A stretch of DNA of 39,461 bases from Parcubacteria group bacterium LiPW_41 (GTDB lineage: Bacteria > Patescibacteriota > Minisyncoccia > UBA6257 > GWB1-50-10): assembly GCA_007375535.1 (NCBI GenBank), contig VMEM01000001.1, forward strand, positions 1 through 39,461, read 5' to 3'. Of the stretch, positions 1-39,461 are shown one piece after another. The notes below the pieces were generated by a model, which worked only from the letters and a program-made list of their open reading frames with translations, did not search any database and had not been told where the DNA came from. Position 1 is the first letter of the stretch, and each line of letters opens with the position of its first letter. Position numbers and translations under genes: made by a program.

Positions 1-407
1 TTCACGTTCTGCCCTCCTGGACCACCCGCACGACAAAATGTTACCTCTAAATCTCCATCACGAACCTCAACCGCTTTCGCTTCAACAATTGGAAGCACCG
101 CAACTGACGCAGTAGAAGTGTGAATTCTTCCCTGCCTTTCTGTTGATGGAACGCGTTGTACTCGATGCACTCCTGATTCGTTTTTAAATGCTTCATATGC
201 TCCTTGCCCTTTAATTTCGGCAACGAGTGTTTTATATCCTTTTGCGCCTGATTCTGATGCATCAACAATAGAAAAATTCCATCCTTTTTTAAGGGCATAT
301 TTTTGATACATACGCACCAAGTCACCAGCAAATAATGATGCCTCGTCTCCCCCCGCTCCCGCACGAACCTCCATAACTATTTTATTTACATTTTGTACAT
401 CAGCCAT
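1..407 (-). CDS. prfA: Peptide chain release factor 1-like protein, N-terminal domain absent (partial, 3' end off window)
   Basis: Reading leftwards from an ATG at 407, 135 residues are visible before the window edge. They begin MADVQNVNKIVMEVRAGAGG and match the PCRF core of class I release factors. Around residues 80-100 there is the RF1-type anticodon tripeptide region, RVPSTERQGRIHTST, with PST where RF1 proteins carry PxT and RF2 carries SPF. The catalytic GGQ loop (AGGPGGQNVN) is the last thing seen. The protein should therefore read UAA/UAG and trigger peptide hydrolysis on the ribosome. Oddly, it starts about where domain 2 begins in ordinary RF1: the roughly 100-residue helical domain 1 is missing, and an in-frame TAG lies 12 nt before the ATG, so no longer in-frame start exists. 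The upstream DNA belongs to the divergent Nudix gene. The family is sure; the reason for the short form is not. Confidence 0.88.
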   Translation of the reverse strand, partial: MADVQNVNKIVMEVRAGAGGDEASLFAGDLVRMYQKYALKKGWNFSIVDASESGAKGYKTLVAEIKGQGAYEAFKNESGVHRVQRVPSTERQGRIHTSTASVAVLPIVEAKAVEVRDGDLEVTFCRAGGPGGQNV

Positions 408-465
408 ATCGTTCTTAATCTACCAACAAAACAACTTATAGACAAGCTTTAAATATATTTGATGT

Positions 466-471
466 TATAAT
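466..471 (+). promoter_or_regulatory. -10 box of a leaderless promoter (Nudix gene)
   Basis: TATAAT lies so that the predicted transcription start (12 nt after its first T) is position 478, the A of the ATG. No convincing -35 hexamer and no Shine-Dalgarno sequence are present. Confidence 0.7.
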
Positions 472-477
472 TTGTTC

Positions 478-909
478 ATGTCAGATCGCCCAACATTTCC
501 TATAGGAATAAACATTTTTGTTATTAGAGACGGGAAATTGTTATTCGGTAAACGCAAAGGCAGCGGCGGTGAAGGTATGTGGGGTCTCCCTGGCGGACAC
601 TTGGAGATGAAAGAAAATATGATTGATGCTGCTGCTCGAGAGCTCAAAGAAGAAACCTCTCTCGAATGTACAAATTTTTCATTTACTAATATTGTGAATG
701 ACAACGGCCCCGACAATGTGCGTCACTATATTCAAGTAGGGTTTATTGCTGAAAACTTTTCTGGTGAGGTTAAGATCATGGAACCGGAATATTGTTCCGA
801 ATGGCGCTGGTTTCCGCTCAATTCACTTCCAGAAAATATATTTTTTGCCCACACAAAACAAATAGAATTATTTATTAAGAAACAACAATTTGGAGATAAT
901 GCATCTTAA
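478..909 (+). CDS. Nudix hydrolase (MutT-like)
   Basis: A 143-residue protein with a clear Nudix box near residues 35-57: GGHLEMKENMIDAAAREL followed by KEETSL, which fits the pattern Gx5Ex7REUxEExGU except at the final glycine. It would hydrolyse a nucleoside diphosphate linked to another moiety, using Mg2+ held by the box glutamates. The substrate cannot be read from sequence; GFAEN- and WRWF-like strands downstream of the box are typical of dNTP or NDP-sugar sanitising members. The frame is open from a TTG at 472, but I chose the ATG at 478 because the TATAAT at 466-471 puts transcription start exactly there. It is transcribed divergently from the release-factor gene and ends at a hairpin terminator shared with the convergent membrane-protein genes. 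Confidence 0.85.
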   Translation: MSDRPTFPIGINIFVIRDGKLLFGKRKGSGGEGMWGLPGGHLEMKENMIDAAARELKEETSLECTNFSFTNIVNDNGPDNVRHYIQVGFIAENFSGEVKIMEPEYCSEWRWFPLNSLPENIFFAHTKQIELFIKKQQFGDNAS

Positions 910-918
910 AAAATAAAA

Positions 919-938
919 ACTCCCGCAATAGCGGGAGT
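919..938. terminator. Bidirectional hairpin terminator
   Basis: ACTCCCGC-AATA-GCGGGAGT is an 8-bp perfect stem between the convergent Nudix gene and the membrane-protein pair. An A-run precedes it (good for the minus strand) and an AT-rich tail follows it. Confidence 0.75.
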
Positions 939-944
939 AATATA

Positions 945-1286
945 TTAAGATCTTAAGACTAAACACACGACATACATCATAAGTGTACCTGGAACTGCAA
1001 AGAACATTCCACCAAATGTTAGAATCATAAAAAATCTAAAGAAAATTTTCCTTTTTTGTCTAACGAGAAAGTAAGACAAAGAAAGAAGGCTTCCTAAAAA
1101 AATCAATGAAATACCACCAAGTAATGTAGTTGAAGGAAGTGATCCAAAGCTCAACATGTCATAATTCTTGAGATTCAAAGCATATAACGTTCCCCCAAGT
1201 ACAAAACAGCAGAATAAAATAAGAAGATGATATACGTAAAAAACTTTTTTATCTAGACCTTCCTGTCCCCAAAAACCATATTTCAT
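945..1286 (-). CDS. Small polytopic membrane protein, unknown function
   Basis: 113 residues with three strongly hydrophobic segments (about residues 18-38, 50-73 and 84-108) separated by short loops, one of them basic (VRQKRKIFF). No signal peptide or recognised motif. Its start overlaps the stop of the upstream gene by 4 nt (ATGA arrangement), so the two are probably translationally coupled and work together. I do not recognise the family. Confidence 0.6.
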   Translation of the reverse strand: MKYGFWGQEGLDKKVFYVYHLLILFCCFVLGGTLYALNLKNYDMLSFGSLPSTTLLGGISLIFLGSLLSLSYFLVRQKRKIFFRFFMILTFGGMFFAVPGTLMMYVVCLVLRS

Positions 1287-1741
1287 TTCTCACCCCCTCT
1301 CTTTTTTTTCGCTTCCATTTCATCTTCAAGTACCTTTTTTATTTTTTGTGTTTCTTCAAGAAGAATCCCCCGCTTTGCATATTCGTATTCAAACGTTCCC
1401 TTCTTAAACAAAAAACTCTTTGCAATAATTAGGTCTTGCTTCGAAAAATCAAAGAGTCCTTGAGGAGAATAAACACCGACACTGTCAGTGTTCGCCGAAT
1501 CAACCAAAACAAAAGATTCTTCAATAAATAGAAGATCATTTTTTTCAATCTTTCCAATCGAGGAACTATCCAATCTTATCCATTGAATTCCGCCCTTTTC
1601 TATATCCTTCATTTCGCTTTTTATCTCTTTCTCCAAATCACACGCCTGCTGGTATGGTGTTTTGTATGTTAGAAATAAATACAAAAATCCGAAAACAATC
1701 GCACCAAGAATTAACCAAGTGACATTATTTTTTGAATTCAT
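1283..1741 (-). CDS. Membrane-anchored protein of unknown function
   Basis: 152 residues: one N-terminal transmembrane segment (about residues 9-25, WLILGAIVFGFLYLFLTY), then a soluble part with a strand-rich middle (IQWIRLDSSSIG, SFVLVDSANTDSVGVY) and a highly charged C-terminal helix ending EAKKKRGGEK. It probably projects from the membrane. Unlike many genes here it has an ordinary leader: a -10-like TATAGT lies about 40 nt upstream and a strong Shine-Dalgarno sequence (AAGGAGAG) ends 4 nt before the ATG. It forms a two-gene unit with the next membrane protein (4-nt overlap). Family not recognised. Confidence 0.6.
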   Translation of the reverse strand: MNSKNNVTWLILGAIVFGFLYLFLTYKTPYQQACDLEKEIKSEMKDIEKGGIQWIRLDSSSIGKIEKNDLLFIEESFVLVDSANTDSVGVYSPQGLFDFSKQDLIIAKSFLFKKGTFEYEYAKRGILLEETQKIKKVLEDEMEAKKKRGGEK

Positions 1742-1827
1742 TTTCTCTCCTTTTTAAGTTGTGAATGATGAAACTATAATAAACCAAATCTTTGATTTAG
1801 TCAATTTATATGCTGTTTTTTGAGACA

Positions 1828-3072
1828 CTACAACACCTCTTCAATGCGAAGTAGCTGGTTATATTTTGCAACACGTTCACTACGCGAAAGCGATCCTGTT
1901 TTTATGAAGTCAGCTCCAATTCCTACCGCAAGATCCGCAATAGTTGTATCCTCTGTTTCCCCAGAACGATGAGAAATAATAATTTTATATCCAGCATCCC
2001 GCGCGACACGAATTGTTTCAAATGTCTCAGTAACTGTTCCGATCTGATTCAATTTTATAAGTATTGCATTTGCTACTTTCTTTTCTATTCCTCTTTTTAA
2101 ACGCTTCTCGTTGGTGACAAATAAATCATCTCCAACAATTTGTATCTCTTGCCCCATCTTCTTTGTAAATGCCTCATACCCATCCCAATCATCTTCTGCA
2201 AGTCCATCTTCAATTGAAATAAGTGGATACTTCTTTTTCCATTCTGAATAAAGTTCAATTAACTCTGCGCTCGTAAACGATTTCTTTTCAGAATCAAACG
2301 TATAAATAGTATTTGAGAATAATTCAGACGCCGCAACATCGATTGCAAGTGAAACATCTTTTCCTGAAACGTAACCCGCGCGCTCAATCGCTAAAACAAG
2401 AAGTCGCAATGCCTCTTCATTTGAAGGAAGTGAGACCGAGAATCCCCCCTCGTCTCCCACAGCAGTTGAAAACCCCTTTTCTGCAAGAATTGATTTTAAT
2501 GCATAAAATATTTCTGATCCGCAACGCAACGATTCTCTGTATGTACGAATTCCATTTGGAACAATCATAAATTCCTGTATATCAGTTGATTGCATCGAAT
2601 GCTTTCCTCCATTCAACACATTCATCATTGGAATTGGCATTTTCTTCTCGCTATAAAATGGTGCAATCTCATTAAAGTATTCAAATAATGGAATTCCATG
2701 TGCAAGTGCCGAAGCATGAGCAAACGCAAGAGAAACACCAAGAATGGCATTTGCACCCAATCGTTCTTTTTGTTCGGTACCATCAAGCGCACATAATGTT
2801 TTATCAAGTGTCCCCTGGTTCCATTCTCTTCCTACGAGTGCAAGTCGTAACTCACTATTGATGGAATGAATGCAATTCAAAACCCCCTTTCCGTTATATC
2901 GCTTATTATCTCCGTCTCTCAATTCATGCGCCTCGTAACTTCCTGTTGATGCTCCAGAAGGAACGGAAGCCCTCCCAATAAATCCACCACTGATTGTTAG
3001 TTCAACTTCAACTGTTGGAACGCCACGCGAATCAAGTATTTCACGCGCATACATCTTCTCAATAGTCCGCAT
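1828..3072 (-). CDS. eno: Enolase (phosphopyruvate hydratase)
   Basis: 414 residues, usual length for enolase, which converts 2-phosphoglycerate to phosphoenolpyruvate in glycolysis. Visible landmarks: N-terminal EILDSRGVPTVEVEL and the mobile SVPSGASTGSYEA loop; DIQEFMIVP and GDEGGFS carrying catalytic glutamates; metal ligands in LAIDVAASE, SIEDGLAEDDW and GDDLFVTN; the catalytic Lys in NAILIKLNQIGT; the His in ISHRSGETED; and the last Lys in DFIKTGSLSRSER. All key residues are present, so it should be active. The frame is open further upstream to 3102, but the start at 3072 (MRTIEK) is preferred: the TATAAT box at 3094-3099 predicts transcription from about 3087, and GGAG lies 6 nt before this ATG. 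It is divergent from recG. Confidence 0.95.
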   Translation of the reverse strand: MRTIEKMYAREILDSRGVPTVEVELTISGGFIGRASVPSGASTGSYEAHELRDGDNKRYNGKGVLNCIHSINSELRLALVGREWNQGTLDKTLCALDGTEQKERLGANAILGVSLAFAHASALAHGIPLFEYFNEIAPFYSEKKMPIPMMNVLNGGKHSMQSTDIQEFMIVPNGIRTYRESLRCGSEIFYALKSILAEKGFSTAVGDEGGFSVSLPSNEEALRLLVLAIERAGYVSGKDVSLAIDVAASELFSNTIYTFDSEKKSFTSAELIELYSEWKKKYPLISIEDGLAEDDWDGYEAFTKKMGQEIQIVGDDLFVTNEKRLKRGIEKKVANAILIKLNQIGTVTETFETIRVARDAGYKIIISHRSGETEDTTIADLAVGIGADFIKTGSLSRSERVAKYNQLLRIEEVL

Positions 3073-3093
3073 CGTTATCTCCATAATAAATAT

Positions 3094-3099
3094 ATTATA
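3094..3099 (-). promoter_or_regulatory. -10 box of the enolase promoter, short leader with Shine-Dalgarno
   Basis: On the minus strand TATAAT is followed by a predicted start at about 3087 and a 15-nt leader containing GGAG before the ATG at 3072. Confidence 0.6.
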
Positions 3100-3139
3100 C
3101 ACGTGAATTACTAATATTTAAAAAGGTCGAAAAAAGAAG

Positions 3140-3145
3140 TATAAT
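3140..3145 (+). promoter_or_regulatory. -10 box of the near-leaderless recG promoter
   Basis: TATAAT directly abuts an upstream ATG at 3146, which therefore lies before the predicted transcription start (about 3152). The first usable ATG is at 3155, giving a 3-nt leader. Confidence 0.6.
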
Positions 3146-3154
3146 ATGCGCGAT

Positions 3155-5278
3155 ATGACCTCAAGAAGTAAAAACTTGTCTGACATCCGAGGCATACAAA
3201 CACGTTTTCTTCCAAAGCTAAAAAAACTAGGAATAGAAACAGTAAAAGATTTACTTCTCTATATTCCAATCCGATATGAAGATTTTTCAAAAATTTACAC
3301 CATTGAAGATCTCATTCCAAATCAGGAAGCAACTATAACAGCGGAGGTGCTTTCAATCCAATCACGCAACACGTGGAAAAGAAATTTGTATTTAGTTGAA
3401 GCAGAGCTTCAAGATACCACCGGCACCATTCGAGCAACGTGGTTCAATCAGCCATACATAAAAAATATCTTAGCCCCAGGCCGTCGTGCCAATTTTGCGG
3501 GGAAAGTAACTCAATCAAAGAAGACAGGAGAAATATATCTATCAAATCCCACCTATGAACTTGTAAGTGAACACATGAATCACGAGACAAGGCACACTGG
3601 ACGCATTATCCCTATCTATAAAGAAACAAAAGGCCTCACTTCAAAAGGCATCCGCTTTCTCATCCAGCCAGCACTCAAAGAAGAAATTGATATTCCTGAT
3701 ATTATTCCAAACTCAATACAAAAAACACTTGAGCTTCCCGACGTCCAAACTGCAATACAAACAGTTCACTTCCCAGACACAATCGAGGACGCACTTTCTG
3801 CAAAACGTCGCTTTGCATTTGAAGATTTGTTTTTACTCCAAATCGTAACACTAAGAGAACGAATGAAAATTGCCGCAAAAAAGGCACACTCAATTCAAAC
3901 CGATATTTCTTTTATTAAATCTCTTCTTGAAACACTTCCCTTTGAACTTACTGAATCACAAAAACGATCATTGTGGGAAATCATTAAAGATATAGAACGC
4001 GAATTCCCAATGAATCGACTTCTCGAGGGAGATGTTGGTTCGGGAAAAACAGTTATCGCGGGAATTGCAGCACTTGCAACATCTAAATCAGGATTTCAGT
4101 CCGTGCTTATGGCACCAACCGAAATTCTCGCCCAGCAACATTACCGAACACTCACAACACTTTTCAAAGAACAGGAGGTAAACATTCTTTTGCTCACAGG
4201 AAGCGAAGCGCGTATGCGATATGATTCAGATCTTGAATCTATACTCACAAAATCTGAAGCAAAAAAAGCAATTGAAAATGGATCGGCATCAATTATTATC
4301 GGCACACATGCACTTATCCAAAAAGGAATAACATTCAAACACCTCGCACTCGTCATTGTTGATGAGCAACACAGATTTGGGGTTGAACAACGAGCAACAC
4401 TTGAACGTGAAAAAACATTTGCGCCACATTTTCTTTCAATGACCGCAACACCAATCCCCCGAACGCTCTCACTCACCTTGTTTGGAGATTTGGATATCTC
4501 GCTCATTACCGAACTCCCAAAAAATAGGAAACCAATTATTACAAAAGCAATTCCAGACACAGAGCGAACAACCGCATACAATCAAATTCGAGCAGAAATA
4601 AAAAAAGGAAGACAAGCATTCGTTATCTGCCCTCGCATCAAACCAACTGAAACTGAAGGACCACTCTCTGCGCGTGAAGAGCAAATGCTCTCCATAAAAA
4701 CGGTAACGGAAGAATATGAAAAACTCTCAAAACACGTTTTCAAAGAGTTCGCCGTAGGAATGGTACACGGGAAACTCACACCAAAAGAAAAAGAACAGAT
4801 AATGAAATCATTTGCAAAAAATGAGATACAAATTCTTATTGCAACTTCAGTGGTTGAGGTGGGTGTCGACATTCCTAATGCAACCATAATGATGATTGAG
4901 GGGGCCGATCGATTTGGACTTGCACAACTTCACCAATTTAGGGGACGAGTAGGACGAGCAGAACATCAGTCATATTGTTTTCTATTTTCTCAAGGAAATT
5001 CCGACGCAACAAAAAAACGATTAAAAGCAATAGTCGAGGCAAAAAATGGATTTGAACTTGCAGAATATGATCTTCGTCTACGTGGACCTGGAGAATTTTT
5101 GGGAACCTCACAAACAGGAATGCCTGACATTGCAATGAAAGCAATTCAAAATCCAGACCTAGTAAAAGAGGCCCGAACACTCGCATACAAAACACTTAAA
5201 TCAAACCCAACACTCTCCGAAAATTCAGCACTAAAAGAACGCCTCATTCAATTTGAAAAAGAAATCCACTTTGAATAA
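3155..5278 (+). CDS. recG: ATP-dependent DNA helicase RecG
   Basis: 707 residues, normal for RecG, which remodels stalled forks and branched DNA. The N-terminal third carries the helix-hairpin-helix-like start (IRGIQTRFLPKLKKLGIETV) and the OB-fold wedge domain (TITAEVLSIQSRN to about residue 150). Then come the helicase motifs: Walker A GDVGSGKTV, motif Ib-like MAPTEILAQQH, DEQH box (IVDEQHRFGVEQR), motif III ATPIPRTLS, motif V SVVEVGVDIPNA and motif VI QLHQFRGRVGRAE, and the RecG C-terminal signature LRGPGEFLGTSQ-G-PD. All motifs are intact. I chose the ATG at 3155 rather than 3146 because the -10 box ends at 3145. It ends at a palindromic terminator shared with pheT. Confidence 0.95.
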   Translation: MTSRSKNLSDIRGIQTRFLPKLKKLGIETVKDLLLYIPIRYEDFSKIYTIEDLIPNQEATITAEVLSIQSRNTWKRNLYLVEAELQDTTGTIRATWFNQPYIKNILAPGRRANFAGKVTQSKKTGEIYLSNPTYELVSEHMNHETRHTGRIIPIYKETKGLTSKGIRFLIQPALKEEIDIPDIIPNSIQKTLELPDVQTAIQTVHFPDTIEDALSAKRRFAFEDLFLLQIVTLRERMKIAAKKAHSIQTDISFIKSLLETLPFELTESQKRSLWEIIKDIEREFPMNRLLEGDVGSGKTVIAGIAALATSKSGFQSVLMAPTEILAQQHYRTLTTLFKEQEVNILLLTGSEARMRYDSDLESILTKSEAKKAIENGSASIIIGTHALIQKGITFKHLALVIVDEQHRFGVEQRATLEREKTFAPHFLSMTATPIPRTLSLTLFGDLDISLITELPKNRKPIITKAIPDTERTTAYNQIRAEIKKGRQAFVICPRIKPTETEGPLSAREEQMLSIKTVTEEYEKLSKHVFKEFAVGMVHGKLTPKEKEQIMKSFAKNEIQILIATSVVEVGVDIPNATIMMIEGADRFGLAQLHQFRGRVGRAEHQSYCFLFSQGNSDATKKRLKAIVEAKNGFELAEYDLRLRGPGEFLGTSQTGMPDIAMKAIQNPDLVKEARTLAYKTLKSNPTLSENSALKERLIQFEKEIHFE

Positions 5279-5280
5279 AT

Positions 5281-5304
5281 CCCGCTAGTCCATGGACTAG
5301 CGGG
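5281..5304. terminator. Perfect palindromic bidirectional terminator (recG / pheT)
   Basis: CCCGCTAGTCCA followed by its exact reverse complement, with A- and T-rich flanks (GGATTTTATT on the right). It sits between convergent gene ends and belongs to a family of near-identical hairpins seen also near 22621, 24401, 28095 and 35538. Confidence 0.85.
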
Positions 5305-5310
5305 ATTTTA

Positions 5311-7281
5311 TTATCTCATCTTTACTCCAAATCGTTTCTGTAAAATCTGAATTATTTCTTTCATTATCTCATCAACTTCTTCCCCTTTTAAGGTTCTCTC
5401 CTCTGACTGAAAAATAATTCGAAGTGTTATGCTCTGCAAGTTAGCCCACTTTTCATCAACATATTCATCAAGTAAATCAACATCTTTTATAAGTGAGTTC
5501 GAAAGGATTATCTCTTCGATAAGCTCTCCAATGCGGACATCAAGATTGGTGAACATCGAGACATCCCGAACTACCGATGGAAACTTTTCAATCTCTCTAT
5601 ATCCAAACGATCCCCCTTGTACAGAAAGAAGTGCATTTAAATCTAACTCAATAAATGATACGTTCGATCGATTAAAACCAAGGAACCCAATTATCTTTTT
5701 CCCCGATTCAATTTGCAACGCTTTCTCAAAAAAGAATGTTTGTGATTTTGATTTAACTTCAGCCATTTTAAAATCAGAAATACCCATTCCTTTTAATATA
5801 AAATCTGTAATTCCTTTTATTTCAGAGAATGTTTCTCCATTCTTTCTTCCAATAACAATTCCTGCGTGAAGAGATTCAGAATACTCACCCTTCTCTGTTT
5901 TTATAAATACATCCCCAACTTCAAACGCGCGAACTTCATCATAAAATCTAAAATTATCTTCAACATTTTTTGAGAGTCCTAACAATAACGATGGACGAAG
6001 ATATTGTGACTCTGCGCTTGGTGGATTTATAAGTGAAATTGCCTCACCTTGATACGTAAGCCCAAGCTCAAGCACATCACGAGAAATAAACGAGTGATTG
6101 TACACCTCATTACACCCAAACGCCCGCAATATCCCACGAATTTTTTCTTTTGCGATAACACTCTGATTTTCTTCTGGAGAAAGTAGAGATGTCCTTGGAG
6201 CCACTACAGGAATATTTTGGTACCCGACAATACGAGCGACCTCCTCCGCTAAATCCTCTGGAGTCTCAATATCAGTGCGAAGTGCTGGAACTTCCCATAA
6301 ATTCTTTTTTGTATTTTTAAATCCAAGTCGAACCAAACATGTTGCCGCCTCTTTTTCTGAGAGCTTCGTTCCAAGTAACTCATTACATTTTGAAATATCA
6401 AATGCAAGAATTTTCTTCTGAATTTTATGCGTAAGAGAGTCAAATCTATCCCCTACTTTTGCTTTTGCGATTTCCTTCAATAAAAATGCGGCACGTGAAA
6501 GTGCAATTGCAGGTAGTTCAATGCTAAGTGTATGAACAAATCGTTGTGATGCATCTGTCGAAAGATTTATTTTTTTTGTTGTTTTATAAATTGATACTGG
6601 GTTGAAATTCGCTGCTTCTACAATAATCCTTCGGGTATTTGAAGAAACCTCACACCCAATACCACCTTTTATTCCTGCAATAACAAGAGGTTTCTCACTA
6701 TCAGCAATGAGTCCAATTGATGGATCGAGTGAATAACGAATCGCATCAAGAGAAACCAATTCTTCTCCCTTCTTTGCGCTACGTATGTTGATAACGGGTT
6801 TTTTCTTCGGAGACAGAAGATCATAATCAAACGCATGCATTGGTTGCCCCGTTTCCATCATTACATAGTTCATTACATCAACCACATTATTTATTGGGCG
6901 CATTCCTGCAGAAACAAGTGCATCTTTGAGCCATTTTGGTGATTCCTTAATCATCAACTCATCAAAATATTGCGCACAGTAGCGAGGACAAAATTCTTTG
7001 TTTTCAGCTCTCACACTAAATTGCTTTGGTGTTTTTGTAACTTTTGATTCAAGAAGTTTAACTTCTTTTACTTTTTTTGAATTCAAAATCGCAGAAAGTT
7101 CTTTTGCAATTCCAATGTAGGAACCCGCATCAGAATATCGATTTGGTGGAAGCTTTACCTCAATAAGCGCTCCCCCAGCATCTTCTGCTTCAAACGCATA
7201 CATCGAAAGTAAATCAATAACCTGTGATTTAGTTTTGATTTCTGGCAAAAAAGTTTTTAGAACTGGAAATGAAAGTTTCAT
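5311..7281 (-). CDS. pheT: Phenylalanine-tRNA ligase beta subunit, compact form without OB insert
   Basis: 656 residues; with PheS it forms the heterotetramer that charges tRNA-Phe. In order: B1 start (LSFPVLKTFLPE, SMYAFEAEDAGG), then directly the LPPNRYSDAGSYIGIAKELS segment; the B3/B4 editing domain (EFCPRYCAQYFDEL, GMRPINNVVDVMNYVM, GQPMHAFDYDLL); the B5 domain (AFDISKCNELLGTKLSEKEA); the catalytic-like core; and the C-terminal ferredoxin-fold anticodon-binding domain (EKFPSVVRDVSMF to the end). The usual EMAPII-like tRNA-binding OB domain, about 110 residues inserted near residue 40 in long PheT proteins, is absent. Stop of pheS lies 5 nt upstream, so the two are co-transcribed. Confidence 0.93.
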   Translation of the reverse strand: MKLSFPVLKTFLPEIKTKSQVIDLLSMYAFEAEDAGGALIEVKLPPNRYSDAGSYIGIAKELSAILNSKKVKEVKLLESKVTKTPKQFSVRAENKEFCPRYCAQYFDELMIKESPKWLKDALVSAGMRPINNVVDVMNYVMMETGQPMHAFDYDLLSPKKKPVINIRSAKKGEELVSLDAIRYSLDPSIGLIADSEKPLVIAGIKGGIGCEVSSNTRRIIVEAANFNPVSIYKTTKKINLSTDASQRFVHTLSIELPAIALSRAAFLLKEIAKAKVGDRFDSLTHKIQKKILAFDISKCNELLGTKLSEKEAATCLVRLGFKNTKKNLWEVPALRTDIETPEDLAEEVARIVGYQNIPVVAPRTSLLSPEENQSVIAKEKIRGILRAFGCNEVYNHSFISRDVLELGLTYQGEAISLINPPSAESQYLRPSLLLGLSKNVEDNFRFYDEVRAFEVGDVFIKTEKGEYSESLHAGIVIGRKNGETFSEIKGITDFILKGMGISDFKMAEVKSKSQTFFFEKALQIESGKKIIGFLGFNRSNVSFIELDLNALLSVQGGSFGYREIEKFPSVVRDVSMFTNLDVRIGELIEEIILSNSLIKDVDLLDEYVDEKWANLQSITLRIIFQSEERTLKGEEVDEIMKEIIQILQKRFGVKMR

Positions 7282-7286
7282 ATATA

Positions 7287-8276
7287 TTATCTGAAATTTT
7301 TTGTAAATCGGACGTCACCTGAATAAAACAATCGAATATCGGGAACTCCATACTTTATCATCGCAAGACGATCAAGCCCCATACCAAATGCAAATCCCTG
7401 AACTTGGGTATGATTGTATTTCACCCCATCAAATACATTTCGGTGTACCATTCCAGCACCCATAACTTCCAACCACTTCCCCCCCTTAAGACGAATGTCT
7501 ACCTCAATTCCTGGTTCAACAAACGGGAAATAACTTGGACGATAACGAAATTCAATTTTTTGTTTAAAGAATTTTTTGAAAAATGTCTCAATGATAAATT
7601 TTAAATTCGCGAGCGTAATATCTGGACCAACCATCAATCCCTCAATTTGATAGAAATTTATCTCATGTGAAGCATCAGTTGCTTCATATCGAAAACAGCG
7701 TCCAGGAACAATAATTTGAAATGGCGGGTTGTGTGATTCCATATAACGCGCTTGCACAGGACTTGTGTGTGTCCGCATAAGCAATCCATTTGTCCCTTCT
7801 TTTTTCACCCATAACGTATCCCACATATCTCGCGCAGAATGTCCCGCAGGAATATTCAATTTATCAAAATTATATGTCTCTTTCTCAAGCTCTGGACCCT
7901 CGACAATAGTAAAGTTCAATGACGAAAATATAGTTCGAACTTCTTTATCTACTTTTGTAAGTGGGTGAAGATGACCAGAAGCAATTCTCTTTCCTGGTTT
8001 TGTTACATCAAATCTATTTTTTTTCTCCTCTTCGCTCCTTTTTATTTTTTCTATCTTTTCTTCAAGTTCGTGTTCAAGAAGTTGGTGCAATTCGTTTGCC
8101 GCTGTTCCAATGGTCCTCTTTTCTTCTACCGACATATCCTTAAGAGACTTTAAAACCTCAATAAGCTTCCCCTCTTTTCGTCCTAAGTATTTTATCCGCA
8201 CTTTCTCACACGCCTCCTGTGTTGATGCTTCTTTTATTTCCTTTATTGCTTCAATTCGTAGTTGTTCAACGCTCAT
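7287..8276 (-). CDS. pheS: Phenylalanine-tRNA ligase alpha subunit
   Basis: 329 residues. The N-terminal ~85 residues form the expected tRNA-binding coiled coil (EAIKEIKEASTQEACEKVRI, HELEEKIEKIKRSEEEKK). The class II catalytic core follows: HLHPLTKV, LMRTHTSPVQARYM, motif 2 GRCFRYEATDASHEINFYQ, ...EVMGAGMVHRNVF, and motif 3 FGMGLDRLAMIKYG. It adenylates phenylalanine and transfers it to tRNA-Phe together with PheT. The frame is open to 8294, but the ATG there overlaps the TATAAT box; transcription should begin about 9 nt before the ATG at 8276, so that start is used. No Shine-Dalgarno sequence is visible. Confidence 0.95.
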   Translation of the reverse strand: MSVEQLRIEAIKEIKEASTQEACEKVRIKYLGRKEGKLIEVLKSLKDMSVEEKRTIGTAANELHQLLEHELEEKIEKIKRSEEEKKNRFDVTKPGKRIASGHLHPLTKVDKEVRTIFSSLNFTIVEGPELEKETYNFDKLNIPAGHSARDMWDTLWVKKEGTNGLLMRTHTSPVQARYMESHNPPFQIIVPGRCFRYEATDASHEINFYQIEGLMVGPDITLANLKFIIETFFKKFFKQKIEFRYRPSYFPFVEPGIEVDIRLKGGKWLEVMGAGMVHRNVFDGVKYNHTQVQGFAFGMGLDRLAMIKYGVPDIRLFYSGDVRFTKNFR

Positions 8277-8326
8277 ATAATCTATTCTTCCCATTATATC
8301 CCGAAATATCGAGAGAGAAAAGTTTC

Positions 8327-8355
8327 TTGCAGAGGTCTATCCATTCTGGTACTAT
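8327..8355 (+). promoter_or_regulatory. tRNA-fMet promoter
   Basis: TTGCAG (8327-8332), a 17-nt spacer and TACTAT (8350-8355). Predicted transcription start falls at 8361-8362, the first base of the tRNA, so little or no 5' trimming would be needed. Confidence 0.65.
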
Positions 8356-8360
8356 GCATC

Positions 8361-8432
8361 TGCGGGAGAGAGCGGTGGTTGCTCGTCAGGCTCATAACCT
8401 GAAGGCCGTTGGTTCGAATCCAACTCCCGCAA
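8361..8432 (+). tRNA. tRNA-Met (CAT), initiator-like
   Basis: Folds as acceptor TGCGGGA/TCCCGCA, D-stem GAGC/GCTC, anticodon stem TCAGG/CCTGA around loop CTCATAA (anticodon 8393-8395), T-arm GTTGG-TTCGAAT-CCAAC, discriminator A. CCA is not encoded. The A11-T24 pair of the D-stem is the bacterial initiator signature, and the general sequence (GCTCGTC.GGCTCATAACC.GAAGG) resembles tRNA-fMet. It departs from the norm: the three G-C pairs under the loop are AGG/CCT, the 1-72 pair is T-A rather than C x A, and the usual T8, A14 and A21 are G, G and T. Confidence 0.85.
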
Positions 8433-8585
8433 CAAGTTGTGGTTATAAACCAACTGCTTGGTTTATAAGTTGGTTCGAAGGGCGGAGCGTTGTGCGAGTA
8501 GTAACGAGCACCGCGAGCCCGGGCTCGAAACAATTGCGAGCGACGGCGAGCAATTAGTCGAGAGGAATCCAACTCCCGCAACAAG
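8433..8585 (+). repeat. tRNA-linked structured element A (after tRNA-fMet)
   Basis: Between the tRNA and a terminator. Left part: GTTGTGG (8436-8442), a hairpin TTATAAA-CCAACTGCTTGG-TTTATAA (8443-8468), then GTTGGTTCGAA (8469-8479); the outer pieces together are an inverted copy of the tRNA acceptor/T-arm 3' side. Core: a 41-nt hairpin (8480-8520) GGGC-GGA-GCG-TT-GTGC, loop GAGTAGTAACGA, GCAC-CGC-GA-GCCC; then a second hairpin with stem AATTGC/GCAATT (8532-8555) flanked by CTCGA/TCGAG. Right end: a 21-bp exact direct copy (8565-8585) of tRNA positions 8416-8436. The left inverted copy can pair with the right copy, closing a multibranched structure. It codes for nothing convincing. Confidence 0.8.
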
Positions 8586-8587
8586 AC

Positions 8588-8609
8588 AAAAACCATTAAA
8601 TGGTTTTTT
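8588..8609 (+). terminator. Intrinsic terminator after element A
   Basis: AACCATT-A-AATGGTT stem with an A-run before and TTTTTT after it, immediately behind the second copy of the tRNA 3' end. Confidence 0.7.
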
Positions 8610-8659
8610 CTATTTTTGAGGACTAGGATAGCGAATCAAGGCAATAATTTGGTATAAAC

Positions 8660-8688
8660 TTGGCGAATTAAGTAAAATAATATATAAA
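8660..8688 (+). promoter_or_regulatory. Promoter of the second CAT tRNA
   Basis: TTGGCG (8660-8665), 17-nt spacer, TATAAA (8683-8688). Predicted start about 8695, 3 nt before the tRNA. Confidence 0.6.
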
Positions 8689-8697
8689 TGAATAAAC

Positions 8698-8771
8698 GGC
8701 AGGGTAGCTCAGCTGGTTAGAGCGTGGGACTCATAAGCCCAAGGTCGTGGGTTCGACCCCCACCCCTGCTA
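8698..8771 (+). tRNA. tRNA with CAT anticodon (elongator Met or lysidine-type Ile2)
   Basis: Acceptor GGCAGGG/CCCTGCT (G1-T72 wobble), D-arm GCTC-AGCTGGTTA-GAGC (C11-G24, elongator type), anticodon stem TGGGA/GCCCA around CTCATAA, T-arm GTGGG-TTCGACC-CCCAC, discriminator A, CCA not encoded. Position 31-39 would be an A x G mismatch. Elongator Met and the Ile2 tRNA that needs TilS both carry CAT; sequence alone does not let me choose. Confidence 0.85.
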
Positions 8772-8773
8772 CT

Positions 8774-8917
8774 TGAAAATTGGTTTTTCTTTTTTGGGGT
8801 CGAAGAGTATTTGAGCGCGCGAACGCGAAAAGTGAGTGGAACGAACGGCAGCGAAAAACTCGGGCTCCGAAGGAGGAGCGAAAGCGACGGGTGAGGAGGA
8901 CCCCCACCCCTGCTACT
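8774..8917 (+). repeat. tRNA-linked structured element B (after second CAT tRNA), diverged
   Basis: A weak hairpin GAAAA-TTGG-TTTTTC with a T-run is followed by TGGGGTCGAAG (8795-8805), an inverted copy of the tRNA T-arm with one G missing. The core is GC- and purine-rich and unlike elements A and C overall, but keeps a GAGTGGAACGA loop (A and C have GAGTAGTAACGA), a GCGACGG motif, and a GCTCC/GGAGC hairpin. It ends with a 19-bp exact direct copy (8899-8917) of tRNA positions 8755-8773. Reading frames across it, including the upstream extension of the next gene, are not believable coding DNA. Confidence 0.7.
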
Positions 8918-8923
8918 AGTAGG

Positions 8924-8943
8924 AAACACCATTGGTGTTTTTT
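8924..8943 (+). terminator. Intrinsic terminator after element B
   Basis: AAACACC-ATT-GGTGTTT stem followed by TTT, just behind the second copy of the tRNA 3' end. Confidence 0.7.
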
Positions 8944-8989
8944 ATTTAGAAATTCCATTAAATACAAATCTCTAGTATTCTCAATATAT

Positions 8990-9430
8990 ATGACAGAACA
9001 ACAAAAACTTCAAATTATTGAAATTGCCAAAAAACAAATTGGAAAACCATATGTTTTTGGAGCACACGAAGCAGAAGAAGGAGAGGTTTTCGATTGTTCA
9101 TCATTTGTACAATTTGTTTTTTCTTCAATAGGAATCGATCTACCACGAAGCAGCATCTTACAAGCAGGAGACGAAAAAGGAAAAGAAATAACGCTTGGAT
9201 CAGAACTAGAAGTCGGCGATCTTTTATTTATGCGTGGAGTACGCGGATATTATCGTGATTCATTTTTTGGTGGAAGAGAATTATATATTGGACATGTTGG
9301 TATCTATCTAGGAAACAATAAAATTATCCACGCACAAGCACATAAGGAACCACACGGAGTAATCGTAGAAACAATTGAAGAATTGGAAAAAGAGAAAAAT
9401 TATAAAATCAATTTAGTTAAACGATTCTAA
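8990..9430 (+). CDS. NlpC/P60 family cysteine peptidase
   Basis: 146 residues, essentially one NlpC/P60 domain: IGKPYVFGAHEAEEG, the nucleophile in FDCSSFVQFVFSSIGIDLPR, the catalytic His in YIGHVGIYLGNN, and the third polar residue in IIHAQAHKEPHG. Such enzymes usually cut D-glutamyl-diaminopimelate bonds in peptidoglycan. There is no signal peptide, so either it acts inside the cell, on imported or recycled peptides, or it leaves by another route. An in-frame TTG/ATG region upstream lies in the tRNA-linked element; I take the ATG at 8990 because a TATTCT box (8976-8981) predicts transcription from about 8988. Stop is 2 nt before the next gene, with which it forms an operon. Confidence 0.85.
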   Translation: MTEQQKLQIIEIAKKQIGKPYVFGAHEAEEGEVFDCSSFVQFVFSSIGIDLPRSSILQAGDEKGKEITLGSELEVGDLLFMRGVRGYYRDSFFGGRELYIGHVGIYLGNNKIIHAQAHKEPHGVIVETIEELEKEKNYKINLVKRF

Positions 9431-9432
9431 TA

Positions 9433-9975
9433 ATGAAAAAAGTTCCTCAATATTCACAATTCCTTGATGTAACAAAAAAGGGATGGAAAATACGTGCATG
9501 CGGAGTTGCTTCACTTGCAATGGTCCTTGATCATTACAAAAAAAATAAAAAAACATCAATCGATAAACTTATTGATTATGGGGTTTCTATTGGAGCACAT
9601 AATAAAGAACTTGGATGGATACACTCAGGAATTGTAAATATTGCAAAACATGAAGGATTCAAAGGAGAACGCTACGACTGGAGAGATATAGACGCAAACA
9701 TTTCATTTAATAAAATGAATGAATATTTAAAGAACGGACCGATCATTGCCTCGATTCATAAAAACTTTAATCCAAAGAATTCAGGACACCTAGTTGTTGT
9801 CACATCAAAAAATAAATCACACATCACTATCCACGATCCAATTGCTCGGAAACGAGAACAAATAAAAAGGGAAATACCAATAGACGTATTCCTTACTGGG
9901 TGGAAGAAGCGAATTGTTGTTGTCCGTCCAAAATCAAAAAAGATTTGCGAATGCAAAAAAGGAATGATACAATAG
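9433..9975 (+). CDS. Peptidase C39-like protein
   Basis: 180 residues of the C39_2-like papain fold: N-terminal VPQYSQFLDV, the Cys nucleophile in IRACGVASLAMVLDHY, then GPIIASIHKNF, the catalytic His in SGHLVVVTSKN, and the Asp in ITIHDPIARKR. No transmembrane or ABC-transporter parts, so this is not a bacteriocin exporter; free-standing C39-like proteins often act on cell-wall or secreted peptides. No signal peptide. It follows the NlpC/P60 gene by 2 nt and ends 16 nt before tRNA-Asp. The two peptidases plus the three tRNAs make a plus-strand islet between minus-strand pheST and gatCA. The substrate is unknown. Confidence 0.8.
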   Translation: MKKVPQYSQFLDVTKKGWKIRACGVASLAMVLDHYKKNKKTSIDKLIDYGVSIGAHNKELGWIHSGIVNIAKHEGFKGERYDWRDIDANISFNKMNEYLKNGPIIASIHKNFNPKNSGHLVVVTSKNKSHITIHDPIARKREQIKREIPIDVFLTGWKKRIVVVRPKSKKICECKKGMIQ

Positions 9976-9991
9976 GTTTGTTCTAATAATT

Positions 9992-10065
9992 GCGGTGGTA
10001 GCTCAGCTGGTTAGAGCGCTGCCCTGTCACGGCAGAGGTCGAGGGTTCAATTCCCTTCCACCGCG
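9992..10065 (+). tRNA. tRNA-Asp (GTC)
   Basis: Acceptor GCGGTGG/CCACCGC, D-arm GCTC-AGCTGGTTA-GAGC, anticodon arm CTGCC-CTGTCAC-GGCAG, T-arm GAGGG-TTCAATT-CCCTT, discriminator G, CCA not encoded. Canonical T8, A14 and A21 are present. Probably read from its own weak promoter or together with the C39-like gene. Confidence 0.95.
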
Positions 10066-10070
10066 CAGAC

Positions 10071-10097
10071 AAAAAACATTCGTAAGAATGTTTTTTT
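10071..10097 (+). terminator. Intrinsic terminator after tRNA-Asp
   Basis: AAAAAACATTC-GTAA-GAATGTTTTTTT. It stands between the tRNA and element C, so element C would be transcribed only by read-through or as a separate unit. Confidence 0.8.
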
Positions 10098-10098
10098 G

Positions 10099-10262
10099 TT
10101 TGTTGGTGGAAGCGAGCCAACTGCTTGGCTCGCGTAGGGAATTGAAGCCCGGAGCGTTGTGTGAGTAGTAACGAACACCGCGAGGGCGGGCCCGTAGACA
10201 ATTGCGAGCGACGGCGAGCAATTAGTCGGAGTGGCAATTGCCTTCCACCGCGCAGACAAAAA
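10099..10262 (+). repeat. tRNA-linked structured element C (after tRNA-Asp)
   Basis: Same plan as element A. Left: GGTGGAAG (10105-10112), hairpin CGAG-CCAACTGCTTGG-CTCG (10113-10132), then GGGAATTGAA (10137-10146); the outer pieces are an inverted copy of the tRNA-Asp 3' end. Core: 41-nt hairpin (10147-10187) GCCC-GGA-GCG-TT-GTGT, loop GAGTAGTAACGA, ACAC-CGC-GA-GGGC; then the AATTGC/GCAATT hairpin (10200-10223), identical to that of element A. Right: 28-bp direct copy (10235-10262) of 10048-10075 with one mismatch, reaching 10 nt past the tRNA. Stem bases differ from A in matched pairs while loops are the same. Confidence 0.8.
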
Positions 10263-10291
10263 TATCGCCCCTTACTAGGGGCGATATTTTT
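10258..10291. terminator. Bidirectional terminator between element C and gatA
   Basis: AAAAATATCGCCCC-TTACTA-GGGGCGATATTTTT, a 14-bp stem with A- and T-runs on both sides, at the 3' end of the convergent gatA gene. Confidence 0.9.
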
Positions 10292-11729
10292 ATTCTTTTT
10301 CGTACTCCTTTCCTACCGCAAACAAATCTGCCTCATGAAAATGTTTCCCAATAAGCTGAAAGTTCACCGGTAATTCCCCACTCCCCACAGCAAACTTTTT
10401 TACTGGAATTGAGATTCCTGGAAGTCCTGCAAGGTTCACTGGAATAGTGAAAATATCCGAAAGATACATAGAAAGTGGATCATTTGTCTTCTCTCCAAGC
10501 TTGAATGCTGGAGTTGGTGTAGTTGGTGTTAATATAACATCAACTTCATCAAACGCTTTTGCAAAATCTTGAGATATAAGCGTTCTTACCTTCTGTGCTT
10601 TTGAATAATATGCATCGTAATATCCAGACGAAAGTACAAACGTTCCAAGCAAAATTCTTCGTCGTGATTCCTTTCCAAATCCAACGCCTCGCGTTTTTAT
10701 ATATAGATCTTTAAGGTTCTCTACATCTTTTTTAATCTCACTCACTCCCAAATACCGAACGCCATCAAGACGCGCCAAGTTTGTTGAAACCTCTGCTGGC
10801 ATAATTATGTAATATGTCGACAATGCGTATTTTGTGTGTGGTAACGAAATTTCTTTAAATGAAAAACCAAGCTTTTTTAACCTCTCTATTGCATCACTTA
10901 TATATTTCGAAACATATGGATCAATTCCTTCAATAAAATATTCTTTCGGAATTCCAATAACCATTTTCCTTTCTTCCCCTATCGGTTTTGATCTCAATTC
11001 TTTTTTCTCAAAAGTAGTCGCGTCGTGTAAATCTTTTCCACGAATTGCATTAAAAAGAATTTCTGAGTCAGAAACGGTTTTTGAAAATGGTCCAATTTGA
11101 TCAAGACTCGATGCCATTGCAACAATTCCAAAACGAGACACCGCTCCATATGTTGGTTTCATTCCCACTACACCACACAAGGCCGCAGGCTGCCTGATTG
11201 ACCCACCGGTGTCCGATCCGAATGATCCAAGTGTTGCACCACACGCAACCGAAACCGCAGACCCACCAGACGAACCACCGGAAACACAGGTTTTATTATG
11301 AGGATTTTTCACTGGACCAAATGCGGAATTTTCGTTTGAAGAACCCATAGCAAACTCATCCATATTTGTTTTTCCAACAATTGTTGCGTTAAGTCCTTTT
11401 AATTTCTCAGCAACCCACCCATCATAACTTGCAACATACTCACTTAATATTTTTGATCCAGCGGTAGTAACCGACCCCTTCAAGAGCATGTTATCTTTCA
11501 GGGCAATTGGAACTCCACCAAGCAACGGCACATTTTCGCCGCGCGCGATCATTGCGTCTATTGTATCCGCAGAACGGATTGCATCCTCTTTTGTAAAAGA
11601 AATAAATGCATTCAAATCCTTGTTTTCTTCTATCGCTTTGTAACTTTCATCCATTGCTTCGCGCGCAGAAAATTCTTTTGCACACAACGCATCGTGAAAT
11701 TCTTGTATTGTTAGGTTTTTGATATCCAT
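10290..11729 (-). CDS. gatA: Aspartyl/glutamyl-tRNA amidotransferase subunit A
   Basis: 479 residues of the amidase-signature family. The catalytic Lys is in GGVPIALKDNMLLKG; the Ser-cisSer pair and nucleophile lie in SGGSSGGSAVSVACG and GSFGSDTGGSIRQPA. GatA frees ammonia from glutamine, which GatB uses to turn Glu-tRNA-Gln (or Asp-tRNA-Asn) into Gln-tRNA-Gln (Asn-tRNA-Asn). The frame opens at a TTG at 11741, but the ATG at 11729 is preferred, being 1 nt after the gatC stop (TAA-T-ATG), a good re-initiation arrangement. gatB is not in this window; in many bacteria it is next door. Confidence 0.95.
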   Translation of the reverse strand: MDIKNLTIQEFHDALCAKEFSAREAMDESYKAIEENKDLNAFISFTKEDAIRSADTIDAMIARGENVPLLGGVPIALKDNMLLKGSVTTAGSKILSEYVASYDGWVAEKLKGLNATIVGKTNMDEFAMGSSNENSAFGPVKNPHNKTCVSGGSSGGSAVSVACGATLGSFGSDTGGSIRQPAALCGVVGMKPTYGAVSRFGIVAMASSLDQIGPFSKTVSDSEILFNAIRGKDLHDATTFEKKELRSKPIGEERKMVIGIPKEYFIEGIDPYVSKYISDAIERLKKLGFSFKEISLPHTKYALSTYYIIMPAEVSTNLARLDGVRYLGVSEIKKDVENLKDLYIKTRGVGFGKESRRRILLGTFVLSSGYYDAYYSKAQKVRTLISQDFAKAFDEVDVILTPTTPTPAFKLGEKTNDPLSMYLSDIFTIPVNLAGLPGISIPVKKFAVGSGELPVNFQLIGKHFHEADLFAVGKEYEKE

Positions 11730-11730
11730 A

Positions 11731-12027
11731 TTATTTTTCAAATACTGGTGGCACTTTCAATAAATTCCCCTCTCGATCAGGAAATGATTGAATTACAAGA
11801 TCTTTTTCAACTCGCAATTCACCATTTCTATCATCCCTCAATTCATTTACCGTAAGTGATCCACCCGTCTTTGGAAGAATTGCATCAGTGTTTACCTCTT
11901 TTAATTCGTCAAAATAAGACAAGATACCCTCTAAATCTGAGACAAGTGCTTCTTTTTCTTCTTTTTGAAGTCCAATACGGGATAAATCTGCGAGATGTTC
12001 AATTTCTTTTTCGGAAATATGAGTCAT
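11731..12027 (-). CDS. gatC: Aspartyl/glutamyl-tRNA amidotransferase subunit C
   Basis: 98 residues, usual GatC size: N-terminal helix ISEKEIEHLADLSRIGLQ, then DLEGILSYFDELKEVNTDAI and the LRDDR segment found in the family, ending in the belt that wraps GatA (REGNLLKVPPVFEK). It stabilises the GatCAB complex. A GTG two codons earlier (12033) is possible, but the ATG at 12027 (MTHISEKE) is the common start. It is divergent from the leaderless L25 gene with about 75 nt between them. Confidence 0.9.
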   Translation of the reverse strand: MTHISEKEIEHLADLSRIGLQKEEKEALVSDLEGILSYFDELKEVNTDAILPKTGGSLTVNELRDDRNGELRVEKDLVIQSFPDREGNLLKVPPVFEK

Positions 12028-12090
12028 ATACACACTCTAATGAAGAAAATGACACAACGCAACACCAACCCAAAGATATAGCCAATGAGG

Positions 12091-12096
12091 TATAAT
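12091..12096 (+). promoter_or_regulatory. -10 box of a leaderless promoter (L25 gene)
   Basis: TATAAT; the predicted start is 12103, the A of the ATG. An in-frame ATG at 12085 lies upstream of the box and cannot be used from this promoter. Confidence 0.7.
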
Positions 12097-12102
12097 GACC
12101 GT

Positions 12103-12714
12103 ATGAAGCTACATTGTATTACAAGAACGGTAGTGGGAAAGGGAGTGAAAAAACTACGCACGACAGGACAAATTCCAGCAGAACTTTTTGGAAATCACAT
12201 AGAAAACAGACATCTCTCAATCGACATAAAAGAATTTGCGCGGATTAATAAACTTGCAGGAACACATGGAGTTGTTGAGTTAATAATTGATAAAGAGGCA
12301 CCAATTAATGTGCTTATCACAGATGTAATAGAAAACCCATATGAACGGATGCCTCTTTCGATTGGCCTCCACGCGATTCGAATGGATGAAAAAATTCATA
12401 CATATATTCCAATAGTATATGAGGGAGAATCACCAGCAACAAAAGACGGACTTCCAATTATAAAACTCATAGACGAGGTTGAAATTGAGGCTCTTCCTAA
12501 AAATGTCCCAGAATCAATTATTGTTAAACTTTCAACACTTACAGAAAAAACACCAAAAGTTCACATAAAGGATCTTTCTGTTCCAAAAAATGTGAAAATA
12601 TTACATGCAGACCCGGATCAGGTTGTGGTAACAATTGGAGAAAAATCAGAAGAAGAGACAAAGGAAGTAATTCAGGATGTGATCGAAGAGAAAGTAACAA
12701 ACCAACCAGAATAG
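12103..12714 (+). CDS. rplY: 50S ribosomal protein L25 (CTC/TL5 long form)
   Basis: 203 residues. The N-terminal ~90 residues are the 5S-rRNA-binding L25 barrel (TRTVVGKGVKKLRTTGQIPA, ELFGNHIENRHLSIDIKEFA, ELIIDKEAPINVLI); residues ~95-185 form the TL5-type C-terminal domain (HTYIPIVYEGESPATKDG, VEIEALPKNVPESI, VHIKDLSVPKNVKI). An acidic tail follows. It sits on the 5S rRNA in the central protuberance. I start it at 12103, because the -10 box ends at 12096; the mRNA would begin with the AUG itself. Downstream, 100 nt with no clear terminator separate it from the transglycosylase. Confidence 0.88.
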   Translation: MKLHCITRTVVGKGVKKLRTTGQIPAELFGNHIENRHLSIDIKEFARINKLAGTHGVVELIIDKEAPINVLITDVIENPYERMPLSIGLHAIRMDEKIHTYIPIVYEGESPATKDGLPIIKLIDEVEIEALPKNVPESIIVKLSTLTEKTPKVHIKDLSVPKNVKILHADPDQVVVTIGEKSEEETKEVIQDVIEEKVTNQPE

Positions 12715-12795
12715 GAGTTTTATATAGAGAAAGAAGTGTTTTCCATTAGATGTTTATATGTCTAGTAAGGATTTTGTTTGCACGAGATTTAACGA

Positions 12796-12801
12796 TATAC
12801 T
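12796..12801 (+). promoter_or_regulatory. -10-like box before the transglycosylase gene
   Basis: TATACT predicts transcription from about 12808, six nt ahead of the ATG at 12814. No clear -35 or Shine-Dalgarno sequence. Confidence 0.45.
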
Positions 12802-12813
12802 TAATTAATAGAA

Positions 12814-14187
12814 ATGAAGCGCAGATTGTACACCGTTTGGATATATATAACGATCATCATTCTTGTTGGTCTTTTTGTTATATCTCCAAAAGCAAATGTA
12901 CGCGCAGAAGGAGATGATTCAATAACCGCTCAACAATCACAGATTGTTGATAAACAAACAGAGCGTGCAGAACTCGAACGCCAACTTGCGGAGCTCGAAA
13001 AAGAAATCGAAGATAATCAAAAGAAAATTTCTGAATACCAGAAACAGGGAAAAAGTTTGTCGGGAGAAATATCGACACTTAATGCAAAGATAAACAAAAT
13101 AACCTTGCAAATAAAAGGAATAAATTTGAATATAGCAAAACTCGGACAAGAAATAACCGAAACACAGAAAAACATAAACAATACCGAGAACAAGATAGAT
13201 GGGAACAGAGAAGCTCTCGCAAAAGGAATACAAATGCTCCACGAGTCGGATCAAGAACGTATGTTTAACATTCTCCTTTCACATGAAAAGCTTTCCGATT
13301 TTTTTGGGAACTTGAACGATATTGTGTTAATGCAGGAGGGAGTAAAATCAAAACTCGAAGAAACGAAGAAGCTTCGCCAAGAACTTCTAGAACAGAAACA
13401 ACAACTATCAGATGAGAAGCAGGATGTGGAAAATTTGAAAGCAATACAACTTGCTCAACAAAAAGCCGCACAAAGTACAAAAACACAAAAAAATACCCTA
13501 TTAAAAGATACCAAAGGAAAAGAATCTGAATATCAGAAAATATTAAAAAAGACACAAGAAAGTGCTGCTCAAATACGAAGTAGAATATTCGAATTGCTGG
13601 GCGGTGGAGAACTAACATTCGAAAAGGCATACAACCTTGCAAAAATAGCAGAGGGCGCATCAGGTGTGCGTGCCTCACTTATTCTTGCAATACTAAACCG
13701 AGAATCATTACTTGGAAAAAACGTTGGGCAGTGTACTTATCAGAAAGCAATGCATCCAACACGCGACATTCCATATTTCCTCGAGCTCACAAAACGACTT
13801 GGTGTTGATCCAGAAAAAGTAAAAGTTTCCTGCGCAAACCAACATGGTGCATACGGAGGAGCAATGGGACCAGCTCAATTCATTCCATCGACATGGAAGA
13901 TGTATGAGGCAAAGATTTCTGCAGTAACTAAAAGCTCCCCTCCTAACCCATGGAACAATTCAGATGCATTTACCGCAACTGGTGTATATATAGCCGACTT
14001 AATGAATACATCCGCATGTATTAATTATGGGAATCAAATTCCAGCCGAAAAAACAAAACTAAGAGAACGCTGTGCGGCCGCAATGTACTATGCTGGAGGT
14101 CGTTGGTACACCTACCGCTTCTGGTATGGAGAACCAGTGGTAACAAAGGCAGACCAATACGACAAAGATATCGATGCCATTAAATAA
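12814..14187 (+). CDS. Secreted coiled-coil protein with lytic transglycosylase domain
   Basis: 457 residues in three parts. Residues 1-31 are a signal peptide (hydrophobic VWIYITIIILVGLFVI, likely cut after NVRA). Residues ~40-250 form a long coiled coil (KQTERAELERQLAELEKEIE and onward), like the CwlO/PcsB/EnvC regulators of wall hydrolases. Residues ~260-457 are a lysozyme-like domain: a probable catalytic Glu in LAILNRESLLG, and GAYGGAMGPAQFIPSTW, the signature of MltB/Slt-type transglycosylases. Four Cys in the domain suggest disulphides outside the cell. It should cut glycan strands, perhaps making room for the pilus or at division; FtsEX-type control of the coiled coil is only an analogy. 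Confidence 0.82.
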   Translation: MKRRLYTVWIYITIIILVGLFVISPKANVRAEGDDSITAQQSQIVDKQTERAELERQLAELEKEIEDNQKKISEYQKQGKSLSGEISTLNAKINKITLQIKGINLNIAKLGQEITETQKNINNTENKIDGNREALAKGIQMLHESDQERMFNILLSHEKLSDFFGNLNDIVLMQEGVKSKLEETKKLRQELLEQKQQLSDEKQDVENLKAIQLAQQKAAQSTKTQKNTLLKDTKGKESEYQKILKKTQESAAQIRSRIFELLGGGELTFEKAYNLAKIAEGASGVRASLILAILNRESLLGKNVGQCTYQKAMHPTRDIPYFLELTKRLGVDPEKVKVSCANQHGAYGGAMGPAQFIPSTWKMYEAKISAVTKSSPPNPWNNSDAFTATGVYIADLMNTSACINYGNQIPAEKTKLRERCAAAMYYAGGRWYTYRFWYGEPVVTKADQYDKDIDAIK

Positions 14188-14222
14188 AAAACTGCTAAGT
14201 TCTTGGACTTAGCAGTTTTTTA
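14186..14222. terminator. Bidirectional terminator (transglycosylase / ligA)
   Basis: AACTGCTAAGT-TCTTGG-ACTTAGCAGTT, an 11-bp stem with A-run and T-run, between convergent genes. Confidence 0.9.
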
Positions 14223-16250
14223 TTTAATAAGTTTAAGAAATTCCTTTTCTGAAAGAATTGGGATGTTTAACTCATTGGCCCTCTTTAATTTTGACCCAGG
14301 ATTTTCCCCAACTATAACGAATGTTGTGTTTCGAGAGACAGACTCAGAAATAGTTCCACCGAACATATTTATTATTTCCTTCGCTCTGTCTCGTGAGAGC
14401 CCCTCAAGGGTCCCAGTTATTACAAAAGTTTTCGATGTGAACTTTCCAACTTTCTTTTTAGAAGGAATGATGGAAACACCATATTTATGAAATTTTTGTA
14501 ATAATGCAATATTTTTTTCGCTTTGAAACCACTTAATAATACTCTCAGAGACCTTCGGTCCAACATCTTGAATTTCCTCCCACTCTTCTTTTTTTATTTT
14601 CGGATATTTTTTTATGAGCTCTAATATAGAAGACACAGGAAATCGCTCACTAATCACTCGAGCCGTTTCTTCCCCAACATGAATAATACCAAGCGCAAAA
14701 ATAAAACGAGCTTGCTGAACTACCTTCTTTTGGTTAATTTCTTTTATAATATTTTCTGCAGATTTTTCCCCAAATCGTTCTAATACCTTTATATCTCCCT
14801 CAGTAATAGAAAAGATATCTCCCGCATCAACGATGAGTCCCTCATCAAGGAATCTATCAATAATCTTTGCCCCCAGTCCACGCATATTAAGCGCATATCG
14901 AGAAACAAAATGATACAAAGATTCTTTATGTCTCGCACCACACCGTTCATTTGAACATTGATGAAATACACCATTCATAACAACTTTTGATCCATCAATC
15001 GGACATAGTTTAGGCATAGAAAACACCCGCTCTTTTCCTGTTCGAAGTTCCTTTATCACGCGTATTATCTTCGGTATAACATCTCCCGCCCTACTTATCA
15101 CCACAGTATCTCCAATCTTTAATCCCAAACGTTCTATTTCATCCGCATTGTGAAGTGTTGCATGCGTTATTATTGTTCCTCCGACAGATACAGGTTTTAG
15201 ATCTGCAACCGGGGTAAGAACACCAGTCCTACCGACTTGTATTCTAATGTTTTCAATTATTGTTGTTGCTTCCCGAGGTGTAAATTTGTATGCAATTGCT
15301 CCACGTGGTATTTTTCCAATTATTCCCAAAGAATCAAACAGCCGCGCATCGTTTAAAAGAACTACAATTCCGTCAATTTCGTATTCTAATTTTTCTCGTT
15401 TTTGCTCCCAATTATTTCTTATTTTTATGACCTCATTTATATCTTTTGCACACACGTTATGTTTGTTTGTAGTAAAACCCCACGAAGCAAGTGCTTTGTG
15501 TTTTTCTTCGTGTGTAGAAAACTGCTTCTCTGCGTCCCCTACAATATCATACTGAAATGACTCTAATTTCCTTGACGCAGTGATTTTTGGATCAAGCTGT
15601 CTAAGAGAGCCTGCTGCAAGATTTCTTGTGTTTGCATATATCTTTAATCCATTCTTCTTTTGTTCAGCATTTACTCGCTCTAATTCTTTTTTGGTAAGAA
15701 ATATTTCACCCCTCACAATAAGCTCATCTGGAATTTGAATAGTTCCCAACTGCATTAGTTTTTGTGGAATAGACTTAATTGTTGAAATATTTTGAGTTAC
15801 ATCTTCTCCAATCTTTCCATCACCCCGAGTAGATGCACATACAAGGAATCCCTTTTTATAAATGAGTTCTATAGCAAGTCCATCGATTTTTAATTCACAA
15901 TAATATTCCTTTTTTTCCAATGATTCTTTTGTGATTTTGAGGAAATTTGAAAGCTTTTCAACCCACTCCTTCATCTCATCTTCATCAAATGCATCTTGGA
16001 GGGAGAGCATTGGATACTCATGTTTTACCTTTGTAAATTTTTCAAGAGGAACACCGCCAATACGATGAGTTGGGGAATTTTCTGAGGTAATATTCGGATG
16101 TTTTTTTTCTAATCCTTCAAGTTCTTCCTTTAGAGCATCAAACGCCGCGTCTGAAATTTCAGGGTCATCAAAAGTATAGTATCGCGACTGATGATACTCT
16201 ATGGTCTTTCGAAGTTTTTCTATGCGGTCGTATAGCTCTTTTTTCTCCAT
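14220..16250 (-). CDS. ligA: NAD-dependent DNA ligase LigA
   Basis: 676 residues, full length. N-terminal Ia domain binding NMN (YHQSRYYTFDDPEISDAAFD), adenylation domain with the nucleophile Lys in CELKIDGLAIEL and TRGDGKIGEDVTQN, OB fold (RTGVLTPVADLKPVSVGG, ATLHNADEI), a zinc finger with four Cys (CPIDG, HQCSNERC), helix-hairpin-helix repeats (EKSAENIIKEI, IGILHVGEE-like, IQDVGPKVSESI) and a C-terminal BRCT domain (TFVITGTLEGLSRDRAKEII). It seals nicks in replication and repair. The start is the ATG at 16250, 1 nt past the stop of the PilX-like gene, so it looks translated from the end of the pilus transcript. Confidence 0.95.
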   Translation of the reverse strand: MEKKELYDRIEKLRKTIEYHQSRYYTFDDPEISDAAFDALKEELEGLEKKHPNITSENSPTHRIGGVPLEKFTKVKHEYPMLSLQDAFDEDEMKEWVEKLSNFLKITKESLEKKEYYCELKIDGLAIELIYKKGFLVCASTRGDGKIGEDVTQNISTIKSIPQKLMQLGTIQIPDELIVRGEIFLTKKELERVNAEQKKNGLKIYANTRNLAAGSLRQLDPKITASRKLESFQYDIVGDAEKQFSTHEEKHKALASWGFTTNKHNVCAKDINEVIKIRNNWEQKREKLEYEIDGIVVLLNDARLFDSLGIIGKIPRGAIAYKFTPREATTIIENIRIQVGRTGVLTPVADLKPVSVGGTIITHATLHNADEIERLGLKIGDTVVISRAGDVIPKIIRVIKELRTGKERVFSMPKLCPIDGSKVVMNGVFHQCSNERCGARHKESLYHFVSRYALNMRGLGAKIIDRFLDEGLIVDAGDIFSITEGDIKVLERFGEKSAENIIKEINQKKVVQQARFIFALGIIHVGEETARVISERFPVSSILELIKKYPKIKKEEWEEIQDVGPKVSESIIKWFQSEKNIALLQKFHKYGVSIIPSKKKVGKFTSKTFVITGTLEGLSRDRAKEIINMFGGTISESVSRNTTFVIVGENPGSKLKRANELNIPILSEKEFLKLIK

Positions 16251-16251
16251 A

Positions 16252-16749
16252 TTAGTTACCCGAAGCAGTGATGATTGTATAATCAAGCACTCTTTCTGCC
16301 CGAACCGTAGTTCCTTTTGAAAGGATAAAAATTCCTTTTACTGTATCCTCTACTCCTGGTTGTGGCTTGCAAGAATCTATTTTTGTTTTATCAGTAGGAT
16401 CTACAAAGCAAGAAAGCTCTGCTTTTGATGATGCAAGCGACTTACACTGTGCTGGATTGCTACAATCATCATTCGTTTTTCCCAACATCTGCGTATCCGC
16501 TGATTTATCACAGTATGTATCAATATCATTACCTTCGTGATTTTCTCTATAATAGCAATATATCGCATTTTCTATACCAGTATCTGCTGCATAAAAAGCT
16601 GCAGCTGTTTGCCCTGCGTCTCCTGCTTGTCTAATTTGAAAAAATAATACAAACCCTGCAATTGCGGTTGCAGAAAGAAGTGCACCACCGATAAGTACAG
16701 TGCTTAAAATCATAACCTGTCCTTCTTTTTTTCTTACATTGATTTGCAT
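16252..16749 (-). CDS. PilX-like minor pilin component
   Basis: 165 residues with a charged N-terminus, one hydrophobic helix (QVMILSTVLIGGALLSATAIAGFVL), then RQAGDAGQTAAAFYAADTGI, as in PilX_N proteins (AFYAADTGIE is typical). Four cysteines lie in the globular part. The classical G/F-E processing site of type IV pilins is not clear (EGQVMIL), as in other PilX-like proteins. Its start overlaps the end of the GspJ/PilW-like gene by 16 nt in another frame, and ligA begins 1 nt after its stop. Probably a tip or assembly-priming component. Confidence 0.7.
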   Translation of the reverse strand: MQINVRKKEGQVMILSTVLIGGALLSATAIAGFVLFFQIRQAGDAGQTAAAFYAADTGIENAIYCYYRENHEGNDIDTYCDKSADTQMLGKTNDDCSNPAQCKSLASSKAELSCFVDPTDKTKIDSCKPQPGVEDTVKGIFILSKGTTVRAERVLDYTIITASGN

Positions 16750-17303
16750 TGATAAGGGTCCCCCTTCATATCAATAGGGAGTATTCGCGACGTAACTGTG
16801 GTCTGCACATTTATTGCTTCCTCCGGTTTATCCATACCAACACCTTTTGGAACTGCTGAAATAACTATTGTGATTCTCCACGGCTGACACTTATCCTTCT
16901 GATTAACAATAAATGTTGCATTTTTTATTACTACATCCGTTGGCGTTATTTGTGTCGATTGTGCGGCCGTTCTTACTATCTTGTCTCCATCAAACGAATA
17001 GGTAACATCAACAGGATTCTCTATGTCATGAGTAGCAAAACTCTTAAACGCTAATGATCCCATCGGCTGATTGTGCTGAACTATTGGAAAATCATACCCA
17101 ACACGCACTTCACGCGATATTGTCTCTATTGCAGTTCCGAGTGCACTTGTTATAACAATTCGACGTGCAAGCGTTCGCTGTACCTGAAGAATGCGAGTAA
17201 ACGACCCAACTGCAACCGCGAGAAAAATAACAAAAATTGCAGACGCCACAAGAAGCTCAATAACAGTAAATCCTTTTTTGTTTTCTAAAATATTTTTCTT
17301 CAT
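16734..17303 (-). CDS. PilW/GspJ-like pseudopilin
   Basis: 189 residues with a type III signal: basic leader then KKGFTVIELLVASAIFVIF (Gly -1, Phe +1, Glu +5), followed by a hydrophobic spine and GSFTRILQVQRTLARR. The C-terminal part is strand-rich. PilD should remove the leader. In the minor-pilin operon with the GspH-, PilV- and PilX-like genes; together these four probably form the tip complex that starts pilus assembly. Confidence 0.78.
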   Translation of the reverse strand: MKKNILENKKGFTVIELLVASAIFVIFLAVAVGSFTRILQVQRTLARRIVITSALGTAIETISREVRVGYDFPIVQHNQPMGSLAFKSFATHDIENPVDVTYSFDGDKIVRTAAQSTQITPTDVVIKNATFIVNQKDKCQPWRITIVISAVPKGVGMDKPEEAINVQTTVTSRILPIDMKGDPYQCKSM

Positions 17304-17307
17304 ATTA

Positions 17308-17838
17308 CTATGATGGATTCTTTCTCCAATTCATAAACGTATTAGAAATTTGCACCTCCTCTTCTGTTCCACGGTTATCCCACCGAACAATCGAATATAT
17401 CACAACCGCATCTCCCTGCACGTCAACCACAACACTCCTCTTAAACGGGGTCTCTATCGTTCCCTCCTCATATGAATATACTCCGCTATCAGACCGCTTT
17501 AAAAAACGGGGACTCCTTCCCCCAGTTGGGAAATAGACACAAGGAAATTCATCAACGACATCACACGAATAATCAACTTCATACATTCCTTTTTTTACTC
17601 TGTTTGTTCCATCCCACCCATTCGTTGCTTTATACAAATCAGTATCAAGTGCGTTTTTCATTATTTCTATTCCTTCAGTAGCAAGATTTGTTGCAACAAA
17701 TTTATTTAATGCATCAACATTTAATTGAAATCCACGAGAAACAAGCGCAACAATACCACTGAAACTCATAACAATGAGAGATAAACCAACCATCGCTTCA
17801 ATAAGAACGCTCCCTGAATTTTTCTTTAAAAGATTCAT
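17308..17838 (-). CDS. PilV/GspI-like pseudopilin
   Basis: 176 residues: leader KKNSGSVLIEAMVGLSLIVM with Glu at +5, hydrophobic N-helix, then FVATNLATEGIEIMKNALD, which resembles the PilV/GspI pattern (NLA.EG.E). Two Cys (YSCDVVDEFPCVYF) may pair. It follows the GspH-like gene by 1 nt and precedes the PilW/GspJ-like gene by 4 nt. Confidence 0.75.
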   Translation of the reverse strand: MNLLKKNSGSVLIEAMVGLSLIVMSFSGIVALVSRGFQLNVDALNKFVATNLATEGIEIMKNALDTDLYKATNGWDGTNRVKKGMYEVDYSCDVVDEFPCVYFPTGGRSPRFLKRSDSGVYSYEEGTIETPFKRSVVVDVQGDAVVIYSIVRWDNRGTEEEVQISNTFMNWRKNPS

Positions 17839-17839
17839 A

Positions 17840-18400
17840 TTAATTTACTTTTTGCATTATCGATCCTCCAGCGGTGACCTCAATCTGTGGTTCATTGGGA
17901 ACTCCAGCGACTTGAAGTGTAATAATCCCCGAAGCGCCCGTATCAGGAGAAAAGGTGGTCTCAAGAAACGGAGAAGAAAAATATATAAACGATGGCCCAC
18001 TTTTTATAGTAACTCCTTTTTCAAGAAGGCGTGATTCAATAGTTTGATTTGTTAACACCGCAGTAGCACCAACCGCATTCGATGGGCAGGTTGTTATTTT
18101 TTCGCTTTTTGCTCTCGTTACCGCGAGCGTAGAGATAGAACCACCAGAAAGATTTACAAGAATTCCACATGTATAAACCTCAGAACCACCAGTATATCGT
18201 TGAACAGCAAGCGAGCGTGCACGAGCTAATATACTCATAACACGTTGCTGTTCGGTCGCAAGGGCAATTGTTTTTTCTGATGATCTATTAAACCCAAGAA
18301 GAGTTCCAGAAAGAATACCAATAATTCCAACTACCACAAGCATCTCAATAACCGAAAAACCACCACTATGTTGTTTTTCCTTTGGCTTTCGAGATTTCAT
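17840..18400 (-). CDS. FimT/GspH-like pseudopilin
   Basis: 186 residues; leader MKSRKPKEKQHSGG then FSVIEMLVVVGIIGILSG (Gly -1, Glu +5), and the FimT/GspH-like RARSLAVQRYTGG. First gene of the minor-pilin set. On the minus strand a TATAAT box (18408-18413) predicts transcription from 18401, 1 nt before the ATG, so the gene probably has its own leaderless promoter rather than depending only on pilD upstream. Confidence 0.78.
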   Translation of the reverse strand: MKSRKPKEKQHSGGFSVIEMLVVVGIIGILSGTLLGFNRSSEKTIALATEQQRVMSILARARSLAVQRYTGGSEVYTCGILVNLSGGSISTLAVTRAKSEKITTCPSNAVGATAVLTNQTIESRLLEKGVTIKSGPSFIYFSSPFLETTFSPDTGASGIITLQVAGVPNEPQIEVTAGGSIMQKVN

Positions 18401-18407
18401 TTCTATT

Positions 18408-18413
18408 ATTATA
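18408..18413 (-). promoter_or_regulatory. -10 box of a leaderless promoter (minor-pilin set)
   Basis: TATAAT on the minus strand; predicted start 18401, with ATG at 18400. Confidence 0.65.
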
Positions 18414-18436
18414 CCCTAAAAAGAAAGGAGAGAATA

Positions 18437-19342
18437 TTACAAACCAAAAAGAGAAAAATAAAGCCTTAGTAAATCGTATCCAAAAAATATTACAAGAAGC
18501 ACCCCAACAATAAAGAAAGGAGCGAAAGGAACCTTTTCTTTTAGGTGTTTCTTTTGAATAAGAACAAGCCCACCACTTACAATTCCTCCAATCATAAATG
18601 AGAGCATTGTGGCAAGAATAATATCTGGCCACCCAAGAAGAACCCCCAACGCAAGAGCAAGTTTCACATCCCCTATTCCAATTCCTCGCCCAAGAGTAAA
18701 AAGAACCAAAAGAATAAAAAACAATCCACCCGCAAGAAATCCAAATAAGTGCCCATACAAAAAGTTTTCAGTAGGCGAAAAAATCATCGCATAGTGACGA
18801 ATGAAAGAATTGTAGAACAAAGGCAAATCATCTCGCACAAAAAAAATCAAACCAGTATATAAAACACCAACAACACCCAATAACAAATTAAGCCCATTTG
18901 GAATTATAAAATGCTTCAAATCAATAATTACCATCAAAAGAAATATACAAAACACCACAATCCACAACAATGAAATTGCATACTGCCACCATGGAGCAGA
19001 AAGAGAGAAAAACACACTATTTGAAAATCCAAAAAAATAATTTATAAAAAGTGGAACACCCAAAAAAATGCATCCTGTTAGAAACTCTACAATCGGATAT
19101 TGTTTAGAAATTGAGTTGCTACACACCCTGCATTTTCCTTTTAAAAACAAAAAACTGAACAAAGGAAAAAGATCAAACCATTGAAGTGTTTGAGAGCAGG
19201 AAGGGCATCGCGACCTACCGTTTATAATATGAGGGCTCATCAATGCTTCTTTTTCGGGGTTATATCTGATTGTTACTACATTAAAAAAACTCCCAAAAAG
19301 GAGACCAAATACAAAAAGTATTAAACTTATCAAAAACATCAT
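18437..19342 (-). CDS. pilD: Prepilin peptidase / N-methyltransferase
   Basis: 301 residues, eight or so membrane segments. N-terminal cytoplasmic loop with two CxxC pairs (RCPSCSQTLQW, KCRVCSNSISKQYP), the zinc-binding site of the full-length bifunctional form, after GSFFNVVTIRY. The two aspartates of the peptidase are in VIIDLKHFIIPNG and GIGIGDVKLALA. It cuts pilin leaders and methylates the new N-terminus. It starts 3 nt after the second pilin gene. Confidence 0.92.
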   Translation of the reverse strand: MMFLISLILFVFGLLFGSFFNVVTIRYNPEKEALMSPHIINGRSRCPSCSQTLQWFDLFPLFSFLFLKGKCRVCSNSISKQYPIVEFLTGCIFLGVPLFINYFFGFSNSVFFSLSAPWWQYAISLLWIVVFCIFLLMVIIDLKHFIIPNGLNLLLGVVGVLYTGLIFFVRDDLPLFYNSFIRHYAMIFSPTENFLYGHLFGFLAGGLFFILLVLFTLGRGIGIGDVKLALALGVLLGWPDIILATMLSFMIGGIVSGGLVLIQKKHLKEKVPFAPFFIVGVLLVIFFGYDLLRLYFSLFGL

Positions 19343-19345
19343 AAT

Positions 19346-19801
19346 TTAAAAATTACATCGATAGGTATTTACTGGCTCTGTGGTAGTATATCCAGCATTT
19401 CCACGAGAATCAACACAATAGTAGTTTGTCATAAGATTTGGTTCTGCTCCTACTTTTACATTTACTTTTGAATAAGCAATATATGTTGTAGCTGCAGTTT
19501 GTGGACGTCGAACAACCAACTCTCCTCCAAACGCTTGAATGTCTTTCGCAAGTTTTTTTAATTCTTCATTAGAAATAGTTTCAATAGCCGTCACTCCCTC
19601 AACTATAGGCAGTGCATTATAATTTCCATTATATATGGTTTCAGCGAGTGAACGAACCTGATTAACTTCCTGAATTATACGCGAATCCCGCGCCTTGTCT
19701 CGCGCGGGGCCAAGAGAGGTGAGCAACACAGAAGAAAGTAAGCCAATTACGGCTACCACCACTAACATTTCTATAAGTGTAAACCCACCTCTTATTTTCA
19801 T
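19346..19801 (-). CDS. Type IV pilin, second tandem copy
   Basis: 151 residues: short leader MKIRGG then FTLIEMLVVVAVIGLLSS (Gly -1, Phe +1, Glu +5) and GPARDKARDSRIIQEVNQVR. A C-terminal pair of Cys (NYYCVDSRG, TYRCNF) would make the D-loop disulphide. Clearly a paralogue of the gene upstream, more diverged in the globular part. The open frame reaches back to 19822, but the ATG at 19801 lies 4 nt after the previous stop and gives a leader of normal length. Confidence 0.85.
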   Translation of the reverse strand: MKIRGGFTLIEMLVVVAVIGLLSSVLLTSLGPARDKARDSRIIQEVNQVRSLAETIYNGNYNALPIVEGVTAIETISNEELKKLAKDIQAFGGELVVRRPQTAATTYIAYSKVNVKVGAEPNLMTNYYCVDSRGNAGYTTTEPVNTYRCNF

Positions 19802-19805
19802 AAAT

Positions 19806-20210
19806 TTAGTTGCAAGCACCACTCACCGAAGTTGAAGATGCCTTTCTCTTTCCACTACTATCAACACAATAATTTCCTCCACTTGGAAGAACTGAGGAAA
19901 TAGCAAATGTTGCGCTATTTGCAGCACCAATTGTATATGTTGGATCACTTCCTGCAATAGCCTTCACATCATCAACAGCAGTTGTGCCACCAGTAAGTGC
20001 CTTAATAGCAGCCAAGTCAGCTGGATATGTATTCCCATTAAATCCGGTCTCAGCAATTGCTGCAATTTGATTCAAACCAGAAATAACACGTGTATCTCGA
20101 GCTTTTTGACGTGATGGACCAAGTGCGGTCAATACTGCCGCAGCAAGCACACCAATCATTCCGACTACGACCAACATTTCAATAAGGGTAAACCCTTTAT
20201 TTTGTTTCAT
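19806..20210 (-). CDS. pilA: Type IV pilin, probable major subunit
   Basis: 134 residues: leader MKQNKG, then FTLIEMLVVVGMIGVLAA, GPSRQKARDTRVISGLNQIA, and a small Ala/Thr-rich globular domain ending with a Cys pair (NYCVDSSG, SGACN). As the shorter, simpler pilin placed first and with an untranslated leader of some 40-50 nt, it is the best candidate for the major subunit. A TATACT box lies around 20252-20257 on the minus strand; no clear Shine-Dalgarno sequence. Confidence 0.85.
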   Translation of the reverse strand: MKQNKGFTLIEMLVVVGMIGVLAAAVLTALGPSRQKARDTRVISGLNQIAAIAETGFNGNTYPADLAAIKALTGGTTAVDDVKAIAGSDPTYTIGAANSATFAISSVLPSGGNYCVDSSGKRKASSTSVSGACN

Positions 20211-20266
20211 TGTATATTAAAAAAATTTCGACTTTTTTTGTTTATAAATTAAGTATACCACATCAA

Positions 20267-21481
20267 CTAACTTGCACCCAATGATTGAGAAACACTGTAG
20301 AGTGGAATTAAGATTGCAGCAAACAAAATTGCAACCATGATACCAATTCCCACCATTAAGATTGGCTGTATTAGGTTTACTAAATTATCAACCGTATCCT
20401 CCACCTGACGGGTGTAGAACATGTTCACTTTCTCTAAAAGAAACTCAAGTCTTCCGGTAGATTCACCAACCGCAACAAGCTGGGAAACAAGTGGAGGAAA
20501 TTCTTCCATCTCCCCAAGTGCTTGCGACAACAATTTTCCTTTTCGTACCTCATCGGCCGCTCTATGGAGTAATTCTTTGTAAACAGAATTTCCGATTGTT
20601 CGAGAGGAGATTTCAATTGCTTGCGGTATAGTGAGTCCTCCTTTTATAAGCACGCGCGCGGACTCGGAAAATCGTGCAATATATAATTTTCGAAATAATT
20701 TTCCAACTATTGGAGCGCGAAGCGTTAATTCATCAAGTACTGCCTTTCCTTCTTTTGTAGAAAAATAATCAATGATCATAAACACCACTACCACCAAAAT
20801 GATAATGAACGCCCACCACCAATCAGCAAGTAATTTTCCACTTTGAAGCATTAGGGTGGTAAACATTGGAAGATCTGTTTTTGTCTCTTCAAATATTGGA
20901 GCGATTTGTGGAAGAACCATTGTCACCATAACAATTACCACTCCAATGAACAATGCAATAACAAACGCAGGATAATAAAGTGCGTTTTTTACCTTTCCAA
21001 TAAGTGCTGATTGTTTTTCAAGATAATCAGCCAAAAAATCAAGAACCTCAGACAAGCGTCCTGTCACTTCAGCGGCGCGCACCATGTTAATATAAAACTC
21101 TGAAAAAACTCCCTGATGACGTTCAAGCGCCTGAGAAAGAGAAAATCCTGCAGAAACGTCATTCCCCACATCATAAATAACTTGTCTTAAGATAGGATTT
21201 GTCGTTTGTTTATATAAATTAGCCAAACTATCACTCAAAGGAACCTGAGAAGCTAAGAGAGTAGCAAACTGACGAGTAAATACCATCAAGTCTGCAGTTT
21301 TTACACGCTCAAAAAAACTCGACAGACGGCTCATGATCGAATTTTCTTTCACATATTCAACCGAAAGCACAAACAACCCATGAGTAAGCAACACATTTAC
21401 TGCTGCCTCACGTGAGCTTGCTTCAACGTTTCCAACCTGTAGATCCCCCTCTTTAGTTCGAGCTTTATAGTTGAACTTCAT
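20267..21481 (-). CDS. pilC: Type IV pilus inner-membrane platform protein
   Basis: 404 residues, two GspF domains: FNYKARTKEGDLQVGNVEAS at the N-terminus, ADLMVFTRQFATLLASQVPL, then the membrane segment ALYYPAFVIALFIGVVIVM, a second cytoplasmic domain (FSESARVLIKGGLTIPQAIE) and the final ILMVGIGIMVAILFAAILIP. It transmits motor movements to the pilus base. A TTG at 21487 would add two residues; the ATG at 21481 fits better with TATAAT at about 21494-21499, giving a leader of about 5 nt. Confidence 0.93.
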   Translation of the reverse strand: MKFNYKARTKEGDLQVGNVEASSREAAVNVLLTHGLFVLSVEYVKENSIMSRLSSFFERVKTADLMVFTRQFATLLASQVPLSDSLANLYKQTTNPILRQVIYDVGNDVSAGFSLSQALERHQGVFSEFYINMVRAAEVTGRLSEVLDFLADYLEKQSALIGKVKNALYYPAFVIALFIGVVIVMVTMVLPQIAPIFEETKTDLPMFTTLMLQSGKLLADWWWAFIIILVVVVFMIIDYFSTKEGKAVLDELTLRAPIVGKLFRKLYIARFSESARVLIKGGLTIPQAIEISSRTIGNSVYKELLHRAADEVRKGKLLSQALGEMEEFPPLVSQLVAVGESTGRLEFLLEKVNMFYTRQVEDTVDNLVNLIQPILMVGIGIMVAILFAAILIPLYSVSQSLGAS

Positions 21482-21513
21482 CTTCAATAATAATTATACC
21501 ACCAACAACTTAA

Positions 21514-22584
21514 TTAGTTTCTTTCTAGTAGCAACCTTAGCTCAGCAGGATTCAAAGAGTGAGCTTCTGCCTCTTCAAGTGAAATTTCTTTTCTCTTTAC
21601 TAAGTTAACAAGAGAACGATTCAACGACATCATTCCCTCTTGCACGCTGGTCTCAATAACCAAATCGATTTGATATATCTTTTTCTCACGAATCAAGTTC
21701 TTCACTGCAGAATTTGTAAGCATTATTTCTGTTGCGGGAATTCTTCCTCCACCAAGACGAGGAATAAGACGCTGTGAAACAATTGCCACAAGCGTAGAAG
21801 CAAGTTGGGATACCACCTGACCCTGTTGTTCTGGAGGAAATGAATCAATAATACGATCTATTGTTTGTGATGCAGAATTAGTGTGAAGCGTTGAAAAAAC
21901 AAGGTGACCAGTTTCAGACGCAGTCATCGCAGTCGCAATCGTCTCCGGATCACGCATTTCTCCAACCATCAAAACATCAGGATCCTGACGTAAAATTGCA
22001 CGAAGTGCATCATGAAATGATGTTGTATCCTGACCAACTTCACGTTGCGAAATAATACATCGGTCCTGAGCAAAGAGATATTCAATTGGGTCTTCAACGG
22101 TAATTATGTGATCAGTTCTTGAATGGTTTATCTCATCAAGAATTGCGGCGAGCGAGGTCGATTTTCCATGTCCCGCAGGACCCACCACAAGCACAAAACC
22201 TTGTGTTAGTTTTGCAAAATCATGCAAAATTGGAGGCATATTTAACTCCTCAAGTGTTTTTATCTGTGAAGGAATTACGCGAAGTGCGGCCGCCATAAAT
22301 CCACGCTGAATATATGTGTTTACACGGAAACGTGCCTTATCTTCAAAATTATATGAAAAATCTAACTGCTTTAGTTTCAAAAATCTATCTTTTTGGTCAG
22401 GAGAAAGCAAAGAAAATACCAACCCTTCAGCATCTTCTTTTGTAAGGATCGCCTCTTTGGCAAGAGGGACAAGAACACTATCTACACGAATTGAAGGACG
22501 TCGACCAACTCCAATGTGGAGGTCAGACGCATTTTGTCGCACGGTAGTAAGTAGCAACTCATTTAACTTCTCTTTATAATCCAT
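21514..22584 (-). CDS. pilT: Type IV pilus retraction ATPase
   Basis: 356 residues. N-terminal PAS-like part (ASDLHIGVGRRPSIRVD), Walker A VGPAGHGKSTSLAA, Asp box (EDPIEYLF), Walker B VLMVGEMRDPETIATAM, His box TGHLVFSTLHTNSA, and the PilT hallmark close to AIRNLIRE: SAVKNLIREKKIYQ. So it is PilT rather than a second PilB, and the pilus should be able to retract. A TATAAT box (22592-22597) predicts transcription from 22585, 1 nt before the ATG: own leaderless promoter. Confidence 0.93.
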   Translation of the reverse strand: MDYKEKLNELLLTTVRQNASDLHIGVGRRPSIRVDSVLVPLAKEAILTKEDAEGLVFSLLSPDQKDRFLKLKQLDFSYNFEDKARFRVNTYIQRGFMAAALRVIPSQIKTLEELNMPPILHDFAKLTQGFVLVVGPAGHGKSTSLAAILDEINHSRTDHIITVEDPIEYLFAQDRCIISQREVGQDTTSFHDALRAILRQDPDVLMVGEMRDPETIATAMTASETGHLVFSTLHTNSASQTIDRIIDSFPPEQQGQVVSQLASTLVAIVSQRLIPRLGGGRIPATEIMLTNSAVKNLIREKKIYQIDLVIETSVQEGMMSLNRSLVNLVKRKEISLEEAEAHSLNPAELRLLLERN

Positions 22585-22591
22585 TATCTGT

Positions 22592-22597
22592 ATTATA
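22592..22597 (-). promoter_or_regulatory. -10 box of a leaderless promoter (pilT)
   Basis: TATAAT on the minus strand; predicted start 22585, ATG at 22584. Confidence 0.65.
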
Positions 22598-22620
22598 CCT
22601 TATTTCTTACAGACCAAAAA

Positions 22621-22654
22621 ATAATCCCGCTAGTGTATAGACTAGCGGGATTAT
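22621..22654. terminator. Hairpin terminator between pilB and pilT
   Basis: ATAATCCCGCTAGT-GTATAG and the matching ACTAGCGGGATTAT, with A-run before and T-run after. It separates pilB from pilT transcripts; a variant of the CCCGCTAGTCCA palindrome near 5281. Confidence 0.85.
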
Positions 22655-22658
22655 TTTT

Positions 22659-24383
22659 TTATGTTGTTTCTTTCAATACCTCTTCAATTCCAATTTTTCC
22701 TTCTAAGACTTTTATTATTCCATCTTGTCGCAATGTTACAATACCCTGCCGCCTCGCCTCATCCCACAATGCACCAGATGTGAATCCTTTGCTTATTATA
22801 TCTCCAAGCTCTCGAGTCATTCGGAAAATCTCATACAATGCGATTCTTCCTGTTGTCCCCTTTCCCTTACACTTCTTACACTCTCTATCGTTGCCGTTTC
22901 TAAAAATGGTATATGGCTTTGAAAATGAAACCTCATCTCTAGCTTCTTTTGGTAATAACTCAAGGTTTTCATCAATAAGCTTTTCCATTTCTTTATCAGC
23001 TTTTTCTGAAATCCTACAATCAGGACACAAACGAAGAACCAAACGCTGTGCAACCATAAGATTTAATGCAGAAGAAAGGAGAAACGGTTGAACACCAAGA
23101 TCAATTAAACGTGGAATAACACCAAGTGAATTATTAGTGTGAATTGTAGAAAGCATTACATGTCCCGTAAGTGCAGCATTTACTGCAAGACCAGACGTCT
23201 CAGAGTCTCGAATTTCTCCAACCATGATAACATCAGGATCTTGACGGAGAATCTGACGAAGACCAGAAGCAAATGTATATCCAATTTCTGGACGAACTTG
23301 AGATTGATTTATTCCTTCCATAAAGTATTCAACTGGATCTTCGAGTGTCACAATGTTTACCGACTCACGATTAAGACGAGAAAGCACCGCATACAGCGTT
23401 GTTGATTTTCCTGATCCTGTTGGACCACTGATAAGAATCATTCCATATGGTCTTGCAAGAGCCTCTTCAAATATCTTTGCGTTGTATCCACCAATCCCTA
23501 ATTGATCAAGGCCACGAAGCCCTGTTTTTGGATCAAGCACGCGAATCGCAATTTTTTCACCTCCTGGAGTTGGAAATGTTGCAACACGATAGTCAATTTC
23601 TCTTCCTAAAAAGTTTGTTCTGAATCTTCCGTCTTGTGGAACGCGAGTTTCATCAAGTTTCAAACGCGAAAGAACTTTCACACGAGAAGTTATTGGTTGA
23701 ATGAGTGTTGGAGGAAGTGAAATTGCTTCAACAAGTGCACCATCAAGACGAAAGCGAATACGCAAACTTCTTCGTTGCGGCTCAATATGAACATCAGACG
23801 CACCAATTTCAACTGCTTGACGGAGTGTTGATGCAACAATTTTTATAATTGGCGCCTCTTCTCCTTTCCCTGATTCTTCTAGATCAATTGCAGAATTTTC
23901 TGATTTCAAATCTCCCATTTCAATCAATGCCGCCTCAATTTCTTTCTTAAATGGAGAATATCGCGTGAGTAATGCCCCAATATCACTTAACGTTACAAGA
24001 TAAACGCCCAAACTCACTCCTTGTTGTTTTGCGATAAATTTTAGTGCGTCTTGTGCTTTTATGTTATTTGGATGAAACATTCCAACAACAAGCATATTTG
24101 GAGTTCGTTCAATAGGGATAACTCGATAAGTGAGCACCATATCTCGAGAAATAATACTAAAGAGTTTCTCATCAACAGAGTTCACGTCTACCTTTCTATA
24201 TGGCGCTTTCAACAACTCACTTTTTATTTTTACTACATCTTCTTCTTTCGCGAGCTTTTTCTCATATAAAATTTCCTCTGCACTTCCACCAGAAAGTGCC
24301 GCCTCTTGTATGACTTTTTCTCCAGGAATTTTTTGAATAACTCCACGTTTTATGAGTTCTTCTATGAGTTGCTGATCTAACAT
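22659..24383 (-). CDS. pilB: Type IV pilus extension ATPase
   Basis: 574 residues. N-terminal T2SSE_N-like domain (LIEELIKRGVIQKIPGEKVI to about residue 150), a linker, then the motor: ASDVHIEPQRRSLRIRFRLD, Walker A ISGPTGSGKSTTLYA, Asp box TLEDPVEYF, Walker B VIMVGEIRDSETSGLA, His box LTGHVMLSTIHTNNS, and the zinc tetracysteine CPDC ... CKKCKGKGTTGR. It powers pilus extension. The TATAAT at 24390-24395 places transcription start exactly on the ATG. Confidence 0.95.
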   Translation of the reverse strand: MLDQQLIEELIKRGVIQKIPGEKVIQEAALSGGSAEEILYEKKLAKEEDVVKIKSELLKAPYRKVDVNSVDEKLFSIISRDMVLTYRVIPIERTPNMLVVGMFHPNNIKAQDALKFIAKQQGVSLGVYLVTLSDIGALLTRYSPFKKEIEAALIEMGDLKSENSAIDLEESGKGEEAPIIKIVASTLRQAVEIGASDVHIEPQRRSLRIRFRLDGALVEAISLPPTLIQPITSRVKVLSRLKLDETRVPQDGRFRTNFLGREIDYRVATFPTPGGEKIAIRVLDPKTGLRGLDQLGIGGYNAKIFEEALARPYGMILISGPTGSGKSTTLYAVLSRLNRESVNIVTLEDPVEYFMEGINQSQVRPEIGYTFASGLRQILRQDPDVIMVGEIRDSETSGLAVNAALTGHVMLSTIHTNNSLGVIPRLIDLGVQPFLLSSALNLMVAQRLVLRLCPDCRISEKADKEMEKLIDENLELLPKEARDEVSFSKPYTIFRNGNDRECKKCKGKGTTGRIALYEIFRMTRELGDIISKGFTSGALWDEARRQGIVTLRQDGIIKVLEGKIGIEEVLKETT

Positions 24384-24389
24384 ACTTTT

Positions 24390-24395
24390 ATTATA
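24390..24395 (-). promoter_or_regulatory. -10 box of a leaderless promoter (pilB)
   Basis: TATAAT on the minus strand; predicted start 24383, the A of the ATG. Confidence 0.7.
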
Positions 24396-24400
24396 TCACT

Positions 24401-24443
24401 CAAACAACACCGCTAGTAGATATACGAGCGGTGTTGTTTTTTG
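24401..24443. terminator. Hairpin terminator between the pilP-like gene and pilB
   Basis: CAAACAACACCGCT paired with AGCGGTGTTGTTTTTTG around a 12-nt loop. Another member of the CCGCTAGT hairpin family, with a loosened loop. Confidence 0.75.
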
Positions 24444-24445
24444 TT

Positions 24446-24739
24446 TTATAATTGTTGAAATGGATTTTGTCTTCCTAGTTGTGGCGTATTAATTTTTTGT
24501 TCTTCTCCTTTTTTGTAGAACTTATTTAATTGCTCAACTAACTTTGTATAATCGGGCTTAATTTGTGAAAGCACCTCAACTTGCTTCTGATCTGGTGAAA
24601 CAGTTAATTCTTCTATTACTTGTGGATTTTTGAAAAATAAATAATACGCACTCACAAATAAGATAATCACAAAAATTCCGACTCCTCCTATAAGAACCCA
24701 GTTTTTCGGCTTATTCTCCTGTTCAATCATTATTGCCAT
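24446..24739 (-). CDS. Small PilP-like pilus alignment protein
   Basis: 97 residues: short cytoplasmic N-terminus, one membrane helix (WVLIGGVGIFVIILFVSAYYLFF), a short charged outer part and the C-terminal GRQNPFQQL. Position directly behind pilM-pilN-pilO and the R-x-x-PF ending recall PilP/GspC proteins (GRRDPF), although the homology-region domain is missing, which makes sense in a cell with no secretin. An internal ATG at 24730 is an alternative start. It starts 2 nt past the pilO stop. Confidence 0.6.
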   Translation of the reverse strand: MAIMIEQENKPKNWVLIGGVGIFVIILFVSAYYLFFKNPQVIEELTVSPDQKQVEVLSQIKPDYTKLVEQLNKFYKKGEEQKINTPQLGRQNPFQQL

Positions 24740-24741
24740 AA

Positions 24742-25311
24742 TTATTCTTCTTGATAATACATTTGTGCGACTAATTGAAGTGTGAACTGCGTTGAACCAC
24801 TTCCCATCTCTGATGCGGTTGAAAGCTCAAAATTATTAATGTTAGTTACGCGAACATTTGTTTCAAGAGCACGCAAAAAGTCACGAATAGACTCATAAGG
24901 TCCTGAAACAGAGAAATTGAGATCGAGCTTCCCCAATCGCTTCGCAAGAATTTGCTTGTTTGCCTCTGCTGCTGTTGCCTTAATAGTGAGGGCATCAATG
25001 GTTACTTTATTCGAACGAATGACTGATTCAACTTGATGAAGTGCTTGAGTCATATTTGGACCGACAGGTAATGCCTGTGAAATTGCCTCACGAACTTTTG
25101 TAGCATTTTTCATTTCAACAAAAGCCTTGTTTACCTGTTCTGTCGCATTTTTTTGATTATTAAAAAGATTTTCTGCAACGCTTATCTCAGCGCGCTTCTT
25201 TTCAATTTCGGTATATGTTGGTCGAATAAGTGACCCATACACAACAAGCACACCAATTAAAAATATTGCTGCAATTCCTATACTTAATACTCGTTTTGAT
25301 GATGCTCTCAT
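24742..25311 (-). CDS. pilO: PilO-like pilus assembly protein
   Basis: 189 residues: membrane helix near the N-terminus (VLSIGIAAIFLIGVLVVYGSLI), coiled coil (YTEIEKKRAEISVAENLFNN), and a ferredoxin-like domain (LPVGPNMTQALHQVESVIRS, FSVSGPYESIRDFLRALE). It forms the alignment complex with PilN and the cytoplasmic PilM. Starts 3 nt after the pilN stop. Confidence 0.85.
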   Translation of the reverse strand: MRASSKRVLSIGIAAIFLIGVLVVYGSLIRPTYTEIEKKRAEISVAENLFNNQKNATEQVNKAFVEMKNATKVREAISQALPVGPNMTQALHQVESVIRSNKVTIDALTIKATAAEANKQILAKRLGKLDLNFSVSGPYESIRDFLRALETNVRVTNINNFELSTASEMGSGSTQFTLQLVAQMYYQEE

Positions 25312-25314
25312 AAT

Positions 25315-25878
25315 TTATAATGCTGGTGTTACAAAGAAATTATCTCTAAATACAAACTCAATCTCAAAACTGACTTTATTTGCCTCTTTGAAACGCATTT
25401 GTGTCAATACTGCACTTTTTAATTCTGGAGCAGAATCAAACACAGAAAGTTGTTGAACTAATGCTTCAGACGTCGCCGCAACGCCTTGGATCTTTAACGA
25501 TCCCCCATCTGCGGCATATGACGCATTTGTGTAATATACATTTGTTGCAGTTTTCTCTTCTAAAAATTTAAAAATATTTCCAGAAAATTGATGTCTATCA
25601 AGAACCTTCTTTAAATTTAACGTCTGGGAATAAAAATTTACATATTTTGTCTGGTCGTCTGGATTTATTTTTTTTGCAAGAGCTGTTATTTCTGTCTTCA
25701 AAGTTTCTTGTCTCTTGTTGAGATATGATGCATATCCAAACTTCACACCAGCAAAAATGAATAATGAAAAAATAAACAAAACAATGGAAAACACCATAAG
25801 TTTCCAAGGAAGCCCAACTGAGGGGGTGTCAACAATGAACTGATCCGCGAGCGCAGTTTGTGGATCTCTTTGTTCCAT
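25315..25878 (-). CDS. pilN: PilN-like pilus assembly protein
   Basis: 187 residues: cytoplasmic N-terminal stretch with the kind of motif that docks on PilM (PQTALADQFIVDTPSVGLPW), membrane helix (MVFSIVLFIFSLFIFAGVKF), then a coiled coil and a small alpha/beta domain. pilM lies upstream but is separated by a 345-bp repeat array, so pilN seems to start its own transcript: a TATAAT at 25886-25891, made partly of repeat sequence (GCTATAAT), predicts transcription from 25879, 1 nt before the ATG. Confidence 0.82.
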   Translation of the reverse strand: MEQRDPQTALADQFIVDTPSVGLPWKLMVFSIVLFIFSLFIFAGVKFGYASYLNKRQETLKTEITALAKKINPDDQTKYVNFYSQTLNLKKVLDRHQFSGNIFKFLEEKTATNVYYTNASYAADGGSLKIQGVAATSEALVQQLSVFDSAPELKSAVLTQMRFKEANKVSFEIEFVFRDNFFVTPAL

Positions 25879-25885
25879 TAGTATT

Positions 25886-25891
25886 ATTATA
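25886..25891 (-). promoter_or_regulatory. Extended -10 box of a leaderless promoter (pilN), supplied by a repeat end
   Basis: On the minus strand TTTGCTATAAT gives a TGn-extended -10; the TTTGCTATA part is the end of repeat unit U1. Predicted start 25879, ATG at 25878. Confidence 0.7.
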
Positions 25892-26222
25892 GCAAACGCA
25901 GCGAGAGAAATGGAAATGTCTTCATTTCTATTTCCGAAGCAAGTGCAGCTAAAAGCAAAGCTTTATAACAAATGGAATGAGGAAATGGACACTATGTGTA
26001 CATTTCCGAATGAAATGCGGTTACAAGCGAAGCTTTATAGCAAACGCAGCGAGAGAAATGGAAATGTCTTCATTTCTATTTCCGAAGCAAGTGCAGCTAA
26101 AAGCAAAGCTTTATAGCAAACGTAATGAGGAATATGCAGACGAAGTATGTATATTCCGAATGAGTGTAGCTGCACGAAGTGCTATAACAAATGGAATGAG
26201 GAAATGGACACTATCTACACCT
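25888..26222 (-). repeat. Tandem array of palindromic repeat units U1-U5
   Basis: This 345-bp gene-free stretch holds four whole units and one broken one: 25888-25963, 25964-26035, 26036-26111, 26112-26182 and 26183 to about 26220, each starting TATAGC or TATAAC. A unit reads (plus strand) TATAGCAAACGCAGCGAG, a hairpin of varying sequence (for example GGAAATG...CATTTCC or GGAATATGCA...TGTATATTCC), then CGAAGCAAGTGCAGCTGCA and CGAAGTGCTATA. U1 and U3 are almost identical, 148 bp apart, so a two-unit block was duplicated. U5 repeats the start of U2 and breaks off at the 3' end of pilM. Open frames across the array are artefacts. Confidence 0.85.
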
Positions 26223-26223
26223 T

Positions 26224-27324
26224 CTACACAAAGAATCGTAATGCAAGCCCAGAAGCAGATGCAAAAGTTCTCCCAACTTGTTTTCGAATCGGCTCAATTT
26301 CCGCAGGCAAAACAAAGTGTCGCAACGAATCTGTTGTTTTTACTAAAAGTCCTGTCGCATCTTTTACATATTGATCAATCCCCGCTAGATTGGCACCACC
26401 ACCAACGAGAACTATTTCTGAAACCTTCTTTTTACTTGTTCTCTCAAACTCATTTCTTACCCTTACGCACTCATTAAAAATAACATCGAGAAACGGGTAA
26501 AGCGCCTGCGAAATTTCATACTCTCCCCCAGAACCAAGAAGTCCTTTATGTTTTTTTAACTCTTCTGCACGAAGTGGGGAAATGCTTAACGAGCGAGCAA
26601 GCGACTTCGTGAGCGAGGACCCCCCCGAATCAACTTGAGTGGAACGCTTAGAAATTCCACCTTCAATAATATAAATTCCAGTTGATTCTCCACCTATATC
26701 AACAACTTGAACAATCGGATCTGTCGGAGACAAGAGCGACCGAATGAGGGACTGATGTTCCACTTCTAGTGCTCGCAATGTAATCCCAACACTTTCAAAT
26801 ATTTTCTTTGTCGTATTAATAACCGTAAGCGGTACAGCAACAATAAGATATCGGGACATATCCTGTCCCCTTTCATTTTGAAATGAGTCCATTTTCAACC
26901 ACTCGATGTTCACCTGATCCATTGGAAGTGGAACATATTGTTTCACTTGAAATTTTAATGCCGCCGCAGCTTCGTTTGGTGGAAGTGTTGGCATATCAAT
27001 TGTTACAAAAAATGCATTATAAACAGGAATCGACACAATAGCATTTTTTGTTTTTGGATTCACCTCTTTTAATAATTTTGAAAGCAACTGTGAAATATCT
27101 CGTTCTGATATCTTCAGTGCACTTGTTTGAATTGCTGCATTTCCCCTACTTAAATAATCTTTCGTTTCGAGTAATCCATAGTTTTCAAGCGCCAAAGAAT
27201 CTCCCCGTTTTCCCACCTCAACAAGTTTTATTGAAGTAGTCCCAATATCAATACCAAGAACTCGCGCTGAAGAAAGCGAGTTTTTTACATCAGAGAAAAA
27301 AGATTTTATCCAAAAGTCAATCAC
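26224..27324 (-). CDS. pilM: PilM, actin-like pilus assembly ATPase
   Basis: 366 residues: VLGIDIGTTSIKLVE (phosphate 1), IDMPTLPPNEAAAALKFQ, VVDIGGESTGIYIIEGG (phosphate 2), and IVLVGGGANLAGIDQYVK (adenosine motif), as in PilM/FtsA relatives. It sits on the cytoplasmic side, binding the PilN tail. The start is a GTG at 27324: the TAAAAT box at 27332-27337 predicts transcription from 27325. Longer frames reaching 27384 run into the comF promoter. Its last codons meet the repeat array. Confidence 0.88.
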   Translation of the reverse strand: MIDFWIKSFFSDVKNSLSSARVLGIDIGTTSIKLVEVGKRGDSLALENYGLLETKDYLSRGNAAIQTSALKISERDISQLLSKLLKEVNPKTKNAIVSIPVYNAFFVTIDMPTLPPNEAAAALKFQVKQYVPLPMDQVNIEWLKMDSFQNERGQDMSRYLIVAVPLTVINTTKKIFESVGITLRALEVEHQSLIRSLLSPTDPIVQVVDIGGESTGIYIIEGGISKRSTQVDSGGSSLTKSLARSLSISPLRAEELKKHKGLLGSGGEYEISQALYPFLDVIFNECVRVRNEFERTSKKKVSEIVLVGGGANLAGIDQYVKDATGLLVKTTDSLRHFVLPAEIEPIRKQVGRTFASASGLALRFFV

Positions 27325-27331
27325 TGTGCTT

Positions 27332-27366
27332 ATTTTACCATACTTTTTTGAGTATTGAGATACAAT
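27332..27366. promoter_or_regulatory. Divergent leaderless promoter pair (pilM / comF)
   Basis: Minus strand: TAAAAT (27332-27337) predicts start 27325, next to GTG at 27324. Plus strand: TACAAT (27361-27366) predicts start 27373, the G of the comF GTG. Only 48 bp separate the two start codons, so the polymerase footprints overlap. Confidence 0.6.
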
Positions 27367-27372
27367 AAATAT

Positions 27373-28089
27373 GTGACACCACACCCAAGTGAAATACTCA
27401 AAAGTTCGTTGTTTCCTCCACGATGTGTAATTTGTAATATAGCAACGAACAATGAAAAATATGAAGCAATCTGTGATTCATGCATAAGGGGATACACTCC
27501 GCTTTCTGGATTTTCCTGTCCTGAATGTGGGAAAAGAATTCCAACACTTCATTCAATCTGTCACCGGACAAATTTTCTCCTCTGTGCATCACAACTATAT
27601 TCAAATCGTCCTACAGAAATACTTATTCAACATCTAAAATTCCTTTATATAAGATCAGCAGCAATTCCCGTCGCACATATGATGTTACAGACACTAAACA
27701 GTGTCATACAGGAAATCCCATTCGATCTTTCAAAAACTTTACTCACACCAATTCCCCTTGCTTCACGTAGAGAGCGAGAACGCGGATTCAATCAATCGGC
27801 GCTTCTCGCAAAAGAGATTCATTCGTGTATTCCACAACTTATCTATGCACCAAAAATACTAAAACGAATTAAATATGAGTTGCCCCAAACAAAAACACAT
27901 ACACAAAAGGAGCGTAACATAAATTTAAATAATGCCTTTTCTGCAGATATACCAACTACAATACAAGGACTTCCAATAATACTCATAGATGATGTTTATA
28001 CAACAGGAGCAACAATAAAAAATGCAGTAAAAAAATTAAAAGAAAAAGGAGCAGGAAAAATTATTGTTCTCGTTGGAGCGCGCACATAA
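27373..28089 (+). CDS. comF: ComF-like phosphoribosyltransferase-fold protein
   Basis: 238 residues. N-terminal zinc-finger region with Cys pairs (PPRCVICN, CDSCIRG, CPECGKR), then LIPIPL-type LLTPIPLASRRERERGFNQS and the PRPP-binding loop ILIDDVYTTGATIKN. ComF is needed for natural transformation in several bacteria, at the step of taking single-stranded DNA into the cytoplasm. Here it stands divergent from pilM inside the pilus region. The frame is open from a TTG at 27355, but I use the GTG at 27373, where the promoter places the mRNA 5' end. Confidence 0.87.
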   Translation: MTPHPSEILKSSLFPPRCVICNIATNNEKYEAICDSCIRGYTPLSGFSCPECGKRIPTLHSICHRTNFLLCASQLYSNRPTEILIQHLKFLYIRSAAIPVAHMMLQTLNSVIQEIPFDLSKTLLTPIPLASRRERERGFNQSALLAKEIHSCIPQLIYAPKILKRIKYELPQTKTHTQKERNINLNNAFSADIPTTIQGLPIILIDDVYTTGATIKNAVKKLKEKGAGKIIVLVGART

Positions 28090-28094
28090 AAACA

Positions 28095-28116
28095 CCGCCA
28101 GTCCATAGACTGGCGG
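28095..28116 (-). terminator. Hairpin terminator for the Fn3 protein gene
   Basis: CCGCCAGTC-CATA-GACTGGCGG. Reading on the minus strand it is followed by GTGTTTTTAT; the plus side has no T-run. Variant of the shared palindrome: the CT/AG of the 5281 copy is CC/GG here. Confidence 0.7.
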
Positions 28117-28155
28117 AATTCCTAAACCCAAGTTGCTAATAACTGACCCCTTTCT

Positions 28156-31100
28156 TTATTGTTCCTCTGTTGTCTGCCTCTTTCGTCCCACATTTATACA
28201 ATCACTATTTTCTTTGCATTGTTTTTCAGAAGACTCTTTTTTGGTAAGCCCGAGAATATCCGGCCCAACCCACTTCGTAAGCGAAAAGTCACAATAACTG
28301 TTTCGAACACAAACAGGAGATTTTTCAGTGGTATTTACAGCAGTATTTGGAAGTGTCTTTCCCGATCCATCAGCCATTGACCACTTTATTTTTGTTGGAT
28401 CACTTGGATTCTTTAAACCCACACGATAATAATATACTGTGTCTGGCTCTAACTTGTCATCTTTAAACGACGGCTGAGTTACTGGATTTACATTTGCAAT
28501 CACAAAATAATCTTCATTTGCATTATACGCAGCACCCGCAGAGAATATTCCCCCAATCATGTTTTTGATTTCTGAGGCAAATGAAGCAATCGCATCATAC
28601 ACACTCGCAGTAAATGAGCTCACCGGCGATGATTTTTTACTCGTTCCATCCCCTACAAGTAATTTACTTATTTTTACACGCAGACTCTCAACAACTGATT
28701 TTTGATCTCCAAATTGAGATAATTTGATTCCTCCAAGATGTGCACTTGAACTTGATGATGAAGCGGTTGTAGTAGTGAACCGTGCTTGAGCAGACATGTC
28801 AGATTGAAGATATCCAACATTCGGAGATCCAACCCACGTACTGAAATTACAAGTAGACAATTTGTCTTTATATCCAGCAGTGAGACTACTTCCTTTTTGA
28901 TATGCGCCACCAGAATATTGCACAGGACACGCCGTTCCACCACTAACTGTAGGGGTCGCACAAACACTCGGGGAAACACTCACATCATAATCGAAACAAT
29001 ATTTCCCAAAATTTGCTATAGCCGAGAGACTATTTTGGTTTATAGTAACTGTGCACGTGTCACTTGTACCACTACACGATCCACTCCAGTTTGTGAAATA
29101 ACAGGCGTTAGTATCATCTGAATGGTCTACAACTATTTGTGTATCACGTTGATATGCGCCACCAGTATGCGGAGATTGACAAGCTGTATATGATTTAATA
29201 CTGACGCTTCCACATCCGTCACCTCCAACATCAGCAGTAAAGTTATAACACCACTTCAAAAATTCTGCATTTGCATATATTTTTCCGAGTCTTGGCGTGT
29301 TACATGGATTTTGTGTTGTACATCCCGAAACACCATTCCACGTATTAAAGAACGCATTCTTTTCGCTGGTAGTGTCGGGTGGCATATAATTCCATTCAAT
29401 TTGTGCTTGTTCCTCCGGCTCGTAATCTGCAATAACCTTTCCCGTCCTCGTATTCAAATTTTTCAAATTTTCAGTAACATATCCAAAACCTGCCCCATCA
29501 CCATCAACACCAATAATCACACGATACGCAGTTCGCACCTCAACCGATGGTGCCTCATCTATCGAAATTACACGAACAAACTTTCCAGTTATTGGATCGG
29601 TGGTTTCATAATAAGGAACAATTTTGTATGTATATATTTCTCCCGCTTCTAATGTGTTATCCTCCCAACTTAATGTACCACCTCTCGTCGAGGAGCCCCC
29701 AAATTTAACAACATCAGGATTCAACGTTGTGGTTGCTAAATCAATATTTTCAAATGAAATGGCGTTACCTCTTTTAACCGCGGTAAGTCCGTTACGTTGA
29801 ATAATAGTCCCTGTTTCGCGCACCGAATCATCGGTCCATGTTAAGGTTGTTTTGTATGGCGAATAATCATAATTCCAATGGTTCGATGCAAGTGTTTTCA
29901 CAGGTCTTGTCGATGTTGCCTTTATGACTGGCAATGGCGGCGTTGTAGTCGCGACAAGTTTCCCATCAGTTGATGAGGCATTAAATAGTGAACACGCTGG
30001 TTTTGGACGATATTGATCATTCACACTACACTCGGACCCAAGACACTCTGTATATTTTGGAACAATTGATGAACATGCACGAATTCGATAAAAGAATGTT
30101 GTTCCCTCTCCCTCACGTCCCACGTTATCACTGAGATAAACAGAAGATGTAACACCAGTAAATTTCTTTGGATTTGTTGAAGTAACTACTACCGGTCGAG
30201 TATTGTGAAATGTCCTATTTGCAACACATGCTGGATCTCCTTTTGCTGCGTCCGTCGAACACCCTGGATATATTTCGCTTGCCTTATCTTCATTTCTAAA
30301 TCGATTCACTGTCGAACTACTTCTCTCAAGCCAAATATCAAATGGAGTACTCGTAGTAATATTTTTCCATGTAAGTGGGATGGTTTGTGAAGTAACTTTT
30401 GCTTGTGTAGTTGTAACACCAAACTGTGTTGTTGTTGCGGGGGTAAGTTTTATTCGCTCAACTTGGAACGTGTAGTTTGTGCTTGACGTTGCGTTGTCTT
30501 TCCAATTCAAAAGCAACGTAGTGAGATTTTGCGCATATACTCTAAGTCGTGATGGATTTTCAGCAACTGGAGCATCAGGCTTACACCCAGAAGTGTACAT
30601 ATAGTACACCTTGCTTGGCGTTGGATATCCTGCAGAAAGACGATAGTAGTAAGATGTAGATGTTGAAAGTGAATTATGCGTGTACACACCACTTCCAATA
30701 CTTGGATTCTTTATCGACTTCCAAGGACCGCCAGGAGATGTTGTTGTTGAATATTCCAAGATCAACATATGGTTTGCATATGTTCCATAATTTGGATCAC
30801 TCCACTCCTTAATCCACTCCACATTGATCGAGCCCTTGTCTGGTGTGCAATAAAATTGATATGGATTTTTTGTTATTGAAAGCGTAGTGCTCGCTTTTTC
30901 TGTAGTCGAAGAAGCAAAAACAATTGCGGTCCCCACATCAGTCATATCAGGAGCGGTGAATGTCGTCGTTGCAATATTCGAATCTGGAGAAACCGTCCCA
31001 AGAGTTGTGGACCAACTTACATTCTGACCAGGAACAACCCATAGTGTTACTCTTTCACGTGGTGCATAACTGATTGCATCTGGAGATTTCTTTATGGAAA

Positions 31101-32955
31101 GTGATGGAGGTGTAGAATCTTCAAATACAATCCATCCACCAACAGTGGGTCCGCCCCAAATAATACCCTTTAGTTTATTATTAATTGCACTTCCATTCTT
31201 TTTACACGTCTCTCCAGTTTGATAGGTTGTTGTTAAGCCCGTTTCTGGATTTGTATAAGGAATTGCTTTTGTCTCACTATTTCCAAAACAGAGTCCATAT
31301 TTAAATGAACCATCTTGTGTCGCCCCTCGTAAATTTACCCATCCGTCCCACCCCGGTGCGTTTGGATTTTCAAACAAAAATCGTGCCCACCCACTAATCT
31401 GGCCGGTTGCCTCATCATATACAGCACACCCACCAGTTGGACACTTAGCAGAATCAACAACCTCAAACGAAAGCCATCCAAATAATGGATTCCATGCTCC
31501 ACCACCAAGTTTATATTTACAATCAGTCCCCTCAATACAACTTGAATTTACTTTTTCCTCCGTAATATATGCACTATTCACCTTCAACCAACCACCAGTT
31601 TGCATCCAGCCCTCTCCATCTAGAGTAAACTTCTTTACAATTGGAACAAGATTTGCTGAAACGACGTTTGAATAAAGATCAGATTTCTTTTTTGATATTT
31701 TATCTTCGACATACGCCCTAAAAAGATAGGTCGAACCAATAGGAACAGATGCAGTCAATTCAGGAACATCTCCAACTTCCAAAACAGTGTGTCTCCCTAA
31801 TTCTGTATACGTTGATCCACCATCCGTCGATTTTTCAATTACTACATATCGAGGAAAATTATTTGCGGTATCAACCCATGTAAAGGTGAGAGGAACAGGC
31901 GATGGTGTGCCGGTCACTCGATTAAATAAATTTTTAGTGATAGTGAGCTCTTCAGGCGCGGGTATTCCAGTGACCACTGAACCTTCTGCATATTTTGATG
32001 TTCCAATTACTCCATTATTGTCTGTTTTTGCGAAAACTCGATAATAAATTTTCTGACCGCCAGAAAACTGCTGACTCACATTGTAATTTGTGTCACTTCC
32101 TGTACTAGACGCAAATACCGAAGAAAAATTTGAAAACAACGAAAGTTCAGCAATGTAACTTGTTGCCTCAGATGAAGTATCCCACGACAATTTAAGTTTC
32201 CATTCCCCGGTTGATCCAATCGGAGTCAATGTCGGACTTACATTCTGTGGTGTTGGAGGAATAATAAGTGTTTCAGAAGCATTAGAAAATGCAGCACCAC
32301 CATCATCGGTCAATGTAACTGTTCCAAGAGGACAAGAGTCCCCAATTTCATATGCTTTAATATTAAAATAATATGGCAGCGTCGAAGATGGTGCTCCCCA
32401 ATAAACTGGAGAAGAAAGAAGATTTATTGCTTTTGGTATTTTAGTTCCATCTTTCGCCTCATAGACGCGATATCCACTAAACAACGGCGTCATTCCTGAA
32501 GACGCATCCCAAACAATTTTTGCAGTGCCAGATTCCCAAGTTTGTTTTATATTCGCAGGGACTGATGGAGCTTTTATATCTAGTGTTGTAGTGGAAACCT
32601 GATCACTCCAATCAGAACTTCCAAAACTAGAATTTGCTCGTAATGAAACTGTATAAGATTTTTTCTTTTCAAGTCCTGTAATTGAGTGGGTTAGTGTACA
32701 CGTTGGAGAACTACATGAGAGTCCTGAAATCTGCGTAAACGAGTTTGAACTTACTCTTTTATCAAAAGAAGAGGCCACACTATCTTCCGAAAAATTTACA
32801 TCAATGCGACACGCAGAAATAGGAACGAGTGATGTTATTCTTGGCTTATTTGGCTTCGCTTGTGCATCACTATTGTTTGCTGAATAAAGAAAAATTCCAA
32901 CAAAAATAAAAATGGACGCGAGGAGTAAAAAACCAAAAAGTCGCTTTGGATTCAT
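28156..32955 (-). CDS. Large secreted multi-domain protein with Fn3 and InlB-type repeats
   Basis: 1599 residues, the largest protein of the window. Signal peptide 1-33 (LFGFLLLASIFIFVGIFLY, cut near DAQA). Fn3-like domains from about 38 to 445 (ITGLEKKKSYTVSLRANSSF, IVWDASSGMTPLFSGYRVYE, KLSWDTSSEATSYIAEL). A Gly/Trp-rich part at about 448-608 (GWMQTGGWLKV, FGWLSFEV, GWDGWVNL, GGWIVFE). More Fn3-like repeats follow, then two divergent InlB B-repeat-like domains at about 1230-1400 (GGAYQRDTQIV, FTNWSGSCSGTSDTC; GGAYQKGSSLT), and a Cys-rich tail. No LPXTG, no C-terminal membrane helix. Sitting upstream of pilM and made from its own leaderless promoter, it could be a pilus-linked adhesin or surface protein binding a host cell; that is inference. 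Confidence 0.82.
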   Translation of the reverse strand: MNPKRLFGFLLLASIFIFVGIFLYSANNSDAQAKPNKPRITSLVPISACRIDVNFSEDSVASSFDKRVSSNSFTQISGLSCSSPTCTLTHSITGLEKKKSYTVSLRANSSFGSSDWSDQVSTTTLDIKAPSVPANIKQTWESGTAKIVWDASSGMTPLFSGYRVYEAKDGTKIPKAINLLSSPVYWGAPSSTLPYYFNIKAYEIGDSCPLGTVTLTDDGGAAFSNASETLIIPPTPQNVSPTLTPIGSTGEWKLKLSWDTSSEATSYIAELSLFSNFSSVFASSTGSDTNYNVSQQFSGGQKIYYRVFAKTDNNGVIGTSKYAEGSVVTGIPAPEELTITKNLFNRVTGTPSPVPLTFTWVDTANNFPRYVVIEKSTDGGSTYTELGRHTVLEVGDVPELTASVPIGSTYLFRAYVEDKISKKKSDLYSNVVSANLVPIVKKFTLDGEGWMQTGGWLKVNSAYITEEKVNSSCIEGTDCKYKLGGGAWNPLFGWLSFEVVDSAKCPTGGCAVYDEATGQISGWARFLFENPNAPGWDGWVNLRGATQDGSFKYGLCFGNSETKAIPYTNPETGLTTTYQTGETCKKNGSAINNKLKGIIWGGPTVGGWIVFEDSTPPSLSIKKSPDAISYAPRERVTLWVVPGQNVSWSTTLGTVSPDSNIATTTFTAPDMTDVGTAIVFASSTTEKASTTLSITKNPYQFYCTPDKGSINVEWIKEWSDPNYGTYANHMLILEYSTTTSPGGPWKSIKNPSIGSGVYTHNSLSTSTSYYYRLSAGYPTPSKVYYMYTSGCKPDAPVAENPSRLRVYAQNLTTLLLNWKDNATSSTNYTFQVERIKLTPATTTQFGVTTTQAKVTSQTIPLTWKNITTSTPFDIWLERSSSTVNRFRNEDKASEIYPGCSTDAAKGDPACVANRTFHNTRPVVVTSTNPKKFTGVTSSVYLSDNVGREGEGTTFFYRIRACSSIVPKYTECLGSECSVNDQYRPKPACSLFNASSTDGKLVATTTPPLPVIKATSTRPVKTLASNHWNYDYSPYKTTLTWTDDSVRETGTIIQRNGLTAVKRGNAISFENIDLATTTLNPDVVKFGGSSTRGGTLSWEDNTLEAGEIYTYKIVPYYETTDPITGKFVRVISIDEAPSVEVRTAYRVIIGVDGDGAGFGYVTENLKNLNTRTGKVIADYEPEEQAQIEWNYMPPDTTSEKNAFFNTWNGVSGCTTQNPCNTPRLGKIYANAEFLKWCYNFTADVGGDGCGSVSIKSYTACQSPHTGGAYQRDTQIVVDHSDDTNACYFTNWSGSCSGTSDTCTVTINQNSLSAIANFGKYCFDYDVSVSPSVCATPTVSGGTACPVQYSGGAYQKGSSLTAGYKDKLSTCNFSTWVGSPNVGYLQSDMSAQARFTTTTASSSSSSAHLGGIKLSQFGDQKSVVESLRVKISKLLVGDGTSKKSSPVSSFTASVYDAIASFASEIKNMIGGIFSAGAAYNANEDYFVIANVNPVTQPSFKDDKLEPDTVYYYRVGLKNPSDPTKIKWSMADGSGKTLPNTAVNTTEKSPVCVRNSYCDFSLTKWVGPDILGLTKKESSEKQCKENSDCINVGRKRQTTEEQ

Positions 32956-32963
32956 TTGTATTT

Positions 32964-32969
32964 ATTATA
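32964..32969 (-). promoter_or_regulatory. Extended -10 box of a leaderless promoter (Fn3 gene), supplied by a repeat end
   Basis: Minus strand CTTGCTATAAT: TGn-extended -10 formed at the edge of repeat V1. Predicted start 32957, ATG at 32955. Confidence 0.7.
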
Positions 32970-33112
32970 GCAAGCGCAGTGAGGAAAATGAATGCGAAGT
33001 ATACATTTTCCGAGCGAGCGTAGCTGCACGAAGCGCTATAGCAAGTGTAGCGAGGAAATGAATACACTAAGTGTATTCATTTCTGAAACAAACGCAGTTA
33101 CAAATTTCACGC
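32966..33112 (-). repeat. Palindromic repeat units V1 and V2
   Basis: V1 32966-33036 (hairpin GGAAAATG...CATTTTCC, ends TATAGCA and CGCTATA) and V2 33037-33112 (perfect 13-bp hairpin GAAATGAATACAC-TAA-GTGTATTCATTTC). Same family as the array near pilM; V2 is decayed at its right end. Confidence 0.8.
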
Positions 33113-33125
33113 TATAACAAAAAAC

Positions 33126-33152
33126 AAAATCTCCCTTTTTATGGGAGATTTT
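33126..33152 (-). terminator. Intrinsic terminator of the secreted-protein gene
   Basis: AAAATCTCCC-TTTTTAT-GGGAGATTTT; on the minus strand a TTTTGTTTTTTG tail follows. Confidence 0.8.
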
Positions 33153-33157
33153 AAAGT

Positions 33158-34378
33158 TTAGAAACAGTTTGCTCTACAAGCAATTCCACCACTCCCCCAC
33201 TTTCCCCAACTCATCTTCCACCTACCATCTCCAGCATTATAATAGACATCACAATATCCGCCATTGCTTCCGTCATGTAACATCTTACCAAGAGCACAGA
33301 AGCTGTGTTCTCCAAGATCCTGCACTTGATTTTGTGCTGGCCCATTATATGCACTACCAACCTCTGTAGTACGAATAACGCCAGAAGGAGAAAAAACGAT
33401 CTTTCCCGCTACAAGTTTTCCAGAGGACGCCCCTTGTCTCGTAAGTATAAACTCATCATACACAGAATCTGCTGGTACCGATTTATCGATACACGTCATA
33501 TTATCAATACTTCCACACGATTTATATGTAACACAATTCACTCCTTCTAATGAATATCCAGGATATTTATCACAACTATAACCCTCATCATATCCTAAGG
33601 CGCCCAACGTATTATTATCCCCCGCTTGTGGTACATATGGATTTGGACATTCAAAATAACTTGGGTTTGTATCACATTTTAATATGTTTTGAGGACGTGC
33701 TCTTTCTGCTAAAACCTTCTTAATTAAAGAATACTGTTTTGGATTATTATTAAAAGAAATAATGGTCCCCGTTCGATAATATTTCACAGGAATACTATCA
33801 ATAGAACCAACATACACATCTCCTCCATCATAATAAATTTCTGTTCCCGTTCCCTTAACCCAAAAGTTTGTTCCTCCCGTCCCACTTCCCGTTCCGATGT
33901 CAGTCCATCCTTTTTTGTTATACAACTTTACTTTTCCATCTCCAGTAGAATCATAATAAATCGTTCCAGGGGCTGGAGTCGTCCCACTATCAATTGGAAG
34001 TTGAAGTCCCTTTGTGTAAAGCCTAAAAGGACCAAATGCAGAGATTGAAACCGGACCACTCCCATTCTGAATATTGATCCCTAAACTTAAATCATTAAGA
34101 TCAATAAAATTATTACTCGAAGCATTTACGATTTTTCCACTCAATGTTACATTTGTTGCGCCCGGATCAGTGTTTAATCCAAATCTCAAAGTCTTTAAAT
34201 TAAGGTCTCCAGGTTTTTCTTGCCCCGTATTGCCTGTATCAACTGGTTTACTTTTTAGGCCCCCAGGAAATGGAGCATCTGGACCAAATGGATCCTGTTG
34301 TCCACGCACAATCAAAATTCCTGCAGACAAAAATAATACGACAACGGATAAAACAAGTGAAATATATCTCTGTTTCAT
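33158..34378 (-). CDS. Secreted protein of unknown function, Cys-rich C-terminal domain
   Basis: 406 residues: signal peptide 1-26 (ISLVLSVVVLFLSAGILIV, cut near VRGQ), a Pro/Gly-rich linker, a strand-rich middle with tail-fibre-like phrasing (PGTIYYDSTGDGKVKLYNKK, TEIYYDGGDVYVGSID), and a C-terminal ~190 residues with about twelve Cys (ILKCDTNPSYFECPNP, YSCDKYPGY, SCGSIDNMTCID, YCDVYYNAGDGRW, GIACRANCF). Just upstream of the Fn3 gene on the same strand, each with its own repeat-borne promoter. A pilus-tip or surface adhesin is possible; no family recognised. Confidence 0.65.
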   Translation of the reverse strand: MKQRYISLVLSVVVLFLSAGILIVRGQQDPFGPDAPFPGGLKSKPVDTGNTGQEKPGDLNLKTLRFGLNTDPGATNVTLSGKIVNASSNNFIDLNDLSLGINIQNGSGPVSISAFGPFRLYTKGLQLPIDSGTTPAPGTIYYDSTGDGKVKLYNKKGWTDIGTGSGTGGTNFWVKGTGTEIYYDGGDVYVGSIDSIPVKYYRTGTIISFNNNPKQYSLIKKVLAERARPQNILKCDTNPSYFECPNPYVPQAGDNNTLGALGYDEGYSCDKYPGYSLEGVNCVTYKSCGSIDNMTCIDKSVPADSVYDEFILTRQGASSGKLVAGKIVFSPSGVIRTTEVGSAYNGPAQNQVQDLGEHSFCALGKMLHDGSNGGYCDVYYNAGDGRWKMSWGKWGSGGIACRANCF

Positions 34379-34385
34379 TACTATT

Positions 34386-34391
34386 AGTATA
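34386..34391 (-). promoter_or_regulatory. Extended -10 box of a leaderless promoter (secreted protein), supplied by a repeat end
   Basis: Minus strand TTTGCTATACT; predicted start 34379, ATG at 34378. Same spacing from repeat end to ATG as at pilN. Confidence 0.65.
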
Positions 34392-34459
34392 GCAAACGCA
34401 GCGAGGAATGTGTACGCAAAGTGTATGTATTCCGAAGCAAGTGCAGCCGCACGAAGTGC
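34388..34459 (-). repeat. Palindromic repeat unit W1
   Basis: Single 72-bp unit: TATAGCAAACGCAGCGAG, hairpin GGAAT...ATTCC with inner GTGTAC/GTATGT arms, CGAAGCAAGTGCAGCCGCA, CGAAGTGCTATAGC. Ends TATAGCA and TGCTATA are inverted copies. Confidence 0.8.
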
Positions 34460-34546
34460 TATAGCAAATTGGAAAATAGTAGTTAGAACAAAAGGACTAG
34501 GGTTTTAAAACTAAAAATAAGCGTACTTGACAAATTGATATTGCTA

Positions 34547-34605
34547 TTGATTTTTTAGTGGTTTGGTGGTATAATGTAATTACACATTAACAAATAAGGA
34601 AGGTG
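34547..34605 (+). promoter_or_regulatory. Promoter and Shine-Dalgarno of the T9SS-domain gene
   Basis: TTGATT (34547-34552), 17-nt spacer, TATAAT (34570-34575), then a leader of about 28 nt with AAGGAAGGTG (34596-34605) 4 nt before the ATG. A sigma70 promoter with -35 and a strong ribosome site contrasts with the leaderless neighbours. Confidence 0.7.
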
Positions 34606-34609
34606 CAAA

Positions 34610-35518
34610 ATGAAACGTACATTTTTCGTAGTACTCGTAACACTGTTCGCGCTCTTCCTTACTATAAATAGGATTGAGGCACAAACAGGATCTGGGTTGG
34701 ACACACTAACCCAAGTCAACGGATGGAGATTGGTAGAATATGCTCCTGGCGTAACACTTGCCAAGACATGGTTTGTCAATGATCCATTTCATGGAAAGTT
34801 CTCTCAGTTTTTTGAAGTAAATAGAAATAGTCCAAATGTTGCAAATGACAGAGAATATTATGCGATATTCAAAAAAAATCTAAAGACACGCATAAAAAGA
34901 TCCAATTATCTTCAATATAGTTTTAAATATTCCCATTCAAAACCAAATCTTGGGGTTGAAAGTCCATTATTGGATATTGCATTTGAAAATAATGGGACAA
35001 AAACAAACCTCAAAAATATTGTAAATATTGATAGAGATATCTGGACTACATATCCAATTTCAATTAATGATATTGGAGTTGATTCGGTTGATTGTATATA
35101 TTTGCGGATTAGTGGAAATTTCAAAATAACTGTTGTTCAAATTGATTATCTTGTATTTGCAGATTTGCCGCTTAATGGAATAACTTCGGTAATAGAAGAT
35201 TTCGAAGATAGCACAATCACCGATGTTAAGGATAAGTTCACTATTCCAATCAGTTATTACCTTTCTCAGAACTATCCCAATCCATTCAACCCAAGCACAA
35301 CAATCACATTTCACCTTTCAAAATCTTCGTTTGTAACTCTGAAAGTATTCGATGTTCTTGGAAGAGAGGTTGCGACATTGGTGAATGAGGAAAAATCTGT
35401 CGGCGAACACTCTGTTCAATTCAACGCCTCTCACCTTTCATCCGGTATGTACATCTACCAAATCAATATTGGTAATGGACAATTTGTCCAAACCAAAAAG
35501 ATGATACTGATGAAGTAG
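34610..35518 (+). CDS. Secreted protein with type IX secretion (Por) C-terminal sorting domain
   Basis: 302 residues. Signal peptide 1-24 (TFFVVLVTLFALFLTI, cut after IEA, then QTGSG). The middle (~25-215) is a strand-rich domain I do not recognise. Residues ~222-302 are a textbook type A sorting domain: LSQNYPNPFNPSTTITFHLS, VTLKVFDVLGREVATLVNE, GEHSVQFNASHLSSGMYIY and TKKMILMK. In Ignavibacteria, Bacteroidetes and relatives this domain directs export through the outer membrane and is cut by PorU. The rest of the window points to a cell without an outer membrane, so the domain has no expected partner. Probably acquired laterally; contig chimerism is the other explanation, though a repeat and a terminator of local type flank it. 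Confidence 0.88.
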   Translation: MKRTFFVVLVTLFALFLTINRIEAQTGSGLDTLTQVNGWRLVEYAPGVTLAKTWFVNDPFHGKFSQFFEVNRNSPNVANDREYYAIFKKNLKTRIKRSNYLQYSFKYSHSKPNLGVESPLLDIAFENNGTKTNLKNIVNIDRDIWTTYPISINDIGVDSVDCIYLRISGNFKITVVQIDYLVFADLPLNGITSVIEDFEDSTITDVKDKFTIPISYYLSQNYPNPFNPSTTITFHLSKSSFVTLKVFDVLGREVATLVNEEKSVGEHSVQFNASHLSSGMYIYQINIGNGQFVQTKKMILMK

Positions 35519-35537
35519 CTTGTAATAATATTCAAAT

Positions 35538-35561
35538 CCCGCCAGTCCATGGACTAGCGGG
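35538..35561. terminator. Hairpin terminator after the T9SS-domain gene
   Basis: CCCGCCAGTCCA and GGACTAGCGGG with TTATTTTTTT after it. One stem position is C x A on the plus transcript but U-G on the minus transcript. Same family as the hairpin at 5281. Confidence 0.8.
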
Positions 35562-35570
35562 ATTATTTTT

Positions 35571-36083
35571 TTATAATTTTCCTTCGATATATCTCTTACA
35601 AAACCTTATAAGCTTTTGATCACTCTGAACAAAATTTGTTTCTTTTTTTATTCCTTTGTTATTTTTCCACCATTGCTCTTCAAGACACTTGTCTAACCAC
35701 TCCACCTCACTTGCATCTCCAAATTTTTTTAGAAAATTCCTCTGAACTTTGTACGCATCTCGCTCTGCACTATCTCCAATATATTTTCTTCCTTGCTTCC
35801 ATTGAAACATATGCGCTCCCTCATGAATGAATAATGAAGCAAGATACACACCTGATGATTCAAGAATTGTCTTTGGCTCACACACATATATTCCTTCCTC
35901 TGGAAAAAGCATATTGTCATACGAACCAGTTGGACGAACAATAATACTCCTAATTAATTTAACTGACGAAAAAGAGCGCACCGCATTATTTTCAATAAAA
36001 CGTAGTGCAACTTTTATTTTGTTTATTTCCTTACTATCTGATGCCCCAATAGTAAATGTTTTAAATTTTTTTAGTATGTACAT
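35571..36083 (-). CDS. Putative zinc metallopeptidase (HExxH), unknown family
   Basis: 170 residues, cytoplasmic by lack of a signal. Around residues 87-110 it has SLFIHEGAHMFQWKQG followed by DSAERDAYKVQRNF: an HExxH zinc site with a downstream ExxA-type glutamate, the arrangement of gluzincin/ImmA-like minimal peptidases. The N-terminal part (FIENNAVRSFSSVKLIRSII) may be strand-rich. Start chosen at ATG 36083; a TAATAC box gives a leader of about 5 nt. The substrate is unknown; structural zinc proteins can also show HEXXH, so activity is not proven. Confidence 0.6.
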   Translation of the reverse strand: MYILKKFKTFTIGASDSKEINKIKVALRFIENNAVRSFSSVKLIRSIIVRPTGSYDNMLFPEEGIYVCEPKTILESSGVYLASLFIHEGAHMFQWKQGRKYIGDSAERDAYKVQRNFLKKFGDASEVEWLDKCLEEQWWKNNKGIKKETNFVQSDQKLIRFCKRYIEGKL

Positions 36084-36097
36084 GTTCCATATCTGTA

Positions 36098-36385
36098 TTA
36101 CTTTTTGATTGATGGAACAGAATTTATTTTTTTAATCATTCCATGTGGGATAAAGAGAAATGTCGCTTTTTTCTCGATCTCTTTTTTTGAACGCTCCCCA
36201 GTTTCTCTATAAATTGAATGTGGATTTTTTATTACAACTCCTTCTCTATTTTCTAAAAACAAAATACCACGCGTACACATCAAAGTTGGAGCCAATCTCA
36301 TATTTCCCTCTCTATTCGTCGCTGAGTAAATAACTGCATCACGCCAATTAATCTCAACAATTTTATTTTGTTTTAATTTAGCCAT
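36098..36385 (-). CDS. Small WRDA-motif protein, copy 2
   Basis: 95 residues: VEINWRDAVIYSATNREG, then LMCTRGILFLENREGVVI and a C-terminal FLFIPHGMIKKINSV. The order WRDA - G-(I/F)-(L/I) - IP-x-x-x-I-x-K matches its upstream neighbour, so the two are paralogues. Small proteins with this lay-out (W-x-D near the start, an IP-x-I end) occur in phages and mobile elements and look like small beta-barrels, but I know no function. It overlaps the upstream gene by 13 nt. Confidence 0.55.
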   Translation of the reverse strand: MAKLKQNKIVEINWRDAVIYSATNREGNMRLAPTLMCTRGILFLENREGVVIKNPHSIYRETGERSKKEIEKKATFLFIPHGMIKKINSVPSIKK

Positions 36386-36633
36386 CCTATTTTTTTAAAT
36401 TTTATTATTGCCTTTTCTGGAATTACGAACCCGTCAACGGGCCACAATGAGTTTGATTTTGGATTATAGTTCACATTTGTAGCTATATTGGTAAAATTCT
36501 TTTTTGCCGAAACAATAAAGCCAGTTGTTACCTGCATTGGTGGCATTTCATTTGGAAATTGTTTGTCATATGAATATGCAGCATCTCGCCACCAAATCAC
36601 ACATACCGGATTCTTCTTTTTGTTCAAAGACAT
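36373..36633 (-). CDS. Small WRDA-motif protein, copy 1
   Basis: 86 residues: VCVIWWRDAAYSYDKQFP, TTGFIVSAKKNFTNIA, VDGFVIPEKAIIKFKKIGW. Paralogue of the next gene. The frame is open back to 36705, but the TATAAT at 36641-36646 predicts transcription from 36634, so the ATG at 36633 (MSLNKKK) is the start. The start of copy 2 lies inside its last codons. Confidence 0.55.
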   Translation of the reverse strand: MSLNKKKNPVCVIWWRDAAYSYDKQFPNEMPPMQVTTGFIVSAKKNFTNIATNVNYNPKSNSLWPVDGFVIPEKAIIKFKKIGWLN

Positions 36634-36640
36634 ATTTGTA

Positions 36641-36646
36641 ATTATA
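36641..36646 (-). promoter_or_regulatory. -10 box of a leaderless promoter (WRDA pair)
   Basis: TATAAT on the minus strand; predicted start 36634, ATG at 36633. Confidence 0.6.
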
Positions 36647-36656
36647 TATCTTGCTA

Positions 36657-36684
36657 TAAAAATCCCCACTCTCGTGGGGATTTT
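36657..36684 (-). terminator. Intrinsic terminator of the right-hand operon
   Basis: AAAATCCCCAC-TCTC-GTGGGGATTTT, overlapping the end of the histidine-phosphatase-like gene and followed on the minus strand by TTTTTAT. Confidence 0.85.
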
Positions 36685-37537
36685 AGTTGGTGTTTTTATT
36701 ATCAAGAAAATTGATTTCTTTCTCTAACACATCAAGAAGTTCCTTGTCACCAAGATTTGTTATATCAAGCGGAACACACATTGAATCCCTAAGTTCACCA
36801 GTACGTTTTTCGTATATTTCCGATAGTCTAGAAGGAATGTCGCCAGTTTTTAGTGTGACTTCTCCGTTTTTTATTTGCTCAGCAAGAACACTTAAACCCC
36901 TTAAAATTTGATAAGTAAATCCATGAGCAACAAGAACTACTTCCGTTGAAGAATCCAATTTTCCAACTTTTTGCGCCATTTTTTCAACCAACTTTAAAAT
37001 CCTTGAAAGCGACTCAGCATATGTTTCACCACTTGATTTAAAACACTTAGAAAGAAGTGGATATTTAAATTCTCCATTTTCCTGGAGAAGTGGATCTCCA
37101 AATTTATAGTGAAGATTTTTATTCGAAGGATTAAGAGATTCCTCATAAAAGATGCTTGAAGCAATTTTCAAACCCTCAAAAAAAGAGCCAGATGTGTAAT
37201 CCTCCGGTAAAATCAATTCTCCTTGATCAGGGGCACGCAACCCTTCGTCAGAGGAGTACCTGATTTTTATTTTTTCCCCCAAACGTCTTTTCAGCTCACC
37301 TCCAACTAAATGTGCAGTCTCTATTGCCCGAATTTTTGATGAAGAAATAAGCAAAACTGCCCCTTTATCCGCTTTTTCAATTCTAGACACTATCGCATCG
37401 ACGATCTTTTCCAGATCATTTCTATTCTTTTCGTTTTCAATAAGCGGAGCGTCTCTCCCATACTTCTTTAAGTCATCAATCTCATCTAGATGACCCGCAA
37501 AGAGCATTTCTTTCTTAATCTTCCCTACTTTTTCCAT
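36683..37537 (-). CDS. Divergent histidine phosphatase-like protein
   Basis: 284 residues of the phosphoglycerate-mutase-like fold: VLLISSSKIRAIETAHLVGG fits the second family motif (S-x-x-x-R-A-x-E-T-A), and VVLVAHGFTYQILRGL holds the second catalytic His. The first motif, normally RHGE at the end of strand 1, reads MLFAGHLDEIDDL: the His can be aligned but the Arg and Gly are gone. Either it is a changed or inactive phosphatase or it works on an unusual substrate. It overlaps the Nudix gene upstream by 13 nt, so the two probably act together. Confidence 0.65.
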   Translation of the reverse strand: MEKVGKIKKEMLFAGHLDEIDDLKKYGRDAPLIENEKNRNDLEKIVDAIVSRIEKADKGAVLLISSSKIRAIETAHLVGGELKRRLGEKIKIRYSSDEGLRAPDQGELILPEDYTSGSFFEGLKIASSIFYEESLNPSNKNLHYKFGDPLLQENGEFKYPLLSKCFKSSGETYAESLSRILKLVEKMAQKVGKLDSSTEVVLVAHGFTYQILRGLSVLAEQIKNGEVTLKTGDIPSRLSEIYEKRTGELRDSMCVPLDITNLGDKELLDVLEKEINFLDNKNTN

Positions 37538-37962
37538 TCGTTAACCAAAATATATTCAAACGCGCCATTTTTATTTGTTAGAATTTTAACAATTGATTCA
37601 GGTTGGATTTCATATTTGTGTAAATCTTCTAAAGAAACCTCAAGAAAGCCTTCAGGGATTTTGCCTTCAAATACATCAACTATATCAAAAACAAAACAAA
37701 TTTCATGCACCTTGTTTTGATCTGCGCCATACAAATTCTCAACAATAGCGCGCAATGACATAGACCCCACATTCATACCAATTTCCTCCATTAATTCTCT
37801 TCGTACCGCAGCCTCAATTGTTTCCTCTATAGAAACTTTTCCCCCGATAACAAAAATATAATCGTGATCACTTTTCTCAAATAAAAAACCGCGAGGGGTT
37901 CTCACCAAACAAACTACTCTTGCTTTAAACTTTATTCCATTGATTATTGGTGCAATATCCAT
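37525..37962 (-). CDS. Nudix hydrolase
   Basis: 145 residues with a complete Nudix box: GGKVSIEETIEAAVRREL followed by MEEIGM, around residues 40-63. VVCLVRTPRGFLFEKSDHDY precedes it; the C-terminal half (ICFVFDIVDVFEGKIPEGFL, VSLEDLHKYEIQPESI) resembles ADP-ribose/NDP-sugar type members, but the substrate is open. Its -10 box TATAAT (37972-37977) uses the stop codon TAA of the upstream S51 peptidase gene; transcription should start at 37965, 3 nt before the ATG. It overlaps the phosphatase-like gene by 13 nt. Confidence 0.85.
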   Translation of the reverse strand: MDIAPIINGIKFKARVVCLVRTPRGFLFEKSDHDYIFVIGGKVSIEETIEAAVRRELMEEIGMNVGSMSLRAIVENLYGADQNKVHEICFVFDIVDVFEGKIPEGFLEVSLEDLHKYEIQPESIVKILTNKNGAFEYILVNEWKK

Positions 37963-37971
37963 ATTTCAACC

Positions 37972-37977
37972 ATTATA
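37972..37977 (-). promoter_or_regulatory. -10 box containing the stop codon of the upstream gene
   Basis: Minus strand ATG-ATA-TAA-TGG: the last codons and stop of the S51 peptidase form TATAAT. Predicted start 37965, ATG of the Nudix gene at 37962. Confidence 0.55.
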
Positions 37978-38668
37978 TCATAAAATCTGCACCAGCTCGC
38001 ACAAACCTTTCCCTCTGTCCCTTCTGAAAAATTAAAATATCCCCCCCAATAACTTCTGCAAAACCATTTTTTATAATAACTGCAACGCCCTCGGGAATCG
38101 CTAAAACTGGATTGTTGTTTCGACAAAAATAATCACCTATTTTATCTTTATCTTCCTCCTTAAAGTGTGTAAGAATTGAATATTCTCCAACAAGGTTCAT
38201 TCCAGCTGTAGACAAGTAATTATTCTTCTTGTTCTCTTCCAAATATTTATTTTCGATATACGTTGATATATCAACTCCCATCAAGACTGCGCCAGCACTT
38301 GCTCCATACACAACGCCACCCTCGTGAACATATTTAATGATTTTTTGTAAAAAATCATATTTTTTTATTTTATGAAGTAGTTTATAGGTGTTTCCTCCTG
38401 CAATATAAATCGCCGAGAACTCCCCTAGGTTAACTGCGTTTTTTAGATTGGTAAATAAAACAATCTCAACAAATTCAGCGCTCTGATTGTTCAATTTATT
38501 TGCAAGCCAAGTTGCACTTTTTTTATATCCATTCTGGTCTACATTTTTTGCAATAGGAATATAAAGAATTTTCTTTTCTTCAAGTCTACTCAAAAATACC
38601 GAATCAATTTCTGCGGTTTTAACCTCATTGCCCCCTCCTGATAAAAATAACCAACCATTACTCTTCAT
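37973..38668 (-). CDS. Peptidase S51 family protein (PepE/cyanophycinase-like)
   Basis: 231 residues with a class I amidotransferase-like fold: N-terminal FLSGGGNEVKTAEID, IPIAKN, AIYIAGGNTYKLLHKI, and the nucleophile elbow GVVYGASAGAVLMG with Ser as in peptidase E and cyanophycinase. Later NLVGEYSILTHFKEEDKDKI carries the likely catalytic His. Family members cut dipeptides beginning with Asp or cyanophycin. I start it at ATG 38668, 2 nt past the aminotransferase stop, rather than at the longer open frame to 38695. Confidence 0.82.
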   Translation of the reverse strand: MKSNGWLFLSGGGNEVKTAEIDSVFLSRLEEKKILYIPIAKNVDQNGYKKSATWLANKLNNQSAEFVEIVLFTNLKNAVNLGEFSAIYIAGGNTYKLLHKIKKYDFLQKIIKYVHEGGVVYGASAGAVLMGVDISTYIENKYLEENKKNNYLSTAGMNLVGEYSILTHFKEEDKDKIGDYFCRNNNPVLAIPEGVAVIIKNGFAEVIGGDILIFQKGQRERFVRAGADFMI

Positions 38669-38670
38669 AG

Positions 38671-39461
38671 TCAATCGTGGGTTACACAATACCAATTGGT
38701 AAATTCGTGAAATTGTTGCATTGCCCTCGCAGTAGTCTCTCCCACATTTCCATTTCCAATTTTTTTGTTATTTACAACAACAACTGGAACAACTTCTTTT
38801 CCGGAACTCGTGATAAAGACTTCATCGGCATCTAGTAAAAAATTAACATCAATGTTTTTCTCACTAACATCGAATTTGTCCCTTAGTTCTTCTAAAAAGA
38901 TGCTTCTCGTGACACCAAAAAGCACATTATCTTTTGGTGTGTATATTTTTTTACCTTTTATAATAAATATATTACTCGTCATACCTTCATGAACCCACCC
39001 ATCCGTACAATAAAAAAGCTCAAAAGCGTCGTCACGAATACTACTTTGGTTTTGTCGTATTGCCTCAATATAATTCGTTGTCTTTGCCTGAGGGATATGT
39101 CTTACAAAATTGATTAAATTAGCCTTCACGCCTGTTTTATAAATTTCTTCATCTTTCATTTTTAATGTATCAATAGTAACGATAAGTGATGTACTTGATG
39201 TCTGCTTCAGCGAATCCGATACCCCACCAGAAAGAATGATTTTAATCGCCTTCTCCCCACTCCATGTATTTTTTTCAAGTGTGGTTTTTACAATAGAAAT
39301 TAACTGAGGCAAATCATATCTATGTTTCAAATTTATTAATTCCGCCGACTTTAACAACCGTTGCAGATGCCTTTCAAGCATAAATGGTTTTGAATTATAT
39401 GTTCTCAGATAATCAAAAACTCCAAAACTACGGGTAAAACCTAGATCTCTAGGAGAAATCA
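38671..39461 (-). CDS. Class IV (PLP) aminotransferase, 5' end off window
   Basis: 262 residues are visible and the frame stays open to the right edge, so the true start is outside. The first visible residues, ISPRDLGFTRSFGVFDYLR and TYNSKPFMLERHLQRL, are the usual N-terminal pattern of branched-chain/D-amino-acid aminotransferases and aminodeoxychorismate lyase. The PLP-binding Lys is probably in QAKTTNYIEAIRQNQ, the conserved Glu in GWVHEGMTSNIFIIKG, and the cofactor phosphate contact in EVFITSSGKEVVPV. An ATG at 39381 is internal, not the start. Which amino acid it uses is not decidable here. It ends in TGA and leads the four-gene unit with S51, Nudix and phosphatase-like genes. Confidence 0.88.
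   Translation of the reverse strand, partial: ISPRDLGFTRSFGVFDYLRTYNSKPFMLERHLQRLLKSAELINLKHRYDLPQLISIVKTTLEKNTWSGEKAIKIILSGGVSDSLKQTSSTSLIVTIDTLKMKDEEIYKTGVKANLINFVRHIPQAKTTNYIEAIRQNQSSIRDDAFELFYCTDGWVHEGMTSNIFIIKGKKIYTPKDNVLFGVTRSIFLEELRDKFDVSEKNIDVNFLLDADEVFITSSGKEVVPVVVVNNKKIGNGNVGETTARAMQQFHEFTNWYCVTHD

Follow-up and report, generated by a model that had tools for sequence, protein, structure and literature searches.

Hairpin-bearing non-coding repeats with target-matching arms downstream of tRNA genes in Patescibacteria

A repeated non-coding unit behind tRNA genes

The window, that is the whole 39,461-nt stretch of contig VMEM01000001.1 analysed here, belongs to the 747 kb genome of Parcubacteria group bacterium LiPW_41 and contains three tRNA genes (8361, 8698 and 9992), each of which has an element behind it (A, B and C, Table 1). 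Two 41-nt hairpins described in an earlier note, at 8480-8520 in A and 10147-10187 in C, are present there base for base. They sit in a 51-nt direct repeat with 86% identity, and a 31-nt perfect repeat follows.

The layout of the unit was read from all 43 tRNAs that ARAGORN finds in this genome together with their downstream DNA, and the unit is present at most operon-terminal tRNAs; in tandem tRNA operons it lies behind the last tRNA only. The common order is the tRNA with its 3' part (T1), often a terminator-like hairpin, an arm (A1), a core and a terminal segment (T2). A1 is the reverse complement of the T-arm of its own tRNA and often of the acceptor end too, and T2 is a second copy of the tRNA 3' end, starting at the T-loop. 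The whole element is non-coding and comprises about 130-200 bases. A strict terminator-like hairpin separates tRNA and core in 64 of 134 cases, and an H1-like hairpin, which splits A1 between a T-arm part and an acceptor part, is found in 106 of 152 homologues.

Cores were grouped by eye into F1 to F4. The F1 core is made up of two hairpins, H2 and H3, which are similar to each other and both carry tandem G.A. Its hosts in this genome are Met, Asp, His, Tyr, Leu, Glu, Thr and Ala tRNAs as well as an intron-bearing tRNA, probably Phe. The layout recurs with at least three further cores, F2 (that of element B), F3 and F4, which show no visible similarity to F1; these cores are located downstream of tRNAs at 8796-8918 of the window and at loci L008, L009, L018, L019 and L024.

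Table 1. Positions of elements A, B and C and their host tRNA genes in the window.
Feature	Position	Strand	Basis
tRNA-Met(CAT), host of A; T1 from the T-loop on, from 8413	8361..8433	+	ARAGORN, Rfam RF00005
A: outer A1 (GTTGTGG), partly complementary to tRNA acceptor end	8436..8442	+	sequence; outer-arm class test
A: hairpin H1 (TTATAAACCAA-CTGC-TTGGTTTATAA) within A1	8443..8468	+	sequence; H1-like homologues
A: inner A1 (GTTGGTTCGAA), reverse complement of tRNA T-arm minus one base	8469..8479	+	sequence; arm-match test
A: hairpin H2: GGGC / GGA-GA internal loop / GCG / TT bulge / GTGC / tandem G.A / AGTA tetraloop	8480..8520	+	sequence, folding, covariation
A: hairpin H3 (..AACAATTGC-GAGCGACGGCGA-GCAATTAGTCGAG..)	8521..8563	+	sequence, folding, covariation
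A: T2, second tRNA-Met 3' end (GAATCCAACTCCCGCAACAAG), identical to 8416-8436	8565..8585	+	repeat family D6
Terminator-like hairpin and T run behind T2 of A	8586..8610	+	fold; sequence
Second tRNA with CAT anticodon, host of B	8698..8772	+	Rfam, ARAGORN
Element B, between A and C: different core, same layout	8796..8918	+	sequence
B: A1 (GGGGTCGAA)	8796..8804	+	sequence
B: unrelated core F2	8805..8898	+	sequence
B: T2 (GACCCCCACCCCTGCTACTA)	8899..8918	+	sequence
tRNA-Asp(GTC), host of C; T1 from 10046	9992..10066	+	Rfam, ARAGORN
Terminator-like hairpin between tRNA-Asp and C (ACAAAAAACATTC-GTAA-GAATGTTTTTTTG)	10069..10098	+	sequence, fold
C: outer A1 (GGTGGAAG), complement of tRNA-Asp acceptor end CTTCCACC	10105..10112	+	sequence; outer-arm test
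C: hairpin H1 (CGAGCCAA-CTGC-TTGGCTCG)	10113..10132	+	sequence, fold; H1-like homologues
C: inner A1 (GGGAATTGAA), exact reverse complement of TTCAATTCCC in tRNA-Asp T-arm	10137..10146	+	sequence; arm-match test
C: hairpin H2, GCCC..GGGC form	10147..10187	+	sequence, folding, covariation
C: hairpin H3	10190..10234	+	sequence, folding, covariation
C: T2, second tRNA-Asp 3' end, 96% identical to 10048-10075	10235..10262	+	repeat family D5
Terminator-like hairpin behind T2 of C	10257..10291	+	sequence, fold

Pairing and covariation in hairpin H2

The 41-nt hairpin, H2, is a real and strongly selected structure. The earlier note had argued this from base changes that compensate each other between A and C; these swaps are real and above chance, but as A and C are two of ten F1 core copies in the genome (one of them partial), the comparison of two sequences contributes a small part of the evidence. 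Folding gave z = -3.0 for the core of C and z = -4.8 for a sister copy. In an alignment of 13 cores, made with MAFFT without structural guidance and hence free of a lean towards the structure, 85.8% of cells pair, compared to 65.3 +/- 1.5% after shuffling (0 of 500 shuffles), and the covariation score is 0.523, compared to 0.183 for shuffles and at most 0.169 for slid pairings. A covariance model (R1) then yielded 111 matches, 106 of them distinct, in 30 genomes of the same order. In this alignment, which was fitted to the structure of the model and is biased in its favour, 87.2% of cells pair (56.7% shuffled) and the covariation score is 0.732 (0.192 shuffled, at most 0.177 for slid pairings). 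The alignment of many homologues proposed as a check thus gave pairing and covariation above background, with background here meaning shuffles and slid pairings, not R-scape; neither a lack of such covariation nor loops varying as freely as stems was seen.

The idea that both pairing and loop are kept by selection likewise holds on the much larger alignment: tetraloop and internal loop are conserved, and the upper 8-bp stem varies freely, with 68 different 5' arms among 104 copies. The tetraloop is AGCA in 54, AGTA in 27 and AGAA in 7 of the 104 parsed copies (88 together). What had been taken for an open 12-nt loop, GAGTAGTAACGA, has to be re-read, however. Its AGYA tetraloop is conserved, but the remainder is paired (G.A, A.G, G-C, T-A and then AGTA), so that two G.A pairs and two Watson-Crick pairs precede the tetraloop. 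This tandem G.A at the loop base is present in just 14 of the 104 parsed copies and is mostly replaced by ordinary pairs elsewhere, e.g. GTGCATTC-AGCA-GAATGCAC. Regarding the bases described as unpaired and identical, the GGA/GA internal loop is conserved, with GGA found in 88 and GA in 105 out of about 106 copies, but the TT bulge is not.

The folded strand

Mismatches at structural positions are strongly asymmetric, with 146 G.A versus 35 T.C, which identifies the tRNA-sense strand as the folded strand. G.T and A.C are found 90 and 71 times at these positions, compared to ratios of 4.5:1 and 10:1 in tRNA stems of the same DNA, a comparison affected by additional A.C from misaligned H3 and by a tRNA baseline restricted to well-paired stems. 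The weak excess of G.T may lean away from a purely RNA constraint, although it is suggestive only.

The target-matching arm and the duplicated 3' end

For the 36 operon-terminal tRNAs of the genome, A1 scores 9.81/13 against its own tRNA (8.56 +/- 0.14 permuted) and T2, as a direct copy, scores 11.17/14 (8.32 +/- 0.17 permuted), while both scores are at background for the 7 tRNAs that have another tRNA next downstream. The match of A1 to its own tRNA is also found in 87 F1 copies from many genomes (10.5/13, compared to 8.5 +/- 0.11 permuted). In 80 elements the outer A1 arm scores 6.45/8 against the acceptor end of its own tRNA (5.31 permuted), and 44 of these have a 7- or 8-base match where 7 are expected. 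A1 is nearer to T1 than to T2 in 83 of 87 F1 copies, in a test that favours T1 since T2 is without the T-loop TTC. One A1 lags behind a change in its tRNA (L128).

In a minority of F1 copies the target is instead CACAAAAYGGA, located where the tRNA ends (e.g. L140, L146, L153). Arms that match such an extreme tRNA 3' end and not the T-loop were noted at L140, L142, L153:667-756, L081:2689-2777 and L259, and would represent a second attachment site.

Distribution among genomes and tRNAs

Within the order, 55 of the 199 genomes contain F1 core matches, and two of these reach at least 20 copies; a sample of 333 genomes across the phylum gave matches in 21 (this genome and 20 others). A same-strand tRNA or tmRNA immediately precedes 152 of 173 distinct F1 copies; most of the others occupy short contigs, belong to arrays or follow intron-bearing tRNAs. 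A pattern scan of named genomes gave mostly Patescibacteria (Yanofskybacteria, Paceibacterota, Uhrbacteria, Kaiserbacteria, Nomurabacteria, Saccharibacteria). Pattern matches in other phyla, e.g. Actinobacteria, come without a match to the covariance model and were taken as chance.

For 32 of 106 cores the nearest neighbour comes from the same genome, where 6.2 are expected and 2000 shuffles gave 17 at most; for only 5 of 106 is it on the same tRNA. Cores at Ile, Tyr and Gly tRNAs of one genome (G135) are 97% identical, those at Val and Arg tRNAs of another (G029) 98.9%, and in LiPW_41 the Leu and Thr cores are 97.8% identical and their acceptor arms are different, each fitting its own tRNA. 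Near-identical cores at different tRNAs would be explained either by transposition in which a new arm is made or selected, or by conversion of cores among resident elements.

Several further arrangements were noted. Tandem, partial second copies of the unit, as from unequal recombination between T1 and T2, are found downstream of tRNA-Arg at L016 and L021, and at L005:1530-1610. Group I introns (RF00028) interrupt tRNA genes, probably tRNA-Phe, directly upstream of F1 at L001:1102-1333 (contig C2 of LiPW_41) and L135:166-397, which accounts for the absence of a Phe tRNA from the ARAGORN results for this genome; such introns in tRNAs of these bacteria are already known (PMC8172020). A group I intron was rejected as the identity of the element, as the intron lies only in the tRNA beside one element and not inside the elements. 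A divergent second tRNA-His (L038:740-812; contig C3:66739 of LiPW_41) has no element, and its downstream sequence, unlike that of the other tRNAs, is possibly a mobile island.

Gain and loss at tmRNA and topA

Because the tmRNA gene is single-copy, its 3' end offers a clean orthologous site. Among ten relatives of one family the site is empty in three (G136, G145, G114), occupied by F1 in three (G186, G174, G153), occupied by another core in three (G180, G160, G167), and carries a truncated relic with A1 in one (G126); G057, with a match at a contig edge, was left out of the series. The unit gained in G153 measures 199 bp, and its T1 and T2 share a 67 nt perfect repeat. The flank beyond T2, not the one beyond T1, is collinear with the empty site of G145 (alignment score 139 versus 88), which would make T2 with its flank the gene end originally present, and T1-A1-core (or an equivalent shift of it) the piece that was gained.

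One F1 copy lies at the 3' end of a protein gene, topA (L103:1390-1660 in G167, also in G136), and topA is found without the element in five relatives. T1 completes the gene (..KTIPERCSNKACPNHNPHKLNKK and stop), and T2 repeats the last 22 codons (KTIPERCSNKACPHHNPHKLKK and stop) with differences that are nearly all synonymous. GC3 is 0.29 in T1, 0.73 in T2 and 0.59 in the rest of the gene, where no 20-codon window is below 0.30. T1, but not T2, is thus atypical for the gene, which suggests that the element brought T1 along from another genome and displaced the native end, now T2. A1 is a slightly better match to T2 than to T1 here, as would be consistent with a crossover within the 14 bases that T1 and T2 share (ACCATTCCGGAGAG). 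The same topA insertion occurs at L215 and L216 (G167 and G136) though the genera differ; cross-binning or recent transfer is possible.

Enzyme candidates and database searches

The LiPW_41 genome encodes one Xer-type tyrosine recombinase of 298 aa, one Y1-type protein and one reverse transcriptase. Its sole tyrosine recombinase scores 102 against a cut-off of 265 for integron integrases (partial protein scanned). Serine recombinases were not found in LiPW_41 and four other genomes. LiPW_41 also lacks the IS110 DEDD transposase (PF01548), which was found in 0 of 17 element-bearing genomes tested. Y1 (HUH) transposases were not detected in G015, G016, G029, G032, G007 and G025, all of which are multi-copy genomes, nor reverse transcriptases in G029, G032, G015, G007 and G025, and a Xer-type recombinase was not found in G015, which has 6 copies. 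As candidate mobilisers, tyrosine and serine recombinases, Y1 and IS110 enzymes and reverse transcriptases were all set aside, as none of them tracks the distribution of the element. Host Xer acting on the folded strand would be the most economical guess.

The elements contain no integrase gene, for which a unit of about 200 nt with a core of about 90 nt leaves no room. No excised or circular form was seen. An exact-pattern scan of viral contigs and a BLAST search of phage records gave no copy. In Rfam, at gathering and permissive thresholds, A, B, C and elements with other cores at five more loci match only by their tRNAs. The open literature searched, with subscription papers and preprints outside its scope, gave no description of the element.

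Origin of the elements

On balance we lean towards H2 being a module of a mobile element that is short, non-coding and non-autonomous and targets the 3' ends of genes for insertion, chiefly the T-loops of tRNA and tmRNA genes. The observations behind this are the architecture, the covariation, the target-matching arm, the 3'-end duplication, presence and absence at one orthologous single-copy gene, and near-identical cores at different tRNAs. Insertion would leave the gene intact, with a complete 3' end (T1) adjoining the 5' part and T2 lying beyond the element, and the gained unit would be T1-(terminator)-A1-H2-H3 of about 200 bp. With A1 complementary to the target 3' end, a circular or single-stranded A1-H2-H3-T would fold as one branched hairpin at the join. 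We infer that the folded tRNA-sense strand is the recombination substrate, as for folded attC and CTX-phage attP sites; the intermediate would be DNA, the recombinase would be supplied in trans, and H2/H3 would serve as its recognition structure. Weighing against mobility are the negative results given above: none of the enzyme classes searched tracks the element, and neither excised or circular forms nor copies in viral contigs or phage records were seen. More tentatively, and as a possibility that we rate as somewhat doubtful, the elements could form a new class of gene-less mobile element with several unrelated core families in Patescibacteria, consisting of an attachment site only and mobilised by host enzymes. 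Such an element would copy or carry the target 3' end in both orientations, through which each copy would have its own target-complementary arm.

The similarity relations of the cores bear on a reading without any transposition, in which old resident repeats have their cores homogenised by gene conversion and their arms kept complementary through template switches at quasi-palindromes as the DNA replicates. The similarity of T1 to T2 is often lower than that of the cores, and in several cases the cores of one genome resemble each other more closely than do the T1/T2 copies flanking them; this counts against mobility, as it also fits core conversion between old resident elements. Stems that change on both sides with few G.T intermediates, and the existence of tandem and truncated copies, are consistent with it as well. 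We nevertheless consider such repeats an unlikely explanation, as the arrival at empty tmRNA and topA sites would be left unexplained, as would an old duplicate T2 in topA that is still fully coding, and the lagging A1 of L128 argues against a constant correction.

The compensatory changes on the tRNA-sense strand, the orientation shared with the gene, the presence of tandem G.A and AGYA, as is typical of folded RNA, and an A1 that tracks the tRNA sequence could also be produced by a cis-acting RNA, co-transcribed with the tRNA, in which A1 pairs with T1 or T2 as a switch or processing signal for maturation or termination; the predicted RNA folds are indeed far stabler than shuffles (z -10.9 for C, -5.1 for A). 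Routine co-transcription is spoken against by the strict terminator-like hairpin ahead of the core in 64 of 134 cases, and pairing of A1 with T1 would break the tRNA. Given, in addition, that many tRNAs and tmRNAs are without the element, that orthologous sites are empty, that one copy lies behind a protein gene and that G.T and A.C stand at 90:71 and not at 4.5-10:1 as in tRNA stems, we regard an RNA function as quite improbable. Direct repeats of a tRNA 3' end, as found here, are the usual scar of tRNA-targeted integration, and the elements might then be what is left of a larger integrative element or prophage with coding capacity, which integrated at tRNA att sites and was reduced by decay to its ends. 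Their uniform and compact size, strong structural conservation and copy numbers of up to 20 or more per genome make this highly implausible, and no intermediate with genes between core and T2 is present among the copies read.

Significance

Although the genomes of Patescibacteria are very small, a structured element of 130-200 bases with an arm matched to its own tRNA lies behind most operon-terminal tRNAs in this one. If mobile, the elements would be among the smallest target-specific ones known and would offer natural att sites for genetic tools in a tool-poor phylum; if they act on tRNA expression instead, they would constitute a level of tRNA control that has gone unrecognised. A further consequence is that they can mislead the annotation of tRNAs and terminators. 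The covariation and the occupancy series at tmRNA and topA make the mobile and the RNA readings directly testable.

Comparison with known systems

Among short non-coding hairpin repeats, REP/RAYT and IS200/IS605-derived palindromic repeats resemble the elements in that one strand is recognised, but Y1 transposase is absent from several element-rich genomes, and we know of no 3'-end duplication or target-complementary arm in REPs. Rickettsia palindromic elements are similar as hairpin elements of about 100-150 bp that are spread across small genomes and occur also in RNA genes; to our knowledge they have no target-specific arm and no duplicated 3' end of a host gene.

The attP site of CTX phage, folded single-stranded DNA used by host Xer, is comparable as the elements would likewise be a folded substrate for a host recombinase, and LiPW_41 has a single Xer-type enzyme. 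The target here is, however, not known as dif-like, Xer was not found in one copy-bearing genome, and there are no phage genes. Integron cassettes with folded attC share the cassette-like arrays, an imperfect hairpin that probably acts as one folded strand, and conserved internal mismatches. In contrast to these, there is no gene in the cassette, no IntI was found in this genome and the attachment site is a tRNA T-loop; the R-box RYYYAAC...GTTRRRY is not seen at the hairpin foot in most F1 copies of this genome, which begin with GAAG and not with ..AAC. In tRNA-targeted integrative elements and prophages, with tyrosine integrases and attL/attR at the tRNA 3' end, we find the same duplication from the T-loop to the 3' end, an intact tRNA and tandem arrays at a single tRNA. 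The elements described here differ from them in being only about 200 bp long and having no integrase gene, and in carrying at least two structured hairpins and an arm complementary to the target.
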